Shown here: positions 1 through 64,000 of the stretch, piece by piece
Layout of the letters: each line of letters starts with the position of its first letter
Position numbering within the stretch: the stretch's first letter is position 1
DNA from: a bacterium
Lineage (GTDB): Bacteria; UBP6; UBA1177
Length of the DNA stretch: 64,000 nucleotides
Direction: 5' to 3'
Assembly: GCA_017405875.1 (NCBI GenBank)
Contig: JAFQZM010000033.1
Span: 1 to 64,000, forward strand
The notes under the pieces: generated by a model
What the model was told of the DNA's origin: nothing
The model's input: the letters and a program-made list of their open reading frames with translations, nothing else
Databases searched by the model: none
Made by a program: the position numbers and the translations under genes

Positions 1-114
1 CGCAACGCATTATTAAAAAAGCGTAGCCCAGTTTCACCCAAGTCAAATTTTTTAACCAAAATTTTCCAAAAATTTTTAATAATTTCAACAACTTTTCTCT
101 TTAGGAGGTTTAGG

Positions 115-597
115 ATGAAAAGATTTTCTATTTTAACAATGTTTGTTGTGTTCATTTTTGTTTCATGCGGAGACGGGAAAGCAGTTCCCGGAGATTTGCC
201 GGAGCTTGAATGGTCTGAAAAAGCTGAAAATGAAATGTCTTGGGAAGACGCAAAAAAATATTGTGAAGACCTTAAAGAAAAGGACAAAGACGATTGGAAA
301 TTACCCACAATAGATGAACTGAGAACACTTGTTGTAAAATGCCCAGATTCAGAGTATCAGGGCGCTTGTCCGATTAGTGAAGAAGTTAACCAACTTACGT
401 ACACAGAAGACTGGAACACCGACAAATGCAGCGGTTGCACAAAAAGCAATCATAGTAAATTTGGAGATAAAGGCTGGTTTTGGTCGTCATCAGCTCTTGA
501 AAACACGGCATGGCGCATAGATTTTGATGATGCTTATATTTACGGACAACTTAAGGAGGGGTTGGCTTCCGTCCGTTGTGTCCGAAATGCTAAATAG
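115..597 (+). CDS. Minimal DUF1566 (Lcl_C) lipoprotein
   Basis: Predicted lipoprotein of 160 residues. The signal peptide ends in a lipobox FVSC with Cys18 as the lipidation site. The rest is essentially one DUF1566 domain: a W-x-D-A-x-x-Y-C segment near residue 43, the D-W-x-L-P-T-I-D-E-L-R-T-L motif near 61-73, a W-S-S-S core near 122, and the closing V-R-C-V-R-N. This domain has a C-type-lectin-like fold and usually lies on the cell surface or in the periplasm; its ligand is unknown. AGGAGG at 103-108 fixes the start at 115. It is the stripped-down relative of the five large lipoproteins at 12.3-21.8 kb, with almost no acidic leader. Family call is firm; function is not known. Confidence 0.9.
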   Translation: MKRFSILTMFVVFIFVSCGDGKAVPGDLPELEWSEKAENEMSWEDAKKYCEDLKEKDKDDWKLPTIDELRTLVVKCPDSEYQGACPISEEVNQLTYTEDWNTDKCSGCTKSNHSKFGDKGWFWSSSALENTAWRIDFDDAYIYGQLKEGLASVRCVRNAK

Positions 598-652
598 CGC
601 ACAGTTTCACCAAACAAGGGCTTGATTTTTCAAGAGATTTTCACGAAATTTT

Positions 653-982
653 TTATTTATTCTCTATAACCAGCAGATCTTTCTTCAAATCAAGAGAGAG
701 TATCGTTTCCAACTGCCTTTTCGCGGTATCGCGGAGTTTCAAGAGTCTCTCTTTTTGAGAAATTTTCTGCTCAATCCATTTTGTCGGAGTCATCACAAAA
801 CGGTTCAAGCCGGCTTCGTTTTTAACCGCCTCGAATTGCACACGGTTAAAATTAGGATTGTGAAGAATTTCCCAAACAGCGAGAAATTCAATCGTATTTC
901 TGTTGCGCATCCAATTCTGGATAACAAAACGAGGATCATCTTCGTTTCGATATTTTGCAATATCGGTTGGTTGATTTTTCAC
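653..982 (-). pseudogene. KilA-N domain protein remnant (internal deletion)
   Basis: The 109-residue frame opens with GTG at 982, with GAGGG about 12 nt upstream. Its first 70 or so residues match the KilA-N domain of phage/Bro-type DNA-binding proteins: TDIAKY, I-Q-N-W-M-R-N-R-N-T-I-E-F-L, W-E-x-L-H-N-P-N-F-N, N-E-A-G-L-N-x-F and P-x-K-W-I-E-Q. The family continues with a conserved Y-G-G-T-(Y/F)-A-H/FEFASWIS block and a long C-terminal region. Here the frame jumps straight after W-I-E-Q to S-Q-K-E-R-L-L-K-L-R-D, which resembles the extreme C terminus of full-length members. I infer an in-frame internal deletion of roughly 150 residues plus loss of the first residues. It could still be translated, but it lacks most of the domain. 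A genuine short homologue is the alternative. Confidence 0.7.
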
Positions 983-1021
983 AAATTCTTTACTTCCCTC
1001 TCAGTCAGTCTGCGCCTGCCA

Positions 1022-1073
1022 GCTCCCCCGAAGTGGGAGCCATGCGATCGTGAATGTAAAATTCCTTTACATT
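1022..1073. other. Two hairpins upstream of the inositol-phosphate synthase promoter
   Basis: In the gap between the KilA-N remnant and the sigma-54 promoter there are two perfect inverted repeats: GCTCCC (1022-1027) with GGGAGC (1035-1040), and AATGTAAA (1053-1060) with TTTACATT (1066-1073). Neither has a clear terminator T-run. They could be transcript ends, activator sites for the sigma-54 promoter 70 bp downstream, or chance. Confidence 0.4.
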
Positions 1074-1141
1074 TTACTTTTTGAATCACGAAAACTTAAA
1101 GATTTTTGCCTTTTTCCCGCTTTAAACCGCTTTTTTGCGGG

Positions 1142-1156
1142 TGGCACAGCTTTTGC
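1142..1156 (+). promoter_or_regulatory. Sigma-54 (-24/-12) promoter
   Basis: TGGCAC at 1142-1147, five bases, then TTGC at 1153-1156. The invariant GG (1143-1144) and GC (1155-1156) are separated by exactly 10 bp, the sigma-54 signature. It lies about 70 bp upstream of the inositol-phosphate synthase start in the same direction. Such promoters require an enhancer-binding activator; none is encoded in this window. Confidence 0.8.
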
Positions 1157-1224
1157 TTAATCTCCCCGCCTTTAGTTTTTTTAAGTGTGATTATTGACCT
1201 TATATTTTTTTGGAGGAATTTAAA

Positions 1225-2553
1225 ATGACAGCTAGAGAAATCAAGCCCGCAGACGGCAAAATGTTGGTTTTCTTCGTTGGTATGGGAGCAATCACATCCA
1301 CAGTTCTCACCGGTATCTTCAACATCAGAAAAGGACTTCACAAACCGATCGGCTCGCTCACCCAGATGGGACACATCAGACTTGGCAAAAGAACGGAAAA
1401 CCGTTCTCCGCTCATCAAAGAATTCGTTCCGCTCGCAAACATCAACGACCTTGAATTTGCAGGCTGGGACATTTTCACCGACAATATGTACGAATCGGCT
1501 AAACACGCAGCAGTAGTCCGCTCGGAAGACCTCGAACCGGTCAAAGACGAAATGCTTGCAATCAGACCGATGAAGGCGGTTTTCAACCACGAATGGGTCA
1601 AAAAACTTGACGGCCCGAACGTAAAAACCGGCAAAAACTATATGGATCTCGCTCATCAGCTTATGGACGACATCAAAAACACGATGAAGGAAAAAGGCTG
1701 CTCAAGAGCTGTCATGGTTTGGAACGCATCTACCGAAGCTTACCACAAACCGTGCGAAATCCACAACACGCTTGCTGATTTCGAAAAGGCTATGGAAGAC
1801 GGTTTCCATCCTGAAGTTGCTCCGAGCCAGGTTTACGCTTATGCAGCACTCAGCATGGGCCTTCCCTACATCAACGGTTCGCCGAACTGCACAGTTGACA
1901 ACAGAGCGATCCAGGAACTCGCAAACAAGATGAAGATGCCTATCGCAGGAAAAGACTGGAAAACCGGTCAGACCCTGATGAAGACGATAATCGGACCCGG
2001 ACTCAAACTCAGAATGCTCGGCCTCAACGGCTGGTTCTCGACCAACATTCTCGGAAACCGCGACGGCGAAGTTCTTGACGATCCGGCTAACTTCAAGAGC
2101 AAAGAGGTTTCGAAGCTTTCCGTTCTCGACACCATTCTCGACGCTAAAAACTATCCGGAACTTTACGGCAACTACTACCACAAAGTAAGAATCAACTACT
2201 ATCCGCCGAGAGGAGACGACAAGGAAGCTTGGGACAACATCGATATTTTCGGATGGCTCGATATGCCGATGCAGATCAAAGTAAACTTCCTCTGCAGAGA
2301 CTCTATCCTTGCAGCTCCGGTCGTTCTTGATACGCTTCTTTTCATCGACCTTGCAAGAAGAGCCGGTATGTACGGAATCCAGGAATGGATGAGCTTCTAC
2401 TTCAAGTCCCCGATGGTTGCTGAAGGTCTCTATCCGGAACACGATGTTTTCATCCAGCACACCAAACTGAAAAACACCCTCAGATACATGATGGGCGAAG
2501 AGCTTATCACGCATCTCGGCAACGAATACTACGATTATTCGAAAGAAGACTAG
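1225..2553 (+). CDS. myo-Inositol-1-phosphate synthase (inositol-3-phosphate synthase)
   Basis: A 442-residue NAD-dependent lyase/isomerase of the MIPS family, converting glucose 6-phosphate to 1L-myo-inositol 1-phosphate, the first step to inositol, inositol phospholipids or inositol-based solutes. The N terminus carries the nucleotide-binding strand-loop (F-V-G-M-G-A near residue 19). Family motifs are N-G-S-P-N-C-T, A-G-K-D-W-K-T-G-Q-T, G-L-N-G-W-F-S-T-N-I-L-G-N-R-D-G and N-Y-Y-P-P-R-G-D. This is the long type I associate with Bacteroidetes rather than the shorter actinobacterial one. ATG at 1225 is preceded by TGGAGG at 1211-1216; an upstream in-frame TTG at 1210 would lie before the ribosome site. 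The gene is monocistronic, with a sigma-54 promoter upstream and a strong terminator downstream. Confidence 0.93.
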   Translation: MTAREIKPADGKMLVFFVGMGAITSTVLTGIFNIRKGLHKPIGSLTQMGHIRLGKRTENRSPLIKEFVPLANINDLEFAGWDIFTDNMYESAKHAAVVRSEDLEPVKDEMLAIRPMKAVFNHEWVKKLDGPNVKTGKNYMDLAHQLMDDIKNTMKEKGCSRAVMVWNASTEAYHKPCEIHNTLADFEKAMEDGFHPEVAPSQVYAYAALSMGLPYINGSPNCTVDNRAIQELANKMKMPIAGKDWKTGQTLMKTIIGPGLKLRMLGLNGWFSTNILGNRDGEVLDDPANFKSKEVSKLSVLDTILDAKNYPELYGNYYHKVRINYYPPRGDDKEAWDNIDIFGWLDMPMQIKVNFLCRDSILAAPVVLDTLLFIDLARRAGMYGIQEWMSFYFKSPMVAEGLYPEHDVFIQHTKLKNTLRYMMGEELITHLGNEYYDYSKED

Positions 2554-2576
2554 TTTTTAAAACACTTCTGATTTTT

Positions 2577-2606
2577 AAAACGGGGGCTAAGGCTCCCGTT
2601 TTTTTT
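2577..2606 (+). terminator. Rho-independent terminator of inositol-phosphate synthase
   Basis: An 8-bp GC-rich stem (ACGGGGGC with GCTCCCGT, one G-T wobble) with loop TAAG, followed by eight T residues at 2599-2606. It lies 24 bp after the stop codon. Confidence 0.92.
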
Positions 2607-2647
2607 GCTAATACGCGGATATTTTTCAAAAAAGTGAAAAAAAGCTC

Positions 2648-2675
2648 TTGCATTTTTATTTTTTTCGCCTATAAT
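2648..2675 (+). promoter_or_regulatory. Sigma-70-like promoter of the DTDA-repeat lipoprotein
   Basis: TTGCAT at 2648-2653, 16-bp T-rich spacer, perfect TATAAT at 2670-2675, 66 bp before the start codon at 2741. Confidence 0.7.
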
Positions 2676-2740
2676 GCCGCGGCTTTTTTAAAGTTGGTAG
2701 AAATGAACGGTTTATATTTTGAATTTTGATGGAGAAAAAG

Positions 2741-3439
2741 ATGAAAAAAGTATGTTCTGTTTTTGCAATTCTTGCAGCAATGTTCTTTGCAGTCGCTTGC
2801 GACGGTAACACTAAACTTGGAGATCTTATAGACACGGACACCCCTGACACCGAGGCGGTTGACACGGATACAACCGATCCGGCTGACACAGCTGACACGG
2901 TTGCAGACACCGATGCTGATACGGACGCTGACACCGACGCTGACACCGATGCTGACACCGATGCTGACACCGACGCAGATACCGATGCTGACACCGACGC
3001 AGATACCGATGCTGACACCGACGCAGACACCGATGCTGACACCGATGCTGATACCGATGCTGACACCGATGCTGACACCGACGCTGACACCGATGCTGAT
3101 ACCGATGCTGACACCGATGCTGACACCGACGCTGACACCGATGCTGACACCGACGCTGACACCGAACCGCAAGATCCGTGCAATCCGAACCAGTGCCTGA
3201 ACGACGAAAATTCAGACGGCGTCTGCACTATTGAAGGAGAGTCTTATTCCTGCGGCTGCATTGACGACTATCTCTGGTATGACGGCGAATGCAAAAAAGT
3301 CGTAACCCAGAGTTTCTGTGCAACACTTGCACAGGTTCTTGGTTTCAACGGAACTCTTGCCGAGCTCGTTGAAGCTGTCTGCCACTGCTTCTCAGCAGAT
3401 CAGTGTGTAATCGAAGTAGAAATTGAAGTCGAACTCTAA
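2741..3439 (+). CDS. Lipoprotein with 21 tandem DTDA repeats and an EGF-like module
   Basis: Predicted 232-residue lipoprotein; the signal peptide ends F-A-V-A-C with Cys20 at the cleavage site. After a short Asp/Thr-rich leader comes an uninterrupted run of 21 DTDA tetrapeptides (about residues 56-139), encoded by an exact 12-bp periodic repeat. A six-cysteine EGF-like module follows (C-N-P-N-Q-C ... Y-S-C-G-C ... W-Y-D-G-E-C), of the same type as in the lipoproteins at 12.3-21.8 kb, then a short hydrophobic C-terminal domain with three more cysteines. The repeat probably acts as a rigid or Ca2+-binding acidic stalk lifting the C-terminal part from the membrane; that is inference. GGAG at 2731 supports ATG 2741 over the in-frame TTG/ATG at 2726/2729. 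Confidence 0.85.
2906..3157 (+). repeat. 12-bp tandem repeat, 21 units, coding DTDA
   Basis: 252 bp made of 21 in-phase 12-bp units with consensus GACACCGATGCT, differing only at synonymous third positions (GAC/GAT, ACC/ACG/ACT class). The lack of non-synonymous change across all units shows selection on the peptide, while copy number is likely to vary between strains by slippage. Confidence 0.95.
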
Positions 3440-3478
3440 ATCAGTTATTTCCCATTTTTTCTTTTTCAAATTCATTCC

Positions 3479-3506
3479 TTGACATAAAATTTTTCAGCTG
3501 TAATCC
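3479..3506 (+). promoter_or_regulatory. Sigma-70-like promoter of the hemolysin III-family gene
   Basis: TTGACA (3479-3484), 16-bp spacer, TAATCC (3501-3506), 31 bp before the start codon. Confidence 0.6.
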
Positions 3507-3537
3507 TTAACCGTTACTGGATTTTCAGGAGGCGGCC

Positions 3538-4161
3538 ATGAGTCACGAAGAAAAAAAATACACTCCCGGAGAAGAATTTATCAATGCTTTCAGTCACGCT
3601 TTCGGCGCACTTTTTGCCATTTACGCAATGGTGATGCTTGCCTTTAAATCAAGCACTTCGATGCAGAGCGCGACAACGGCAATTTACAGCGCGATGCTCT
3701 TCATCTCTTTCCAGGCATCAACATGCTACCACGCAATGACGAACGAAACTGCGAAAAAAGTCTTCCGCAGGATCGACCACAGCGCGATTTATCTTCTGAT
3801 TGCAGGAACTTACACGCCGGTACTCATGCTTGTGCTCGATATCCCCTACTCGATCATTTTTCTCGTTATGATCTGGTATCTGGCACTCACCGGAATCGTT
3901 TTTTCGTGCCTCACGCTCAAATTCAAGCGCCTTTCCACAGGACTTTACGTCCTCATGGGCTGGCTTTCGGTATTTATGCTTTACTCTCTGTGGACGAAAG
4001 GACTTTACACAACGATGGCTTATCTGATTTCAGGCGGTGTCGTCTACACTGCGGGAAGTTATTTTTACCTCTCAAAAAGGAAATATTTTCACGGGATCTG
4101 GCACTTTTTCGTCCTTTTCGGAGCCGTTCTGCACTATCTGGCAATAGTATCGCTGCTGTGA
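3538..4161 (+). CDS. Hemolysin III / PAQR-family integral membrane protein
   Basis: A 207-residue membrane protein with about seven hydrophobic segments. It carries the HlyIII/YqfA/PAQR signatures: N-x-x-S-H-A-F-G-A near residue 16, S-x-x-Y-H near 60-65 (here C-Y-H), R-R-I-D-H-S-A-I-Y-L-L-I-A-G-T-Y near 76-91, and the C-terminal H-G-I-W-H-x-F-V-L-x-G-A-x-x-H-Y near 181-200. The conserved His and Asp residues form a metal site in the superfamily. Despite the name, bacterial members are thought to act in membrane or fatty-acid homeostasis rather than as toxins. A strong AGGAGG lies just upstream of ATG 3538. It appears to be its own transcription unit. Confidence 0.92.
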   Translation: MSHEEKKYTPGEEFINAFSHAFGALFAIYAMVMLAFKSSTSMQSATTAIYSAMLFISFQASTCYHAMTNETAKKVFRRIDHSAIYLLIAGTYTPVLMLVLDIPYSIIFLVMIWYLALTGIVFSCLTLKFKRLSTGLYVLMGWLSVFMLYSLWTKGLYTTMAYLISGGVVYTAGSYFYLSKRKYFHGIWHFFVLFGAVLHYLAIVSLL

Positions 4162-4204
4162 TTTAAGAACGCTTCAAAAGCATCAAACTTTACCGGAGGG
4201 TAAA

Positions 4205-5461
4205 ATGAAATTCATTCACACGGCAGACTGGCATCTGGGAAATTCGATGCACGATATAAACCGCATTGACGAAGTCCGTGCTTTTTTCAAGTGGCTGAAA
4301 GAGCAGATTGAGGCAGAAAAAGCCGAAGCACTCGTCGTTGCAGGAGACATTTTCGACACGATAAATCCTCCGGTAGAAGCCCGTCATGAATACTACAAAT
4401 TTTTGGCAACGCTGCTCGACACATGCTGCCGGAATGTCATCATCATTGCAGGGAATCACGATTCTGCGTCATTCATAAACGCGCCGAAAGATCTGCTTGA
4501 AGCGCTCAACATCCACGTTGTTGGAAACATTTCGAACATTCCGGTTGAAGAGCTCGTCTTCGAGTTGAAGGACAGCGCCGGAAACGCAACCGCCGTCTGT
4601 GCCGCAGTTCCGTTTGTCCGCGAAGCCAATCTGAGGAGATTTGCAGAAGAGGACAGAGATTTCGTGGACAACTCTTTCGGCGGGCTTTACCGGCAGGCCT
4701 GCGTTGCCGCAGATTCACTGCGTGCCGGAAGAAATATTCCGGTCATCGCCACAGGCCACCTTTATGCCGCGAATCTTGAAGGAAGGCTTGCTGAAATCCC
4801 GTGCGGAGAAAAAACGGATGACGGCACGAAAACCATCGATCTGGTGGGAAATTTAGGGGCTGTAAACGTTTCCGTATTTCCTGCTGAATTCGATTATGTC
4901 GCACTGGGGCACATCCACTATATGACCCGCGTTGCAAAAAACGACCGCATCCGTTACAGCGGTTCCCCGTTTATTCTCGGTTTTGACGAAGCAAACATAA
5001 GGCGGAACGTCCTTCTCGTTGATGTTCAATGCGGAAGCGCGCCGCAGGTGACACCGCTTGAAGTTCCGCAACTTTTCGATTTCATCCGTGTCGAAGGAAC
5101 GGTCGAAGAAATAAAAACCGCAATTGACTCTCTCTGCCTGAGAAGTTTCGATAAAAACACATATATTGAAGTCGCATATAAAGCCGAAGCAGGGAAAAAC
5201 ATCCACGACGCGCTGTCAGAGTGCTGCATAAACCCGCCGCTCTACATTGTGAGCTGGAAAGCGAAGTTTAACAACAGGCATTACGACTCGACGCTTGAAT
5301 CTTTCGGTGTCTCCGATGTGACTGAACTCAGCGAAGAAGACGTTTTCAAAACTCTTATTCTGAACAAGACACAACTCGATCCAGAAAGCGAAGAAGCAAA
5401 AGAACTCATCAAAGAGTATCTTCCGCTCTTTCAGGAGATAGCAAACGGAGCGGGGCAATGA
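4205..5461 (+). CDS. sbcD: Exonuclease SbcCD, nuclease subunit SbcD
   Basis: The 418-residue Mre11-type metallophosphoesterase subunit of the SbcCD (Mre11-Rad50) complex, which opens DNA hairpins, processes double-strand ends and removes blocked ends. Metal-ligand motifs are in order: D-W-H-L-G (residues 8-12), G-D-I-F-D (47-51), G-N-H-D (83-86), a G-H motif near 180 and G-H-I-H near 236. The C-terminal capping part is present and the length is normal for the family. The start at 4205 follows GGAGGG. The stop overlaps the start of sbcC (ATGA at 5458-5461), so the two subunits are translationally coupled. Confidence 0.95.
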   Translation: MKFIHTADWHLGNSMHDINRIDEVRAFFKWLKEQIEAEKAEALVVAGDIFDTINPPVEARHEYYKFLATLLDTCCRNVIIIAGNHDSASFINAPKDLLEALNIHVVGNISNIPVEELVFELKDSAGNATAVCAAVPFVREANLRRFAEEDRDFVDNSFGGLYRQACVAADSLRAGRNIPVIATGHLYAANLEGRLAEIPCGEKTDDGTKTIDLVGNLGAVNVSVFPAEFDYVALGHIHYMTRVAKNDRIRYSGSPFILGFDEANIRRNVLLVDVQCGSAPQVTPLEVPQLFDFIRVEGTVEEIKTAIDSLCLRSFDKNTYIEVAYKAEAGKNIHDALSECCINPPLYIVSWKAKFNNRHYDSTLESFGVSDVTELSEEDVFKTLILNKTQLDPESEEAKELIKEYLPLFQEIANGAGQ

Positions 5462-8400
5462 AAATATTAAAACTCGAGTTCAAAAACATAAATTCCCTCT
5501 ACGGCGAGTGGAAAATAGATTTCACCAACGAAAATTACCGCAGAAACCGCAATATTTTTCTGATTTACGGGCCTACCGGTTCCGGCAAAACGAGTATTTT
5601 AGACGCGATAACGCTTGCACTTTACGGGAAAACCGCCAGGCAGAAAACCATCAACAAAGGTGACGCCGGAAACGAAGTCATGACGCGGGAAACAGCCGGC
5701 TGTTATTCGCGCATCACCTACGAAACAGAGAACGGGATCTATATTTCCGAATGGTCGCAGCGCCGCGCACGAAACAGCGCTTCAGGCACACTGCAGGAAC
5801 CGGAATATCTGATCAGAGAAGAAAAAAACGGCGAAACGATTTCTTCGGGAAAAGCCTCTTACAGCGCTCTGGAAAAGGCAACGATAAAAATCGTAAAACT
5901 TGATTTCAATCAGTTCTGCCGCTCCATCATGCTTGCTCAGGGTGAATTCAACAAATTTCTCGACTGCGGAGAAAAAGAGCGCGCCGAAATTCTGGAAAAG
6001 CTGAACCGAAGCGAGCGTTACAGAAATATCGCGGTCAAAATAGCAGAGCGTTCCGATGCAGAAGAAAATAAATGCGCAGCGATTAAATCAAGGTTAGATG
6101 CCGTATCCGACCATGTTTTAAGCGCTGAACAACTCGATGAACTGCGCCTGCAGCAGGATGAAATTTTAAAAAAGCGGCAGAAATTAAACCAACGGAAAGA
6201 GATTTTGAATCAGGATATCCGCTGGCATGACGAGTTTGAATCCAGACAGAAAGCCGCGGCTCAGTCGAAACAAATTTTTTATGAAGCCGAAAAACGAAAA
6301 ACTGAGTTCAAAGAAAAAGAAGAAGCTCTGAACCGCGCCGAATCAGCCGAGTCATGCAGATTCTTACATGCCGAACTCAAAGGAATGCGCGACACGCAGA
6401 AAAAAGAACTTTCAGAACTTCAAATCATAAAAACCGCGCTTCCTACAGTAGAAAAAAATCTCAAAGATTCAATAGAAAAATTGCAGAAAGAGCAAAGTTT
6501 AAGACAGGAATTAAGCGGCAGATACGAGAAAGAACGTCCTTTATGGGATGAAATCAAAAGCCTCGATTCCGATATAAAACATACCGGAAGCAGCCTTTCA
6601 GATGAAGAAAAATCGCTGAACGAAAAAAAGCAGAAAGAAAAAAAACTGCAAAAAGAGTTGTCGGAATGCCGCGAGACTGTCGAACAGTGCGAGAGCATCA
6701 TTCTATCTCAGAAAAAATTTCAGGAAGAGCATCCGAACGACGGTATGATCGAAGCAAAACTCTCAGGAATTGAAGAAAAGATAAAAAATGTCGGTGAAAA
6801 GAAAGAAGCGCGGAACAAAGCCCTGACGGAATACGGAAAAAAATCCGCAGAATTGAAAAAGCTTCTGAGCCTAAACGATGAGCTCGAGAAAAAAATCAGC
6901 GAAAAAGATGATGCCATTTTAAAAATTCTGTCAGATGAAAGGGTTTTTATCGCCGGTCAGCTTGAACTGCTTCTCAAACCTGGAGACACCTGTCCTGTCT
7001 GCGGAGGCAAATATCACAGAACCTGCGCTGCGACCGCTTCCGAAGATGATTCCGTTCACCTTGAAAGCACCGTATCGAAGTTGAAAAATCTGCAAACAGC
7101 ACGGGACACTCTAAAGGAAGAACTGAATCAGATTGCAAAAAAGGCTTCCGTCTGCCGGACTGCTTGCGAAAATATGGAAAAAAACGTTCAGGAACTTTCA
7201 GGTGAAATAAAACAGCTTTACGACGATATCAGAAAATCGGTTTCAGTCTTGGAAATCAAGTTCGATGAAAACAAACTGAATGAGCTTTCGGATCAGCTGA
7301 AAAAACGTTCCGACGAGTGGAAAAATGCCGATACCGAAATACGCAGAGCGCAGCAGGAAAAAGAGACGAAACTTGCTTCTCAGGAAGAAAAAAACAAACA
7401 GCTTGCTGATACGGCGAAAGAGATTTCTGAAAAAGAGAAAAAGATTCTTGAATTAAAGAAAACCTGCGAAAAAATGAAAACTCTCCGCAAGGAAAAATTC
7501 GGAGAAAAGGATGTTTCCGAAGAAGAAAAGAAACTTCTCAAACAGATCAAAACCAACGAAGAAAGCATAAAATCACTTAGTGAAACCAAGGAAAAAATTT
7601 CTCAGGAACACACCGCTTTGCAGGCAAACCAGGAATCTGTTCACCAACGGACACAGGAGCGGGAAATTCAATTAAATGAGAAAGAGCGGGATTTCAAAAC
7701 TTTGATTCGAAGCAGAAATTTTGCGGATGAAAAAGAGTTCTGCGATTCGCTTCTTGAGCCTGACAAACTCAATTCTCTGCGCGAAGAAAAGAAAAAAGTC
7801 GATGAAGAATTCCATTCTGCGCGGAAAGATCTGGATAAAACCGGATCGGCTTTAAAAGAGTTCGCCGCAACAAAAAGGGATTCGATGCCGGATCGTGACG
7901 AATGCACGAAACAGCTGGACGAAACCGAAAAGGAAACCGGCATTCTGAACCAAAAACTCGGTCAAATAAACCAGCAAATTCAGGAAAGTGAAAAAAACAG
8001 GAACTCCGCCATCGAAATTCAAAAAGAATACGAAAACCAGAGAAGCATATTTTCAAAGTGGGAACAGATGAAAAAATGGATCGGCAACAAGGACGGCTCG
8101 ACATTTTCCGTGTTTGTCCAGAGCCTCACATTCAGGCAGCTCATCGCGATTTCCAACAAATATCTTCACCGGATGAAGGAGCGCTACACCTTGACGGCAA
8201 AAGGCGATCTCGACTTTCAGATAGAGGATGCTAATTTCAGCGAACCGCGCAGCATTTCCAATATTTCAGGCGGCGAGCGCTTTCTTGTAAGCCTTTCTCT
8301 CGCCCTGGGAATAGCAGAATTTGCAAGCAGAAACGTAAAAGTTGACTCGCTTTTCCTGGACGAAGGCTTCGGAACACTGAGCGGACCTGAACTTTCCAAC

Positions 8401-8562
8401 GTTCTCGACACACTCAAGTCGATGCAGAAATCAGGCAAGATGCTCGGCATAATCTCACACCTTCCAGCCGTTATCGATGCAATCGAACAGAAAATAGCGG
8501 TGGTTCAGGTTCCCGGCGGCCACAGCATTTTAAAGGGAGACGGCATCGAAGGTCCCAAGTAA
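5458..8562 (+). CDS. sbcC: Exonuclease SbcCD, ATPase subunit SbcC
   Basis: A 1034-residue Rad50/SMC-type ATPase, partner of SbcD. Walker A G-P-T-G-S-G-K-T-S lies at residues 38-46. Two long coiled-coil arms rich in Glu and Lys flank a zinc hook C-P-V-C at residues 512-515, which dimerises two molecules through Zn2+. The ABC signature S-G-G-E-R-F sits near 937, followed by Walker B L-F-L-D-E-G-F-G near 965, the D-loop region, and a switch histidine in I-S-H-L. All catalytic elements are intact and the length is usual. Four-nucleotide overlap with sbcD shows an operon. The stop is followed immediately by a hairpin (AACGCG 8561-8566 with CGCGTT 8573-8578), a weak terminator candidate without a clean T-run. 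Confidence 0.96.
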   Translation: MKILKLEFKNINSLYGEWKIDFTNENYRRNRNIFLIYGPTGSGKTSILDAITLALYGKTARQKTINKGDAGNEVMTRETAGCYSRITYETENGIYISEWSQRRARNSASGTLQEPEYLIREEKNGETISSGKASYSALEKATIKIVKLDFNQFCRSIMLAQGEFNKFLDCGEKERAEILEKLNRSERYRNIAVKIAERSDAEENKCAAIKSRLDAVSDHVLSAEQLDELRLQQDEILKKRQKLNQRKEILNQDIRWHDEFESRQKAAAQSKQIFYEAEKRKTEFKEKEEALNRAESAESCRFLHAELKGMRDTQKKELSELQIIKTALPTVEKNLKDSIEKLQKEQSLRQELSGRYEKERPLWDEIKSLDSDIKHTGSSLSDEEKSLNEKKQKEKKLQKELSECRETVEQCESIILSQKKFQEEHPNDGMIEAKLSGIEEKIKNVGEKKEARNKALTEYGKKSAELKKLLSLNDELEKKISEKDDAILKILSDERVFIAGQLELLLKPGDTCPVCGGKYHRTCAATASEDDSVHLESTVSKLKNLQTARDTLKEELNQIAKKASVCRTACENMEKNVQELSGEIKQLYDDIRKSVSVLEIKFDENKLNELSDQLKKRSDEWKNADTEIRRAQQEKETKLASQEEKNKQLADTAKEISEKEKKILELKKTCEKMKTLRKEKFGEKDVSEEEKKLLKQIKTNEESIKSLSETKEKISQEHTALQANQESVHQRTQEREIQLNEKERDFKTLIRSRNFADEKEFCDSLLEPDKLNSLREEKKKVDEEFHSARKDLDKTGSALKEFAATKRDSMPDRDECTKQLDETEKETGILNQKLGQINQQIQESEKNRNSAIEIQKEYENQRSIFSKWEQMKKWIGNKDGSTFSVFVQSLTFRQLIAISNKYLHRMKERYTLTAKGDLDFQIEDANFSEPRSISNISGGERFLVSLSLALGIAEFASRNVKVDSLFLDEGFGTLSGPELSNVLDTLKSMQKSGKMLGIISHLPAVIDAIEQKIAVVQVPGGHSILKGDGIEGPK

Positions 8563-8583
8563 CGCGGCAAATCGCGTTATTCC

Positions 8584-8611
8584 TTGATTTTTCAGCAGGT
8601 ATTTGTATAAA
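8584..8611 (+). promoter_or_regulatory. Sigma-70-like promoter
   Basis: TTGATT (8584-8589), 16-bp spacer, TATAAA (8606-8611). The block from -35 through the bases after -10 is nearly the same as the one at 62869-62896, including the T-A-T-T-T-G before the -10 and A-A-C-C after it. Confidence 0.7.
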
Positions 8612-8653
8612 AACCGCGTTTGTCTGTGGTAGTTTTAGTTTTCGAGGTGAAAA

Positions 8654-9076
8654 ATGAACAGGATTTTTACGGTCATTCTGCTTGTTGCGGCGGTTGTTTC
8701 GCTCGTTTCAACAGGATTCAATTTGAAAAAAGTCTCTTCGATGGAAGATGAAATCAACAAACTCAAGGCAGAAAAGATCGAGCTTATGCAGGAGCATGAA
8801 GAGTGTCTGACCTACAAGGAAAAGTCGCTCAGAAAGGAACTTGTTACGAAGTATCTCGATTCGGTCATGCTGCTTCTCAACAAAATGGAAAAAGGATATG
8901 AACCGACGAAAGAAGACATTGAAAATTTTTACGAGAGAACCGGTTTCATAGCAAAAAACATCGATTCAGTCGCAGTTTCAAAAGAAGAGACAAACCTTGT
9001 CATGACTTTTCTCGATTCGGCTAAAAAAACGTTCGAAACAAAAATCAAGACGGCGCCGGAAAAGGATAAAGAGTGA
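8654..9076 (+). CDS. Small membrane-anchored coiled-coil protein
   Basis: Unrecognised 140-residue protein. One N-terminal hydrophobic segment (about residues 4-22) ends without a lipobox and probably serves as an uncleaved anchor. It is followed by a predicted coiled coil (residues about 28-60, with heptad-like Leu/Ile and many Lys/Glu) and a charged helical C-terminal half. GAGGTG lies just before ATG 8654. Its own promoter is at 8584, with a twin at 62869 upstream of another membrane-anchored protein. The FHA gene follows with a separate promoter. It probably faces the periplasm; no function can be assigned. Confidence 0.75.
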   Translation: MNRIFTVILLVAAVVSLVSTGFNLKKVSSMEDEINKLKAEKIELMQEHEECLTYKEKSLRKELVTKYLDSVMLLLNKMEKGYEPTKEDIENFYERTGFIAKNIDSVAVSKEETNLVMTFLDSAKKTFETKIKTAPEKDKE

Positions 9077-9081
9077 ATTTT

Positions 9082-9110
9082 CTTGAAAATAAATTCTTAT
9101 TATAGTATAG
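9082..9110 (+). promoter_or_regulatory. Sigma-70-like promoter of the FHA-domain gene
   Basis: TTGAAA (9082-9087), 17-bp spacer, TATAGG (9105-9110), 34 bp before ATG 9145. Confidence 0.55.
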
Positions 9111-9144
9111 GGCGGTGTTTTTGGACCTTTGAGAGGAGATTTTT

Positions 9145-10338
9145 ATGGGCAAATACAGCAATTTGGTAAAAAACCTCGGAACTGACACGGATAAAATCAA
9201 GTTTACGTTTATAAAAGGAAAATATTCGGGCGGAGAATTTTCCATCCGTGAAGGGCAGAAACTTTCCATCGGACGCGATATTTCTTCCGATGTCGCGATC
9301 GTTGATTCAAAAGTCAGCCGCAACCACGCTTCAATAACGGCACGCGACGGCAAACTTTTCATCGAAGACCACAACAGCACGAACGGAACTTATGTAAACG
9401 GCGAAAAACTCGGTCCTTCGATCGAAACGGAGCTCAAGATCGGATCGAATTTCTCTGTCGGCGATTCAACGATTCTTGTCGGAGACGAAGCCGCTCCCGA
9501 TGAAAACGCGCCTGAAGTTTCATTCAGAGAAAACAGTTTCACCAAATCCAGAAAAGCTCAGGAAAAAACGATCCCCGAAACAAAAGTTGAGACACCCGAA
9601 GACGATGAAGAAGAGGCTTTCACTCTCGATGAATCGCTTCAGGTCATAGCTACCGATCAGCCGGAAGCTCCGGAAAAAGTCAATATCGGCAAACTCAACC
9701 TCAAGAAAACGACAAAATCGGATATCGAAAAGGATAACCTTGCAAATGCCAACACTTCATCTACCGGCAGCCTTTCGGCGATGGATATTGCGGATCTGCT
9801 CAAGATTCTGGCGCAGTCTACTTCCGCAGGATATCTCAAGCTCAACATAACTTCACCTTTTGCAGAACAGATCGAAGTGACGATCAGCACGACAGGAATC
9901 GTTGCCTGCGAATCGATCACAAACAAGAATTTCGCTCAGGAAAAAGCTCTTTCCCGCGCACTTCTGGCGAAAGACGGCGAATATTCTTTCAAAATCGACA
10001 ACGCTCCGAAAGACGAAGTTGCAAACAGGCAGCTTGAAGACGTTTTCATGGAAATTTCCAACCAGAAAGAAAACCTTGCGAAGTACAGAACCATCGCAAC
10101 CAACGGAAAACTTGAGTTTGCAAACCCGATCAAAGGAAAACTTTCCGATCTTTCCAAAACCGAGCTCGACACGCTTCAGTTCATGGTAAATTCAAAAGAA
10201 GTCATCAAATATCTCAACGCTTTTGCAGATAACGACGACTTCATTCTCATGTCGGAAATCGTAAAATACCTTGATCTGGGTATCATTTCCGACGGCAAAA
10301 AATTCGACAAACTTTCCGATGACATCCTCGATTTTTAA
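9145..10338 (+). CDS. FHA domain protein with C-terminal DUF4388-like domain
   Basis: A 397-residue soluble protein. Residues about 17-110 form a forkhead-associated domain that binds phosphothreonine peptides: conserved I-G-R (S-I-G-R-D), S-R-x-H-A (S-R-N-H-A) and N-S-T-N-G-T-Y-V-N-G are all intact. An acidic, low-complexity linker (about 115-205) follows. Residues about 208-300 resemble DUF4388, a signalling domain common in deltaproteobacteria (S-A-M-D-I-A-D-L-L, then G-x-L-x-L, then an E-x-A-L-x-x-A-L-x-x-x-x-G-x-Y-x-F block). It may read out a Ser/Thr kinase, but no kinase is encoded nearby. GAGAGGAG precedes the start. aroE and the methyltransferase gene follow closely (3 bp and overlap), so it may head a three-gene operon. 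Confidence 0.85.
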   Translation: MGKYSNLVKNLGTDTDKIKFTFIKGKYSGGEFSIREGQKLSIGRDISSDVAIVDSKVSRNHASITARDGKLFIEDHNSTNGTYVNGEKLGPSIETELKIGSNFSVGDSTILVGDEAAPDENAPEVSFRENSFTKSRKAQEKTIPETKVETPEDDEEEAFTLDESLQVIATDQPEAPEKVNIGKLNLKKTTKSDIEKDNLANANTSSTGSLSAMDIADLLKILAQSTSAGYLKLNITSPFAEQIEVTISTTGIVACESITNKNFAQEKALSRALLAKDGEYSFKIDNAPKDEVANRQLEDVFMEISNQKENLAKYRTIATNGKLEFANPIKGKLSDLSKTELDTLQFMVNSKEVIKYLNAFADNDDFILMSEIVKYLDLGIISDGKKFDKLSDDILDF

Positions 10339-10341
10339 AAA

Positions 10342-11100
10342 TTGATCCCTCAGAATCATACAAATTTCATCTACATCTGGGGAAATCCTCTCGATTTTTC
10401 GCTTTCACCTTTTTTTCAGGAACACTGCTCTATTCTTGCCGGCAGCCGCATTCTTTACAAAATTTTCAGAGGAAGCGCTTTCGAGTTTTCAGAACTTCTC
10501 AAAAGTGAAAGATGTATAGGCGCAAACATCACTATCCCGCATAAAATCGAGGCTCTTGAGCTTTGCAGCGAACTTACTGAAAAAGCTAAAAAGGCAGGAA
10601 GCGTCAACACGATTTTTAAAGCAAACGGAAAAATAACCGGCGACAACACTGACGGAACCGGTCTTGTGAAATGGCTTAAAATCAAAGGTGAGCCGCTTGA
10701 AAACTGCGCGATTTTAGGTAACGGCGGCAGCGCGAGATCAATAGCTGCGGCACTTTTTGAAGAGAAATGCCGCATCACGATTTTCGGTCGGACTGAAAAA
10801 GGCTGGGAAAAAAATTTCGGCTCATTTCACAATCTTTCGGAGTGGAAAGACGACGTTTTCACGATAAGCACACTTCCTTTTGAAGTCAAAGGAAAAAATC
10901 TCATAACCATCGGATATTCCAGTGGAAAAGCATCAATAGATGCTGCTATGATGCTTGCTTTTCAAGGCTGGCTCGGAGCTCAGAGATGGTTTGGAAACAC
11001 TCTTCCGGCAGAAAAATTTGCAGAAATCGTGAAACTTCACGCAAAAGCGCAGTCGAACGAGCAGCTTATATTAAATTTGGCAACTAAAAATGAGATTTAA
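10342..11100 (+). CDS. aroE: Shikimate dehydrogenase
   Basis: A 252-residue NADP-dependent shikimate 5-dehydrogenase of the aromatic amino acid pathway, reducing 3-dehydroshikimate. The substrate-binding loop S-L-S-P-F is near residue 20, the catalytic-lysine motif N-I-T-I-P-H-K near 63-69, N-T-D (in G-D-N-T-D-G-T-G) near 103, the nucleotide-binding loop G-N-G-G-S-A-R-S near 127, and the C-terminal Gln in N-E-Q-L. It is about 20 residues shorter than usual, mainly in the NADP domain, where the usual N-R-T is replaced by F-G-R-T. The start is TTG, three bases after the FHA gene stop, with no clear ribosome site, suggesting coupling. The stop overlaps the next start by 11 nt. Confidence 0.88.
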   Translation: MIPQNHTNFIYIWGNPLDFSLSPFFQEHCSILAGSRILYKIFRGSAFEFSELLKSERCIGANITIPHKIEALELCSELTEKAKKAGSVNTIFKANGKITGDNTDGTGLVKWLKIKGEPLENCAILGNGGSARSIAAALFEEKCRITIFGRTEKGWEKNFGSFHNLSEWKDDVFTISTLPFEVKGKNLITIGYSSGKASIDAAMMLAFQGWLGAQRWFGNTLPAEKFAEIVKLHAKAQSNEQLILNLATKNEI

Positions 11101-12277
11101 TCAGTTTCTTGGAAACATTCTTGCAGCCGCTCTGGAAAAAGAGTCCTGCGGCGACAAATACGACATTCTTCTGAATGAAATTTTCAAGGCTAAAAGGCTC
11201 GGAAAACGTGACCGCATCTGGGTTGCAGACCGTTTTTTCTTCTACTTGAGGCACAAACTTTTTTTCGATGAAGTTTCCGAAAATACTGAATCTCTCGCAA
11301 AAAATATCGCGATGGTTTTCGAAAATGAGCCTGATGAGATTTTGGCTCAAAAAATAGAAAATCTCAAAAAAAGAGGAGTTTTCGAAAAGCTTTTCAATGA
11401 ATCTTTCCCTGAATTTTTATCCAATAAAATCAGAAGTTTATATGGTTCAGACGCTTTTTTATGGTTCAACTCCAAAGCAAAAACTGTTTTGAGGACAAAC
11501 CTCAGAAAAATTTCGCGTGAAGAGCTTTCGGAAATGCTCAGAAGCGAAGGTTTCGAAAACTCGCCCGCCCCGCTCTCCCCTGCCGGAATCATCCTCGAAC
11601 CCACGAATAAAAGCCTTAAAAATATTGAGCTTTTTGAAAACGGATTCTTTGAATTTCAGGATGAATCAAGCCAGCTAGCCTCGCTTTTAGTGAATAAAAA
11701 CTCTAAAACCCTGCTTGAACCGTGTGCAGGCGGCGGCGGAAAATCGCTTTCGATAAGCTCATTTTTCAGCGGCATCAAAGTAACGGCAAGCGATTCGCGT
11801 ACGCACCTTTTCAAAGAGATAAAAGAGCGCGCTGACAGAGCCGGAACAAAAATAGAAGCGTCCGCATTTTCAGACATAAGCGGAGATTTCGACACCGTTT
11901 TCATAGACTCTCCCTGCAGCGGAAGCGGTGTTCTCAGGCGAAATCCCGGAGACCGCTGGAACATCAGCGAAAAAATGCTTTCCGACCTGAACAAACTTCA
12001 ATCCGAACTCATCAGAAAATTTGCCGCAAAAGTGAAAAAAGGGGGCGAACTCATCTATATCACATGCAGTTTCCTTGAATGCGAAAACGAAAAAATAGTT
12101 CAAGATTTTCTTAATGAAAACAGAGGTTTTTCTCTTATTTCCGCAGAGACAAGACTCTCGGAAAACATCAAAAACCCAGCCAGTTTTTCAGAAATTACTA
12201 ACGGACTTTTTTTCAGAACAAAACCTTTTTCCGAACGCGATCTTATGTTCGGTGCCGTGATGAAAAGGGATTCGTAA
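11090..12277 (+). CDS. RsmB/NSUN-type RNA (cytosine-5) methyltransferase
   Basis: A 395-residue SAM-dependent m5C methyltransferase of the RsmB/Sun/NSUN family. The N-terminal third is helical like the NusB-type extension of RsmB (L-x-K-R-D-R-I-W-V near residue 40). The catalytic domain has the SAM loop E-P-C-A-G-G-G-G-K-S near 209, the D-S-P-C-S-G-S-G motif with its Cys near 273, and the T-C-S-F-x-x-x-E-N catalytic Cys near 325. The likely target is 16S rRNA C967 or an equivalent site, but other NSUN-type targets are possible. It overlaps aroE by 11 nt. No strong Shine-Dalgarno is seen, so translation probably depends on aroE. Confidence 0.88.
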   Translation: MRFNQFLGNILAAALEKESCGDKYDILLNEIFKAKRLGKRDRIWVADRFFFYLRHKLFFDEVSENTESLAKNIAMVFENEPDEILAQKIENLKKRGVFEKLFNESFPEFLSNKIRSLYGSDAFLWFNSKAKTVLRTNLRKISREELSEMLRSEGFENSPAPLSPAGIILEPTNKSLKNIELFENGFFEFQDESSQLASLLVNKNSKTLLEPCAGGGGKSLSISSFFSGIKVTASDSRTHLFKEIKERADRAGTKIEASAFSDISGDFDTVFIDSPCSGSGVLRRNPGDRWNISEKMLSDLNKLQSELIRKFAAKVKKGGELIYITCSFLECENEKIVQDFLNENRGFSLISAETRLSENIKNPASFSEITNGLFFRTKPFSERDLMFGAVMKRDS

Positions 12278-12305
12278 AAAAACTCTAATATTTACAAGAT
12301 ATTTA

Positions 12306-12333
12306 TTGAGTTTTTTGCCGAAAATCTTAGAAT
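12306..12333 (+). promoter_or_regulatory. Sigma-70-like promoter of the lipoprotein array
   Basis: TTGAGT (12306-12311), 16-bp spacer, TAGAAT (12328-12333), 35 bp before the first lipoprotein start at 12368. The next four genes follow within 6-30 bp of each other and show no promoter of their own. Confidence 0.55.
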
Positions 12334-12367
12334 ATAACGTTTTTAATTTGTCTCAATCGGAGGAACC

Positions 12368-15178
12368 ATGAAGAAAATCCTCGTTCCAATCCTGATTCTG
12401 ATGTTTTTCACCGTTTCATGCGGCAGCTCGAAAAAAACTGAAAATAACGACACTGACTTAATGCCGGATGAAGATACTTCGGATGTTGATGAACAAACAG
12501 ATAATGAAGAAAATGAAATAGACGACGGCAATCCGTGCAGCAAAATAGCAAATTCTGATGGCGAATATACTCACATCTCCGATAAAAAATTCAAATGCGG
12601 CTGTCTTGAAGGATATTTCTGGGCAAATCCCGGCTGCAAAAAAATAAGTTATCCCAACATCTGTACTGGAGCCTCCGCCTGCTACTCAACGTGGGAAAGA
12701 ATCGACTGCCGTGAGCCGGGCGAAGAATTTTACGGTCAGGATGCGCAGTATGCGAAACTCGGTTACTGTATCAAACAAGATTTTTCGAGACAAAATTCCG
12801 TCAAAGACGAACCGACTTATTTCGACAACAATTTGAAAATCGAATGGATGAATAAATTTTCAGACAAGACTTATAATTGGTATGATGCTTTTTATTACTG
12901 CAGAGATCTGAAATACGGCGGTTACGACGACTGGCGGCTTCCGCTTCCGCAGGAACTGCTGCTGTTTTATATCAAGTCCGGAGTTTCTCTGTGGTCTGAT
13001 CAGTTGCTGGCAAATAAAGACGATTCTTACGCTTGGAAACTCGATCCAAGCACTATGAAGTTAAGCTATGCCCAGAAAACGGAACAGAATAATGTCAGAT
13101 GCGTACGCGGAGATCCGATAGATGTAGCCTCTTCGTTCAAATCTATCGACACCTATCTTACTGTGGACTACAAAAACGGACTTATGTGGAGTACTGCAAA
13201 TTTTACCCGCGACAAAATGTGGAACGAGGCTCTTACCGAGTGCGAAAATTCAACCGTAGCGGGTTTTTCCGACTGGAGACTTCCCAACATTCATGAACTC
13301 GTAACACTGCTGAATTTAAAAAAAAGCGATCCTGCTTCCGATTTCCCCTACCCTGAAAACATACCGGTTTATTTCTGGTCGTCAACGACTCTGAAATCAA
13401 ACATAGAAGAATCGCCGGGAGTAACCATTTACGGTTCAGGAGGGATAAAGAATCTTGATAAATCCGGAGTAACCAAAAATTATGAATACAATATGAACCG
13501 AGTCATCTGCGTCAGAAACGAACTTTGCAAAGAAAACTATTTCTGGAACGGCGTTGACTGTGTTGAATCGCCCTGCAGCGGAGATCCCTGCAAAAAGGAC
13601 GTTCATTCAGACGGAGTATGCCACTTTGAAAGCACTGAGACTTATTCCTGCGGCTGCGTTGAAAACTATTTCTGGGACGGCACCAAATGCATAAATCCGT
13701 GTGATGCAAAACCGTGCAAAAACCACGAGCATTCGGATAACAAATGCGTTCCTCGCGACAAAATGCGCTACACCTGCGGCTGTGAGGAAGGTTTCTGGTG
13801 GTGGGGGCAGAACAAAGGCTGCCTTGAAAAAAAGCCTGACTTAGCACACATCTGCACAGGTCAGACCAAGTGTTACGACGATGAAAAAGAGATCGAGTGC
13901 CCCGAAAAAGGTGAAAAATATTACGGTCAGGATGCGCAATATGCCGATCTCGGATACTGCGCACCGCCCGACTACACAATTGAGAAGAAAGTCGAAAACG
14001 AACCTGTAGTTATCGACAACTATACAGGGCTCAGCTGGCAGCAGAAAGTTTATTCGCCTGAAACATCCGTCCCGTGGAGCAACTATAAAAATTACTGCAG
14101 TAATTCGACTTACGGCGGCTACGATGACTGGAGACTGCCAAGCCTTCTGGAATACAGAACTATCATGGATTTCGGCAGACACCATCCGAATATTGATCCT
14201 AAATATTTCCCGGATACTCCGCCAAAATATTTTGTAACTTCCATTTATATCTCTTACGGCTGCGGAGAGCTTCCATATCCAATACCGGCGAGATGGGTCT
14301 ACCTGATAGATTTTGATCATTTTGACATAATCTGGACCGAAGGCTGCTCTGAGGATCCTTATTTCGACCTTCCTGCCCGCTGTGTCCGCGGAAATGAATC
14401 ATTCGGCGAACGTTCGATGTCGGAGATCAGTGTTTCGGAAACGAAATCACTTTATGTAGACAATAAAAACGACCTTTTGTGGGCAGGAGCTCCAGGAGGG
14501 GAAAAATGGGATGAAGCTCTTGATTACTGTGAGAATATGACTTTTGCTGGGCTTTCAGACTGGCGTCTTACTAATATCAATGAATCTTCTCTGTTTATTG
14601 AAAATTTAAATAATATTGATCCGGTCTATTCGTATTACATTTCATCGACAACTGAAGATTTCGATCCGACCAAATCAGTTCAAAACCTACTGAAAACAAG
14701 GGGCGACTACATGCTCTGCGTCAGAGACAATCCCTGTGAAACCGGTCAGTTCTGGAACGGAACCAAGTGCATGAAAAATCCGTGCGCAGATCTTCCGTGC
14801 AAAGATATTGAGCATTCTGACAAAAAAATATGCACTCCGGTCAGTGAGGATGTTTATTCATGCAGCTGCAACTACTATTACTACTGGAACTTCAACAGTC
14901 TGAAATGCATAGAATCATGTAAATCCCAACCTTGTGAAGGCAAATCCTACAGCACAAAAGAGTGTTTCGATGATGATTTTAAAGGTTACAGCTGTGGCTG
15001 CGTTGAAGGATACTCATGGGACAGCGCATCAAAAAGATGTGTTAAGGATGAAACCCCCGACGAAGCTCCGGACACCGACACGGATGAAATACCGGATTCC
15101 GATACCGACGACATTACTGATTCCGATACAGATATCGCAGAAACACCGGACGAAACAAACGATGACGACGGAGAATAA
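12368..15178 (+). CDS. Large modular lipoprotein: four DUF1566 domains and EGF-like modules
   Basis: A 936-residue predicted lipoprotein and the first gene of a five-gene array. The lipobox is T-V-S-C (Cys18), then an acidic leader (about 19-55) and one Cys-rich module. A conserved cassette starts with I-C-T-G and contains Y-G-Q-D-A-Q-Y-A. Two DUF1566 domains follow (about 147-243 and 260-382, each with W-R-L-P and V/I-C-V-R), then three six-Cys EGF-like modules (about 399-488) and a second I-C-T-G-Q-T-K-C cassette (494-535). Two more DUF1566 domains (about 545-676 and 695-787), three more Cys modules and an acidic Pro/Asp/Thr tail (894-936) complete it. The layout suggests an internal duplication of cassette-DUF1566-DUF1566-Cys modules. 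It is probably surface-exposed and disulfide-bonded; the ligand is unknown. GGAGG precedes ATG 12368. Confidence 0.9.
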   Translation: MKKILVPILILMFFTVSCGSSKKTENNDTDLMPDEDTSDVDEQTDNEENEIDDGNPCSKIANSDGEYTHISDKKFKCGCLEGYFWANPGCKKISYPNICTGASACYSTWERIDCREPGEEFYGQDAQYAKLGYCIKQDFSRQNSVKDEPTYFDNNLKIEWMNKFSDKTYNWYDAFYYCRDLKYGGYDDWRLPLPQELLLFYIKSGVSLWSDQLLANKDDSYAWKLDPSTMKLSYAQKTEQNNVRCVRGDPIDVASSFKSIDTYLTVDYKNGLMWSTANFTRDKMWNEALTECENSTVAGFSDWRLPNIHELVTLLNLKKSDPASDFPYPENIPVYFWSSTTLKSNIEESPGVTIYGSGGIKNLDKSGVTKNYEYNMNRVICVRNELCKENYFWNGVDCVESPCSGDPCKKDVHSDGVCHFESTETYSCGCVENYFWDGTKCINPCDAKPCKNHEHSDNKCVPRDKMRYTCGCEEGFWWWGQNKGCLEKKPDLAHICTGQTKCYDDEKEIECPEKGEKYYGQDAQYADLGYCAPPDYTIEKKVENEPVVIDNYTGLSWQQKVYSPETSVPWSNYKNYCSNSTYGGYDDWRLPSLLEYRTIMDFGRHHPNIDPKYFPDTPPKYFVTSIYISYGCGELPYPIPARWVYLIDFDHFDIIWTEGCSEDPYFDLPARCVRGNESFGERSMSEISVSETKSLYVDNKNDLLWAGAPGGEKWDEALDYCENMTFAGLSDWRLTNINESSLFIENLNNIDPVYSYYISSTTEDFDPTKSVQNLLKTRGDYMLCVRDNPCETGQFWNGTKCMKNPCADLPCKDIEHSDKKICTPVSEDVYSCSCNYYYYWNFNSLKCIESCKSQPCEGKSYSTKECFDDDFKGYSCGCVEGYSWDSASKRCVKDETPDEAPDTDTDEIPDSDTDDITDSDTDIAETPDETNDDDGE

Positions 15179-15190
15179 AAGGGGGCGGCC

Positions 15191-16870
15191 ATGAAAAAAC
15201 TCCTCATTTTCTTACTTCTGGCAACATTTTTCACCGTTTCATGCGGAAGTTCGAAAAAGACTGAAAACAACGACACCGACATTCTGCCGGATGAAGATTT
15301 AATCAATGATGAAGAAGCAGTCGAACCGGATGAAGATACGGTGGATGAAGAGCTGAACGATACAGATGAAGATGAGCTTGAGGATATAGATCCGTGTGAT
15401 CCGAATCCATGCTACGGGTTGGAAAATTCCACCGGAGAATGTATCACTGATGCAGACAAATACTCCTGCGGATGTGTTGACAACTATTTCTGGGACGGCG
15501 TTAAGTGTGTAAATCCGTGTAAAGGAATCGATTGCACTAAATTTGAACACGCAACAGGTCTCTGCAAACCAAATAACGCTTTTTCCTTTTCATGCAACTG
15601 CGACAAAGGTTACTTCTTCTGGCGATGGGAAGATAAAAGATGCCTTGCAAAAGAACCAGCCGCAGTGAATATCTGCACCGGTCAGACGAAGTGCTACGAC
15701 AATGAAAAAGAGATAGATTGTCCGGCTGAAAACGAAGAATTTTTCGGTCAGGATGCCAACTATGCAAGGCTTGGATTCTGCATTCCGCAGAGTTTTTCTA
15801 TCGACAATTCTGTCGAAGACGAACCTGTCGTAGTTGACAACAACTTAGGTCTGATGTGGCAGAAAAAAATCCCGCCTTTAGAAGAGCGTTATATTGAAGA
15901 TGTTTTGCAATACTGCGAAAATCTTGTTTACGGCGGTTATGACGACTGGAGGCTGCCGACATTAGAGGATTTCATGAGCATTGCCGATTACGGCAGATAC
16001 GATCCGGCAGTCAATGCCGAATATTTTCCTGATTCAGGAGATTTCTGGACAGCTACAAAATATAAACTTATCAATGGATGGCCTGAGGGCAACTATGCCG
16101 AACATCACACGATATTCGACTTTGAAGAATCTTCCTCATATCAAGAGGTGACATGCCGCGGCTTAGCAGGCCTCTCACCGGATTACGAACCTTTTTCATT
16201 CAACATCAGGTGCGTCCGCGGAGGCACAGCAAAAACTTCAGGCTATATTCTGCCTGGAACTTTATGGGAAAATACCATATGGAGCGACAATAATCTGATC
16301 ATCATGAAAAAACCTGACACAGATTTAACTTGGGCTGAAGCTCTGAAATACTGTTCTGAGCTCGACTATGCAGGTATTTCAGATTGGAGACTGCCTAACG
16401 TCAAAGAACTTGTCCTGAGCCGCTGGGGCAGCAGCGACTTTTCCTTGTGGGAGAATGCTCTGACATCAACAACAAAACCTGCCGATCCGGCTTTCAATTT
16501 TTCGAATTTAAACTACCGGCTGGCATCTTACAACTACTCCGCATATTTTTATTCAAAAAAAGAAAAGGTCAAAAGCGCACTTGTCTGCGTTGCGAACGAT
16601 CCGTGCGGGAAAGGAACATTCTGGAACGGCGTTAAGTGCGTGAAAAACCCGTGTGACCCCAATCCGTGCGAATCGGAAGACGACCTGAACTCGACATGCA
16701 AGATCATTGACGAAAACAGTTACACCTGCGGTTGCAGCCGATGCATGGACACCTATAAAGAACACAGCACCGGGAAGTGCCACGATGATATAATAAACGG
16801 CTTTTACTGCAGCTGTGAGAAAGGATATTACTGGAGTCCTTGGGCAGGAGAAGGATGCGTCAAAGATTAA
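15191..16870 (+). CDS. Modular lipoprotein: two DUF1566 domains between EGF-like modules
   Basis: A 559-residue predicted lipoprotein, second in the array. Its first 30 residues are almost the same as those of the preceding gene (S-C-G-S-S-K-K-T-E-N-N-D-T-D), showing recent duplication of the leader. After an acidic stretch (19-67) come two six-Cys modules (about 68-156), the I-C-T-G-Q-T-K-C cassette at 161 with F-G-Q-D-A-N-Y-A, two DUF1566 domains (about 214-344 and 367-470), and further Cys modules to the C terminus (471-559). It therefore corresponds to one half of the upstream protein. GGGGGCGGCC just before ATG 15191 is the ribosome site, 12 bp after the upstream stop. Confidence 0.88.
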   Translation: MKKLLIFLLLATFFTVSCGSSKKTENNDTDILPDEDLINDEEAVEPDEDTVDEELNDTDEDELEDIDPCDPNPCYGLENSTGECITDADKYSCGCVDNYFWDGVKCVNPCKGIDCTKFEHATGLCKPNNAFSFSCNCDKGYFFWRWEDKRCLAKEPAAVNICTGQTKCYDNEKEIDCPAENEEFFGQDANYARLGFCIPQSFSIDNSVEDEPVVVDNNLGLMWQKKIPPLEERYIEDVLQYCENLVYGGYDDWRLPTLEDFMSIADYGRYDPAVNAEYFPDSGDFWTATKYKLINGWPEGNYAEHHTIFDFEESSSYQEVTCRGLAGLSPDYEPFSFNIRCVRGGTAKTSGYILPGTLWENTIWSDNNLIIMKKPDTDLTWAEALKYCSELDYAGISDWRLPNVKELVLSRWGSSDFSLWENALTSTTKPADPAFNFSNLNYRLASYNYSAYFYSKKEKVKSALVCVANDPCGKGTFWNGVKCVKNPCDPNPCESEDDLNSTCKIIDENSYTCGCSRCMDTYKEHSTGKCHDDIINGFYCSCEKGYYWSPWAGEGCVKD

Positions 16871-16899
16871 AAACCGACTTGTGAGAAAGAGGTGAACAC

Positions 16900-18243
16900 A
16901 TGAAAAAACTCATAATTTTTCTGATTCTGACAATGTTTTTCGCCGTTTCATGCGGCGACTCGAAAAATACTGATAACGATGCCGACATTCTGCCGGATAA
17001 AGATGCCACTGATGTTGATGAAAATGATGAAGAAACGGCAGAGCCGGATGAAGAGGACGAAGCAGAATCATCTGTTCCCGATGAGGATATTCCTCTCGAA
17101 GAGGCTGTCTGCAAGCCGAATCCGTGCAAAGAGATAGAACACTCCAACGGAAAATGCGAATTCGACGGTGACAAAAGCTACATCTGCCACTGCAAAGAAG
17201 GTTATTTCTGGGAGGATTACAAATGTGTCAGTCCGTGCGATGACAATCCCTGCGATAATGTCAAAAACTCGGACGGATGCTACACGAAAGACAGAGAAAC
17301 TTTCGCATGCAGGTGCAAAGAAGATTATGCCTGGGACGGAGAGGCCTGCCTGAACCCATGTGAAAGCCACACCTGTCCAGCGCATTCAGAATGTCATCCT
17401 TACAATGCTACCAGTTACGGCTGCATCTGCTACGACAACTTCTTCAAGGAAAATGACGAATGCGTAAGTCCGTGCGACCCCAATCCGTGCAAAGGAATAG
17501 CCAATTCCACAGGGAAATGCATTGCGGCAAACGCAAGCAGATACTCGTGCGAATGCAAAAACAACTATGTCTTCACTTACGGAAACGAATGCGTCAGCCC
17601 GTGCGACCCCAATCCGTGCGACGGTCTTGAGAATTCATCGGGAACCTGTTACACCATCGGCGCAAACAGCTATTCATGCGGCTGCAGCAAAGATTTTTAC
17701 TGGCTCGGAGAAAACGGCGGATGTCAGCCCATACCGGAATGCAGCCCTGAAAACAACGGGTTCTGCAGGGATTCGGAAAGCCAGCTTATCTGGTCTTCAA
17801 GAGCCGAAAGAACTGATTATCCCGGAGCGCCACAGCTCTTCCGCATATTTGAAAGAGCCGAAGCATACTGCAGCAGTCTGAAAGAGGGCGGTTTTGCAGA
17901 CTGGCATCTTCCGACGATAGACGAGCTGCGTACTCTGATCGTAAACTGTCCGAAACTGGAACCCTACGGAACATGCAGGGTGAGCGACAGGACAGGATGC
18001 CTTGCTTCTACTTGTTACAGTGAATCGCAGTGCCTTTGCGCAGGAGATGGTTCAGACGTTCTCTTCTCCAAGTTCGGTGCCGAGGGATACGGTCAATACT
18101 GGTCATCTTCTGCAGGAGGATTCGACGGTTACAAACAATACTGGCTGATACAGACGGAAGGATCGGCAAATGTCTTCTCGTATGATCTTTACGAGTATCT
18201 CAACGAATACTTTTATGCACCGGCACGCTGCGTCCGCAAATAA
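16900..18243 (+). CDS. Modular lipoprotein: five EGF-like modules and one DUF1566 domain
   Basis: A 447-residue predicted lipoprotein, third in the array, with lipobox A-V-S-C (Cys18) and an acidic leader (19-65). Five consecutive six-Cys modules (about 69-275) follow the pattern C-x4-C, a Ser/Thr-Gly-x-C segment, Y-x-C-x-C and a closing aromatic-rich loop to the sixth Cys; C-D-P-N-P-C opens two of them. A single DUF1566 domain ends the protein (about 281-447: W-H-L-P-T-I-D-E-L-R-T-L, Y-W-S-S-S, R-C-V-R-K). It lacks the I-C-T-G cassette of its neighbours. AGAGGTG precedes ATG 16900. Its stop is 11 bp before the next start. Confidence 0.88.
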   Translation: MKKLIIFLILTMFFAVSCGDSKNTDNDADILPDKDATDVDENDEETAEPDEEDEAESSVPDEDIPLEEAVCKPNPCKEIEHSNGKCEFDGDKSYICHCKEGYFWEDYKCVSPCDDNPCDNVKNSDGCYTKDRETFACRCKEDYAWDGEACLNPCESHTCPAHSECHPYNATSYGCICYDNFFKENDECVSPCDPNPCKGIANSTGKCIAANASRYSCECKNNYVFTYGNECVSPCDPNPCDGLENSSGTCYTIGANSYSCGCSKDFYWLGENGGCQPIPECSPENNGFCRDSESQLIWSSRAERTDYPGAPQLFRIFERAEAYCSSLKEGGFADWHLPTIDELRTLIVNCPKLEPYGTCRVSDRTGCLASTCYSESQCLCAGDGSDVLFSKFGAEGYGQYWSSSAGGFDGYKQYWLIQTEGSANVFSYDLYEYLNEYFYAPARCVRK

Positions 18244-18254
18244 TGGAGGAAATC

Positions 18255-19748
18255 ATGAAAAAAGCGATGCTGTTTTTGATCATTTCGATATTTTTTGTTG
18301 TGTCGTGCGGCAAATCAAAAGTAGTTGACAATCAGGAAACTCCCGATGAAGCAGACGATACCGGTGAAACAACGACAGACGAAGATGCCGACGGAAACGA
18401 TGAAGAGGAAGATAAAGACGAGCCTGACGAAGAGAATGACGAAGATTCTCCTGACGATGAAGTTCCCGATTATTCCGAGACTTACGGTCTTCCGAAGTGC
18501 AGTCTGCAAGGCAAAACGCCGTGCTATGACCCTGCGACGGATCTTGTCTGGTCTTCGCTGACAAGCTGGCTGCGTTATGAAGATGCGCTTATTTACTGCT
18601 ATGACCTGGATGAAGGCGGTTTTTACGACTGGTATCTGCCTAATATTGACGAACTCAGAACTCTTGTGCGTCATTGTTCGGAAATTGAGCCGGGCGGAGC
18701 GTGCAGAGTAAGCGAAGAGGCTGACTGCCTTTACTACGACTGCGGATGTAACGACGAAATCTGTACCCAACCCAAGTGTTCCCAGCAGGAAGACGAAATT
18801 TTCAGCATACTGTGGGATACATACGAACTCTGGTCATCTTCAGAATGGCCTGAAGATGAAACTGTGATCTGGACGCTGGATTTCTCGGTCCCGAGCATTG
18901 AATACGGTTACAGCTGGCATTCAACAATGCGTGTCCGCTGCACGAGAAATGTTCATTCAAGCGGAGAGGACGAAGGAACGGAAACCAGAAAAGTCGAATG
19001 CTTAGGACTTCCCGAAAATGCCGAATGGAACACCGTTTCAAGCATTACGCAGACTTTTAACGGCGCAAAATGGGAACCAACCGACAAAGGTGTTTTCGAC
19101 GAGGAACCTTCAACTGAAGAATGCCGTTTCAAATGCTTCGACGATTTTACAAGTGAGTTTTTTGCGTTTAAAGACGAAGATTATGTGAAATGCTCGCCGG
19201 AATGCGGCAAAACCGAAGCCGAAATATGCATAAATCCTGACAGCGGCATATATTCGGACAGCAGAACAGGACTAATGTGGTCATCTTTTCCCCCGGAAGA
19301 CGATTACAACGACTACAACGGCTGGGCTTTCAACAACGCTGCCGCTTACTGCGAAAATCTGACGGAAGGAGGATACACCGACTGGAAACTTCCGACAATC
19401 GACGAACTGCGTACCCTGATCCGGAACTGCCCCGAAACAGAAACCGGCGGAGCGTGCAGCCTTGACAATATTCCGGATGATATTTTTGACGAAAACAACA
19501 AGGTTCCCGACGAGTGCCTCTCCTGCGAACCTGAAGAGGGACACAGCAGCAAATACAGCAGGATCGGTGATTTTGTACCGCTCTGGTCTTCGACCGAATC
19601 TCCGGTACGCGTCAATTATGTGATAGAATCCTACTGGTATGTCGATTTTTCTTCCGGCATGGTTTCTTCGATCCATGAATCGGCAAATCAGTCCGATATT
19701 CTTGTCCGCTGCGTGAGAAAAGACGAAACCTCAACAGAGGGAGAATAA
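18255..19748 (+). CDS. Modular lipoprotein: two DUF1566 domains joined by a short Cys linker
   Basis: A 497-residue predicted lipoprotein, fourth in the array, with lipobox V-V-S-C (Cys18) and a very acidic leader (20-75). DUF1566 domain 1 spans about residues 82-233 and domain 2 about 331-490, both with the L-P-(N/T)-I-D-E-L-R-T-L motif and R-C-(T/V)-R end. A joining segment contains an F-N-G-A-K-W-E-P core and T-E-E-C-R-F-K-C, a linker rather than an EGF-like module. Both domains carry extra Cys-rich inserts before the W-S-S core. An in-frame ATG at 18243 overlaps the preceding stop, but GGAGG at 18245-18249 serves ATG 18255. Confidence 0.88.
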   Translation: MKKAMLFLIISIFFVVSCGKSKVVDNQETPDEADDTGETTTDEDADGNDEEEDKDEPDEENDEDSPDDEVPDYSETYGLPKCSLQGKTPCYDPATDLVWSSLTSWLRYEDALIYCYDLDEGGFYDWYLPNIDELRTLVRHCSEIEPGGACRVSEEADCLYYDCGCNDEICTQPKCSQQEDEIFSILWDTYELWSSSEWPEDETVIWTLDFSVPSIEYGYSWHSTMRVRCTRNVHSSGEDEGTETRKVECLGLPENAEWNTVSSITQTFNGAKWEPTDKGVFDEEPSTEECRFKCFDDFTSEFFAFKDEDYVKCSPECGKTEAEICINPDSGIYSDSRTGLMWSSFPPEDDYNDYNGWAFNNAAAYCENLTEGGYTDWKLPTIDELRTLIRNCPETETGGACSLDNIPDDIFDENNKVPDECLSCEPEEGHSSKYSRIGDFVPLWSSTESPVRVNYVIESYWYVDFSSGMVSSIHESANQSDILVRCVRKDETSTEGE

Positions 19749-19761
19749 AAGGAGAATGCCT

Positions 19762-21765
19762 ATGAAAAAATTCATCATTTCAACCCTCATTCTGATGTTT
19801 TTTGTGATCTCATGCAGCAACTCAAAAAAAACTGAAAACGATGCGGATCTGTTTCCGGATGGAGATAAATTTAATAATGAAGAAGCGGTTGAACCGGATG
19901 ATGAAGACGAAGATAAAGAAAAAAGCGACAACGATGCCGACACCGCGGAAGAGGAAATTGTCGCCAAAATATCTTCTTTTGCAGAAATATGCACCGGACA
20001 GACTTATTGCGACGGGGATTGCGGAGATAAGGATAGCCCGCTTTACGGTCAGGATGCTCAGTATGCCGCCCTCGGATACTGTGTCCCGCAGAGTTTTTCT
20101 ATCGACAGTTCCGTTGAAAACGAGCCGACCGTTATTGATCTCAACACCGGACTTGAATGGCAGCAGACATTTTCCGATGCAATAGATGTGTGCGAAACTT
20201 CAGAGACATCGGAAAATGCAGGCAAAATATGCGAAAATGCGGAGAATTACTGCAAAAATTTGGAATACGGCGGACACAGTGACTGGAGACTTCCCGATAT
20301 TAAAGAACTTCTTTCCATCACTAATGTCGGAAAATATCCTGCAATCGATACTGCTTATTTTCCAGGCACTCCGTCAGGTAAATTCTGGACATCATCCTAT
20401 TTCTGGCAGGACGATATAAGATCAGGCTGGGGTTCACAAGGTGCATGGACAGTAAACTTCAGCGACGGAGCTTCCGACGCTGAACCACTGACTTTATATT
20501 CATCAGGAGAGATAGTGAAACACTCCGGCATTCGTGCGCGGTGTGTCAGAGGCAAAACTCTGCCGGGAAGCCAGCTGATTGCTTTAACTATAGGCGAAGA
20601 AAAGATCATAGTAGATGCGAAAACGGATTTTATCTGGTTGTCTGGCTATGGAACCGTATCAAGCTGGGAAGAGGCCCTTCAGTACTGCGAGAATCTGACT
20701 TATGCGGGCATCTCCGACTGGAGACTTCCCAACAAAAACGAGCTTACATCTTTTTTTAACTACAGTTTAAAATATCCCTCTACTATGGACTATTTTCTTT
20801 CGTCTACATCTTCCGGAAGCAGCTTTGTCTGGGTCGTCAGATTTTCCGGGAGTGCCCCGCACATTGCGGAAAGAGTTGAAAAGCACCCTTTTGACGAAGT
20901 TTTCGGAAGCACTCACACTTATGCAGTGCGCTGCGTCGCCAAAAGTCCGTGTGCAGAAGACGAAATATGGAACGGAAAAGAATGTGTAATGCACGCTTGC
21001 TCTGCAGTCAAATGTCCCAAGGATGAACATTCAACAGGCAAATGTACTGTTTTGGGTATTGATTCTTATAAATGCGGCTGTGTCGAAGGCTGGTTCTGGA
21101 ACGGCGAAAAGTGTGAAGATCCCTGTCAGGCAGAGCCGTGCAAAGATATGCCGCACTCGACAGGAATATGCAGCGCTAAAGACTGGAATAAATATATCTG
21201 CGGATGTAATGGAGGCTATTTCTGGGACGGAGAGAAATGTATGAATCCTTGCGATGCTGAGCCTTGCAAAAATATGCCGAACACAACAGGAAAATGCAAC
21301 GCTAAAGACTGGAACAGATATATCTGTGAATGTGATGCCGAATCTTTCTGGAGCTCCAGCGAAGAATGCATTGACTCTTGCGATCCCAACCCGTGCGACA
21401 TGCCGCATTCTACCGGCCTCTGCAAAAGATCGTCAGATAATGTCTCCCCTATCTGCGAATGTGAAGAAGGCTATTTCTGGAACGGTATCAACAGAGGATG
21501 CGTTGATCCGTGTGAAACAGCCAAATGCGATAAACCGCATACAACGGGAATATGCACAGGTAAAAGTGTGGATGAATATTACTGCGAATGTGAAGGATAT
21601 TATTTTTGGAATCCTTACTCATACTCATGCATAACCATTTGCGAAACTATTTCGTGCCGCAATATTCCACATGCAACCGGCGACTGCACACCTATAAGCA
21701 AAACCGAATACCAGTGTGACTGCGAAAACGGCTATAATTGGAATGGTGAGGAATGCCTTCCTTGA
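19762..21765 (+). CDS. Modular lipoprotein: two DUF1566 domains and six EGF-like modules
   Basis: A 667-residue predicted lipoprotein, last of the array, with lipobox V-I-S-C (Cys18) and an acidic leader to about residue 70. The I-C-T-G-Q-T cassette with Y-G-Q-D-A-Q-Y-A starts near 77. DUF1566 domains are at about 123-266 and 283-393 (D-W-R-L-P, then R-C-V-R and R-C-V-A). Six tandem six-Cys modules fill 397-667, the longest run in the window; each has C-x4-C, H-S-T-G or a close variant, and C-x-C before a W-x-G turn. GGAG at 19751 suits ATG 19762 rather than the ATG at 19756, which is too close. Downstream is a weak inverted repeat (GAGC/CTC) before a T-run near 21781, a possible terminator. 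Confidence 0.88.
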   Translation: MKKFIISTLILMFFVISCSNSKKTENDADLFPDGDKFNNEEAVEPDDEDEDKEKSDNDADTAEEEIVAKISSFAEICTGQTYCDGDCGDKDSPLYGQDAQYAALGYCVPQSFSIDSSVENEPTVIDLNTGLEWQQTFSDAIDVCETSETSENAGKICENAENYCKNLEYGGHSDWRLPDIKELLSITNVGKYPAIDTAYFPGTPSGKFWTSSYFWQDDIRSGWGSQGAWTVNFSDGASDAEPLTLYSSGEIVKHSGIRARCVRGKTLPGSQLIALTIGEEKIIVDAKTDFIWLSGYGTVSSWEEALQYCENLTYAGISDWRLPNKNELTSFFNYSLKYPSTMDYFLSSTSSGSSFVWVVRFSGSAPHIAERVEKHPFDEVFGSTHTYAVRCVAKSPCAEDEIWNGKECVMHACSAVKCPKDEHSTGKCTVLGIDSYKCGCVEGWFWNGEKCEDPCQAEPCKDMPHSTGICSAKDWNKYICGCNGGYFWDGEKCMNPCDAEPCKNMPNTTGKCNAKDWNRYICECDAESFWSSSEECIDSCDPNPCDMPHSTGLCKRSSDNVSPICECEEGYFWNGINRGCVDPCETAKCDKPHTTGICTGKSVDEYYCECEGYYFWNPYSYSCITICETISCRNIPHATGDCTPISKTEYQCDCENGYNWNGEECLP

Positions 21766-21820
21766 GCAAGTAGAACTCGCTTTTTACTGATTATAATGGT
21801 TTTTTGATCGAATCTTTCTA

Positions 21821-21862
21821 CTCAAACAGCCTGATTATTTCCTGAGCTGCCTTGCGGCCTGA
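21821..21862 (-). repeat. 42-bp direct repeat, distal copy (duplicated 3' end of the GltD-like gene)
   Basis: Perfectly identical to 23846-23887. Read on the minus strand it encodes the last residues of the GltD-like protein (G-R-K-A-A-Q-E-I-I-R-L-F-E) and then runs directly into TAG at 21818-21820, one residue short of the intact gene. Sequence on either side differs from the other copy. Confidence 0.95.
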
Positions 21863-21883
21863 TTTTTATGAAAAACAGATACT

Positions 21884-23761
21884 CTATGGATTTGTTGTTT
21901 CGCAGATTGTACCGTCGCATACTGTCGCACACTGTTCAAGATCGGGGCTCGGCATTCTGCGGATGCCTCCGTTTGTAGGAACGCATACATAGTAAGAAAC
22001 AAAATCGCCTAAATATTCATGCGATGTTGACGGACCGAAATAATAGGATGAGCATCTTTGTGATGTTGTTTCATCTTCCTCGCACGGTCTGTAACATGCC
22101 GCATGATTCTTATCTGCATCAAACCACCCTCTTGTTGTCAGGCATCCGTTGTCGCTGCAGCCGAGTGCTTCGACCTTGTTGTCTTTGCAGGACATAGCCT
22201 GATTATAAAAACAGTGCTCAACAAAAGTTTCAGGATCACATGGCGCGGAATTGCTTTCGTCCTGATCCTCAGGCACGTCTGCAAGCCCTACGCATGAAAA
22301 TTCGTCTTTGCAAGGAGAGTTGCACGCTTCAGTAAAACTTTTACTTGATCCTTCAAAATAGAGGCTTCCCTTACTTGTTTGCAAACAGAATTCGTGCTGG
22401 ACTATTCCTGCAGTGAAAACATATCCGCTTGTTGTGGCGTATGCCGTTTCGCTGCATGATGCGGTATCTCCGGAAAAATTGTTATTGCACGGTTTATAAC
22501 AGCCGGCATGATTTCTCTCTTTATAAATGTCGTATAGCCAAACTGTTGTCATACAGACTTTTTCACCGCAATTATCTTTTTTGACCTGCTTGTTCCGAGG
22601 ACAGTATACACGAATGTTGTCTTCGCAATGTTCTACAAAAGTTTCAGGATCACATTCGGCACCGGAATCGTTGATCTGGTTTTCAGGCACTGTCTGAATG
22701 TTTTCGTCCGCAACGAAACCCTCTTCCGGATCAGCTTCACTAAACGCTTTTTTGCTAAAAACCGAGAACTCGAAATAGTATCTGCTTCCCGAATCGAAAA
22801 TTTTATGATCCGAGTCTGTTTCGTGTGCTGCGACACTTGTTTTGACGGAATAAATATAGCCGTCCATTTCAACAGATTCCCAGTTTCTGACAATTACGCT
22901 TTTGCAGTTTCTGGTGAATTTCAAAGGTGGAGCCATCCTGACATCAATGACTTCATTGCCGTCGTCATCAGTATAATAAATGTTGTAAGTCGCACAGTTT
23001 TCAGGAACATACATTTCAATATCAAGCTCAGGAAATTCTTTAACAGTAAATTTTTCTCCGATATCCTGCCCGTATACATTCTGAGCCGACAAAGCAACCA
23101 AACCGCCGTTTTTATCAGTTACAATCGCCGCTTTGGTTTCCGGCCAGAAATTTTTGACTACCCCACTGCGTTTTACTATTTCAGCCGACTTAAGATGCCA
23201 TTTTTTGCCGATAACATTGTCTCTTTTAATCAAATCATCTGTTGCATAGGCAATCTCTATAGAACAATCTCCGGATTCATTCCCGCATGGTCCTATAACC
23301 ATCATGCTGAAATAAGGCGTATTTGTGTAATATTTCACATTATTGACAATCATCCTCCGTTCGTCAGAGCTTTCTCCTGAAACACCGAGCCAGTAATTCT
23401 CCTTATTCACTTGTTTAGGACAGCTTTCACCGATGATTTTCGGGACATCTTCAGAATTGCAAAACTCATCAGGAGATTCTTCAAAATCCACGTCATTCGT
23501 TTCCGCATCTGAATCGCCGGCATTTTCAGAATCATTGTCGTTCAGTTCAGAATCCGTATCTTGTTCAGCATCTTCGTTTTGTTCAACGTCACCGGTTTGT
23601 TGTTCTGCATCTGAACTTTCTTCATCCTCAGTTTCCTGATTTTCAACTTTGTCAATGTCGGTATTGTCAGATTCCTGCTCTGTTTCAGTCTTCTTTTTGC
23701 TTCCGCAGGCAGCAAAAAGAAAAAGTGCTGCGACAAGCACAAAAATCAACGATTTTTTCAT
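21884..23761 (-). CDS. Lipoprotein with acidic leader and duplicated Cys-rich C-terminal repeat
   Basis: A 625-residue predicted lipoprotein with lipobox F-A-A-C (Cys19). An unusually long Glu/Asp/Asn-rich leader (about 25-98) comes before a unique middle region (about 100-370, beta-rich, few Cys). The C-terminal third has two copies of a Cys-rich unit starting C-D-P-E-T-F-V-E-H-C (about residues 381 and 502), each with an H-A-(G/A)-C-Y-(K/R)-P-C motif and further Cys pairs. No DUF1566 domain and no EGF-like module of the array type is present. It runs opposite to the array and has its own promoter (23798-23825). The gene, its promoter and about 20-35 bp on each side fill the space between two copies of a 42-bp repeat. 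Function unknown. Confidence 0.85.
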   Translation of the reverse strand: MKKSLIFVLVAALFLFAACGSKKKTETEQESDNTDIDKVENQETEDEESSDAEQQTGDVEQNEDAEQDTDSELNDNDSENAGDSDAETNDVDFEESPDEFCNSEDVPKIIGESCPKQVNKENYWLGVSGESSDERRMIVNNVKYYTNTPYFSMMVIGPCGNESGDCSIEIAYATDDLIKRDNVIGKKWHLKSAEIVKRSGVVKNFWPETKAAIVTDKNGGLVALSAQNVYGQDIGEKFTVKEFPELDIEMYVPENCATYNIYYTDDDGNEVIDVRMAPPLKFTRNCKSVIVRNWESVEMDGYIYSVKTSVAAHETDSDHKIFDSGSRYYFEFSVFSKKAFSEADPEEGFVADENIQTVPENQINDSGAECDPETFVEHCEDNIRVYCPRNKQVKKDNCGEKVCMTTVWLYDIYKERNHAGCYKPCNNNFSGDTASCSETAYATTSGYVFTAGIVQHEFCLQTSKGSLYFEGSSKSFTEACNSPCKDEFSCVGLADVPEDQDESNSAPCDPETFVEHCFYNQAMSCKDNKVEALGCSDNGCLTTRGWFDADKNHAACYRPCEEDETTSQRCSSYYFGPSTSHEYLGDFVSYYVCVPTNGGIRRMPSPDLEQCATVCDGTICETTNP

Positions 23762-23797
23762 ATCGGACTCCAGAATGAAAATGAATAAAAACAGTGG

Positions 23798-23825
23798 ATT
23801 ATATTGAATTTTTCAGAATAAACAA
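23798..23825 (-). promoter_or_regulatory. Sigma-70-like promoter of the cassette lipoprotein
   Basis: On the minus strand TTGTTT (23820-23825), 16-bp spacer, perfect TATAAT (23798-23803), 36 bp before the start at 23761. It lies inside the segment bounded by the 42-bp repeats. Confidence 0.65.
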
Positions 23826-23839
23826 GATGAAAAAGCAGG

Positions 23840-25012
23840 TTATTCCTCAAACAGCCTGATTATTTCCTGAGCTGCCTTGCGGCCTGAAGATATCGCTTCG
23901 ACGATGGTGGAACCGCCGGTTTTGCAGTCGCCGGCATAGACAAGTTTCGCGTTGTCGTCGCTCTTCGTGTCGGAACGGCTTCCGACCGCACGGATGATGA
24001 GGTCAAAGTAAGGAAGTGAAACTGACGAATTTTCAAGCGGGACCCACTTTTCGCCGTCAAAGAAGTTGCGTCGGACGGTGAGGCAGAGTTTGTTCACGAT
24101 CTTTTCAATTTTTTCGGGGCTTGTCATGCCGCAGAGATCGATCCTGTGGTTTACGAGATCAAGGTATTCCGCTTTCGATATGCGCATGTCCGAAATGCGG
24201 CGTCTGACGAACATTTCGACCGATGCCGCGCCGTTTCTCATTGCCGTTGCCGCGCAGTCTGCCGCGACGTTTCCGCCTCCGATGACCGCGACATGGCCGT
24301 TCGTCTGGAAATCTTCCGGATGGTATAGGAAATCGGTGTATGAAACGCTGAGTTCTTCTCCCGGGATCTTGAGTTCAAGGCAGTTGGGCTCGCCTGTCGA
24401 CACGATTACGGCGTCGAAGCGGTTGAGAAGCTCGACTGTGTGGCTGACTTTCGCGTTGAGTTTCAGCGTAACGAGGTCGTTGTTGCTGATAAACTCGTAG
24501 TCGCGCTCGATCACTTCGTGCGGAAGCCTGTTTTCGGGGATCATGCAGAGAGCGCCGCCGATTTCGTGACGGCCTTCATAGATCGTAACTTTGAAGCCGT
24601 TTTTAACAAGAAGCGCGGTTGCCGCAAGCCCGGCAGGCCCTGCTCCGACAATGGCGACAGTGTGCCCGTTGTGCGGAAGCGAGACTTTTTCCGGGTGATC
24701 GACCCTGAAATTGTGCAGGATCGTCGCCTGGACTCTCGGAATGTTGACCGGAAAGTCGATTCCCGAGCGTGTGCAGGCTTTCATGCAGAATTTATCCGGG
24801 CAGATGAGGCCGCAGGTCTGACCCATCGGGTTGACACGCGTGATCGCAGCCACTGCCTCGTCCCACTCCTCAGCCTTTGAATACTGGATGAACTCGCGCG
24901 GATTGCAGCTTACGGGACATGCAGTCATGCAAGGCTGGGTTTTGCAGTTGAGACATCTTTTGAGTTCCTCGCGAAGCTGGATTTTGGTGAGATAAAGAGA
25001 TTTTTCGGACAT
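23840..25012 (-). CDS. GltD-like NAD(P)/FAD-dependent oxidoreductase
   Basis: A 390-residue flavoprotein of the glutamate synthase small-subunit/PreT family. The N-terminal Fer4_20-type domain has two Cys clusters for Fe-S binding: C-x2-C-x4-C-x3-C near residues 20-32 and C-x3-C-x4-C-x3-C near 67-80. The FAD site V-G-A-G-P-A-G-L-A-A is near 121 and the NAD(P) site I-G-G-G-N-V-A-A near 246, and the closing G-D-C-x-x-G-G-S-T-I-V-E-A segment is present. It is shorter than typical GltD (about 450-490). No GltA large subunit is nearby, so the electron partner is unknown; glutamate synthase, PreT-like and related roles are all possible. It lies 21 bp downstream of the isocitrate-type dehydrogenase on the same strand. 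Its last 42 bp before the final codons are duplicated at 21821-21862. Confidence 0.85.
   Translation of the reverse strand: MSEKSLYLTKIQLREELKRCLNCKTQPCMTACPVSCNPREFIQYSKAEEWDEAVAAITRVNPMGQTCGLICPDKFCMKACTRSGIDFPVNIPRVQATILHNFRVDHPEKVSLPHNGHTVAIVGAGPAGLAATALLVKNGFKVTIYEGRHEIGGALCMIPENRLPHEVIERDYEFISNNDLVTLKLNAKVSHTVELLNRFDAVIVSTGEPNCLELKIPGEELSVSYTDFLYHPEDFQTNGHVAVIGGGNVAADCAATAMRNGAASVEMFVRRRISDMRISKAEYLDLVNHRIDLCGMTSPEKIEKIVNKLCLTVRRNFFDGEKWVPLENSSVSLPYFDLIIRAVGSRSDTKSDDNAKLVYAGDCKTGGSTIVEAISSGRKAAQEIIRLFEE
23846..23887 (-). repeat. 42-bp direct repeat, proximal copy (3' end of the GltD-like gene)
   Basis: Lies inside the intact gene and encodes G-R-K-A-A-Q-E-I-I-R-L-F-E. It is identical over all 42 bp to 21821-21862, 2025 bp away and in the same orientation. 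Confidence 0.95.
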
Positions 25013-25033
25013 GATTTTTTTAAAAAATGATTT

Positions 25034-26164
25034 TTACTTAAGTGCGTTTTTAAGGATTTCTTCAGCAACTTCGAGCGTTTTTGCCGTTCCGCCAAGGTCG
25101 TATGTTACAACTTTGCGCTCTTTGACGGTGAGCTCGACGCCTTTCTGGATCCTTGCCGCCATTTCGTGCTCGCCCAAGTATGTGCAGAGCATTTTTCCTG
25201 CAAGGATAGTTGCCATCGGGTTGACTTTGTACATTCCGGTGTATTTCGGAGCGCTGCCGTGAACAGGCTCGAAAACAGCGTAGTTCGAACCGATGTTTCC
25301 GCTGTGTGCGAAGCCGAGGCCGCCGACAAGCTGGCTGCAGAGGTCGCTGATGATGTCGCCGAAAAGGTTTTCAGCAACGAGAACTTCATACTTCTCGGGG
25401 CATTTTACAAGCCACATTCCGATAGCGTCAACGTTGTCGAACCAAGCTGTGATCTCAGGATATTCAGCTGCGATCTTCTCGAAAACTTCGACCATGAGTC
25501 CGCCTGTCTTTCTCAAAACGTTCGGTTTTTCAACAAGCGTAACTTTTTTCTTTCCGAATTTTCTTGCGTGCTCGAACGCAGCTCTGATGATTCTTTCAGC
25601 GCCTCTTCTCGTGATTATTCTTGTTGAGATAGCAAGGTCTTCTCCCGGAGTATCCATGAAGAATTTCATCTTCGGCGAATCTTTTGCAAGAGCAGCTTTG
25701 AGCTCGTCGCTTACGGGACCGTATTCAACGCCGGCATAACTGCCTTCAGTGTTCTCTCTGAAAACCGTGATGTTGATGTCTTCTTTTCCGTTGAGGTTGA
25801 GCGGGTTGCCGGGGATAGCGATGTTCGGTCTTTCGTTGCAGTAAAGGTCGAATTCCTGGCGGAGTCTGACTATCGGTGAGAAATATGTGAGACCTTTGTC
25901 TCTGAGTTCCGGAATGAGCTCGTTCTTAGCCTCTTTCTGCGGTTTCGAAGTGATTGCGCCGAAAAGAGCAGCGTCGGTAGTCTTCATCATATCGGTCGTT
26001 CTTTTGGGAAGCGGATCGCCCTCTTTGCACCAGAATTCCCAGCCGATGTCGCCGTGAATGTATTCAGCATCAAGTTTGAGACCGTCAAAAACGATCTTTG
26101 CAGCTTCCATAACTTCTTTTCCAACGCCGTCACCGGGCAGCCAAGCGATACGATACTTTGCCAT
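25034..26164 (-). CDS. Isocitrate/isopropylmalate dehydrogenase family, probably NAD-dependent isocitrate dehydrogenase
   Basis: A 376-residue beta-decarboxylating dehydrogenase. Features are the N-terminal L-P-G-D-G-V-G-K-E (about 9-17), a substrate segment S-P-I-V-R-L-R-Q-E-F-D-L-Y near 95-107, F-R-E-N-T-E-G-x-Y-A-G near 134-145, the catalytic K (V-E-K-P-N-V) near 210, the metal Asp segment (N-L-F-G-D-I-I-S-D) near 266-274, and the cofactor loop E-P-V-H-G-S-A-P-K-Y near 297. R-E-N-T-E-G and the F-D-L-Y segment favour isocitrate or homoisocitrate over isopropylmalate, and no leu genes adjoin. Cofactor choice is inferred. It is the first gene of a two-gene unit with the GltD-like enzyme, which suggests 2-oxoglutarate and reductant being linked to glutamate synthesis. 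AAGGAG precedes ATG. Confidence 0.85.
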   Translation of the reverse strand: MAKYRIAWLPGDGVGKEVMEAAKIVFDGLKLDAEYIHGDIGWEFWCKEGDPLPKRTTDMMKTTDAALFGAITSKPQKEAKNELIPELRDKGLTYFSPIVRLRQEFDLYCNERPNIAIPGNPLNLNGKEDINITVFRENTEGSYAGVEYGPVSDELKAALAKDSPKMKFFMDTPGEDLAISTRIITRRGAERIIRAAFEHARKFGKKKVTLVEKPNVLRKTGGLMVEVFEKIAAEYPEITAWFDNVDAIGMWLVKCPEKYEVLVAENLFGDIISDLCSQLVGGLGFAHSGNIGSNYAVFEPVHGSAPKYTGMYKVNPMATILAGKMLCTYLGEHEMAARIQKGVELTVKERKVVTYDLGGTAKTLEVAEEILKNALK

Positions 26165-26227
26165 GATTTTCTCCTTTAAAAAAATTATTAAAAAACTCTA
26201 AGCCTGAATGAACTTCAAAAGCGAGTG

Positions 26228-26255
26228 ATTTTACATTCTGATTTTTTTTGGTCAA
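26228..26255 (-). promoter_or_regulatory. Sigma-70-like promoter of the isocitrate-type dehydrogenase
   Basis: Minus strand TTGACC (26250-26255), 16-bp spacer, TAAAAT (26228-26233), 63 bp before the start at 26164. Confidence 0.6.
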
Positions 26256-26261
26256 ACAAAA

Positions 26262-26721
26262 TTGATTTTATTCAGCATATTTTTCGAAATGAAACTGCAT
26301 AGGTCATCAGCGCTTGTTTTCGTTGCTTTTTTCAGAGAACCGCTCCGTTTTTCGTCTGATTTTGGACGAAAATACAATATGCTGATGACAGTTCTTCGCG
26401 GCGATCTGGCAATAAGACAGAGCAAAATTCTGATCCGGCTTTTCAAAACGATGAAGGATTTCATCATCGAACGTGAAGATCTTATCGGTTATAACGATGT
26501 TGCAAAACTTGCGATCCAGACTTCACAAAACCGACGGTATTTTTCACGACCGCTATGTTATTCTCGATTTCGGCACGGAAAACGAAAAGATCTATCACTG
26601 CGGAACCTCGTCTAAAGACGCAGGAAAAAAAGTCTGTACAATTTCAACAATCACGGACAGTGCCGTTTATAAGCCGCTGGTTAAAAAATTATTAAAAAAT
26701 CGTGAACTTGTTTTGGGTTAG
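26262..26721 (+). pseudogene. ORF6N-PLD-type protein remnant (deletion plus frameshift)
   Basis: Two overlapping frames preserve separate pieces of one known protein type. In the first, about 26352-26529 reads Y-N-M-L-M-T-V-L-R-G-D-L-A-I-R-Q-S-K then L-I-R-L-F-K-T-M-K-D-F-I-I-E and L-A-I-Q-T-S-Q-N, the C-terminal part of the ORF6N domain. In the frame one base later, about 26525-26721 reads L-H-K-T-D-G-I-F-H-D-R-Y-V-I-L-D-F-G-T then Y-H-C-G-T-S-S-K-D-A-G-K-K, the C-terminal end of the PLD-like domain found after ORF6N in full-length proteins. The start of ORF6N and roughly 90-100 residues between the pieces are gone. The junction lies around CTTCACAAAAC at 26521-26531, readable in both frames. 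Almost certainly non-functional. Confidence 0.75.
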
Positions 26722-26722
26722 T

Positions 26723-27382
26723 TCATTTCATTCTTGCCTTCAGCTCGTTTCTGACTTTTTCCAGATCGCCGCAGGAAAGCAGAGGCATAAGATCATCTAT
26801 CTCTTCTATACTTTTATCCCACCACTTGAACTCAAGCAGCAGTTCAGTCAGCTCGTCGTCAAAGCGTTTTTTTATGACCCGGCAGGGATTTCCTGCTGCG
26901 ACAGTGTAAGGCGGAATATCAGAAGCCACTACCGAATTCGCCCCGATAATCGCTCCGTCACCGATATGAACACCGGGCATAACCGTTACATTCTGGCCGA
27001 TCCAGACATCATTTCCAACGACAGTGTCGCCTTTGAGCGGCAGTTCTTTCTTTACCGGCGCAAGGGCGTTTCCCCATTTTCCGCCCATTATGTAAAACGG
27101 ATAAGTAGTCACGCAACCCATTCTGTGGTTGGCACCGTTCATCACAAACTCGACACCCTTTGCTATTGCGCAGAACTTGCCGATGATCAGTTTGTCGCCG
27201 ATAAAACCGTAGTGATGCGTAACATGTTTTTCGAACTGCTCTGCACCGTTCACGTCGTCGTAATAAGTGAAATCACCGACAATGATATTCGGATTTTTCA
27301 CAACATTCTTGATATAGCAGAGACTTGGAATCTTCGGATTCGGGAAAGCCTCGTCAGGACTGGGTGTTTGTCTGTTTGCCAT
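26723..27382 (-). CDS. Vat/XAT-family hexapeptide acetyltransferase
   Basis: A 219-residue left-handed parallel beta-helix acyltransferase of the xenobiotic (Vat/CatB) type. Hexapeptide repeats run from about residue 65 to 165 (I-G-K-F-C-A-I, I-G-Q-N-V-T-V, I-G-D-G-A-I-I-G-A-N-S-V-V). The family's M-N-G-A-N-H-R-M segment carries the catalytic His near 87, and W-K-W-W-D-type residues close the C terminus (F-K-W-W-D). Family members acetylate streptogramin A or chloramphenicol with acetyl-CoA, but chromosomal copies often have unknown small-molecule substrates, so resistance should not be assumed. GGAG precedes ATG 27382. Its 3' end abuts the ORF6N remnant on the opposite strand. Confidence 0.88.
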   Translation of the reverse strand: MANRQTPSPDEAFPNPKIPSLCYIKNVVKNPNIIVGDFTYYDDVNGAEQFEKHVTHHYGFIGDKLIIGKFCAIAKGVEFVMNGANHRMGCVTTYPFYIMGGKWGNALAPVKKELPLKGDTVVGNDVWIGQNVTVMPGVHIGDGAIIGANSVVASDIPPYTVAAGNPCRVIKKRFDDELTELLLEFKWWDKSIEEIDDLMPLLSCGDLEKVRNELKARMK

Positions 27383-27418
27383 TTGTAACTCCGTTATTAA
27401 AACTGGAACTTATCTCTT

Positions 27419-27784
27419 TCAATTCTTCCTGATCTGAAACCGGCAATGTTCCGCTCCACGCAATATAGTTTCCAAAATCTCCACCTCAAATTTGCTGTCC
27501 GGTTCCATACAGCTGAGAATAAACAGGATGCTTTGTCTACTACATTCGCATTGCTCTGGGTCAGTAACCTTGCCGGACAAAACTTTCGGACAAGTGCATT
27601 TTTCATAGCCAAGCTCGTATTTATGGCCGGGCTCGATCACCTTCCCGAAGTATCCGTTTCCGTTCATAGCCCCGCCGTAAACTCTGTCCAGATCGCCGTT
27701 GCAGGCCCGATAGAGTTCCATTTGTGCAGGGAGAACGCGGTCTTTTACACAGGTTACGGCTTGTTCATAATACTTGTCTTTCAT
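27419..27784 (-). CDS. Small cysteine-containing protein, DUF6144-like
   Basis: A 121-residue protein. The C-terminal half has C-T-C-P (near 63-66), then C-E-C-S (about 79-82), and ends with E-V-E-I-L-E-T-I-L-R-G-A-E-H-C-R-F. This resembles DUF6144-type and related V4R-like small domains, where the paired Cys and the G-(D/A)-x-x-C-R-F ending recur; they may hold a metal. The N-terminal half lacks the Cys motifs that start longer members, so this may be a shortened version. AAGGAG lies 7 bp before ATG 27784. It sits upstream of the Vat-type gene on the same strand with a 36-bp gap and may be co-transcribed. Family match is tentative. Confidence 0.5.
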   Translation of the reverse strand: MKDKYYEQAVTCVKDRVLPAQMELYRACNGDLDRVYGGAMNGNGYFGKVIEPGHKYELGYEKCTCPKVLSGKVTDPEQCECSRQSILFILSCMEPDSKFEVEILETILRGAEHCRFQIRKN

Positions 27785-27868
27785 AAATCGTCTCCTTATC
27801 TACAAAGTCTGTATTTTGCATTCAGCGCAAATTCTTTGTCATTTAAATCCGGTGATTTCAGAGAAAAA

Positions 27869-28978
27869 CTACTCGTCTTCGTCGCTGCCGGAGAACTCTT
27901 CGACGCTCTGACCGAGAAGAAGTGCGTTCTGATAGTGGATGAGCGGGTCGATGATCATGTCGAGCGAACCTTCCATGATTTCGTTTATTCTGTAAAGAGT
28001 GAGTTTGATCCTGTGGTCGGTGACACGCCCCTGCGGAAAGTTGTAAGTTCTGATTTTTTCCGATCTGTCGCCGCTTCCGACAAGGCTTCTGCGCTGCGAG
28101 CTGACCTCCTGGTCGCGTTTTTCGCGCTCGAGTTTGAGAAGTTTTGCTTCGAGGACTTTCATAGCCCTCGCACGGTTCTGGATCTGGCTTCTTTCATCCT
28201 GCATCGCTACGACGATTCCGGTCGGAATGTGGGTGATTCGGACTGCGCTGTCTGTTTTGTTGACGTGCTGGCCGCCCGCGCCGCTTGAACGGTAGACATC
28301 GATCTTAAGATCTTTTTCATCGATCTGGACTTCATCGATTTCGTCAGCCTGAGGAAGAACAGCGACGGTGATTGCCGAAGTGTGGACTCTGCCCTGCGAT
28401 TCGGTTACAGGAACACGCTGTACGCGGTGGACGCCGCCTTCATATTTGAGCCTGCCGTAGACGTCTTCGCCTGAAATTTCGGAAATGACTTCCTTGATTC
28501 CCGCGCCTTCAGCCGTGCTGATAGACATGATTTCGACTTTCCACTTGTTGAGCTCGGCGTAACGGCAGTACATGCGGTAGATTTCTTCGGCAAAAAGAGC
28601 CGCTTCGTCGCCGCCCGTTCCTGCACGGATTTCAAGAATCGCGCTTTTTTCGTCAAGCGGATCTCTCGGAAGAAGGAGAACGTTGAGTTCGTCGGTTATC
28701 GCGTTGTATCTTTCCTCGAGTTCGGGAAGTTCAGCCTTGATCATGTCGATGAGTTCGGGGTCTTTTTCGATCGAAAGCATCTCCTTCTGATCGGCGATCT
28801 CGCGCTCGAGTTTGTCCCATTCGAGATAGTTGTCGACGATTTTTTTCAGGCGTTTGTATTCGCGCATGAGTTTCGTGTATTTTTTCACATCGCCGACAGT
28901 TTCGGGCTTTGCGATTTCCTTTTCAATGTTCAGAAAACTTTTGTGAATCTCGGCAAGTTTGTCTTTGATTTCAAGCAT
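27869..28978 (-). CDS. prfA: Peptide chain release factor 1
   Basis: A 369-residue class I release factor that recognises UAA/UAG and triggers peptidyl-tRNA hydrolysis. The RF1 tripeptide P-V-T (in [10 protein letters not shown]) near 190 and the hydrolytic G-G-Q (S-G-A-G-G-Q-H-V-N) near 235 are intact. The P-x-T type, as opposed to S-P-F, identifies RF1 and not RF2. The N-terminal helical domain is present. ATG 28978 has GAGG upstream; the frame can be read 12 codons further but that region is the rpmE terminator. A short acidic tail (E-F-S-G-S-D-E-D-E) closes the protein. rpmE lies immediately upstream, a common pairing. Confidence 0.96.
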
Positions 28979-28990
28979 CGGTTCCTCTTG

Positions 28991-29033
28991 ATAAAAAAAT
29001 CCCGCCAATCTCACAAAAAAGGAAATTGACGGG
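28991..29033 (-). terminator. Terminator between rpmE and prfA
   Basis: On the minus strand a 9-bp stem (CCCGTCAAT with ATTGGCGGG, one wobble) is followed by ATTTTTTTAT at 29000-28991. prfA expression would need read-through or an unseen promoter. Confidence 0.8.
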
Positions 29034-29056
29034 CTTTAAAACTGAAAAAAGCAGAG

Positions 29057-29278
29057 CTATTTTTTGCCTGCGTAGGTGTCTCTTTTGTACTTCGCGTTGA
29101 ATTTTTCGATTCTGCCTGCGGTGTCGACGATTTTTGTCTTACCGGTGTAGAACGGATGGCAGTTCGAGCAGATTTCTACGTTGTAGCCTTCTTTTTTGGT
29201 GGAACGGGTAACATATTCCGCTCCGCATGAACACTTGACCGTTATAACTTCAAGCTTCGGATGAACTTTTTCTTTCAT
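29057..29278 (-). CDS. rpmE: 50S ribosomal protein L31, zinc-binding type
   Basis: A 73-residue ribosomal protein with the zinc ribbon C-x-C (K-C-S-C-G) near 15-18 and C-x2-C ([10 protein letters not shown]) near 36-39. This marks the Zn-containing (C+) paralogue that anchors at the central protuberance of the 50S subunit and can be replaced under zinc limitation. ATG 29278 has AAGGAG at a normal distance; the longer frame to 29386 is hydrophobic and has no homology to L31. Own promoter at 29321-29348 and a terminator after it. Confidence 0.95.
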
Positions 29279-29320
29279 TTCAAACTCCTTCAAAAAATAT
29301 GGAACAAAAAAATCGCGGGT

Positions 29321-29348
29321 ATAGTAATCAAATAAATAAAAAAAGCAA
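29321..29348 (-). promoter_or_regulatory. Sigma-70-like promoter of rpmE
   Basis: Minus strand TTGCTT (29343-29348), 16-bp T-rich spacer, TACTAT (29321-29326), 43 bp before the start at 29278. Confidence 0.6.
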
Positions 29349-29372
29349 GTTATTTTTGCACATACCGGTTTT

Positions 29373-30095
29373 TCAATCCTTTTCAAGCAGTGTTCTTACG
29401 GCGTAACTCGCAAGCATGAGTCCGGCCGCCTGAGGCACAAAAACCGTCGAACCCTGAACTTTGCGGATTCTTCCAGAATTTTCGGCATTTTCTTCTTCGT
29501 TTTCTATCGGATCACACGGGATTTCGCGGCTGAAAACAACGGGAAAATGCTTTTTTACACCACGGTTTCTGAGCCTTTTGCGGACAAATTTCGCCAGAGA
29601 GCAGACATCAGTTTTCCAGATGTCGGCAAATTCAAGTTTTTCAGGGCAGATCCTGCCGCCTGTTCCCATTGAGGAAATAAAGTTTTCGTTTCTTTCCAGA
29701 AGGGCGATTATCAGATTGACTTTGGGATTCAGACTGTCGATTGCGTCAATGTGAAAATCTGCGTCAAGCACCATCGAAGCCGCATCGTTTCCGTGCATAA
29801 AATCGGAATAAACTTCAATATTTACATCAGGATTCACCGATTTTGCGGCATTCAGGAAAACGTCACTTTTTTTCATCCCCACAGTTGAATTGAAACCGAA
29901 AATCAGACGGTTCAGATTGGATTCGCTCACGGTATCGAAATCGACAGCCTTTACCGTTCCGACTCCGCTTCTCACAAGCGCCATCGCAGCTGCAGCCCCC
30001 ACTCCGCCGAGACCGTAAACGGCAACTGTTGAATTTTTGAGTTTTTCTATTCCGGATGCACCGAAAATGATTTCGTTTCTTTCGGAAAAAGACAT
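29373..30095 (-). CDS. tcdA: tRNA threonylcarbamoyladenosine dehydratase (ThiF/MoeB family)
   Basis: A 240-residue E1-like adenylating enzyme. TcdA (CsdL/YgdL) cyclises t6A37 of tRNA to ct6A using ATP. The nucleotide loop G-L-G-G-V-G-A near residue 29, the V-D-F-D-x-V-x-x-S-N-L-N-R segment near 52-64, G-T-G-G-R near 145 and the closing [12 protein letters not shown] segment match TcdA better than ThiF or MoeB, and there are no C-x2-C zinc pairs. The start directly follows the dnaJ stop (30096), with no separate ribosome site, so it is translated from the dnaJ transcript. Confidence 0.88.
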
Positions 30096-31250
30096 CTACT
30101 TATTGAACCATTTTTTGATTTTTTCGAGGTAATCCTTAAGCGTCGGGCGCTCCTTTATCTCTTTTTCAAACTCTTTGAGCTTCATTATTGCCTCTTTGTG
30201 CGCGTCTGAAAGGTTTCTCGGCACTTCGAGCTTGAAAATTACATAAAGAACGCCTTTGCCGCGACCGTGGACATCGGGGAAACCTTTGTCTTTGAGCCGC
30301 ATTTTCGTATTCGGCTGTGTTCCTGCCGGAAGAGTCATCTCCACCGGTCCGTCCATTGTCGGAACTTCGATCTTGTCACCGAGTGCCGCCTGCGAATAAG
30401 TTATCGGAATTTCTATGAAAATATCGTTGCCTTCTCTAGAGAAAAGTTCGTCGCCCTTTACCCTGACATCAACATAAAAATCGCCGCGAGGTCCGCCGTT
30501 GAGTCCTGCGTTTCCCTCGCCTGCGACACGGATCTGCATGCCGTCGGCAATACCCGCCGGAACTTTGACTTCGAGTTTTTTCGTCTCTTTAACGAATCCC
30601 GTTCCGTGGCAATGGGTGCACGGTTTTTCGATGATCGTTCCTTCGCCGTGACATGTCGGACAGGTCTGTGCGATGGAAAAGAAACCGTTTCCGCTCCTGA
30701 GCTGACCGCTTCCTTTGCAGGTCGGGCACGCCTTTCTTGAACTTCCAGCTTCAGCTCCCGTTCCGTTGCAAAAGTGACATGCCGAAGAGCGGTTGAACGA
30801 AACTTCTTTTGAAACGCCGGTGTAGGATTCTTTGAAAGTAACCACTATTTTCGAAACTAAATCGGTGCCCTGCTGAGGCATATTTCTGCCGCGTCTTCTG
30901 CCGCCGCCGAAAATGTTGTCGAACATATCGCCCAAATTGTCGAAAGCACCGCCGCCGCCGAAACCTGCGTTTTTGAACATTTCCGACAAATCGACTCCGT
31001 CAGCTCCCGCTCCGAAACCGCCTTTGAGACCGTCTTCGCCGTACTGGTCGTAAATCTGACGTTTTTCGGGATCGGAAAGAACTTCGTTGGCCTCGTTCAC
31101 CTTTTTGAACTTTTCTTCGGCTTCCTTATCGCCCGGATTTCTGTCGGGGTGATATTTCAACGCCATTTTTTTGAACGCTTTCTTTATCTCTTCGGGTGAC
31201 GCCGTTCTCGAAACACCGAGTATTTCGTAATAATCCTGCTTGCCAGCCAT
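30096..31250 (-). CDS. dnaJ: Chaperone DnaJ (type I Hsp40)
   Basis: A 384-residue co-chaperone that stimulates DnaK ATPase activity. The J domain (1-70) has H-P-D in [10 protein letters not shown] Gly/Phe-rich linker with G-F-G-G-G-G-A follows (about 75-125). The zinc domain has four C-x2-C-x-G-x-G repeats ([32 protein letters not shown]), and two C-terminal substrate-binding beta domains complete it. Start ATG 31250 with GGAG about 11 bp upstream. A strong terminator separates it from dnaK, so DnaJ should be made in smaller amounts by read-through. Confidence 0.97.
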
Positions 31251-31271
31251 AACGTTAAAACTCCGTAAGTC

Positions 31272-31300
31272 ACAAAAAAAGTGCCGGACTTGCGTCCGGC
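31272..31300 (-). terminator. Strong terminator between dnaK and dnaJ
   Basis: Minus strand perfect 7-bp stem GCCGGAC / GTCCGGC with loop GCAA (a stable GNRA tetraloop), then AC and a run of seven T. It probably attenuates transcription from dnaK into dnaJ. Confidence 0.9.
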
Positions 31301-31308
31301 GTCAAAGT

Positions 31309-33255
31309 CTATTTCTTTTCGGTGAAGTCGGCATCAACGACATCGTCATCGTTTTTGCCCGGATTGTATTCGCCCGGATTCGGCTCGCCGGTTCCGCCTG
31401 CGCCGCCCATTCCGCCGAAACCGTCCATCGGGTTGGCACCGTTTGCCGAAGCCGATTTGTAAACCGCTTCCGCAAGTTTGTAGGCAGCCTGGTTGAGCTC
31501 GTTGATAGCAGTTTCGATTCTGGTCGCATCATCGGTAGCCGAAGCATCGCGGAGATCCTGAAGTTTTGCTTCGATAGCAGCTTTGTCGTCCGCACTTACC
31601 TTGTCGCCGTATTCTTTAAGCGATTTTTCGGTCGTGTAGATCAGCTGTTCCGCGTTGTTCTTGGTTTCGATGAGTTTCTTTCTCTTCTCATCTTCTTCCT
31701 TGTTCTTCTCGGCTTCGTTGACCATTCTTTCGATCTCTTCGTCGGAGAGTCCGCTTCCCGCCTTGATGACGATCTTGTTCTCTTTGTTGGTTCCGAGGTC
31801 TTTCGCGCTTACGTTAAGAATACCGTTGGCATCGATATCGAAACTTACTTCGATTTTCGGAACACCTCTCGGAGCCGGCGGAATGTCCTTAAGTTCGAAT
31901 TCGCCCAGAAGTTTATTCTCGTTGGCTATCGTTCTTTCACCCTGGAAAACTCTGATCTGAACACCCGGCTGGTTATCGACAGCAGTCGAGAAAGTCTCTG
32001 TTTTCTTGGTCGGGATCGTGGTGTTTCTCGGGATAAGTTTCGTGAAAACGCCGCCCAGTGTTTCGATACCGAGTGAAAGCGGAGTTACATCGAGAAGAAG
32101 AATATCCTTTACATCGCCTTTCAGAACACCGCCCTGAATGGCTGCACCGATCGCAACGACTTCATCGGGGTTAACACCTTTGTGAAGCTCTTTCTGGAAG
32201 AACTCTTTTACAAGTCTCTGGACTATCGGCATACGTGTCATACCGCCGACCATGATGACTTCATCGATATCGTTGACGGTAAGTTTTGCATCAGCAAGAA
32301 CCTTTTTGCAGGGTTCAAGAGTTTTTCTTGCCAGATCTTCGACAAGGCTTTCAAGTTTTGCTCTCGACATCGTGATGTTTAGGTGTTTGGGACCTGTTGC
32401 ATCAGCAGTGATGAACGGAAGGTTGATGTTGGTTTCCATCGTCGAAGAAAGCTCGTGTTTAGCTTTTTCAGCAGCTTCTTTAAGTCTCTGAAGCGCCATC
32501 GGGTCGCTCGAAAGGTCGATTCCCTGCTCTTTCTTGAATTCGCTTACAAGGAACTCGATTATTCTCTGGTCGAAATCTTCACCGCCCAGGAACGTATCGC
32601 CGTTTGTCGAAAGAACTTCGAAAACGCCGTCGCCGAGTTCAAGAATTGAAATATCGAACGTACCGCCGCCGAGGTCGTAAACCGCGATCTTCATATCCTT
32701 TCCCTTGTTGTCTACGCCGTAAGCAAGTGCTGCAGCGGTAGGCTCGTTTATGATACGGAGAACGTTGAGGCCTGCGATTTTGCCGGCATCTTTCGTTGCC
32801 TGTCTCTGCGAATCGTTGAAGTAAGCAGGAACCGTGATGACTGCATCCGTAACTTTTTCGCCCAGATACTCTTCAGCGGTCTCTTTCATTTTGCTGAGAA
32901 CCATAGCAGAAATCTGCTGCGGGCTGTACTCCTTGTCCTCGATCTTTACCCATGCGTCGCCGTTTGCAGCCTTGATGATCTGGAACGGAACGACAGATTT
33001 CATCTTCATGACTTCGGTAGCTTCATACTTTCTTCCGATAAGTCTTTTGATTGAGTAAAGAGTTCTCTGCGGGTTCGTGATCGACTGTCTTTTTGCAAGC
33101 TGACCGACCAGTCTCTCGCCTTTGTCCGTGAACGCTACGATACTCGGAGTGGTTCTCGAACCTTCCGAATTTGCAATGACCTTAGGCTCTCCGCCTTCCA
33201 TGATGCTTACGCAGCTGTTGGTCGTACCAAGGTCAATACCGATAACTTTTCCCAT
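31309..33255 (-). CDS. dnaK: Chaperone protein DnaK (Hsp70)
   Basis: A 648-residue Hsp70. The phosphate-1 loop G-I-D-L-G-T-T-N-S is near residue 5, phosphate-2 D-L-G-G-G-T-F-D near 195, the adenosine motif G-G-M-T-R-M-P near 340, then the hydrophobic linker [14 protein letters not shown] and the substrate-binding domain. The helical lid ends in a Gly/Met/Asn-rich tail and [12 protein letters not shown] 33255 has GGAGG upstream; a codon further on, M-E-E-I is the ribosome site read as protein. It follows grpE by 20 bp in the order grpE-dnaK-(terminator)-dnaJ-tcdA. Confidence 0.98.
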
Positions 33256-33275
33256 GATTTCCTCCAATTATAATG

Positions 33276-34103
33276 TTAACAATTACCGTTTTCTTCATTA
33301 TTTTCAGCAGGTTCGGAAGTTTCTGCAACTTCTTCCGTATTCTGCTCTTCGACTTTATTTTCCTCTGCTTCCGCCGGTTCATCAGCTTTAGTTTCTTCCG
33401 GTTTTGTCGCAGGAATGCCGCTTGCAACGACGACCATTGCCGGTCTGATTACTCTGTCGTGCAGTTTGTAGCACTTTACGTACTCCGCAACGATTTCGTT
33501 CGCCTCTTTTCCGTCAACATTTATCATGCTCATAGCCTGATGAATTGCCGGATCGAACTTCTCACCTACGCTGCTTATGCAGACAAGACCGTGCTTGCTG
33601 CAGACATCCTCGAACTTCGAAGCCAGATGTCTGATTCCCTGAATGAAAGGATCTTTGTCGGCTTCTTCGCCCTTCGGAATAAACTCCATCGCCTTGTCGA
33701 AATCATCCTTTACAGTGATAAATTCTTTAAAGAAATCCTCGACCGCAAATTTTATCTTCGAGCGGAATTCGTTTTCGATTCTCGTTTTCTGATTCCTGTT
33801 TTCAGCAACAAGCGATTTTACGCTTCCTTCGAGTTCCGCGATTTTTTCATCTTTGAGTTTTATCTGCTCATCAAGTTTTGCGAGCTTTTCTTCAAGTTCC
33901 TTGATCTCTCTGTGAGCCTTTTCGTCGCCTTTTCCGCCGAACTTATTGAAAAATCTTTTCTTTTTCGACTTTTCGTGTTCGCCGAGTTCATTGGCAAAAG
34001 CCTGAAGATCGTTTTCGCCGCCAGCAAGATTTTCGTCGATCTCGATCGCGCCGTCATTCTCTTTTTCAAGCTCTTCCCTATATTTTCTTTCTTCTTCAGT
34101 CAT
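33276..34103 (-). CDS. grpE: Nucleotide exchange factor GrpE, with long acidic ends
   Basis: A 275-residue GrpE, longer than the usual 180-210. The central long helix (about 75-125, coiled-coil rich) leads to the conserved F-x-x-x-x-D-D-F-D-K-A-M-E block (here V-K-D-D-F-D-K-A-M-E-F) near 145. The beta-wing follows, with F-D-P-x-x-H-Q-A-M-S near 196 and G-Y-x-L-x-D-R-V-I-R-P-A-M-V-V-V-A. It lacks the canonical G-Y-x-L start, having C-Y-K-L-H-D-R. The acidic N-terminal extension (about 1-70) and the Glu/Ala-rich C-terminal tail (about 232-275) are unusual and probably disordered. ATG 34103 is preceded by GGAGGGG. It is the first gene of the heat-shock unit. Confidence 0.93.
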   Translation of the reverse strand: MTEEERKYREELEKENDGAIEIDENLAGGENDLQAFANELGEHEKSKKKRFFNKFGGKGDEKAHREIKELEEKLAKLDEQIKLKDEKIAELEGSVKSLVAENRNQKTRIENEFRSKIKFAVEDFFKEFITVKDDFDKAMEFIPKGEEADKDPFIQGIRHLASKFEDVCSKHGLVCISSVGEKFDPAIHQAMSMINVDGKEANEIVAEYVKCYKLHDRVIRPAMVVVASGIPATKPEETKADEPAEAEENKVEEQNTEEVAETSEPAENNEENGNC

Positions 34104-34172
34104 AACCCCTCCAAAAGGCAACTGCCTGAAATCATTAAACTCTCAATCCGAATGAGCCTCAAAGCACGCTTT

Positions 34173-34200
34173 TATATAAAGACGGTTTTCGCAAAGTCAA
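34173..34200 (-). promoter_or_regulatory. Sigma-70-like promoter of grpE-dnaK
   Basis: Minus strand TTGACT (34195-34200), 16-bp spacer, TATATA (34173-34178), 69 bp before grpE. No CIRCE inverted repeat was found in the leader. Confidence 0.65.
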
Positions 34201-34268
34201 CGGGCTAACATCAAAAAATTTTTCTGATGCAAAAACAGCTTTTGAAATTTCCGGCTGATTCCGCTCAA

Positions 34269-34380
34269 GAAAACTCAAGATTTCGCGTTTTTTTGAACTT
34301 TCTATCCAAAAATTGACGAGAAAACTCAAAATTTCGTTGATTTTTGAAATTTTTCAACTAAAATGGAGCAGAAAACTCAG
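34269..34380 (+). repeat. Degenerate 51-bp tandem repeat upstream of the Fic gene
   Basis: GAAAACTCA recurs at 34269, 34320 and 34371, exactly 51 bp apart. The first two copies continue alike for the whole period (GAAAACTCAAGATTTCG versus GAAAACTCAAAATTTCG, then a shared TTTTTGAA block). The third copy stops at the ribosome site of the Fic gene. Inside copy two, TTGAAATTTTTCAA (34344-34357) is an inverted repeat that could be an operator. Together they fill most of the gap between grpE and fic. Confidence 0.7.
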
Positions 34381-34391
34381 GGAGGGTCCAA

Positions 34392-35534
34392 ATGGAAAAC
34401 AGGGCAGGAAGAACAGTTAAGAATTTCAGCGGCGAAAGCGCCTATTTTTCTTTTTATCCGCAGCCGCTGCCGCCGGTTCCGGCGATCGAAATCGATTCGG
34501 AAATGCTTTCACTTATTACTGACGCCCACGAAAAAACCGCGGTCTTGAACAGCGTTTCCGACAGAGTTCCCAATAAAGACCTTTTTATTTCAATGTATGT
34601 AAGAAAAGAGGCGATCCTCTCATCTCAGATCGAAGGAACGCAGTGCACTCTTGACGATGTGCTTGATCCGGAAATCGACGAAAACACCAACGCCGATGTT
34701 TCCGATGTCGTAAATTACGTCAAAGCAATAAATTTTTCGACCCTGAGATTAGCGGAACTTCCGCTTTGCAACAGGCTGATACGCGAAACTCACGCCGTAC
34801 TTATGAAAAGTGTGCGCGGATGCGACAAAACTCCCGGTGAGTTCCGCGTTTCGCAGAACTGGATCGGCGGAGCCGGAAGCACCTTGAAAAATGCCAGATA
34901 CATTCCGCCGAATCCAAGCGACATGAAAGAATGCATGTCCGATTTTGAAAAATTCATGAATAAAGAAGATGACATGGATATTCTCGTCAAAGCGGCGCTT
35001 CTGCACTATCAGTTCGAGACTATCCACCCGTTTCTGGACGGCAACGGCAGGATCGGAAGACTTCTCATCACCCTTTTTCTCATGCAGAATCAGGCGATTT
35101 CCTCACCGCTTCTCTATCTTTCGTACTATCTGAAATCAAACAGGATCGAATACTACGACAGAATGGCTGAAATCAGAAAATCGGGCAATTACGAGCAGTG
35201 GATCAAATTTTTTCTCCGCGGAATCTCGGAAACGGCTTCTGATGCGACAGAAACCATTGATCTTCTGACGGAACTGAGAGAAAAAAACGAAAAAATCCTC
35301 GCAGAAACGCAGCGCTCTTCAACAAAATCACTCGAATTCCTGCGCTATCTCGAGCAGAATCCGATTCTCGAAACAAAGAAAACCGCCGCAGCCCTGCATT
35401 GTTCCTACAACACAGTGGCAAATTACATCAACTTTTTCTGCGAAAAAGGAATCCTGAAACAGACCTCGAAATCGGGCAAATCAAGAATCTATTCCTACGA
35501 AGACTATCTGGAAATCCTCAGGAAAGGCGTTTAA
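34392..35534 (+). CDS. Fic-family AMPylase, class II (N-terminal inhibitory helix)
   Basis: A 380-residue protein with Fic_N, Fic and a C-terminal winged-helix region. The catalytic motif H-P-F-L-D-G-N-G-R-I-G-R is complete at residues 212-223, so AMP (or other nucleotide) transfer to Ser/Thr/Tyr hydroxyls is expected. The inhibitory (S/T)-x3-E-(G/N) motif is present upstream as S77-S-Q-I-E81-G82, defining a class II, self-inhibited Fic protein. The C-terminal 80 residues form a helix-turn-helix-like domain (T-K-K-T-A-A-A-L-H-C-S-Y-N-T-V), suggesting DNA binding and possible autoregulation through the 51-bp repeats. No antitoxin gene is adjacent. Start at 34392 follows GGAGGG. It overlaps the convergent lolC/E gene by 4 nt. 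Confidence 0.93.
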   Translation: MENRAGRTVKNFSGESAYFSFYPQPLPPVPAIEIDSEMLSLITDAHEKTAVLNSVSDRVPNKDLFISMYVRKEAILSSQIEGTQCTLDDVLDPEIDENTNADVSDVVNYVKAINFSTLRLAELPLCNRLIRETHAVLMKSVRGCDKTPGEFRVSQNWIGGAGSTLKNARYIPPNPSDMKECMSDFEKFMNKEDDMDILVKAALLHYQFETIHPFLDGNGRIGRLLITLFLMQNQAISSPLLYLSYYLKSNRIEYYDRMAEIRKSGNYEQWIKFFLRGISETASDATETIDLLTELREKNEKILAETQRSSTKSLEFLRYLEQNPILETKKTAAALHCSYNTVANYINFFCEKGILKQTSKSGKSRIYSYEDYLEILRKGV

Positions 35535-36826
35535 TCCTGTCTGAGCGCTTCCGCGGGGCTCAGTTTTGCAGCTTTTCTGCCGGGATAAACTGCCGCGATC
35601 ACTGTTAAAATAAGAGAACCGGCGATTGCAGCGATGAAGGTGAAAGGCGACATGTCGACCGGAATTTTTTCGATGTAATAGACATCCTGCGCCACTTTTA
35701 CCGGCATATCGCTGAGGATGATGCAAATGATGGTGCCTGAAATTCCGCCTAAAAGAGTGCCGAAAAAGCCGATTATGATTCCGTCAAGCATAAAGATTTT
35801 CATTACCGATTTTGCGGAATATCCAGCTGCGCGAAGTATCGCAATCTCTTCTTTTTTTCCCATGACTAGCATGATGAGCGCTGAAACGATGTTGAACGAA
35901 GCGACGAGCGCGATGAAACCGATTATCAGGAACCACACGATTTTTTCCATTTCGAGAGCCGAAAAAAGAGGTTTGTTCATGTCGCGCCAGTTTTTGACGA
36001 CGATCCTCTCACCCAAATCAGCTTTGATAGCCTTTTCAGCCTCGTCTATCCGTTTCATATCCTTGAGTTTTATTCCCAGATGATCGACGCTTTTACCGGC
36101 AGAAAAGAAATTCTGCGCGTTTTCCAGCGTGATGTAGGCATAGTTGAAATCGTACTCGTAAAGCGAGCTGAAAAATATAGCCGCAACCTGAAAAGTTTTT
36201 ATCTGCGTTTTAGGTCCGGCAAGACTCATTTCGCCTGTCGGAGAGATGATTTTAACTTTGTCGCCGATATCTATTCCGTAGTATTTCGCAAGTTCGGCCC
36301 CTATTGCGATTCCGGGAAAGTTTTCCGGTTTTATCTCCCCTTTTTTTCCGGAAAACTCCTGAACTGATTTGCGTTTTTCAATGATTTTGGGGCATTTGTC
36401 CGGATTTATAAGGCAGTTCATCGAACCATGCTTGATCTGCTGAGGAAAGAGCATCGCGTTTCCGACAGTCGCGGGATCGATTCCGTTTATTACGAGTCCG
36501 TTGAGTTCGTCACTCACAGAAATTATGACATCCCTTGAAATGACCGGAGTAACGCCGGCGATTTCGGGATTTCCGGCAAGTTTAGCCATTTTGGGGGCGT
36601 AATCTTCAAGTTTTCCGCTTTCGGTCGTAACTAAAGCGTGCGTTTTTGCTCCCAAAACAGTTGCGCGCATCTTGTTCTGAAGACCGTCCATTATCGACTG
36701 AACCGCTATAAGCGCCGAGACACCGATTGCGATACCGAGAACGCAGATTAAAGTGATGACGCTCAAAAAGCGCGTCCTGCGCGAGTTCCAGAGATATCTG
36801 AGCCCTATAAAAGTTTCAGCTTTCAA
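35531..36826 (-). CDS. LolC/LolE-family lipoprotein-releasing ABC permease
   Basis: A 431-residue membrane subunit of the LolCDE-type transporter that extracts lipoproteins from the inner membrane. There is one N-terminal membrane helix (about 21-45), a large periplasmic MacB_PCD-type domain (about 50-270) and three C-terminal helices (about 285-420, FtsX domain with S-A-L-I-M-L-V-M-G-K-K-E-E-I-A-I-L-R). The LolD ATPase is not in the window. The many lipoproteins encoded here are its likely cargo. The start is TTG 36826 with AAGGAG seven bases upstream; it overlaps the preceding gene by 11 nt, indicating coupling. Confidence 0.9.
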   Translation of the reverse strand: MKAETFIGLRYLWNSRRTRFLSVITLICVLGIAIGVSALIAVQSIMDGLQNKMRATVLGAKTHALVTTESGKLEDYAPKMAKLAGNPEIAGVTPVISRDVIISVSDELNGLVINGIDPATVGNAMLFPQQIKHGSMNCLINPDKCPKIIEKRKSVQEFSGKKGEIKPENFPGIAIGAELAKYYGIDIGDKVKIISPTGEMSLAGPKTQIKTFQVAAIFFSSLYEYDFNYAYITLENAQNFFSAGKSVDHLGIKLKDMKRIDEAEKAIKADLGERIVVKNWRDMNKPLFSALEMEKIVWFLIIGFIALVASFNIVSALIMLVMGKKEEIAILRAAGYSAKSVMKIFMLDGIIIGFFGTLLGGISGTIICIILSDMPVKVAQDVYYIEKIPVDMSPFTFIAAIAGSLILTVIAAVYPGRKAAKLSPAEALRQD

Positions 36827-37784
36827 TTATTTCTCCTTCTTTTTCAGGCTCGTCTCCCCTTTCGGCGCAGGCAAAATTCATCGTTGCATGAACGACGAAA
36901 ACCGGAAAGAGAAATGCCGTAAATATCGTATTTATAACGGGAATGAACGATATCAAAGTGGGAAGAAGCGCCGTTTTAAGCGTCAGCGCCGGGTGAAAAA
37001 CAAGCCATTTCGCCTTGTTTACGAAGTTCCAGCGCCTTCTCGAAGTGACGAAATCGAAAATGAGGAGCGCGTTCATGAAAAAGCAGAAAACAAGTGCCGC
37101 GACCTGACCAAAAACGGGAACAAAGCCGATAAAAAACGCGATGACACCGAGCAGGAATGCGGCGAGAGTCACTTTCAAAGCCTGTTTTACGTCTTCTATC
37201 ATTCCAGGAAGCGAAAGTTCTGCGTCGTCCTGCGGTTTTCCGAAATAGACATCTTCGGCGATTATCGAAATAAAGGAGTAAAGCGGCGAAGTGAGGGCGT
37301 ATGCTAAGATGAACGACAGGTAGAAAGAAAGGACATTTACTACAAGTTTGAAAAGAAAGGCGCTGCAAACTTTCAAAGCGTGATAAATTTGGGAGAAAAG
37401 TTCGTCGGTAGCAGGCGTGATCTCAAAAAAATCGAGCGTTTTCACCGTTACGAATGAAGTTACGCGGTGATAGAAAAAGAAAGTTAAAATCATCATTATC
37501 AGAATGACACCGATTGAGGCAAAAAAGAGTTTTCCGCTTTTCAAAATCGCTTTGAAAGCCTGGATCACGGAAACGCCGCCCTTTAAATCGACAGAAGTTT
37601 TCTTAATAAATTCAAGAGCATGATCTTTTTTTGTCTTCTGAACTTCTTCTTCAGGTTTCTCTTCCTCGAAATTCGGCTTAGGCGCGAATTCAGGCTTTTT
37701 CGAGCGCGCCATCTCCGGTTTTTTGCGCGGTGCGTGCAGACTTTCAAGCAGTTTTTCAGTTGATTCTTCCGATGCTGATTTCAC
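36816..37784 (-). CDS. EI24/CysZ-domain membrane protein with disordered N-terminal extension
   Basis: About 322 residues. The first 60 or so are charged and Pro/Lys/Glu-rich (probably cytoplasmic and disordered). Residues about 70-310 form an EI24 (CysZ-like) domain with four to six hydrophobic segments and the family's A-L-T-S-P-L-Y-S-F-I-S-I-I-A-E segment near 165-180. CysZ is a sulfate channel, but many EI24 proteins have unknown roles and no sulfur genes adjoin. GTG at 37784 is preferred because GGAG lies just upstream; the frame extends five codons to TTG 37799, which would sit on that site. It overlaps tsaE upstream and lolC/E downstream. Confidence 0.75.
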   Translation of the reverse strand: MKSASEESTEKLLESLHAPRKKPEMARSKKPEFAPKPNFEEEKPEEEVQKTKKDHALEFIKKTSVDLKGGVSVIQAFKAILKSGKLFFASIGVILIMMILTFFFYHRVTSFVTVKTLDFFEITPATDELFSQIYHALKVCSAFLFKLVVNVLSFYLSFILAYALTSPLYSFISIIAEDVYFGKPQDDAELSLPGMIEDVKQALKVTLAAFLLGVIAFFIGFVPVFGQVAALVFCFFMNALLIFDFVTSRRRWNFVNKAKWLVFHPALTLKTALLPTLISFIPVINTIFTAFLFPVFVVHATMNFACAERGDEPEKEGEIIES

Positions 37785-38202
37785 GTTCGTTTTCTCCAAT
37801 ACCGAATTTTATTTCAATCCTGATCACAGGGCGGTGCGTTTCCCAGCACTCTTTGAACATATCGGCCCATTCAACAATCGTAACCGAATTTTCAGCCTTA
37901 AGATACTCCGGAAAATCGGCGATATAAAGCTCGTCGACTGACGAAATTCTGTAAAAATCCCAGTGGTAAATATCGAATTTTCCTGAATATTTTTTCATTA
38001 TAACAAAAGTCGGGCTTGAAACTTTTTTTCTGTCGACTCCAAGTGCCTCGCAAAGAGCACCCGTAAAAAAAGTTTTTCCCGCACCGAGGTCGCCGTCAAA
38101 AACGATAAGCTCGCACCCTCTAAGTTCTGCCGCCAGTTTTTCGGCGAGGGCAATAGTTTCAGCCTCGTTTTTCACAAAAAAAGTCTCTCTGTTTTCAAGC
38201 AT
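37756..38202 (-). CDS. tsaE: tRNA threonylcarbamoyladenosine biosynthesis ATPase TsaE
   Basis: A 148-residue P-loop ATPase that works with TsaB/TsaD to make the t6A37 modification of ANN-decoding tRNAs. Walker A G-D-L-G-A-G-K-T is near 38-45, the S-P-T-F motif near 63, and the Y-H-x-D-x-Y-R motif (here Y-H-W-D-F-Y-R) near 80; V-E-W-A-D near 113 is also typical. ATG 38202 overlaps the end of nnrE/D by 8 nt, and its stop lies inside the next gene's start. TcdA, encoded 8 kb away, acts on the t6A product. Confidence 0.93.
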   Translation of the reverse strand: MLENRETFFVKNEAETIALAEKLAAELRGCELIVFDGDLGAGKTFFTGALCEALGVDRKKVSSPTFVIMKKYSGKFDIYHWDFYRISSVDELYIADFPEYLKAENSVTIVEWADMFKECWETHRPVIRIEIKFGIGENEREISIGRIN

Positions 38203-39664
38203 TTTTTTTCTCTGTAAGTGCAATCATTTCAACAAGTTTTTCAATATCGTGCGTAGCCGCGCTGAAGCGTTTTTCAAGTTCGATCCCTGCCGCCCTGTGT
38301 CTGACGACCGCATTGACGCAGCCTTCAAAAAGTTCAGTTTGCAGAGTTTCAAAAGCGGCTATTCCCGTGAGCGCGTCTCCGCTGCCTCCGAAAGCAAGCG
38401 CCTTTGCTCCAGCCGGAACAATCACCGTTTTCTCGGTATTTCTCACGAAAGTTGCGTGACTTTTTGCAATGAGAACATGGTTTTTTTCAAGCGGAAACCT
38501 CTCGACAAGGTTTATCCACGGCTCATTTTTATCGGCTTTGAGGAAGCGCCTGATCTCGCCCTGATGCGGCGTGAAGACGACTTTTTTATCTTTCAGAATT
38601 TCAGTAACCTTTCTGTTTTCAGGCATAATGTCGAACATTCCGGCATCAACTACGATTACACCTTCGAAATCTTTCAGAATTTCAAAATCAAACGGTATTT
38701 CACTGAGTCCGGGGCCGATGACAAGCGCCTGAAACCTGTGGAGCTCGTTTTTGAGTTCTGCAACGTCAGTGAGCATAAGTCCCGGCATTTTTCCAGCAAT
38801 CGAAGGAAGAAAATCCTTTTTGAAAGCGGACGAGACAAGCCCGCCTCCGCAGGACATGAAGGACTTTGCAGAAATTATCGTCGCCCCGACTTTTTCGACA
38901 TCTCCGCCGACAACAAGCAGATGACCGTTGCGGTTTTTGAAGGAATCAAGCGGAATTTCACGGTTTCTGACTTCAGGATTTTCCTCAACAAAATATTTGA
39001 AATCATTATTCTTTTCATTGACCGCCGAAATGTGGCCGAGAACGATTTTTCCCGATCTTTCGGTACCGTTTCCTGCAAAAAGACCGGTTTTGTAAATTCC
39101 CATCGTCACGGTTAAATCGGCTTTTACCGCCTCACCCAATATTGCGCCGTTATCGCAGTCGAGCCCTGTCGGAACATCGACAGAAACGACGAATTTTTTG
39201 TCAGCAGGATAAGAATTTATGAATCCGGCAGACTCTTTTATTTTTCCCGAAATTTCGCTTTTAAGCCCCGTTCCGAGCATCGCGTCAACAAAAAGAATTC
39301 TCCCTAAAACATCTTTAAAATCAATAACTTGCACTTTTTCAGGTATCATCAGACGGTTAGTCCATGCAGAATTTTCGGGAACTTTGTTCAGCTCTTTAAA
39401 TTCAGCCGCTTCCACAAGAAAAAGAGGAATTTCCGGCACTCTGTCGGTTAAAATACGAAGCAGCGCAAAACCGTCACCGCCGTTGCCGCCGTTTCCCGCA
39501 AACACGACGATTTTTTCAGGTTTCCACTCGTCAATCACCTTCTTCACTTCGATAAAAAGTGAAAAAGCGGCGTTTTCCATCAGAATCAGTGACGGAATCC
39601 CCGCTTCCATCGACCTTTTGTCGAAAGCCCTTGAATCTGCCGTTTTTCCTGCCGGAACTCTCAT
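38195..39664 (-). CDS. nnrED: Bifunctional NAD(P)H-hydrate epimerase / ADP-dependent dehydratase
   Basis: A 489-residue repair enzyme that epimerises and dehydrates NAD(P)HX formed by damage to nicotinamide cofactors. The N-terminal YjeF_N epimerase has G-N-G-G-N-G-G-D-G near 56 and a V-D-V-P-T-G-L-D-C segment near 150. The C-terminal carbohydrate-kinase-like dehydratase has L-V-V-G-G near 235, T-P-H-Q-G-E near 380 and G-S-G-D-A-L-T-G near 442, the ADP site. GGGAGG precedes ATG 39664; a longer frame to 39718 has no ribosome site. It heads the overlapping set nnrED-tsaE-EI24-lolC/E. Confidence 0.93.
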   Translation of the reverse strand: MRVPAGKTADSRAFDKRSMEAGIPSLILMENAAFSLFIEVKKVIDEWKPEKIVVFAGNGGNGGDGFALLRILTDRVPEIPLFLVEAAEFKELNKVPENSAWTNRLMIPEKVQVIDFKDVLGRILFVDAMLGTGLKSEISGKIKESAGFINSYPADKKFVVSVDVPTGLDCDNGAILGEAVKADLTVTMGIYKTGLFAGNGTERSGKIVLGHISAVNEKNNDFKYFVEENPEVRNREIPLDSFKNRNGHLLVVGGDVEKVGATIISAKSFMSCGGGLVSSAFKKDFLPSIAGKMPGLMLTDVAELKNELHRFQALVIGPGLSEIPFDFEILKDFEGVIVVDAGMFDIMPENRKVTEILKDKKVVFTPHQGEIRRFLKADKNEPWINLVERFPLEKNHVLIAKSHATFVRNTEKTVIVPAGAKALAFGGSGDALTGIAAFETLQTELFEGCVNAVVRHRAAGIELEKRFSAATHDIEKLVEMIALTEKKNA

Positions 39665-39689
39665 GACCGCCTCCCGAAAAATGCTCGTA

Positions 39690-39718
39690 ACATTATTAAA
39701 TTTAGCTGAATCTTTCAA
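39690..39718 (-). promoter_or_regulatory. Sigma-70-like promoter of the nnrED operon
   Basis: Minus strand TTGAAA (39713-39718), 17-bp spacer, TAATGT (39690-39695), 26 bp before the start. It is back to back with the flippase promoter at 39742. Confidence 0.5.
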
Positions 39719-39741
39719 GAAAACATGAGATTTAAGATAAC

Positions 39742-39769
39742 TTGAAAAAGATTCGGCTGAAACTATAGT
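39742..39769 (+). promoter_or_regulatory. Sigma-70-like promoter of the flippase gene
   Basis: TTGAAA (39742-39747), 16-bp spacer, TATAGT (39764-39769), 29 bp before the start at 39798. Confidence 0.6.
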
Positions 39770-39797
39770 CGCCTGTATTTTGATTTTGCGGGGTAAT

Positions 39798-41300
39798 ATG
39801 GCTTCAAACGGTTCAATAATGAAAAAGCTGCTCGGAGAGAGTGCGGTTTACGGCCTTTCCAGCATTGTCGGGCGTTTTCTCAACTGGATGCTTGTTCCGG
39901 TCTACACGCGAGTTCTGGTGCGGACGAGCGATTACGGCATAGTTACGAATCTTTACGGCTGGACGGCGCTGATGCTCGTTATTCTGACTTACGGAATGGA
40001 AACCGGATTTTTCCGTTTCATCAACAAAGAGCCTGATCCGAAGCGGGTCTACGGCACGATTTTAACTTCGCTTGCTTCGACTTCAACACTTTTCGTTCTT
40101 GCGGTCGCCCTGTTTTTAAAGCCGGTTTCAGCCGCGATGGGTTATGCGCAGTACAGCGAATTCGTGATGATGCTCGCCGTGATAGTCGCAATGGATGCTT
40201 TCTGCGCCGTTCCTTTCGCAAACCTGAGACACAAACAGAAGGCCTTCCGCTTTGCCGGCATAAAACTGGCATCTATTGCGATAAATATCGGGCTCAATTT
40301 GTTTTTCCTCATTGCCGCACCTTGGCTTTCAAAAAACGGATTTTCGGCAGTTGACCTGATCTGGACTCCTGGGCTTGAGATCCGCTACGTCTTTGTTTCA
40401 AACGTGGTTTCATCGGCTTTCACGCTGCTCGCCCTTTCGCCGGTTTTCCTTTTCAAGTGGTCTTTTGACGCAAAACTTATGAAGCGGATTTTCGCATATT
40501 CGTTTCCTATCCTTCTTTTCGGAATCGCCGGAATTTTCAACCAGACGGCAGACAAAATCCTGTTTCCTTACCTTTTTTCCGACCCGGCAGAGGCGAATTC
40601 GCAGCTTGGAATTTACGGCGCGTGCTTTAAAATCAGCGTGATAATGGTTATGTCGCTTCAGGCCTTCAGATACTCTTACGAACCGTTCGTTTTCCGCTAC
40701 AAAAAAGGAGATGACACTTCGATTTACGTTGATGTAATGCACTTTTTCCTCCTTTTTTCGCTTTTCGTTTTTTTGGGAATCACGTTTTATCTCGATATTT
40801 TCAAACACTTGATCGGAAGCGCATATTTCGCTGGTCTTGCGGTTGTTCCGATAGTCATGCTGGGTGAGCTTTTCTTCGGCGTCTATTCCAATCTTTCTAT
40901 CTGGTATAAACTCACCGACAGAACGAAATGGGGAAGCTATTTTTCGCTTACAGCCTGCATAATAACAGTGCTGATAATCGTGATTTTCGTGCCGAAATTC
41001 GGCTTTATGGCGTGCGCTTATGCTTCGCTTATCTCGAATTTCGTGACCATGGCGGTATCGTACTTCATCGGACAGAAGTATTTTCCGATCGCCTACCGCG
41101 TAAAAAGCGGCATTTTCTATTTCGCTTTAGCAATGATTCTCTGGGCTGTTGCAACATTTGTTCCGGTTGAAGGAAAAATCGTTTCTCTCGCTTTCAAAAC
41201 CGCACTTCTCATAGTTTTTGCGGCGATAGTCGTTTTCAAAGAACCGCTTCTTCGCGGCGGAGCATTCAAAGTTAAGAAAAAACTTCTCGGCGGAAAGTAA
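39798..41300 (+). CDS. Polysaccharide/lipid flippase of the MOP superfamily (Wzx-like)
   Basis: A 500-residue integral membrane protein with about 14 hydrophobic segments. The N terminus (G-E-S-A-V-Y-G-L-S-S-I-V-G-R-F-L-N) matches the polysaccharide-synthesis/Wzx-type branch of MOP exporters, which move lipid-linked oligosaccharides across the inner membrane. The E-P-F-V-F segment near 298 and the conserved helices around 210-270 fit the family. No glycosyltransferases are adjacent, so the substrate is unknown; a MurJ-like role cannot be ruled out but is less likely. GGGG precedes ATG 39798; an in-frame TTG-led extension to 39780 covers that site. Confidence 0.85.
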   Translation: MASNGSIMKKLLGESAVYGLSSIVGRFLNWMLVPVYTRVLVRTSDYGIVTNLYGWTALMLVILTYGMETGFFRFINKEPDPKRVYGTILTSLASTSTLFVLAVALFLKPVSAAMGYAQYSEFVMMLAVIVAMDAFCAVPFANLRHKQKAFRFAGIKLASIAINIGLNLFFLIAAPWLSKNGFSAVDLIWTPGLEIRYVFVSNVVSSAFTLLALSPVFLFKWSFDAKLMKRIFAYSFPILLFGIAGIFNQTADKILFPYLFSDPAEANSQLGIYGACFKISVIMVMSLQAFRYSYEPFVFRYKKGDDTSIYVDVMHFFLLFSLFVFLGITFYLDIFKHLIGSAYFAGLAVVPIVMLGELFFGVYSNLSIWYKLTDRTKWGSYFSLTACIITVLIIVIFVPKFGFMACAYASLISNFVTMAVSYFIGQKYFPIAYRVKSGIFYFALAMILWAVATFVPVEGKIVSLAFKTALLIVFAAIVVFKEPLLRGGAFKVKKKLLGGK

Positions 41301-41309
41301 TTGTTTTTC

Positions 41310-41338
41310 TTGATTAAACCTTTTGCAGAAACCATAAT
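41310..41338 (+). promoter_or_regulatory. Sigma-70-like promoter
   Basis: TTGATT (41310-41315), 17-bp spacer, CATAAT (41333-41338), 32 bp before ATG 41371. Confidence 0.5.
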
Positions 41339-41370
41339 AGCCCGTTTTTAAGGTGTTTCGGATCTGACTC

Positions 41371-43227
41371 ATGATTACTATCGAAAAAGTTTTAAGGTTC
41401 GTTTCGGCTTCAACGCTTGCCGCAACGGTCATATTCACGATCGTCGTGATAATTCAGGAACTCACGAAGCCGAAAGATGTTCTCGAGCGCATCAAACAAG
41501 AGCACTGCGCCTCTGTTGCAGAGCTTGAGGAAGCTCCTTCAGCTGAATATAGCCACAGCATGAAACATTCAGGAAGTGAATGCGTTTTTCTTCCGAGTTC
41601 TCTGCGCAAAGACTCGGATTTTGCCGATTCTCTTTTCAAATTCAGAAAACTTGAGGATTTCGACTATCTTTTTGCAGGCAAAAGCGGAATCCTGCTGAAA
41701 AGAACTGAAAAAGAAACCGATTCTAACATCTTTAAAAAATTACTACCGAAAAAAGACGCTGAGTTTATGGAAGAGGAAGCTGATTTCATCATCAAATGTT
41801 TCCGCAATGAGAAGTGCCCTGACAATGTTCCCGACAAAAAGCGCACGATCACTACGACAGCTTGGGATGTTAACGGAAACGTCATGATGTCAGTCACTTA
41901 CGAAGATGAACTTATCTCATCTACTGCAAAAAATCTGAAAAAACTTTTTAACGAAATAGCAAAGATAAAAAAACTCGATCTGGCGAAACTCCGTCTCATC
42001 TTATATTTTCATTCAGAATACGCATACCTCGAGGATAAAAGCGAAAAATATCTGATCACGCTGCCCAAAAGCGGCGTTGACGGACTTTATTTAAAGTCGC
42101 GCGGCGCAAAGATAAGGCTCCTTCCCTGGGAATATTCGACAAATCCGCTGTCAGTCCTCGACAGAAAAGGAACTCAATACGGGCTTGACAAGGATGAATA
42201 CAAAAAGGATGCCGCTTCGGTCTATTTTTACAGAACGACGCAGTTTTCCGAAAATGACGGGAATGCGGAGCTGTGGCTTGACGGTTCGGCAGTAAAAAAA
42301 GGGGAATATTCGTCGAATTTTGCCCTTCGCCTCATCGCAAAACATCTTAAAAACATCCAGCGTGAAGACGGCTCATTCCCGTCCGAACTCGAAACAACGG
42401 ATGCAAAGGAAAAAAATGTAAAAGAGTCACTTCTCATGCAGGCTTACGCGTCGGAAGTCCTCTTCAGAATGGCTGAAAGGCTTGGAGATCCCACTCTTGC
42501 CGAAGCGGCTGAAAAAACTTTGAAATACGTTCTCGAAAAAGAGGAAAAAGATGATGCTGCAAGAGCCAAATTAGAGGCTCTGATGGTCAGGCAGAAAAAA
42601 GATATGGGTTACCAGTATAAGTTTTTCGATTTCGACAGCACCGAAAAGGCTATAACTGCAAACTTCATATATTCGGGCATTTTCATCGAGGCGTTTTCGC
42701 TCCTTTCAAAAGATAGAAACAAGGATGAAAAGATCGTCAGCCTGCTGAAAAAAGCAGTCTCACTTTTTGAAAGCGCAAATACCGAAAACAAGTTGCGTTT
42801 CATTGGCTATCTTGCCGATTTCAATCCTGAAAAAGGAACTGCTTCATACAAAGCGATGGAAGATTTTTTTGCTTCGCAGACCGGTTTTCTGAAAGAGATG
42901 AGATTCGACCATCAGGGTTTCTGGTACGAAGAAGGAACTTTTACAACCGACAAAAGCAGGAATTATCCCGACACCTCGCTTTCCCTGCTCATTGCAGACG
43001 GCTTGACAAAAGCGCTTATAAATGAACTGATCAGCATCGAAGAAACGGCGTTGCTTTCAGGCGATTTTATCAGGAAACTCATCATTAGCAGCGACGATTT
43101 TCCGAACTGGGGAAGCGTAAAGGCTAAAGCCAGGATACAGGGCGGGGTCCGTGCTTCAAACCGCTCGAAAACGGTCAAACTTTCAAACACGCTGCGCGCG
43201 GCATCTTACTTTACCAGCGTAGAATAG
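41371..43227 (+). CDS. Membrane-anchored protein with AMMECR1-like region and helical toroid-like region
   Basis: A 618-residue protein not recognised as a whole. One N-terminal membrane helix is at about 12-30. Residues about 155-315 resemble the AMMECR1 fold: a beta-strand segment with N-V-M-M-S-V-T, then G-V-D-G-L-Y-L-K, a L-L-P segment, an R-K-G-T-Q-Y-G-L-x-x-D-E-Y block, and V-Y-F-Y-R-T-T-Q-F-S-E. Residues about 320-600 are helical, with R-E-D-G-S-F-P near 332, repeated E-A-x-x-R-M-A-type helices, and a W-Y-E-E-G/N-Y-P-D-T region, suggestive of an alpha/alpha-toroid like glycan-active or prenyl-type folds. The second half probably lies in the periplasm. The YkgJ gene follows 9 bp later and may be co-transcribed. 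Domain matches are by eye. Confidence 0.6.
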   Translation: MITIEKVLRFVSASTLAATVIFTIVVIIQELTKPKDVLERIKQEHCASVAELEEAPSAEYSHSMKHSGSECVFLPSSLRKDSDFADSLFKFRKLEDFDYLFAGKSGILLKRTEKETDSNIFKKLLPKKDAEFMEEEADFIIKCFRNEKCPDNVPDKKRTITTTAWDVNGNVMMSVTYEDELISSTAKNLKKLFNEIAKIKKLDLAKLRLILYFHSEYAYLEDKSEKYLITLPKSGVDGLYLKSRGAKIRLLPWEYSTNPLSVLDRKGTQYGLDKDEYKKDAASVYFYRTTQFSENDGNAELWLDGSAVKKGEYSSNFALRLIAKHLKNIQREDGSFPSELETTDAKEKNVKESLLMQAYASEVLFRMAERLGDPTLAEAAEKTLKYVLEKEEKDDAARAKLEALMVRQKKDMGYQYKFFDFDSTEKAITANFIYSGIFIEAFSLLSKDRNKDEKIVSLLKKAVSLFESANTENKLRFIGYLADFNPEKGTASYKAMEDFFASQTGFLKEMRFDHQGFWYEEGTFTTDKSRNYPDTSLSLLIADGLTKALINELISIEETALLSGDFIRKLIISSDDFPNWGSVKAKARIQGGVRASNRSKTVKLSNTLRAASYFTSVE

Positions 43228-43236
43228 GAGAAAATA

Positions 43237-43752
43237 ATGAACTTTTTTAAATGCACTGCATGCGGAGGCTGCTGCTCGGGCGACGGGTCGGTTTTTCTCT
43301 ATCCGGAAGATGTCAGAAGTCTGGCAGAAAACTTCAAAATGACGCTTCAGGAATTTATCGATAAATACACCGATTTCATAATCCTGGAATACTGCGAAGA
43401 GGGATCCTCTTATTCGTATCTTCCTTATATCATTATGAAAAAAGAGAATGATGCCTGCATTTTTTTAAAGTCGAAAAAGTGCTCGATACATGATTTCAAA
43501 CCGTTCCAGTGCAGAAATACTCCGTTTGTGAGCGAATTTTTCACAGATAAGGAGTGGAGAAAATATTTAATGAAACACTGCCCCGCGCTGATGAGGCTAA
43601 AAGAAGAAGATTTTGAACAATATAAGCCGCTTGCACAGATTTCGGATGAAAAAAACAAGGATTACGAATTCATTCTGCGGCAGAATAACTACAGCCTTGA
43701 AAAAATCTTGGGAGTGACTCTTCCCGAGCCGAAAATTATTCCGGTTGACTAA
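43237..43752 (+). CDS. YkgJ-family cysteine cluster protein
   Basis: A 171-residue protein with the putative zinc- or iron-chelating CxxCxxCC domain (PF03692). The N-terminal cluster is C-T-A-C-G-G-C-C-S-G-D-G (about residues 5-16), followed by C-I-F-L-x-x-x-x-C-S-I-H near 76-87, R-P-x-x-C-type C-R-N (P-F-Q-C-R-N-T-P) near 89-96, and a last Cys near 117. Members bind Fe-S or Zn and are of unknown function; some assist maturation of other proteins. AGGAG lies before ATG 43237. It overlaps the end of miaB on the other strand by 17 nt. Confidence 0.88.
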   Translation: MNFFKCTACGGCCSGDGSVFLYPEDVRSLAENFKMTLQEFIDKYTDFIILEYCEEGSSYSYLPYIIMKKENDACIFLKSKKCSIHDFKPFQCRNTPFVSEFFTDKEWRKYLMKHCPALMRLKEEDFEQYKPLAQISDEKNKDYEFILRQNNYSLEKILGVTLPEPKIIPVD

Positions 43753-45058
43753 CCACTTTTTCGCCGCGCATTGTGTTTTCAAGGATTTCGACAACTTTGA
43801 CGGGTACGATCTTCCCTTTATCCGATGCGATTGAGCCCGCAATGTGAACGATCAGATTGTGTTCGCTTCTGCCCATGAAAGTGTCGCCTTTCGGGCTTTC
43901 AGATTCGACTAAAACATTGACCGTTCTGCCCAAATAACGACCGCGGACTTCTTTCAATCTTCTCTTTTCGAGATCCAGAAGCTCGTTTAGGCGCGCGAAT
44001 TTCTCTTCTTCAGGAACATCGTCAGTCATTTTTTCGGCTTTCGTGAAAGGCCTCGGAGAGTAGTTGAAAGCAAATATCGAATCGTAGCCGACAAGATCGA
44101 CAAGTTTCATCGTATCTTCGAATTCTTCGCGCGTTTCTCCCGGAAAACCGACGATAAAATCGCTGCTGAGCGCGATATCGGGGCAGTATTTCCGCGCGAG
44201 TTCCATTTTTTCGATATAGTTTTCAACGGTGTAGCGCCTGTTCATCAGCTTTAAAATACGGTTGTTGCCCGACTGAGCCGGAAGATGAAGGTACGGCATA
44301 AGATTTGGAATGTCGCGGAAAGCCTGAGCCAGTTCTTCGCCGAAATCTTTCGGGTGACTCGTTATGAAACGGATCCTTTTCAACGCCGTTTTTTCGGAAA
44401 TTTCATGCAGAAGAGCCGCAAAAGTCTTGCCGTTTTCGGGATCTTTGTAACTGTTGACGTTCTGACCGAGCAGAGTTACTTCCTGAATACCGGAATCGAC
44501 AAGTTTTTTGATCTCATCAAGGATAACGGCGCTCTTTCTGCTGATCTCGCGGCCTCTTACAAACGGAACGATGCAGTAGCTGCAGAAGTTGTTGCAGCCG
44601 TGCATGACAGTGACATACGAGGAATAAGGACTGAAAAAACTTCCTTTCGATCTTGCAGGGAATATCTCTTCGCGCTCAAGCGAATCGGCTTTGTTCGAAA
44701 CGAACGGAAAAACACCTTTTTCGGCAACATCGGGAATCATGTCTTCCGCTCCCGGTCCGAAAACTCCGTCGATATACGGGATCTTTTCGATTATTTCGCC
44801 GCCTAACTGCTGGGCGACGCAACCCATTATAAAAATCCTCAATCCTTTTGATTTTTTGAGCGGCAGATAGCGGCCTGCACAACTGTAAAGTTTAAGCAGA
44901 GGCTTTTCGCGCACACTGCAGCTGTTTATTATGATAAGGTCTGCCTCTTCCGCATTTTCAGTATATTCCCAGCCTTTTTCGGCAAGCATAACGGCAACCC
45001 GCTCGCTGTCGTAGACATTCATCTGACAGCCGAAAGTATGAATGAAAAATTTCTTCAC
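43736..45058 (-). CDS. miaB: tRNA-2-methylthio-N6-dimethylallyladenosine synthase MiaB
   Basis: A 440-residue radical-SAM methylthiotransferase modifying i6A37 of tRNAs. The N-terminal UPF0004 domain supplies three cluster Cys (F-G-C-Q-M-N, N-S-C-S-V-R, G-C-V-A-Q). The radical-SAM motif C-x3-C-x2-C (H-G-C-N-N-F-C-S-Y-C) is near 150, L-G-Q-N-V-N-S-Y near 200 marks MiaB rather than MtaB or RimO, and a TRAM domain ends the protein. The start is GTG 45058 with GGAGGAGTC directly upstream; the in-frame TTG at 45076 falls before the ribosome site. A terminator from the next gene lies immediately upstream, and no promoter was recognised. Confidence 0.95.
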   Translation of the reverse strand: MKKFFIHTFGCQMNVYDSERVAVMLAEKGWEYTENAEEADLIIINSCSVREKPLLKLYSCAGRYLPLKKSKGLRIFIMGCVAQQLGGEIIEKIPYIDGVFGPGAEDMIPDVAEKGVFPFVSNKADSLEREEIFPARSKGSFFSPYSSYVTVMHGCNNFCSYCIVPFVRGREISRKSAVILDEIKKLVDSGIQEVTLLGQNVNSYKDPENGKTFAALLHEISEKTALKRIRFITSHPKDFGEELAQAFRDIPNLMPYLHLPAQSGNNRILKLMNRRYTVENYIEKMELARKYCPDIALSSDFIVGFPGETREEFEDTMKLVDLVGYDSIFAFNYSPRPFTKAEKMTDDVPEEEKFARLNELLDLEKRRLKEVRGRYLGRTVNVLVESESPKGDTFMGRSEHNLIVHIAGSIASDKGKIVPVKVVEILENTMRGEKVVSQPE

Positions 45059-45071
45059 GACTCCTCCAAAA

Positions 45072-45103
45072 AGCAAAAAAAAACGGGGGAAAACCCCCGT
45101 TTT
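45072..45103 (-). terminator. Rho-independent terminator of the kelch-like lipoprotein gene
   Basis: Perfect 10-bp stem AAAACGGGGG / CCCCCGTTTT with a 4-nt loop; on the minus strand it is followed by a T-run. It lies between the lipoprotein stop (45124) and miaB start (45058). Confidence 0.92.
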
Positions 45104-45123
45104 AAATCAAATCGGACAAGCGG

Positions 45124-46848
45124 CTACGGAACCGCGTAGCTGCCTACCTGATAAACAAACTGTCCGCCAAGCATGAAAACCTGACCGAGAGCATCAACTG
45201 CAACAGGACCGTCCAGAATGATTGCGTCACTTTCCGGATCATTGTTTCCTTCCATCAAGCTGTCTTTAACAGAAGATGAGAAAACTTCTATACCGAGGTC
45301 TGAATCTTTAACTCTCTTGACCTGAAGAACGAAAACGACCTGATCTGTAGCATTTCTCTTTATTCTGTCGATTTCCTGCGTGCCGCAGTTTACAGCGACA
45401 TATTTAATAACATTCTTTTCTTCCGAACCAAGAAGAGCTGCAGAAGGTCTTGCACATTCGTTAGCGGTTCCGTTTTTATCATAGACAAGTGCATTCTCGC
45501 CTTTTTCGCTGAAAACCAAAAGACTCGGGTTTGAAACCCATGTTTCAGCATCACCTTCGCCGTTACGAAGGTATCCGCCGAGAACTGCAACAACCGTTTC
45601 AGTTTCTTCTTTGTCATCCATAAGAACGCCGACTGCCGCCGGAGAAATAAGACCTTTTGTCTTCAACTCAGCATCGTCACCGCCGTTTCTGTCAGCAACA
45701 GCCATCGGTGTGGATACGCCCTGAGTTACAAGTTCTGCAAAATTTTCACCGAGAACCGGAGTCTCTTTTCCTTCTTTCGTATCTGTCGATCCGCCGATTA
45801 CCAAAATTCTCGGGGTAACGGTCTTAACGCCGTTTTCATCAACATTGACTATTGAAACATCCGCAACTGCGTGATTGCAGCGACCTTGTTTCAGTGTTGC
45901 AAAAGTCTCGGAAACAACAGAACCTGTTTTTGCCGAAATTCTATAAACGCCTGCTTCACCTTTATTGGAACAACCACCGACGATATAAACATCACCGTCG
46001 ATCGTGATTGCTTTAGCCTTTGTCATCTCGGGAGCACCGAGAGCAAACAAATCATATTTGTTATTTTTCGGATCGTAAATCCAAACCGAAGCGTTCAACT
46101 GATCATCTTCAGTCATACCGAGACCGACAACGATTTTTCCGGTTTCAGTTCCGTCGTCAAGAAGTGCTGCGATGTGATCATAAAGTTTTACAGGAAGATC
46201 TTTCACGTCATTTTTGGAAATAGACTGCATATCAAAAATAACTGCTTTGTTAGAAACTTCTTCTTCTTCAAGATCGAAACCGCCGGCCATATAGATGCTG
46301 CCGTCTTTGAGAGCAACAGCCGCCGCACCTTTAGAACCGCCTTCACCGAAATATGACTTAAGCGAAGTCTTGCCCGCATCTCCTCTGTCGGCAACAACTC
46401 TTGCGAAATCACCGACCGGTGCAAGGAAAATATCTACATCATAATTGTTTTTATCATCATAATAAACACCGTCGATACCACCGGTAAGTTTCAACTTTTC
46501 GTTTGAATTCGTAACTTCGACAAAGAAACGGTAGTAAGCACCTTTTTTAAGAGATCTGATGAACTCTTCCTTACCGCCTTTGTTGTCGGTAACTTTTATG
46601 AGTTTACGGTCTGCATAAACATAGTCATCAGCGATATTGGATTTGGAATAAATCGAAAGCATGACCTGATCGCTTTCATTTATGCAGTAGGTATAGTCAG
46701 AATTAGGATCGTCTAAATCATTACAAACACTTTCGTAATCGATCGGGAGTTTCAACGTGATTTTGAAATCACCGGTATTGCCCGAATCGCAAGATATGAG
46801 CATAAAGGCTAAAATGAAAGCCAAAGAGAGAAAAAACAATCTTTTCAT
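45124..46848 (-). CDS. Kelch-like beta-propeller lipoprotein
   Basis: A 574-residue predicted lipoprotein; lipobox M-L-I-S-C with Cys20. Residues about 25-140 form a separate beta-rich domain. From about 160 on, kelch-type blades recur: a hydrophobic strand with A-A-V-A-L-K-D-G-S-I-Y-M-A-G-G, then V-W-I-Y-D-P-K-N-N-K-Y, A-K-A-I-T-I-D-G-D-V-Y-I-V-G-G, I-L-V-I-G-G and V-A-V-L-G-G-Y, ending with V-F-M-L-G-G-Q-F. The protein is probably a surface propeller for protein or glycan binding. GGAGG precedes ATG 46848. A 122-residue membrane protein is encoded 19 bp upstream on the same strand, so the two may work together. Confidence 0.85.
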   Translation of the reverse strand: MKRLFFLSLAFILAFMLISCDSGNTGDFKITLKLPIDYESVCNDLDDPNSDYTYCINESDQVMLSIYSKSNIADDYVYADRKLIKVTDNKGGKEEFIRSLKKGAYYRFFVEVTNSNEKLKLTGGIDGVYYDDKNNYDVDIFLAPVGDFARVVADRGDAGKTSLKSYFGEGGSKGAAAVALKDGSIYMAGGFDLEEEEVSNKAVIFDMQSISKNDVKDLPVKLYDHIAALLDDGTETGKIVVGLGMTEDDQLNASVWIYDPKNNKYDLFALGAPEMTKAKAITIDGDVYIVGGCSNKGEAGVYRISAKTGSVVSETFATLKQGRCNHAVADVSIVNVDENGVKTVTPRILVIGGSTDTKEGKETPVLGENFAELVTQGVSTPMAVADRNGGDDAELKTKGLISPAAVGVLMDDKEETETVVAVLGGYLRNGEGDAETWVSNPSLLVFSEKGENALVYDKNGTANECARPSAALLGSEEKNVIKYVAVNCGTQEIDRIKRNATDQVVFVLQVKRVKDSDLGIEVFSSSVKDSLMEGNNDPESDAIILDGPVAVDALGQVFMLGGQFVYQVGSYAVP

Positions 46849-46867
46849 AAAATCCTCCAACCGATTA

Positions 46868-47236
46868 TTACTTTGCGTTATCCCATTCAACAGTTTTGCC
46901 GTTAGGCTCAGAGGTCCTTGTTCCGTAGTAGATACCTACTGCAGCGCCTGCAATAACGACAATCGCTACTGTAGCTATGAACCATGTCTGTTTGTAGATA
47001 GGAGTAGACTGGGTCTCAGCCATTGATTCCTCTTTGTCATCATTGGCGTTGTCATTGACGTTGCCTTCGAAATAGAAGTTGTCACCGACTTTGAGGTTGA
47101 CACCTGACTGTTGTTCCTGAGCAGCCGGCTGAGCTTCCTGAGCTTCCTGCTCATCTTCTTTCGCTTCTTGAGAATAAGCCGGAGAAACCAAACTTACGAT
47201 CAAAACCATAACAAGCAATTTTGAAAAAAACTTCAT
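46868..47236 (-). CDS. Small secreted protein with C-terminal membrane helix
   Basis: Unrecognised 122-residue protein. The signal peptide is cleaved near A-Y-S (about residue 22), followed by a Glu/Gln/Ala-rich low-complexity stretch (23-45), a short beta-like segment (about 46-62), an Asn/Asp-rich linker, one transmembrane helix (about 84-103) and a short polar tail. The C terminus would lie in the cytoplasm if the signal peptide is removed. It is upstream of the kelch-like lipoprotein gene on the same strand with a 19-bp gap. A weak GGG is the only ribosome site seen. Confidence 0.7.
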   Translation of the reverse strand: MKFFSKLLVMVLIVSLVSPAYSQEAKEDEQEAQEAQPAAQEQQSGVNLKVGDNFYFEGNVNDNANDDKEESMAETQSTPIYKQTWFIATVAIVVIAGAAVGIYYGTRTSEPNGKTVEWDNAK

Positions 47237-47371
47237 GTCGCTAACCCTATAAAAAATTGTCCAAATTACACCTAAAACAATCAGCGGCGGTGTTTACCAA
47301 ATTTTGCGCCGTCAGTCAAACTTTTTTTGCAATTAAAAAATTTGCACGTCAAAACATATTTTTTCGAGCAG

Positions 47372-47737
47372 TTATTCATCTTCAAAAACGAGAATTTTTT
47401 TAATATTTTCAGCCGTTTTAGTTTTAGCATCAGAACCGGAGCGGAATTCTTTCTTCATATAAAGCGCGGCAAAATCGACATTGTTTCCGCTGCCGGAATC
47501 CGTTTTCGTTGAAAAAATTGCAGGAACTTTTCCGGCAATCCGATTGTGCCGGCTGCGGATATCATCCTCCGAAAAATTTTCCCCGGGCAGAGTGTTGAAA
47601 GAAAAAACAGCACCGTTTGACGACGAAACCGAAGTGTTGATTTTAAAAGCCGTTCCCGAAGGAACAAGTTCGGTGTGTATGCTGAATTTCAGACCCGATG
47701 CTGATATTTCGGAATCAAAACAAGGAAAATCCGACAT
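47372..47737 (-). CDS. Hypothetical protein downstream of rpoZ
   Basis: A 121-residue protein that I do not recognise. It is Ser/Phe/Lys-rich with a beta-like first half ([15 protein letters not shown]) and a charged C terminus; no signal peptide or membrane helix. The ATG overlaps the rpoZ stop by one base (TAATG at 47735-47739), a coupling arrangement that supports a real gene. Codon use resembles the neighbours. It ends in a gap of about 135 bp without a recognised element. Confidence 0.6.
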   Translation of the reverse strand: MSDFPCFDSEISASGLKFSIHTELVPSGTAFKINTSVSSSNGAVFSFNTLPGENFSEDDIRSRHNRIAGKVPAIFSTKTDSGSGNNVDFAALYMKKEFRSGSDAKTKTAENIKKILVFEDE

Positions 47738-48003
47738 TAGTCTTCATCTTGACTGCGGATATATCTTGAAATTTTGCGGCGGCGGTGGAAATGCTTTTTC
47801 TGCTTGTTGGCCGCATAACCGAGTTCTATTTTGCCCGCGCTGACTTCACGCAGAGCGATGATCGGCGGTTTGTTGCCTTTCGTGTTGGCGATAAGGGGTT
47901 CCGCGCCGTCAAGAAGCTGGCGCGTTCTTTTTGCCGCAAGAATTATAAGTTCCATCCTGTTCGGAACTTTTTCGAGACAATCTTCAACTGTTACTCTTGC
48001 CAT
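47737..48003 (-). CDS. rpoZ: DNA-directed RNA polymerase omega subunit
   Basis: An 88-residue RpoZ. It starts [16 protein letters not shown], has the family's [13 protein letters not shown] segment near 22-34 and [10 protein letters not shown] near 48-58, then a basic His/Arg/Lys-rich tail. Omega helps fold and assemble the beta-prime subunit and contributes to a ppGpp site. AAGGAG precedes ATG 48003; the frame extends five codons upstream into that site. Own promoter at 48037-48064. Confidence 0.93.
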
Positions 48004-48036
48004 GAATTTCTCCTTCAAACAAAAAAAATCCGCGAT

Positions 48037-48064
48037 AGTATAGTGATATTTTTCTGAAAATCAA
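48037..48064 (-). promoter_or_regulatory. Sigma-70-like promoter of rpoZ
   Basis: Minus strand TTGATT (48059-48064), 16-bp spacer, TATACT (48037-48042), 33 bp before the start. Confidence 0.7.
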
Positions 48065-48077
48065 TTTTTCGTGATCT

Positions 48078-49109
48078 TTAAGCGAAATAACTCTTCGGAA
48101 TTTCGACTCTTTCGGCTTTATCGGTCTTCACGATCCTGCCGACGACGTATCTGTCGGAATTTTCAAGCAGCGCATCGACCTGTTCCGGCGGCACGATAAG
48201 CATGAAGCCCGTTCCGCAGTTGAAAGTCGTGAACATTTCGCGCTCGCTCAAGTCCGCGCATTTTCTGAGCCATTTGAATACCGGAAGTACTTTGAAATCG
48301 CCGTCGATCAATGCTCCCAGACCTTCGGGAATGACTCTCGGAATATTTTCGTAAAAACCGCCGCCCGTGATGTGGACCATGCCGCGGATGTCGAACTTTT
48401 TAAGAAGGTCGAGGACTTCTTTCACGTAGATTCTCGTAGGTTTCAGAAACTCTTCTGCAACCGTGCAGCCGAGCTCTTCGATTCTGTCGTTTATCTTGAG
48501 TCCCATTTTTTCGAGAACTATCTTTCTGACGAGCGAGTATCCGTTCGAGTGAACGCCCGTTGACGGGATCCCGACGATGACGTCGCCTTCCTTTATCTTC
48601 GAGCCGTCGATTATCTTGCTTTTGTCAACGACACCGACATTGAAACCTGCAAGGTCGTATTCGCCTTCCGCGTAAAATCCCGGCATTTCGGCAGTTTCGC
48701 CTCCGACGAGAGCGCATCCCGCCTGACGGCAGCCTTCAGCTATACCGGTAACGACTTCCGCGCCCACTTCGCTTCTCAGTTTTCCGGTTGCGAAATAGTC
48801 AAGGAAAAAGAGCGGTTCCGCGCCGCCGACAATGACGTCGTTGACACACATCGCAACGAGGTCGATACCAATCGTGTCGTGTTTGTCGGCAAGAAAAGCG
48901 AACTTAAGTTTCGTTCCGACGCCGTCTGTTCCGCTGACTAAAACAGGTTCTTTGATCCCTTCAGGGATCGAAACGAGCGACGAAAATCCGCCGATAGCGG
49001 CAAGAACTTCGGGACGCATGGTTTTTTTGACGATAGGTTTGATCTTGTCGACCATCGCCGCACCTTCGGCAATATCGACACCTGCATTTTTGTAATTGAT
49101 TTCGGACAT
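48078..49109 (-). CDS. purM: Phosphoribosylformylglycinamidine cyclo-ligase (AIR synthetase)
   Basis: A 343-residue enzyme making 5-aminoimidazole ribonucleotide from FGAM and ATP, the fifth step of purine synthesis. Motifs are Y-K-N-A-G-V-D-I near 5, S-G-T-D-G-V-G-T-K near 61, the D-L-V-A-M-C-V-N-D segment near 83-91, A-L-V-G-G-E-T-A-E-M-P near 132, S-N-G-Y-S-L-V-R near 189 and H-I-T-G-G-G near 245. The length is typical. The start is ATG 49109 after GGAG; the frame goes 19 codons further but that covers the leader. No other purine gene is in the window. Confidence 0.95.
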   Translation of the reverse strand: MSEINYKNAGVDIAEGAAMVDKIKPIVKKTMRPEVLAAIGGFSSLVSIPEGIKEPVLVSGTDGVGTKLKFAFLADKHDTIGIDLVAMCVNDVIVGGAEPLFFLDYFATGKLRSEVGAEVVTGIAEGCRQAGCALVGGETAEMPGFYAEGEYDLAGFNVGVVDKSKIIDGSKIKEGDVIVGIPSTGVHSNGYSLVRKIVLEKMGLKINDRIEELGCTVAEEFLKPTRIYVKEVLDLLKKFDIRGMVHITGGGFYENIPRVIPEGLGALIDGDFKVLPVFKWLRKCADLSEREMFTTFNCGTGFMLIVPPEQVDALLENSDRYVVGRIVKTDKAERVEIPKSYFA

Positions 49110-49217
49110 CTCTTTCTCCAAATAAAAAATCCGGCGGAATATATAAAAGCGCGCAGCATTTTGCAAACTTTATGACGCAATATCTGACAAGGGCGCAAAA
49201 TCCTTAAATCTGCAAGG

Positions 49218-51191
49218 TCAGAATGTTTCGTAGGAATACGCCCTGATTTCCGTCCTTTCCACCTCATCATTCGAAGAATCTTTTACAGCGGAGACCGGAT
49301 AGCCGTCTTCATCGTATTCTATTTCCATATTGTATCGCTGTGCACCTTTATTATACTTCTCGGACACAAGGTTGCCGTTCTCATCGTATACATAAGTCGT
49401 TTTTCCCTTTTTGTTCCATGTTTTGTATCTCATGTCGGTGTCGCCGCGGTATTCGTAAACATAGCTGTTGTCAGCAACAATTCTGCCGAGTGAATCGTAT
49501 TCTGTGTACTGGACTGACATGGATTCCACATCCGGATTTTCTTCATTCCAGCTGCCTGCCGAGCGTATTTCGACAAGCCTGTCCTGATCGTCGTAAACAT
49601 AGATCTCTATCCTCTTTTTAGAAGTAGTTTCCGGAGCAGTTTCATCCTCATAATCTCTTTGGATCGTATATGCCCTCGATTCTTTCAATTTTCCGGTCGC
49701 AGTATACTTGTAATAAGTGACATCCACCTGTTTTTCCCACTTACCTGTATAGAAACCATATTCATCAAAAAAATCGACCAGAACAGGATCATCATATTCC
49801 TTGCTTTTTTTGGTTACACGCCCGATACCGTCGTGTTCGTAGGTATAGGAATAGGATTTGCACTTTTCTTCCTCATCGCAGACAGTTTCATGCTTGATTT
49901 CGCTGCTGTTATAGTAGAAAGTCCTTGTTGTCCTCTCATACACCCCGGAAAAATCGATCTTATTATATCCGGTCTCGCGCCCTTTCTCGTCATAGATTCT
50001 TTCCACGGCTTTGGGAGGATAATAATAACAGGCGTTCGTGTTGTCATCATCGTCGAGAGTTTCGACTCTCCGCTTCAGAGAGCCGTCGGGATAGTATTCC
50101 CATTCGTCGTCAATAGTCACCGAATATCTTTCATCCGGAGTTGTCGTTATCCTGACCGGGCGCATTTCTTCATCATAAAAATATTCCTTCTCATGTTCCC
50201 GCTTGCGCCAAGCCCATGAAGCACCACTGCAAACCATGTAGTATTCGTAAAAATCGTGATGGCTTTTAAGCAGAAGTCCGTCTGAATAGTCATATTTTAT
50301 CGTCTTTTTCGTCGTCATATCGATAGATGCGATATAATCGGGAACATAACCGTAATAGTAAACTGCGGCATCCTTGCCGTTTTCATCGAACTCTTTGGAA
50401 ATAAAGTAGCGTTTCTTTTCGGTTAGTTTCCCTTTTTCGTCATAAAAATAATCGACTCTTTCCTGCATATCGATACCTTCGGAAACACGCTCTCCGTTGG
50501 TGAAAACACTCTCCACAACTGCATAGTCCTCAGAAAAATATTCAGCATCCTCATCGGAGAAATCACGAAAGAACGGGAATGCCTCTTTGACCGCGCTTCT
50601 TCTTACTCTCTGTTTGATCCTCCCGTTCTCATCGTAAAAATAAGTGACGCAGCCTGCCTCTCTTCCTTCCTCCAGTTTCCCGACACACATTTTTTTGACC
50701 GTTCCGTCATCGTTGAATTCATAAGAAAACTTCTGACACTCCCCTGTAATAACTCCCTCAGTATCCCGTTTGCATATCCTCGTCACATTGCCCTTGTCAT
50801 CGTATTCATAGGACTTGCTCTTCCGCCCTTTCGAGGTGCTGTTCGTGACGTTGTATTTGCTTTCAAATTTGACGCGGCAGTTTTTATCGTAGTAACGTTT
50901 TATCATATAGGTATAATTTGCCCCGGCATAACCTGTTTTCTTAGAGTCGACATCGACTGTTTCCTTAGTCAGGACCTTTTTTCCGATGCATTCCTGCGTC
51001 AAAGGAATTCGTTCTTTCGGAGGTTCTTCGTACTCTTCAGCCGCCACATTATCCGCATCTTCACCGGTACTCCCGGAATCTTCATCCGGCACTGCATCCG
51101 AATCATTGACCGTTTCCTTTTTCGGGCCGCCGCATCCGGCAACAAGAAGCAAAATTGAAAGAATCACGCAAGCTGCAAAAATTTTCTTCAT
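49218..51191 (-). CDS. YD-repeat (RHS-like) lipoprotein, paralogue A
   Basis: A 657-residue predicted lipoprotein; lipobox L-V-A-G-C with Cys20, then an acidic stretch (about 26-62). The bulk consists of repeated RHS/YD-type units: Y-D-D-K-G-N-V-T, Y-D-E-N-G-R-I, Y-D-E-K-G-K-L-T, Y-D-E-K-G-R-E-T, Y-D-S-L-G-R-I, Y-D-E-N-G-N-L-V and Y-D-E-D-G-Y-P-V. Such repeats wind into a beta-sheet shell. There is no toxin-like C-terminal domain or RHS core hallmark, so a structural or binding role is more likely than an effector. It is very similar to the gene upstream (51232-53289), with 40 bp between them, and shares the leader sequence before the start codon. Confidence 0.85.
   Translation of the reverse strand: MKKIFAACVILSILLLVAGCGGPKKETVNDSDAVPDEDSGSTGEDADNVAAEEYEEPPKERIPLTQECIGKKVLTKETVDVDSKKTGYAGANYTYMIKRYYDKNCRVKFESKYNVTNSTSKGRKSKSYEYDDKGNVTRICKRDTEGVITGECQKFSYEFNDDGTVKKMCVGKLEEGREAGCVTYFYDENGRIKQRVRRSAVKEAFPFFRDFSDEDAEYFSEDYAVVESVFTNGERVSEGIDMQERVDYFYDEKGKLTEKKRYFISKEFDENGKDAAVYYYGYVPDYIASIDMTTKKTIKYDYSDGLLLKSHHDFYEYYMVCSGASWAWRKREHEKEYFYDEEMRPVRITTTPDERYSVTIDDEWEYYPDGSLKRRVETLDDDDNTNACYYYPPKAVERIYDEKGRETGYNKIDFSGVYERTTRTFYYNSSEIKHETVCDEEEKCKSYSYTYEHDGIGRVTKKSKEYDDPVLVDFFDEYGFYTGKWEKQVDVTYYKYTATGKLKESRAYTIQRDYEDETAPETTSKKRIEIYVYDDQDRLVEIRSAGSWNEENPDVESMSVQYTEYDSLGRIVADNSYVYEYRGDTDMRYKTWNKKGKTTYVYDENGNLVSEKYNKGAQRYNMEIEYDEDGYPVSAVKDSSNDEVERTEIRAYSYETF
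50169..50258 (-). repeat. 90-bp tract identical between the two YD-repeat genes (copy in A)
   Basis: Identical base for base with 52186-52275, including all silent positions, while flanking sequence shows many differences. It encodes the Y-Y-M-V-C-S-G-A-S-W-A-W-R-K-R-E segment. Confidence 0.9.
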
Positions 51192-51231
51192 TTTTACCTC
51201 CACGGCGGTTCAAAAAAACAGCGGTTAATCC

Positions 51232-53289
51232 TTACGGAAGCTGGAATGTTTCGTAGGAATATGCCCTTGTCTCTTTTCTTTCGTATTCGTCATTCGGATA
51301 TTCCTTTCCGGCGGAAACCGGATAGCCGTCTTCGTCATATTCTATTTCCATATTGTATCGCTGCGCACCTTTATTATACTTCTCGGACACAAGGTTGCCG
51401 TTTTCATCGTATTTGTAGAAAGTACTTCCCCATTTAAACCACGTTTTTTTCCTTATATCCGAATCTCCCCGGTATTCGTAAACATGTCCGTTGTCACTGA
51501 TGACTCTGTCAAGCGAATCGTACTCTGTGTACTGGACTGACATGGAGCCTATATCCGGATTTTCTTCATCCCAGCTGCTTGCCGAGCGTATTTCAATAAG
51601 CCTGTCCTTTTCATCGTAAATATAGATTTCGATCCTCTTTTTCGAAACAGTTTCCGGAGCAGTTTCATCTTCATACTTTCTTTGTATCTTATACGCCCTC
51701 GATTCTTTCAATTTTCCCGTCCCGGTATATTTGTAATAAGTGACATCCTTCTGTTTCAACCATATCGCCTGCCATGTTTCAAAATCAATCCCGCCATCAA
51801 CAGGATCAGCATAATCTTTGCGTTCTTCGGTTACACGCCCGAGACCGTCGTGTTCGTAGGTATAGGAATAGGATTTGCAGTTTTCTTCATCATCGCAGAC
51901 AGTTTCCTGCTTGACTTCGCTGCTGTTGTCGTAGTAAGTCCTTGTTGTCGTCTCATACACCCCGGAATAATCGATCTTATTATACCCGGTCTCGCGCCCT
52001 TTTTTGTCATAGATTCTTTCCAGGGCTTTAGGACGATAATAATAACAGTCGTTCGTGCTGCTATTATCGTCGATAGTTTCAACTTTCCGCTTCAGAGAAC
52101 CGTCGGGATAGTATTCCCATTCGTCGTCAATAGTCACCGAATATCTTTCGTCCGGACTTGTCATTATCCTGACCGGGCGCATTTTTTCATCATAAAAATA
52201 TTCCTTCTCATGTTCCCGCTTGCGCCAAGCCCATGAAGCACCACTGCAAACCATGTAGTATTCGTAAAAATCGTGCCGGCTTTTAAGCAGAAGTCCGTCT
52301 GAATAGTCGTATGTTATCCTCTCTTTTGCCGTCATATCGATAGACGCGATAGTATCAGGAACACCGCCGTAAGTGTAGACCGAGCTGTCTCTGCCGGCTT
52401 CGTCGAACTCTTTGGAAATAAAGTAGCGTTTCTTTTCGGTGAGTTTTCCTTTTTCGTCATAAAGATAATCGACTCTTTCCTGCATATCTATACCTTCGGA
52501 GACATGGTTTCCGTTGATGTAAACACTCTCTACGGCTGCATAATCCTCGGAAAGATATTCTGCATCCTCGTCAGAGAAATCGCGGAAAAACGGGAACATT
52601 TCTGTGACCGCGCTTCTTATTATTCTTTGCTTTATCCTGCCGTTTTTATCGTAAAGGTAGCTGACGCATCCGCTCTCTTTTCCTTCAGCAGACTTCCCTT
52701 CGCACATTTTTTTGATTGTTCCGTCACCGTTGAATTCGTACGAAAACTTCCGGCACTGCCCGTTAATAATCTCTCCTTCGGCATTCCTACGGCAGATTTT
52801 TACGACATTGCCTTTGTCGTCGTATTTATAGGATCTGCCCTGCTGTCTGTTGACCTTGCCGTTAGGATCGATGAAGTATTTGCTTTCAAATTTGACGCGG
52901 CAGTTTTCATCGTACCAGCGGTCTACATAATACTCGTAGCTGTATTCATTATAATTATAATCATCTTTATTGACCGAGACCGTTTCTTGGACAAGCAGCT
53001 TTTTTTCGAAACAATCCTGCGTCAGAGAAAAATCGTCGATCTCATCCTCTTCCTCATCCTCATCATTTGTTTCTTCATCAATGTCTTCAACGCTCTCTTC
53101 ATCTGATTTTTCTTCTTCGTCCGGAACGATATCATTATCCTCAGAAGCATCATTTTCCGGATCGGCAGTTTCAATGTCTCCGTCCGTCATGATATCTGAA
53201 TCACTGACTGTTTCCTTTTTCGGACCGCCGCATCCGGCAACAAGAAGCGAAATTGAAAGAATCACGCAAACTGCAAAAATTTTCTTCAT
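51232..53289 (-). CDS. YD-repeat (RHS-like) lipoprotein, paralogue B
   Basis: A 685-residue predicted lipoprotein, lipobox L-V-A-G-C with Cys20. The acidic leader is longer (about 30-92) than in paralogue A, with Glu/Asp runs such as D-E-E-E-D-E-I-D-D. The YD-type repeat region then follows A unit by unit, with differences mainly in short insertions (an extra G-I-D-F-E-T-W-Q-A segment near 530). It ends T-R-A-Y-S-Y-E-T-F-Q-L-P, three residues longer than A. The ribosome site and about 25 bp before the start are the same in both genes, showing duplication of the whole unit. B is nearer its own promoter (53323-53350), and A is probably co-transcribed. Confidence 0.85.
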   Translation of the reverse strand: MKKIFAVCVILSISLLVAGCGGPKKETVSDSDIMTDGDIETADPENDASEDNDIVPDEEEKSDEESVEDIDEETNDEDEEEDEIDDFSLTQDCFEKKLLVQETVSVNKDDYNYNEYSYEYYVDRWYDENCRVKFESKYFIDPNGKVNRQQGRSYKYDDKGNVVKICRRNAEGEIINGQCRKFSYEFNGDGTIKKMCEGKSAEGKESGCVSYLYDKNGRIKQRIIRSAVTEMFPFFRDFSDEDAEYLSEDYAAVESVYINGNHVSEGIDMQERVDYLYDEKGKLTEKKRYFISKEFDEAGRDSSVYTYGGVPDTIASIDMTAKERITYDYSDGLLLKSRHDFYEYYMVCSGASWAWRKREHEKEYFYDEKMRPVRIMTSPDERYSVTIDDEWEYYPDGSLKRKVETIDDNSSTNDCYYYRPKALERIYDKKGRETGYNKIDYSGVYETTTRTYYDNSSEVKQETVCDDEENCKSYSYTYEHDGLGRVTEERKDYADPVDGGIDFETWQAIWLKQKDVTYYKYTGTGKLKESRAYKIQRKYEDETAPETVSKKRIEIYIYDEKDRLIEIRSASSWDEENPDIGSMSVQYTEYDSLDRVISDNGHVYEYRGDSDIRKKTWFKWGSTFYKYDENGNLVSEKYNKGAQRYNMEIEYDEDGYPVSAGKEYPNDEYERKETRAYSYETFQLP
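52186..52275 (-). repeat. 90-bp tract identical between the two YD-repeat genes (copy in B)
   Basis: Partner of 50169-50258, 2017 bp away, in the same orientation and the same reading phase. Confidence 0.9.
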
Positions 53290-53322
53290 TTTTACCTCCA
53301 CGGCGGTTCAAAAAATCCTATT

Positions 53323-53350
53323 ATTATCAAATTTTTAAACAAAAACACAA
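53323..53350 (-). promoter_or_regulatory. Sigma-70-like promoter of the YD-repeat lipoprotein pair
   Basis: Minus strand TTGTGT (53345-53350), 16-bp spacer, GATAAT (53323-53328), 34 bp before the start. Confidence 0.5.
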
Positions 53351-53373
53351 GTTTTCTGCAACAACAAAAAATA

Positions 53374-53401
53374 TTGAAAAACTTTCTCCTTCCCGTATAT
53401 T
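53374..53401 (+). promoter_or_regulatory. Sigma-70-like promoter of udk
   Basis: TTGAAA (53374-53379), 16-bp spacer, TATATT (53396-53401), 28 bp before ATG 53429. Confidence 0.6.
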
Positions 53402-53428
53402 AGTGCGTCATTTTTGAGGGAGGTGAAT

Positions 53429-54067
53429 ATGCCGCTTTTTATCGGGATCGCAGGCGGTTCGGGTTCCGGGAAAACGACCGTCGCAAAGAACATCAAACAG
53501 GCTTTTTCGAATGACGAAAGAGTCGTCATCATCGAAATGGACAGTTATTACAAGGATTTGTCGGGTAAAACACTTGCCGAGCGCGAGAAAAACAACTACG
53601 ACATTCCCGACGCGATCGACTTTCCGCTTCTGCGGCAGCAGCTTGCAGACCTGAAAGCGAACAAAGCGGTAAAAAAGCCGATTTACGACTTCGTGACCCA
53701 CTCGAGAAAGCAGGAAACCGAACTTATCGAGCCTGCCGACATCATTGTTCTCGAAGGAATCATGACTTTCCACGACGAGAAAGTAAGAAATATGCTCGAC
53801 ATCAAGTTCTTCGTTGACACCGATGCTGACATCCGTCTGATGAGAAGGATCAGGCGCGATATGGAACAGCGCGGACGTTCGTTTGAAGAGATCCGCGAGC
53901 GTTATTTCACAATGGTACGCCCCGCTTACCGCGATTTCGTAAAGCCGACGATGCGTTTTGCCGACCTCGTCATTCCCGAAGGCGGACAGAATTCAGTCGC
54001 AATCGACATCATCGTTTCAAAAATCTCCCACTGGCTTTCCGACAAGGAAAAATCGGCTAAAAAATGA
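53429..54067 (+). CDS. udk: Uridine kinase
   Basis: A 212-residue P-loop kinase phosphorylating uridine/cytidine in pyrimidine salvage. P-loop G-G-S-G-S-G-K-T-T is at residues 9-17, the substrate segment M-D-S-Y-Y-K-D near 39, N-Y-D-x-P-D-A-x-D (N-Y-D-I-P-D-A-I-D) near 57-65, Y-D-F near 87, L-E-G-I near 106, and the lid R-x-x-R-D (R-R-I-R-R-D) near 136. GAGGGAGGTG upstream sets ATG 53429. Its stop overlaps the nth start (54064-54067). Confidence 0.94.
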   Translation: MPLFIGIAGGSGSGKTTVAKNIKQAFSNDERVVIIEMDSYYKDLSGKTLAEREKNNYDIPDAIDFPLLRQQLADLKANKAVKKPIYDFVTHSRKQETELIEPADIIVLEGIMTFHDEKVRNMLDIKFFVDTDADIRLMRRIRRDMEQRGRSFEEIRERYFTMVRPAYRDFVKPTMRFADLVIPEGGQNSVAIDIIVSKISHWLSDKEKSAKK

Positions 54068-54714
54068 GCTCAACTCCGAAAATTCAAATCGACAAAGCAT
54101 TCGCAGCTCTGAGAATCTGGGTAGCTGAACTCGATTACGCTCCCGTCATAGACCTCATGGCTGCCGGGCACGATTCGCCATGGAAACTTCTCGCTTCGAC
54201 CATGCTTTCGGCACGCACCAAGGACGCAGTTACGACAAAAGCGTCAAAATCTCTTTTCTCTCGCGCCGACACACCCGAAAAAACGGCGGAACTTTCAGTG
54301 GAAGAGCTTGCCGAACTCATCTATCCTGTCGGTTTTTACAGGACGAAAGCGGAAAACCTCAAAAAACTGGCTGAAGCCATTGTAAACAGATTCGGCGGTA
54401 TAGTGCCTGAAACTCTCGAAGAACTCACTACCCTTCCCGGAGTCGGCGTGAAGACGGCATCGTTAGTTCTCATCAAGGCTTTCGACAAATACGAAATCTG
54501 CGTCGACACACACGTTCACCGCATTTCGAACATGTGGGGACTTGTTTCGACGAAAACGCCCGAAGAAACCAGAGTCGAACTCAAAAAAACTCTCCCGAAA
54601 AAATACTGGAAAGAGATAAATCAGGAACTCGTCACGCTCGGACAGACAGTCTGCAAACCGACAAAACACGAATGCGGCAAATGCCCGCTGAAAGAAATAT
54701 GTCCGGCTTCTTAG
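54064..54714 (+). CDS. nth: Endonuclease III (DNA glycosylase/AP lyase)
   Basis: A 216-residue base-excision repair glycosylase removing oxidised pyrimidines. The helix-hairpin-helix L-P-G-V-G-V-K-T-A with catalytic Lys is near 123-131, the catalytic Asp of V-D-T-H-V-H-R near 149, and the 4Fe-4S loop C-x6-C-x2-C-x5-C at the C terminus is complete. The N-terminal W-K-L-L-A-S-T-M-L-S-A-R-T-K-D block is typical. It overlaps udk by 4 nt, so the two are co-transcribed. The region after the stop has a hairpin ATCACG-N6-CGTGAT (54743-54760) without a T-run. Confidence 0.95.
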   Translation: MSSTPKIQIDKAFAALRIWVAELDYAPVIDLMAAGHDSPWKLLASTMLSARTKDAVTTKASKSLFSRADTPEKTAELSVEELAELIYPVGFYRTKAENLKKLAEAIVNRFGGIVPETLEELTTLPGVGVKTASLVLIKAFDKYEICVDTHVHRISNMWGLVSTKTPEETRVELKKTLPKKYWKEINQELVTLGQTVCKPTKHECGKCPLKEICPAS

Positions 54715-54759
54715 CCGCAGTTTCTTTTTTGCCGCCGTCGGGATCACGGGATCTCGTGA

Positions 54760-55737
54760 TTACGGGATCTCGGTAATATTCGGCGGCATCTTCAGATTCT
54801 TCACCCAGATCCAGATAAAACCGAGAATAGTTGTCGGAACTATCTGGGAAGCGTGGAGTATAAGCGCGACTGCCATCCGCTGCTCGTAGGGAACATTGAA
54901 CGATTCAAGCGCAAAAACTATCGCTCCCTGGAAAACGCCGAGTCCTGCCGGTGTGGGAGCCGCAAGCATTCCCAGATTTGCGGCGCAGAGCATGACCAAA
55001 CATCCGACAAACGGGATTTTTACTCCGAAAGCAGCCGAAACAAGCAGATAAACTGCAAGTTCGAACGCCCAGACACAAAGGCTCAGTGAAAAAGTCGCAA
55101 CGATTTTTTTCCATGAATCAAGCGAAGCCGCACCTTTTAAGAATTTTTCAGAAAAATCGAAGAAAACGCCTAAAAATTTCGGTGATCTTCCTCTTAAAAA
55201 CCGAACAAATTCAAGCGGTTTCGATGAAAATGCCGAGACAAGCGCGAAAACAAACAAAAGCGCGAAAAAGAGCGACGCCCCCCATGCCAGAGTCTTCATA
55301 TTTTCCTGAAAAGGATAGAAAAAAATTGTGACAGAAAGAATCAAGGCGATCGTAAGTCCGTCAAAAATGCGCTCGACAAAAACCGAGGCAAATGTTGCAG
55401 GAATGCTGATTTTGAACATCTTTCCCGCAATCGCGGCGCGGACGATTTCACCTATTCTGACAGGCAGAACGTTGTTTACCGCGTAACCTGCAACGATCAC
55501 CGGAGCAAGTTCGCGGATTTTGAAAGTACCGATATGCTTGAGAAGAACTTTCCAGCGCAGGGCACGGACCGCAAACGCAGACAGATAAACCAGAACGCCG
55601 CATAAAATCAGGAGTTTGTCGCCTTCTGACAGATATTTTTTGAAAAGCTCGAAATCGAGTTTTCTGAAAAGAAGGAAAAAAAGAACTGCAACAATTATGA
55701 AACTTACTGCGATTTTGAGATTTTTTTTGAGAGCCAT
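54760..55737 (-). CDS. Lysylphosphatidylglycerol synthase TM-region (flippase-like) protein
   Basis: A 325-residue membrane protein with about eight transmembrane segments, of the UPF0104/LPG_synthase_TM family. Typical pieces are R-A-L-R-W-K-V-L-L near 59, N-N-V-L-P-V-R-I-G-E near 92-101 (the conserved L-P-x-R-x-G-E), V-x-V-E-R-I-F-D-G near 120 and A-P-T-P-A-G-L-G-V-F-Q-G near 267. Members without the catalytic LPG synthase domain are thought to flip lipids or to act in glycan export. It begins 6 bp after the amylase stop, so it is the last gene of the secD operon. Its 3' end overlaps a patch with GGGATC(A/T)CG repeated three times (54740-54773), which encodes part of the last residues. Confidence 0.82.
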   Translation of the reverse strand: MALKKNLKIAVSFIIVAVLFFLLFRKLDFELFKKYLSEGDKLLILCGVLVYLSAFAVRALRWKVLLKHIGTFKIRELAPVIVAGYAVNNVLPVRIGEIVRAAIAGKMFKISIPATFASVFVERIFDGLTIALILSVTIFFYPFQENMKTLAWGASLFFALLFVFALVSAFSSKPLEFVRFLRGRSPKFLGVFFDFSEKFLKGAASLDSWKKIVATFSLSLCVWAFELAVYLLVSAAFGVKIPFVGCLVMLCAANLGMLAAPTPAGLGVFQGAIVFALESFNVPYEQRMAVALILHASQIVPTTILGFIWIWVKNLKMPPNITEIP

Positions 55738-55743
55738 AACAGA

Positions 55744-57714
55744 CTATTTTACGGCAAGAAGTGCAGCCGTCTGTGCCGGAAGTTCGATTTCAAGCGTTCC
55801 GTCGCCTGAAACGGTGTAGCTTTTGCCTTCGGAACCGGGGAAAACATTGACCAGACTGGTTCCGCCGTTGAAATTCGTTTTCATGACAGCGCCTTCAAAC
55901 GAGGTTTTCGACGGATGATTTTTATTCGTGTTGATGACGACGAGCATTCTTTCGTTCTTGTAAACCCTTTCAAAAGCGAGGATTCCGGCATCGCTTTCGT
56001 CACCGACATGATCAGTCGACCAGACGATGTTGAGATCGCCGCGGCGAAGAGGTGCATATTTTGCACGCAGAGCCGCCATCTTCGAAATGTGGGTGAAAGT
56101 CTCGTTTTCGGTGTCATATCCGCTTGTCCAGAGCGCTTCACGGTTTGCAGGATCGTTTCCGCCGCTGAAATTCTGCTCTGTTCCGTAGTAAATGCAGGGA
56201 ATACCGTCCATCGTGAACATGAGCGACAAAGCGTTTTTGAGTGCATTTTTATCGGGCTGCTCATAAAGGAATCTCGGGAGATCGTGGTTATCCATGAAGT
56301 TGACCATGATTTTCTGAGGAGTGAGTACGTTTCCGTCAGCGTCTTTTACGCCCGAAACCGTGCCGTAACGCGGAGATGCGCCTTCATCGAGAGCACTTCC
56401 GTCGCGTTTTTTGTTCCATCTTTCATTGAAAAGACCTTCAAAGTTTCTGGTTGCGTTCCCCCATTTGAAAATCGAGTCAAACACCTGAAATTTCTGAGAA
56501 AAATAGAAAACAGAATCCATTTCGTCGTGTTGAGTGAAACTTCCCAGAAGAACATCGTCGCCGTCAAAAGCCTCGCCGAAAATGAAGAAATTTTCCTTGC
56601 CTATACTTTTTGCGTAAGAGCGCATCGCCGGAGTGAAAACCTGCCAGAATTCGTGCTCGACGTGTTTGATCGTATCGACTCTGAAACCGTCGATGTCAAG
56701 CGCACCGATCCAGTACTGGAAAACCGAAATGAGTGCGTTTCTGACATCAGTTCTCGTCGTGTCGAGATCTTTGAGTCCGCCGGGGAAGTCGCCTTTTACG
56801 ACCTGATAGCGGCTGTCCCATGTAACGGTTCTGCCCATTCTGTTGTACCAGTCGTCGTTGTGGAACTCTGCCGGCTCGGGCGGAACACGGTTGATCTCAG
56901 GCATATAGACCCATTTTATCGGAGCGATACCAGACTCTCCCGCATCGGAAAACGAGCGGATCTTGCGCGGATCGAAATCGGGGTCCCATTCGCTGTAGCG
57001 GACGATCCCCATTTTCTGCGGATATTCTTCGTTCTGGCATCTCCAGACGCAGTTCGAATAGCAGTCGTTACCTTCGGGAAGCCACGAAATTGATTCTTTC
57101 GAGTACTCCTGAGAGCAGATCTGCTCCCTGACAGCTTCGTCTTCAACACCCGTGATGTGACCGCAGTAAGCGTCGCATGTCATGTCGCTGCCCATGACCA
57201 TTTCGTCAGGCTGGTCGTTTTTGTTCATGTCGTAGTAGAAAAGCTGACCGACGTGGTTTGCAACGATATCGAGAATGACTTTTATGTTGTTTTCGTGGAG
57301 AATCTGAATCATTTCACGCAGTTTTGCCAAGTCGCCGAAGTGCGGGTTTACAGCTTTGAAATTCTGCGTCCAGTAGCCGTGATAACCTGCGATACCTGCA
57401 TCGGAATCGACGTTTTTGACGACCGGACTGATCCAGAGCGCAGTCACACCGAGCTTTTTGAGGTAGTCGATGTTGTCGATTATTCCCTGAAAATCGCCGC
57501 CGTTCCAGGATGTGAGCGACTTTTTGTTTACGTTGTAGTTGTTGTTCACGTCGCCGTCGGCAAAACGGTCGGTGATAAGCTGATAGATTACTTCATCGCG
57601 CCAGTCGGCAACATGGTTCGTAATTTCGACAGGTCCTTCGACTGATGCCGTGTCAACGCACGAAACAAGAAGCACCGCAAAAAGAATAACGAAAACAACT
57701 TTGATTTTATTCAT
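55744..57714 (-). CDS. Secreted lipoprotein alpha-amylase, GH13
   Basis: A 656-residue predicted lipoprotein (lipobox L-V-S-C, Cys19) of glycoside hydrolase family 13. All four conserved regions are present: D-I-V-A-N-H near 155, G-F-R-V-D-T-I-K-H near 345 (nucleophile Asp), F-G-E-A-F-D near 383 (acid/base Glu), and F-M-D-N-H-D near 477 (transition-state Asp). It starts with the usual I-Y-Q-L-I-T-D-R-F-A-D-G-D. An insert with four to six Cys (about 200-240) and a C-terminal beta-sandwich are also seen. It should cleave alpha-1,4-glucans at the cell surface. The position between recJ and a membrane protein in a Sec operon is unusual; it starts 55 bp after the recJ stop with GGAG. Confidence 0.92.
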   Translation of the reverse strand: MNKIKVVFVILFAVLLVSCVDTASVEGPVEITNHVADWRDEVIYQLITDRFADGDVNNNYNVNKKSLTSWNGGDFQGIIDNIDYLKKLGVTALWISPVVKNVDSDAGIAGYHGYWTQNFKAVNPHFGDLAKLREMIQILHENNIKVILDIVANHVGQLFYYDMNKNDQPDEMVMGSDMTCDAYCGHITGVEDEAVREQICSQEYSKESISWLPEGNDCYSNCVWRCQNEEYPQKMGIVRYSEWDPDFDPRKIRSFSDAGESGIAPIKWVYMPEINRVPPEPAEFHNDDWYNRMGRTVTWDSRYQVVKGDFPGGLKDLDTTRTDVRNALISVFQYWIGALDIDGFRVDTIKHVEHEFWQVFTPAMRSYAKSIGKENFFIFGEAFDGDDVLLGSFTQHDEMDSVFYFSQKFQVFDSIFKWGNATRNFEGLFNERWNKKRDGSALDEGASPRYGTVSGVKDADGNVLTPQKIMVNFMDNHDLPRFLYEQPDKNALKNALSLMFTMDGIPCIYYGTEQNFSGGNDPANREALWTSGYDTENETFTHISKMAALRAKYAPLRRGDLNIVWSTDHVGDESDAGILAFERVYKNERMLVVINTNKNHPSKTSFEGAVMKTNFNGGTSLVNVFPGSEGKSYTVSGDGTLEIELPAQTAALLAVK

Positions 57715-57769
57715 GAATTTCTCCAAAACTAAAGAACTGCATTACAGCCAAATCCAAAAATTGACGAAA

Positions 57770-59503
57770 CTATCTGTTCGAACCCGAGTAGACAAAATCC
57801 TTGATGTAAAGCTGCATCATGATGTTGTCGCCGTAAACATTTATCCGCGGGAAATAGATGATGTCGATCGTGTCGCCTACGACCGGTGCGTTTCCGTGGT
57901 TCAAAAGACCGAAACCTATCGCGTTGAACGTCATGTTCGTGTTTTTCGCGCCGAGTTTCCAGTGAAGATGGCTTCTGTTGATGATGCTCTGCTTCAGGAT
58001 TTTGACGTTTCTTGCAAGGAAATTGGGCTCGGGGTTGTTTATTCCGAAAGGTTCGAGTTTCGAAAGAGCGACAACGAGATCCGGAACAAGCTCTTTAAGC
58101 TGAAGTTCCGAATCGATCTCTGTCATCTGTCCGCCGACTTCCTCTTCAAGTTCTTCAGCGACGATTTCATCGAATTTATCAATAAATTCAGCTATTTTTG
58201 ATTCCTGAATCGTAAGACCCGCCGCATATTTGTGCCCGCCGTACTGAACAAGATAGTTGCTGAGCCTCTCCAGAACTTTGTAAATATGGAGCTGCGGAAT
58301 GCTTCTGACGCTGCCGCGGCCGATTCCGTCTTCGACAGAAATCATGATCGTCGGCTTGTAGAATTTTTCCACGAGCCTTGATGCAACGATTCCGATAACG
58401 CCGGGATGCCACTTTTCGGAATAAAGAACTATCGAATTGCGCTTCTGTATGATGTCGCTGTTTTCGACTTTCGCCAGAGCCTGATCAAAAATTTCAGCTT
58501 CGAGCTGCTGACGGTATTCGTTAGTCAGATTAAGCTCTTCCGCCATCTTCAATGCTGCATTGTAATCGGTGCTTTCGATAAGTTCCAAGCCTTTTATCGC
58601 GTTTCCGATACGCCCTGCCGCATTGAGGCGCGGAGCCATTTTGTAGCTTATTACCGAAGGAGTTATCTCTTTTAGCGATTTGAGTCCGCAGATGTTCGCC
58701 AGTGCGAGAAGTCCCGGACGCTGGTTTTTCTGCATCTGCGTAAGACCGTATTTTACGAAAATCCTGTTAGATTCAAGGAGCGGGACCATATCGGCAACCG
58801 TTCCCAAAGCGACAATATCCAGATATTCGACCAGATTCGGAAGCGTTCCTTCAAAAAATCCGTCTTTCTCAACTATTTTTTTGAAAACCATGAGGAACGA
58901 AAACGCAACGCCGACAGCCGCCATTTCTTTAAACGGATACTGGCAGTCAGGCTGGTGCGGATTGACGATCGCGATAGCCGGAGGAACTGTCTCTCCGACG
59001 TGGTGATGGTCGATGATTATCGTCGCCAAGCCTAAATCAGCAGCGTATTTTACTTCATCAACGCTCGTGATGCCGCAGTCTACCGTTATGACAAGCTCGC
59101 CGCCGTTGGTTGCAATCTCTTCCAGAGTGTATGTGTTGAGTCCGTAGCCGTCTTCAAGTCTGTGCGGAATGTAGTGATCAACGCTTGCGCCTAAGTGCGA
59201 AAGAAACTGATACATGATCAGAGTAGAGGTAATTCCGTCGACATCGTAATCACCGTAAATCACGATTTTTTTCTTGTTTTTGATGTAGTCGATGATTATT
59301 CCTGCCGCCTTTTCCGCATCTTTCAGAAGGAACGGATCTGGCAGCGACTTGATTTTAGCCTGAAGGAACATGCTCGCAGTTTCGACCTCGTCGATCCCGC
59401 GGTTCACGAGGACAGTCGCAACAGTCTTGGAAATGCCGAGCGTCTTACTTAAGGTATCGATTTTGCCCGGATCAGGATTCAGTATTTGCCATTTCGGCTT
59501 CAT
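57770..59503 (-). CDS. recJ: Single-stranded-DNA-specific exonuclease RecJ
   Basis: A 577-residue 5'-3' exonuclease of the DHH family in recombination and mismatch repair. Motif I D-Y-D-V-D-G is near 82, motif II D-C-G-I-T-S near 139, motif III D-H-H-H near 160, a motif IV D at A-L-G-T-V-A-D near 240, DHHA1 region with G-G-H near 425 (Q-Y-G-G-H-K-Y-A-A-G) and a C-terminal OB fold. The C-terminal boundary is normal for the family. The start codon directly follows the secF stop, so both are on one transcript. Confidence 0.95.
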   Translation of the reverse strand: MKPKWQILNPDPGKIDTLSKTLGISKTVATVLVNRGIDEVETASMFLQAKIKSLPDPFLLKDAEKAAGIIIDYIKNKKKIVIYGDYDVDGITSTLIMYQFLSHLGASVDHYIPHRLEDGYGLNTYTLEEIATNGGELVITVDCGITSVDEVKYAADLGLATIIIDHHHVGETVPPAIAIVNPHQPDCQYPFKEMAAVGVAFSFLMVFKKIVEKDGFFEGTLPNLVEYLDIVALGTVADMVPLLESNRIFVKYGLTQMQKNQRPGLLALANICGLKSLKEITPSVISYKMAPRLNAAGRIGNAIKGLELIESTDYNAALKMAEELNLTNEYRQQLEAEIFDQALAKVENSDIIQKRNSIVLYSEKWHPGVIGIVASRLVEKFYKPTIMISVEDGIGRGSVRSIPQLHIYKVLERLSNYLVQYGGHKYAAGLTIQESKIAEFIDKFDEIVAEELEEEVGGQMTEIDSELQLKELVPDLVVALSKLEPFGINNPEPNFLARNVKILKQSIINRSHLHWKLGAKNTNMTFNAIGFGLLNHGNAPVVGDTIDIIYFPRINVYGDNIMMQLYIKDFVYSGSNR

Positions 59504-60640
59504 CTATGCTGCGTTTCCTTTTCTTTTGTTCATATATTTTTCAATGTAAAGCGTGATGGGAGATGCGATGAAGAGCGATGAATAGGTACCTACTACGACA
59601 CCGATGCACATAACGCCTGCAAAACCCGAAATGATCGCGCCGCCGAAAATGAGAAGAGCCAGAACCGAGAAGAGAGTCGTGATCGAAGTGAGGAACGTTC
59701 TCTGAAGGGTTTCGTTAAGGCTCGTATTCATCTTTTCAGCAAGAGTCGCACCCTTGGAAGGATCTTTCATGTTTTCTCTGATTCTGTCGAAAATGACGAT
59801 CGTATCGTTGATCGAGTAACCGACGATCGTAAGAAGCGCCGCAACTACCGTCAAATCAAACGAGAATCCGAAAAGCGACCAGATTCCGAGAGCGATCATA
59901 ACGTCGTGGAAAAGAGCGAGGACTGCGCCGGGAGCGAACATAAAGTTGAATCTGAAAGCGATGTAGACAAGGATCGCGATGAGAGCGTAGAAGACCGCCA
60001 TGATCGCGGAAAGTTTCAACTGCTGACCGACTTTCGGGCCGACGAGTTCGACTCTGACAAGGTCTGCCTTAGCTTCCGGATTGATGTTGTCGATCGCATT
60101 TACGATTTCGTTCGTCATACCTTTAAGCATAAGCTTGTAGATGTGTCTGTCGCCGACTTTGTTGTATCTGATCGCATCCTTCTCGATAACCGGAAGTTTC
60201 GTCTCGGCAATAAGAGCATTGAGGTCAGCTTCGGGAATTTCCTTGTCAAACCAGATCTCGACTCTGTCGCCGACCTGAGAATCGAAGTGGGTCTTGAGCA
60301 TTTTCGCATCGCTGAATTTAGCTTTCGCAGCGTCAAGGAACGCGTTGATCGTTGCATCATCTACCATCGAAATGTTTTTGAAGCGGACGAGATATTCGTT
60401 CTGCTTTCCTTCGAACTGCTGAATGTCGTTTGCTCCGAACTTGGTCATAACCTCTCTTGCCTGTTCCTGAGTAACGCCGTCAGCCTTGATCTGGATCTCG
60501 GTTCCGCCCGCAAAGTCGATGCCGTAGTTGAAACTCTTGAAAATGACAAGAAATATCGAGATAACGACTAAAACGCACGAAATCGGGAAAAGTATTCTTG
60601 ACTTGCCGATAAAGTCTATTTTAAATTCATTTAATTTCAT
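59504..60640 (-). CDS. secF: Protein translocase subunit SecF
   Basis: A 378-residue inner-membrane RND-type accessory of the Sec translocon. The N-terminal G-I-D-F-A-G-G-T-E is near 45, six membrane segments flank a periplasmic P4 domain, and D-F-T-V/F-D-L-T-V-V-A-A-L-L-T-I-V-G-Y-S-I-N-D-T-I-V-I-F-D-R-type helix motifs sit near 265-290. The periplasmic domain (about 60-190) is larger than in Escherichia coli SecF. GGAG six bases before ATG 60640 fixes the start. The gene lies 12 bp after secD. Confidence 0.95.
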   Translation of the reverse strand: MKLNEFKIDFIGKSRILFPISCVLVVISIFLVIFKSFNYGIDFAGGTEIQIKADGVTQEQAREVMTKFGANDIQQFEGKQNEYLVRFKNISMVDDATINAFLDAAKAKFSDAKMLKTHFDSQVGDRVEIWFDKEIPEADLNALIAETKLPVIEKDAIRYNKVGDRHIYKLMLKGMTNEIVNAIDNINPEAKADLVRVELVGPKVGQQLKLSAIMAVFYALIAILVYIAFRFNFMFAPGAVLALFHDVMIALGIWSLFGFSFDLTVVAALLTIVGYSINDTIVIFDRIRENMKDPSKGATLAEKMNTSLNETLQRTFLTSITTLFSVLALLIFGGAIISGFAGVMCIGVVVGTYSSLFIASPITLYIEKYMNKRKGNAA

Positions 60641-60652
60641 CTTCCACTCCAC

Positions 60653-62380
60653 TTATTTAACGTGTGAAAACATCTTGATGTGCGCTTTCAGGAAGTAGTT
60701 GAAAAAAACTCTTGCTACGAAAATCGCAGTGAACATACTTGAGCAGATACCGATCAGAAGGGTTATTGCAAAACCTTTGATTGCACCGGTACCGAATTCC
60801 CAAAGCACGAAAGATGTTATCGCCGTGGTCAGGTTGGCATCGAAAATCGCCGACCATGCCTTGTTGAAACCGCTTTCTATCGAGGCTTCAAGAGGCTTAC
60901 CTGCACGAAGTTCCTCTTTTATTCTTTCAAAAATAATAACGTTCGCGTCAACCGCCATACCGACTGTAAGAAGGATACCTGCGATGCCGGGGAAAGTGAG
61001 CGTTGCGCCGAATGCAGCCATTGCAGCCATGATGAAAAGAAGGTTGAGGAAAAGTGCGAGGTCTGCGATGAGTCCTGCAAAACCGTAGTAAAGGAACATG
61101 AAGACAACGACAAGTGCAAAGCCGATCGAAACAGCCATTTTACCTTTGTCGATGGAGTCCTGACCGAGGCTCGGACCGACCGTTCTGTTTTCTTCAAACG
61201 TTACGGGAGCGGGAAGAGAACCTGCTCTCAGAACAAGTGCAAGGTCTTTAGCTTCCTGGAAAATCGAGTTGTAGTCGCCGTTTCCGCCGAGCGTGATCAT
61301 TGCGCTGCCGCCTTCGATCCTCGACTGGATCACAGGCGCGCTGTTGACTTTTTCATCAAGGATGATCGCCATTTTGCGTTTGATATTTTTGCCCGTTACA
61401 TCGGCAAAAATCTCAGCACCGACTTTATCGAAATTCATGCTGACATACGGTCTGTTCTTCTGCTGGTCGATGGAAACTCTTGCGTCAGTGAGCATGTCGC
61501 CCGTGATGTAAGCCTGACGGTAAAGCAGCCATGACATATATTCCTTCGTTCCGTCGCCGAGAACGTTTTCTTCAAGAAGGAATTCGGTTCCTTCCGGAGC
61601 TTTGTCTTTCAAGAACTCGCGGAGTTTGTTGCGGTCTTTCGATGTTGCGTATTTGTAAGTAAGTACGGCGCCTTCCGCATTCGAGCCTCTGCCGGTTACA
61701 AGCGTGATTCCTTCGGGAACTTCGCCCTGATATTCGCCGAGCGGGTCTTTGTCTTCAGCAACGATTTTGAACTCAAGCTGAGCAGTCTGACCGATGATGC
61801 TTCTTGCTCTCTCGACATCCTTGTAGCCCGGAAGCTGAACAAGTATCGAGTTTTCGCCCTGTTTCGTAACGATCGGCTCTTTGAGACCGAGTTCGTCGAT
61901 TCTCGAACGGAGCGTTTCAAGTGTCTGGTCAACGGCGTTGACCTTGAGCTGCTGAACGTATTCGTCTCTCATCGTGAGAGTGTAGGAATTTCCTGAACTT
62001 CCGGTCTTTTTGAGGTCGCCGAAATAGTCGATGACCTTGTCTCTGAAAAGGTCTTTGTTCGCGCCTTCAGCGAGTTTTACTTCGATAGCGTAGCTTTCGG
62101 GGAGAACTTTAACCGTTTCGTAAGGGATTTTTTCTTCGTCGAGTCTGATTCTGATCTCGTCCGTTCTGCGGTCGAGCCTGTCGGTAGCAGCCTTTTCGGT
62201 GTCTACGCTGAGAACAAAGTGGATACCGCCTTTAAGATCGAGACCGAGACTGAGCCCGCTGTTTATCTTTTCAGCCCACGGATTTGCTTCCGTGTCGATA
62301 AAAGTCGGGATAAGCGAGACGCATGCCGCGGCAATAATCACAAGAACAAAAATTGCTCTTGCCAACCAGTTTCTTTCCAT
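60653..62380 (-). CDS. secD: Protein translocase subunit SecD
   Basis: A 575-residue partner of SecF using the proton gradient to complete protein export. The N-terminal helix is followed by L-G-L-D-L-K-G-G-I-H near 48, a large periplasmic P1 domain (about 60-395), and five C-terminal helices with F-P-G-I-A-G-I-L-L-T-V-G-M-A-V-D-A-N-V-I-I-F-E-R-type motifs near 470-490. Length is near the family norm. ATG 62380 has GGAG about 10 bases upstream. Confidence 0.96.
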   Translation of the reverse strand: MERNWLARAIFVLVIIAAACVSLIPTFIDTEANPWAEKINSGLSLGLDLKGGIHFVLSVDTEKAATDRLDRRTDEIRIRLDEEKIPYETVKVLPESYAIEVKLAEGANKDLFRDKVIDYFGDLKKTGSSGNSYTLTMRDEYVQQLKVNAVDQTLETLRSRIDELGLKEPIVTKQGENSILVQLPGYKDVERARSIIGQTAQLEFKIVAEDKDPLGEYQGEVPEGITLVTGRGSNAEGAVLTYKYATSKDRNKLREFLKDKAPEGTEFLLEENVLGDGTKEYMSWLLYRQAYITGDMLTDARVSIDQQKNRPYVSMNFDKVGAEIFADVTGKNIKRKMAIILDEKVNSAPVIQSRIEGGSAMITLGGNGDYNSIFQEAKDLALVLRAGSLPAPVTFEENRTVGPSLGQDSIDKGKMAVSIGFALVVVFMFLYYGFAGLIADLALFLNLLFIMAAMAAFGATLTFPGIAGILLTVGMAVDANVIIFERIKEELRAGKPLEASIESGFNKAWSAIFDANLTTAITSFVLWEFGTGAIKGFAITLLIGICSSMFTAIFVARVFFNYFLKAHIKMFSHVK

Positions 62381-62407
62381 AACAATCAATCTCCATTTAT
62401 ATTGTTT

Positions 62408-62758
62408 TTACTCTTCCGTTCCCTTTGCAACAACGCTTGCTACAGCGGTTTTCTGAACAGTTACGACTACTTTCGGGTTCTGACAGATCTCAACTTTGAG
62501 TTCCGCATCCTTGACCTCTGCGATCCTTCCCTGGAAGCCGTTGCTCATCATGATAGTATCACCTTTTTTAAGCTGATTAAGCATTTCGTTGTGTTTTTTC
62601 ATCTGTTTTCTCTGCGGGAGAATAACAAGAAAGTAAAAAATTCCGAAAATAAGGATGAAAGGAAGGAGCATATTCAAAATTCCCATAGCTCCGCCCTGCT
62701 GTGCAGCTTCCTGCGTTATCAACAAATTACCTAATAAATTCAATGTGTTAACTGTCAC
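62408..62758 (-). CDS. yajC: Preprotein translocase subunit YajC
   Basis: About 116 residues, with one membrane helix (about 23-43, L-P-F-I-L-I-F-G-I-F-Y-F-L) followed by the P-Q-R-K-Q-x-K-K-H motif and the K-K-G-D-x-I-M/V-x-x-x-G-F-x-G-x-I cytoplasmic domain. YajC binds SecDF and AcrB-type partners. GTG 62758 has GGAG six bases upstream; an in-frame ATG at 62770 would add four residues but has no ribosome site of its own, so either start is possible. First gene of the run yajC-secD-secF-recJ-amylase-flippase-like. Confidence 0.9.
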   Translation of the reverse strand: MTVNTLNLLGNLLITQEAAQQGGAMGILNMLLPFILIFGIFYFLVILPQRKQMKKHNEMLNQLKKGDTIMMSNGFQGRIAEVKDAELKVEICQNPKVVVTVQKTAVASVVAKGTEE

Positions 62759-62801
62759 ACCAATCTCCATTTTTAAAGGTCAACAAAAAAACAAGCGGCA
62801 G

Positions 62802-62829
62802 AGTGTAGCACAAAAATTTTTTTTAGCAA
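62802..62829 (-). promoter_or_regulatory. Sigma-70-like promoter of the yajC-secDF run
   Basis: Minus strand TTGCTA (62824-62829), 16-bp A/T-rich spacer, TACACT (62802-62807), 44 bp before GTG 62758. Confidence 0.55.
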
Positions 62830-62868
62830 GAAATGCGCCGCCGTTTGTTAAAAGAGATTCTTCTTTTC

Positions 62869-62896
62869 TTGATTTTTAAATAAGTATTTGTATAAA
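62869..62896 (+). promoter_or_regulatory. Sigma-70-like promoter of the TPR membrane protein gene
   Basis: TTGATT (62869-62874), 16-bp spacer, TATAAA (62891-62896). It closely resembles the promoter at 8584-8611, including the bases on both sides. Confidence 0.7.
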
Positions 62897-62924
62897 AACC
62901 CCGCTTTGTTTGCAGGAGGTTTTT

Positions 62925-64000
62925 ATGAGCAGAAAACTCCAGACGTTGGAAGAACAGTACAATTCAAATCCCAATCTGCCGAATTTAATTGAATATCTCG
63001 AGGAGTGCAAACGCGAATCGGAGTGGGATACGATCATCAAAGTGACCGACATAAGAAGCGGTTCCGAAACGCCGGAAGTTCATTTCTACCGCGGTATCGC
63101 ACTCATAAATCTCGGCAAAAAACGCGAGGGAATAAAAGATCTGAAAATGGTCATCGCCGCGAACCCGAATCACTTTGCGGCAAAACGCGAACTTGAAAAG
63201 TACGCCGACGACGAAGATGCCGAAACTTCCGACACGAAGGCGAACAAAACTGTGCGCGACATCGTCATCGTCAAACCGACGCTCGAAACGAACGAGCATT
63301 ACAACAAGCTCAAACTCAGGAACTTTTTCATCGCGGTCGCTGCCGTTGCGCTGATAATCACGGGACTTTACTTCGCTTTGCAGGAAAATCCGGCGAAAAA
63401 ATACGAAGAAATGCTCGAAAATCCGCTTGCAAGCTTCACATCGCTCTCTTTTGCGGACTATTCGGCATCGGTGCGCGAACTCAAACTTGCCGACATCCGC
63501 GAAGGAATGGGCGACAACATAAAAAAAGCGATTCTCTGGACGTACGCTCTCGGAATTTTGGATTTTCACATCACTCCCGATTTCGAGGATAGCGACGTTC
63601 CGCAGTTCAGAATCTATTCGACTCTCGTGTCGGACAAAGGAAAAGAGCTCACTCAGCTTGTAGATTCGATTGAAAACCGCGTTCCGCCGGTCGATACCGA
63701 ATATTTTCACAAACTCGATTTCGAATATCCTGCAACGAAGCAGAAAATAGCGGTTTTAGAACTCGATATTCCCGAAAAAATCGAAAAATCGAACCTCCGC
63801 GAAAGTTTTTATACCGCGCTTATGCTTTTCAGACAGAACAAATTTCAGGAGGCGGCAGAACTCAACGGCAGAATTCTTGAAGCCTTTCCGCATTACGAAC
63901 TTTCGCAGAAACTTAAAGTGATGATAAGCTCCAAAGCGGCTATTGCTGCGGAAAAAGAACTCGAAAGCGCGCCGCACGATCTCGCGATTTTAGACAACTG
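62925..64000 (+). CDS. TPR-like protein with one membrane helix (3' end beyond the window)
   Basis: The frame from ATG 62925 stays open for 358 codons to the window end, so only the first part is seen. Residues about 1-90 form TPR-type helix pairs (L-I-E-Y-L-E-E-C, V-H-F-Y-R-G-I-A-L-I-N-L-G, I-A-A-N-P-N-H-F-A-A-K-R-E-L). One transmembrane helix follows at about 132-148, and then a probably periplasmic part of about 200 residues with another TPR-like pair near 305-330 (Y-T-A-L-M-L-F-R-Q-N-K-F-Q-E-A-A-E-L). The ribosome site is AGGAGG at 62914-62919. Function unknown; a scaffold role is possible. Confidence 0.8.
   Translation, partial: MSRKLQTLEEQYNSNPNLPNLIEYLEECKRESEWDTIIKVTDIRSGSETPEVHFYRGIALINLGKKREGIKDLKMVIAANPNHFAAKRELEKYADDEDAETSDTKANKTVRDIVIVKPTLETNEHYNKLKLRNFFIAVAAVALIITGLYFALQENPAKKYEEMLENPLASFTSLSFADYSASVRELKLADIREGMGDNIKKAILWTYALGILDFHITPDFEDSDVPQFRIYSTLVSDKGKELTQLVDSIENRVPPVDTEYFHKLDFEYPATKQKIAVLELDIPEKIEKSNLRESFYTALMLFRQNKFQEAAELNGRILEAFPHYELSQKLKVMISSKAAIAAEKELESAPHDLAILDN

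Follow-up and report, generated by a model that had tools for sequence, protein, structure and literature searches.

Gene layout at the locus

The window analysed here, 64 kb in full, is part of contig C27 in the 2.51-Mb assembly G000, which we compared with 14 congeners. All genomes compared are metagenome assemblies, and the named relatives, including UBP6_UBA1177 and UBP6_UBA1209, derive chiefly from the rumen or other ruminant gut. Read along the gene strand, a GltD-like gene (25012-23840) is followed by a lipoprotein gene (23761-21884), by a 42-bp copy of the GltD-like gene's end, and by a convergent lipoprotein gene, lip669. The first gene is called GltD-like (below, gltD), because its scores fall below the NCBIfam gltD cut-offs. 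The features are:

23840-25012, minus strand: GltD-like oxidoreductase of 390 amino acids (Fer4_20 and Pyr_redox_2), recognised as an ORF and by its domains; the apparent recipient, whose 3′ end was used
23846-23887, minus strand: proximal 42-bp copy, encoding residues close to the C terminus of the intact GltD-like protein; the terminal codons beyond it (GAA TAA) match congener G001
23762-23845, minus strand: left flank of the inserted unit, with the last Glu codon, the gltD stop and a spacer; 100% identical in G001, with a 75% relative behind a gltD 3′ fragment at G009:C38
21884-23761, minus strand: inserted cargo, a 625-amino-acid lipoprotein-like protein with a signal peptide and a FAAC lipobox; the DNA unit is 99.8% identical in G001
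21863-21883, minus strand: right flank and distal junction between the cargo and the displaced gltD end
21821-21862, minus strand: distal 42-bp copy, the displaced gltD 3′ end, reading to TAG
21766-21820, minus strand: native downstream context (TAGAAAGATTCGATC and onwards, up to the lip669 stop), shared by G002 and G006, where it likewise follows the distal copy, and related in G012
19756-21765, plus strand: lip669, a convergent 669-amino-acid lipoprotein with Lcl_C domains; native right neighbour, which opens a lipoprotein array

The two 42-bp copies are identical and share one orientation, as the original prediction had stated, and tolerating up to three mismatches still gives only these two matches in the window, where shuffled sequences are expected to give none. 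The repeat had been described as the 3′ end of the gene; the proximal copy, however, falls 6 nt short of the ORF's end, so that the last Glu codon and the TAA lie outside it. The distal copy reads SGRKAAQEIIRLFE, with IIRLFE directly before the TAG, one residue short of the intact GltD-like protein, again as predicted.

Between the copies, the 625-amino-acid lipoprotein-like ORF is the only plausible gene, in agreement with the original prediction. The promoter of its own that had also been proposed found no support: a simple sigma-70 scan gave no site upstream of the lipoprotein start, and the overall number of sites was not above that in shuffles. A Pfam search found no domain in the protein. 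A phage source for it was considered and rejected, as it had no match among 2.9 million viral contigs. On the far side of the distal copy, the window contains a series of lipoprotein genes (12400-21765). They have Lcl_C domains together with Cys-rich repeats, and their 5′ ends, which encode the signal peptides, are closely similar.

The gltD site in congeners

One congener, G001, carries the lipoprotein unit at the identical position. The 1,734 bp following gltD differ from those of G000 by only four mismatches, whereas gltD itself shows 59 differences in its first 1,125 bp and a single one inside the repeat. The switch in divergence is located at the 42-bp repeat. Since the unit is nearly identical while gltD has diverged, its transfer between species is recent, and its boundary lies at the repeat. 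These comparisons mark the repeat as the footprint of a horizontal insertion, and the inserted lipoprotein gene as one that apparently originated in a related rumen bacterium, a congener. They support the earlier proposal of a non-autonomous gene unit, inserted at a gene 3′ end with regeneration of that end, and with no integrase or transposase nearby.

Apart from G001, the sequences of the congeners diverge immediately past the gltD stop codon, and the site holds varied cargo. It is occupied by an AAA_14/DUF4143 ATPase in G002, by a different AAA protein in G006, and by a HepT/MntA pair with an 807-amino-acid ORF in G014. In all three, a copy of the gltD end, full or partial and decayed in part, lies behind the cargo. 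The relatives' insertions mostly carry defence or toxin-antitoxin genes, with no integrase nearby. The distal copies of G000, G002 and G006 lead into the same native sequence, TAGAAAGATTCGATC, and then into lip669, while G012 has a related remnant adjoining lip669.

Additional pieces of the gltD end are found at other places in G009, G013 and G001, some of them internally deleted and mostly next to lipoprotein genes. All gltD copies retain roughly the last 20 bp. In G009, two relics (L155 7041-7202 and L157 7150-7241) consist of two or three short collinear pieces, joined across large internal deletions, and lie next to lipoprotein genes.

In several congeners the gltD end occurs once, but with other neighbours. 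An empty site with a single copy, which the original prediction had named as the supporting comparison, was thus found at gltD only in part: the exact gltD-lip669 site is a reconstruction, because none of the congener genomes examined has an intact gltD directly adjoining lip669.

The hutI sister locus

A second insertion, and the clearest crossover case, lies on the same contig beyond the window (G000:C27:83681-86905). Here, hutI (an NCBIfam equivalog) is followed by an AbiEi/AbiEii pair and then by a 100-bp, 92% identical copy of the hutI 3′ end. At this locus the empty site was found: in G001, G007, G009 and G012 the next gene begins within about 95 bp of hutI, whereas G000, G004, G010 and G014 carry AbiE pairs. 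Among G004, G010 and G014 the unit is 98.9-100% identical, against 84-85% for hutI itself, and it differs from the G000 unit. At the distal junction of G004, the cargo gene AbiEii is truncated.

The two hutI copies of G000 are reciprocal chimeras. In the distal copy, positions 1121-1175 are identical to G010 (55/55), and positions 1176-1239 match G006, the nearest relative by hutI (58/59). The proximal copy matches G010 past position 1176 (63/64); before it, the identities are 49/55 to G010 versus 48/55 to G006. Judged from these alignments, the copies evidently arose as reciprocal products when a donor hutI fragment and the resident gene crossed over once. This is the result expected if a circle carrying a hutI fragment and the cargo integrates by a single crossover. 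A plain target duplication by staggered cut was rejected for hutI, as the terminal codons (GRRIV vs GKQIL) and the distal copy have different parents. The reciprocal chimera is clean in G000 only. The signals in G004, G010 and G014 are mixed, perhaps owing to a reshuffling of alleles at hutI.

As a separate observation, G014 contains adjacent pieces of hutI and of the gene downstream of hutI (L207 8644-8777), which lie behind another lipoprotein gene and appear as scrambled remnants.

Gene-end repeats elsewhere in the genomes

A wider scan covered about 0.9 Mb of G000 and 400 kb of G007, in total 1.31 Mb with 976 ORFs of at least 120 amino acids. The scanned stretches were picked independently of gene-end repeats. 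Most G000 contigs were chosen for a weak lipoprotein hit, and the G007 contig because gltD and hutI lie on it; for this reason the rate found does not represent the genome average. Eight genes have a 3′-terminal fragment (33-109 bp) repeated outside the coding sequence, which rules out an insertion process confined to gltD. All eight fragments lie on the same strand as their gene and downstream of it, seven at a distance of 1.0-2.0 kb and one at 10 kb; no 3′-end fragment was found upstream or antisense of its gene in the 1.31 Mb. Between the genes and their fragments are AbiE pairs, small toxin-antitoxin-like genes, lipoproteins, and a longer restriction-modification-like block, annotated by reading except where Pfam or PADLOC gave a name. 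Across all insertions, the copies range from about 20 to 322 bp.

One clear counterpart at a 5′ end was found. A 188-bp segment (G000:C9:168009-168196) is a copy, at 99% identity, of the 5′ end of a neighbouring gene. It lies 5.2 kb upstream of that gene, with a lipoprotein and other ORFs in between.

Proposed mechanism and alternative explanations

The 42-bp repeat is probably the scar of an additive homologous recombination, a Campbell-type integration of a circular or circle-like fragment from a congener. Among the options that the original prediction had offered, capture by homologous recombination fits best. The donor would have been about 2 kb of congener DNA, consisting of the last 42 bp or more of gltD and the downstream lipoprotein unit. 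Once circularised, or acting as a circle, this fragment would undergo a single crossover with the resident gltD near its 3′ end. The expected product is an intact gltD with donor-type terminal codons, followed by the cargo, the truncated gltD 3′ end and the native downstream region. Insertions can recur at one gene end, so that earlier cassettes and decaying remnants come to lie farther from gltD, a layout seen in G014. By analogy, gltD may have used a crossover of the hutI type; its own crossover cannot be mapped because the two 42-bp copies are identical. We infer circularisation, the way in which the DNA entered, and the involvement of RecA. Homologues of ComEC and DprA are encoded in the genome, so that DNA uptake by natural transformation is possible.

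Two findings sit less comfortably with Campbell-type integration. The crossovers that can be placed lie no more than about 80 bp from the end of the gene, nearer to it than random homologous exchange along the gene predicts, which counts against the model. In addition, the bias towards 3′ ends (eight cases versus one at a 5′ end) requires an argument from selection, namely that 3′ ends are favoured because the recipient gene remains intact.

In homology-facilitated illegitimate recombination, a linear fragment would cross over with gltD by homology at one end, while its other end would be joined at random to the resident gene upstream of that point. The resident 3′ end would be repeated in this way, and the distal copy would be wholly native. 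A similar idea has been proposed for Vibrio cholerae T6SS immunity arrays, in which displaced 3′ ends lie downstream (PMC5361080). In keeping with it, the 5′ ends of the distal copies vary, the junctions look random (that of G004 lies inside AbiEii), the upstream part of the distal hutI copies in G014 and G004 is not of the G010 type, and the DprA and ComEC homologues are present. However, the distal hutI copy of G000 starts with 55 bp of donor type, which a wholly native copy cannot give, and this donor part favours a circle. Published cases of such recombination, moreover, are mostly known to delete rather than duplicate recipient DNA. We regard this explanation as rather unlikely.

Site-specific integration by a trans-acting recombinase (tyrosine, serine or Xer) that uses the 3′ end of a gene for attachment would account for a gene 3′ end that is hit and then regenerated by the element, and for the last 20 bp or so kept in all gltD copies. 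XerC- and XerD-like recombinases are near-universal among the congeners, and a third tyrosine recombinase of about 400 amino acids is present in most of them. Against a single site-specific element, as considered in the original prediction, stand the eight unrelated target ends from the 1.31 Mb, whose repeats share no common word above chance, the range of copy lengths, and the G004 junction that cuts a cargo gene. The cargo differs and its ends are not shared. Furthermore, no recombinase was found to track the insertions among the congener genomes: the third tyrosine recombinase gave no hit in G004 and G006, although both have insertions, and serine resolvase hits occur in G010 and G014 only. 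This makes site-specific integration improbable.

A tandem duplication within the lineage, in which gltD was copied locally together with the gene downstream and most of the second gltD was then lost, without any transfer, finds an echo in the decayed gltD relics of G009, whose internal deletions indicate that long copies do shrink in these genomes. It was already disfavoured by the G001 comparison, in that the cargo is nearly identical across species and gltD is not; the sequences downstream of the two copies also differ, and the species differ in their cargo at one site, so that we consider it very improbable. Lastly, an assembly artefact at the 42-bp repeat, an option that metagenome assemblies naturally raise, is very unlikely, because the anatomy recurs in independent assemblies of several species, where the cargo differs and some copies are partly decayed, and because repeats of other lengths occur at many further gene ends.

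A bolder extension of Campbell-type integration is that the genus has a dedicated, integrase-free form of cassette capture, in which small circles of about 1-2 kb, each with a gene 3′ end and its neighbour gene, are produced and then inserted genome-wide at gene ends. We consider this doubtful. If true, defence and lipoprotein genes would pass between species like integron cassettes, by homology alone.

Many defence and surface genes occur in genomes that show no mobility gene. Here, traces of how such genes arrived can still be read, including the donor end, the native end and the approximate place of the crossover. If this is general, a duplicated gene 3′ end would be a searchable mark of integrase-free capture that reveals donor, recipient and direction. 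Such capture may explain how AbiE, HepT/MntA and DUF4143 genes, as well as fast-changing lipoproteins, accumulate behind housekeeping genes.

Comparison with known systems

The closest known kind appears to be insertion with long target duplication, as later papers summarise it for restriction-modification genes of Helicobacter pylori, where the duplication is long and variable (Nobusato et al. 2000; Furuta et al. 2010; cited in PMC1643837 and PMC3031569). As far as those summaries describe it, the likeness lies in small units without mobility genes, present or absent between relatives, and in variable, long direct repeats derived from the target. In our genomes, too, a long direct repeat of the target gene lies on both sides of the insert, its length varies among insertions, and at hutI related genomes have an empty site with a single copy. 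Set against the same summaries, the cargo here is not restriction-modification, being a lipoprotein at gltD, AbiE at hutI, and AAA/DUF4143 and HepT/MntA elsewhere. The copies at the G000 hutI are not both target-derived, the distal one being a donor/native chimera (at gltD the identity of the copies makes this undecidable), and one gene end is reused so that arrays are built. Compared with that system, the chimera evidence, the preference for gene 3′ ends and the kinds of cargo are new.

In the Vibrio cholerae T6SS immunity arrays, displaced 3′ ends lie behind new units, and homology-facilitated illegitimate recombination was proposed as their origin (Kirchberger et al. 2017, PMC5361080). Our loci resemble that sequential displacement model in that new units enter beside a conserved anchor while older 3′ ends and genes shift downstream; there, the anchor is the upstream region of an effector-immunity module and the effector is displaced (PMC5361080). 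At our loci, in contrast, new units enter beside an unrelated housekeeping gene, which remains intact, and one of the events is a reciprocal crossover.

Minimal mobile elements of Neisseria are strain-variable genes between conserved neighbours, which lack mobility genes and are moved by recombination. Our loci share with them the different genes between conserved neighbours, without mobility genes. Those elements, however, are exchanged through recombination in both flanks and are not known to leave a duplicated gene end, unlike the insertions described here. SCC at rlmH and islands at tRNA genes restore the end of the gene they enter and leave a direct repeat behind, as in our case, but one recombinase acts there on one fixed core, whereas here there are many targets without a shared core, and no tracking recombinase was found. 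A limited literature search returned no report of such insertions for this lineage, which does not prove their absence from the literature.

Other repeats in the G000 assembly

Three further structures were observed in G000. At C18:153449-153548, two 50-bp pieces of a UvrB-like gene (positions 159-208 and 583-635) are fused, 6 kb upstream of the intact gene. A CRISPR-like array with repeats of about 36 bp and a period of about 64 bp occupies C22:49614-50985. Finally, similar 162-amino-acid ORFs lie at the two ends of contig C10 (61-602 and 66655-67197) and partly also at the ends of C3 and C9; the assembly is probably interrupted by this repeat.
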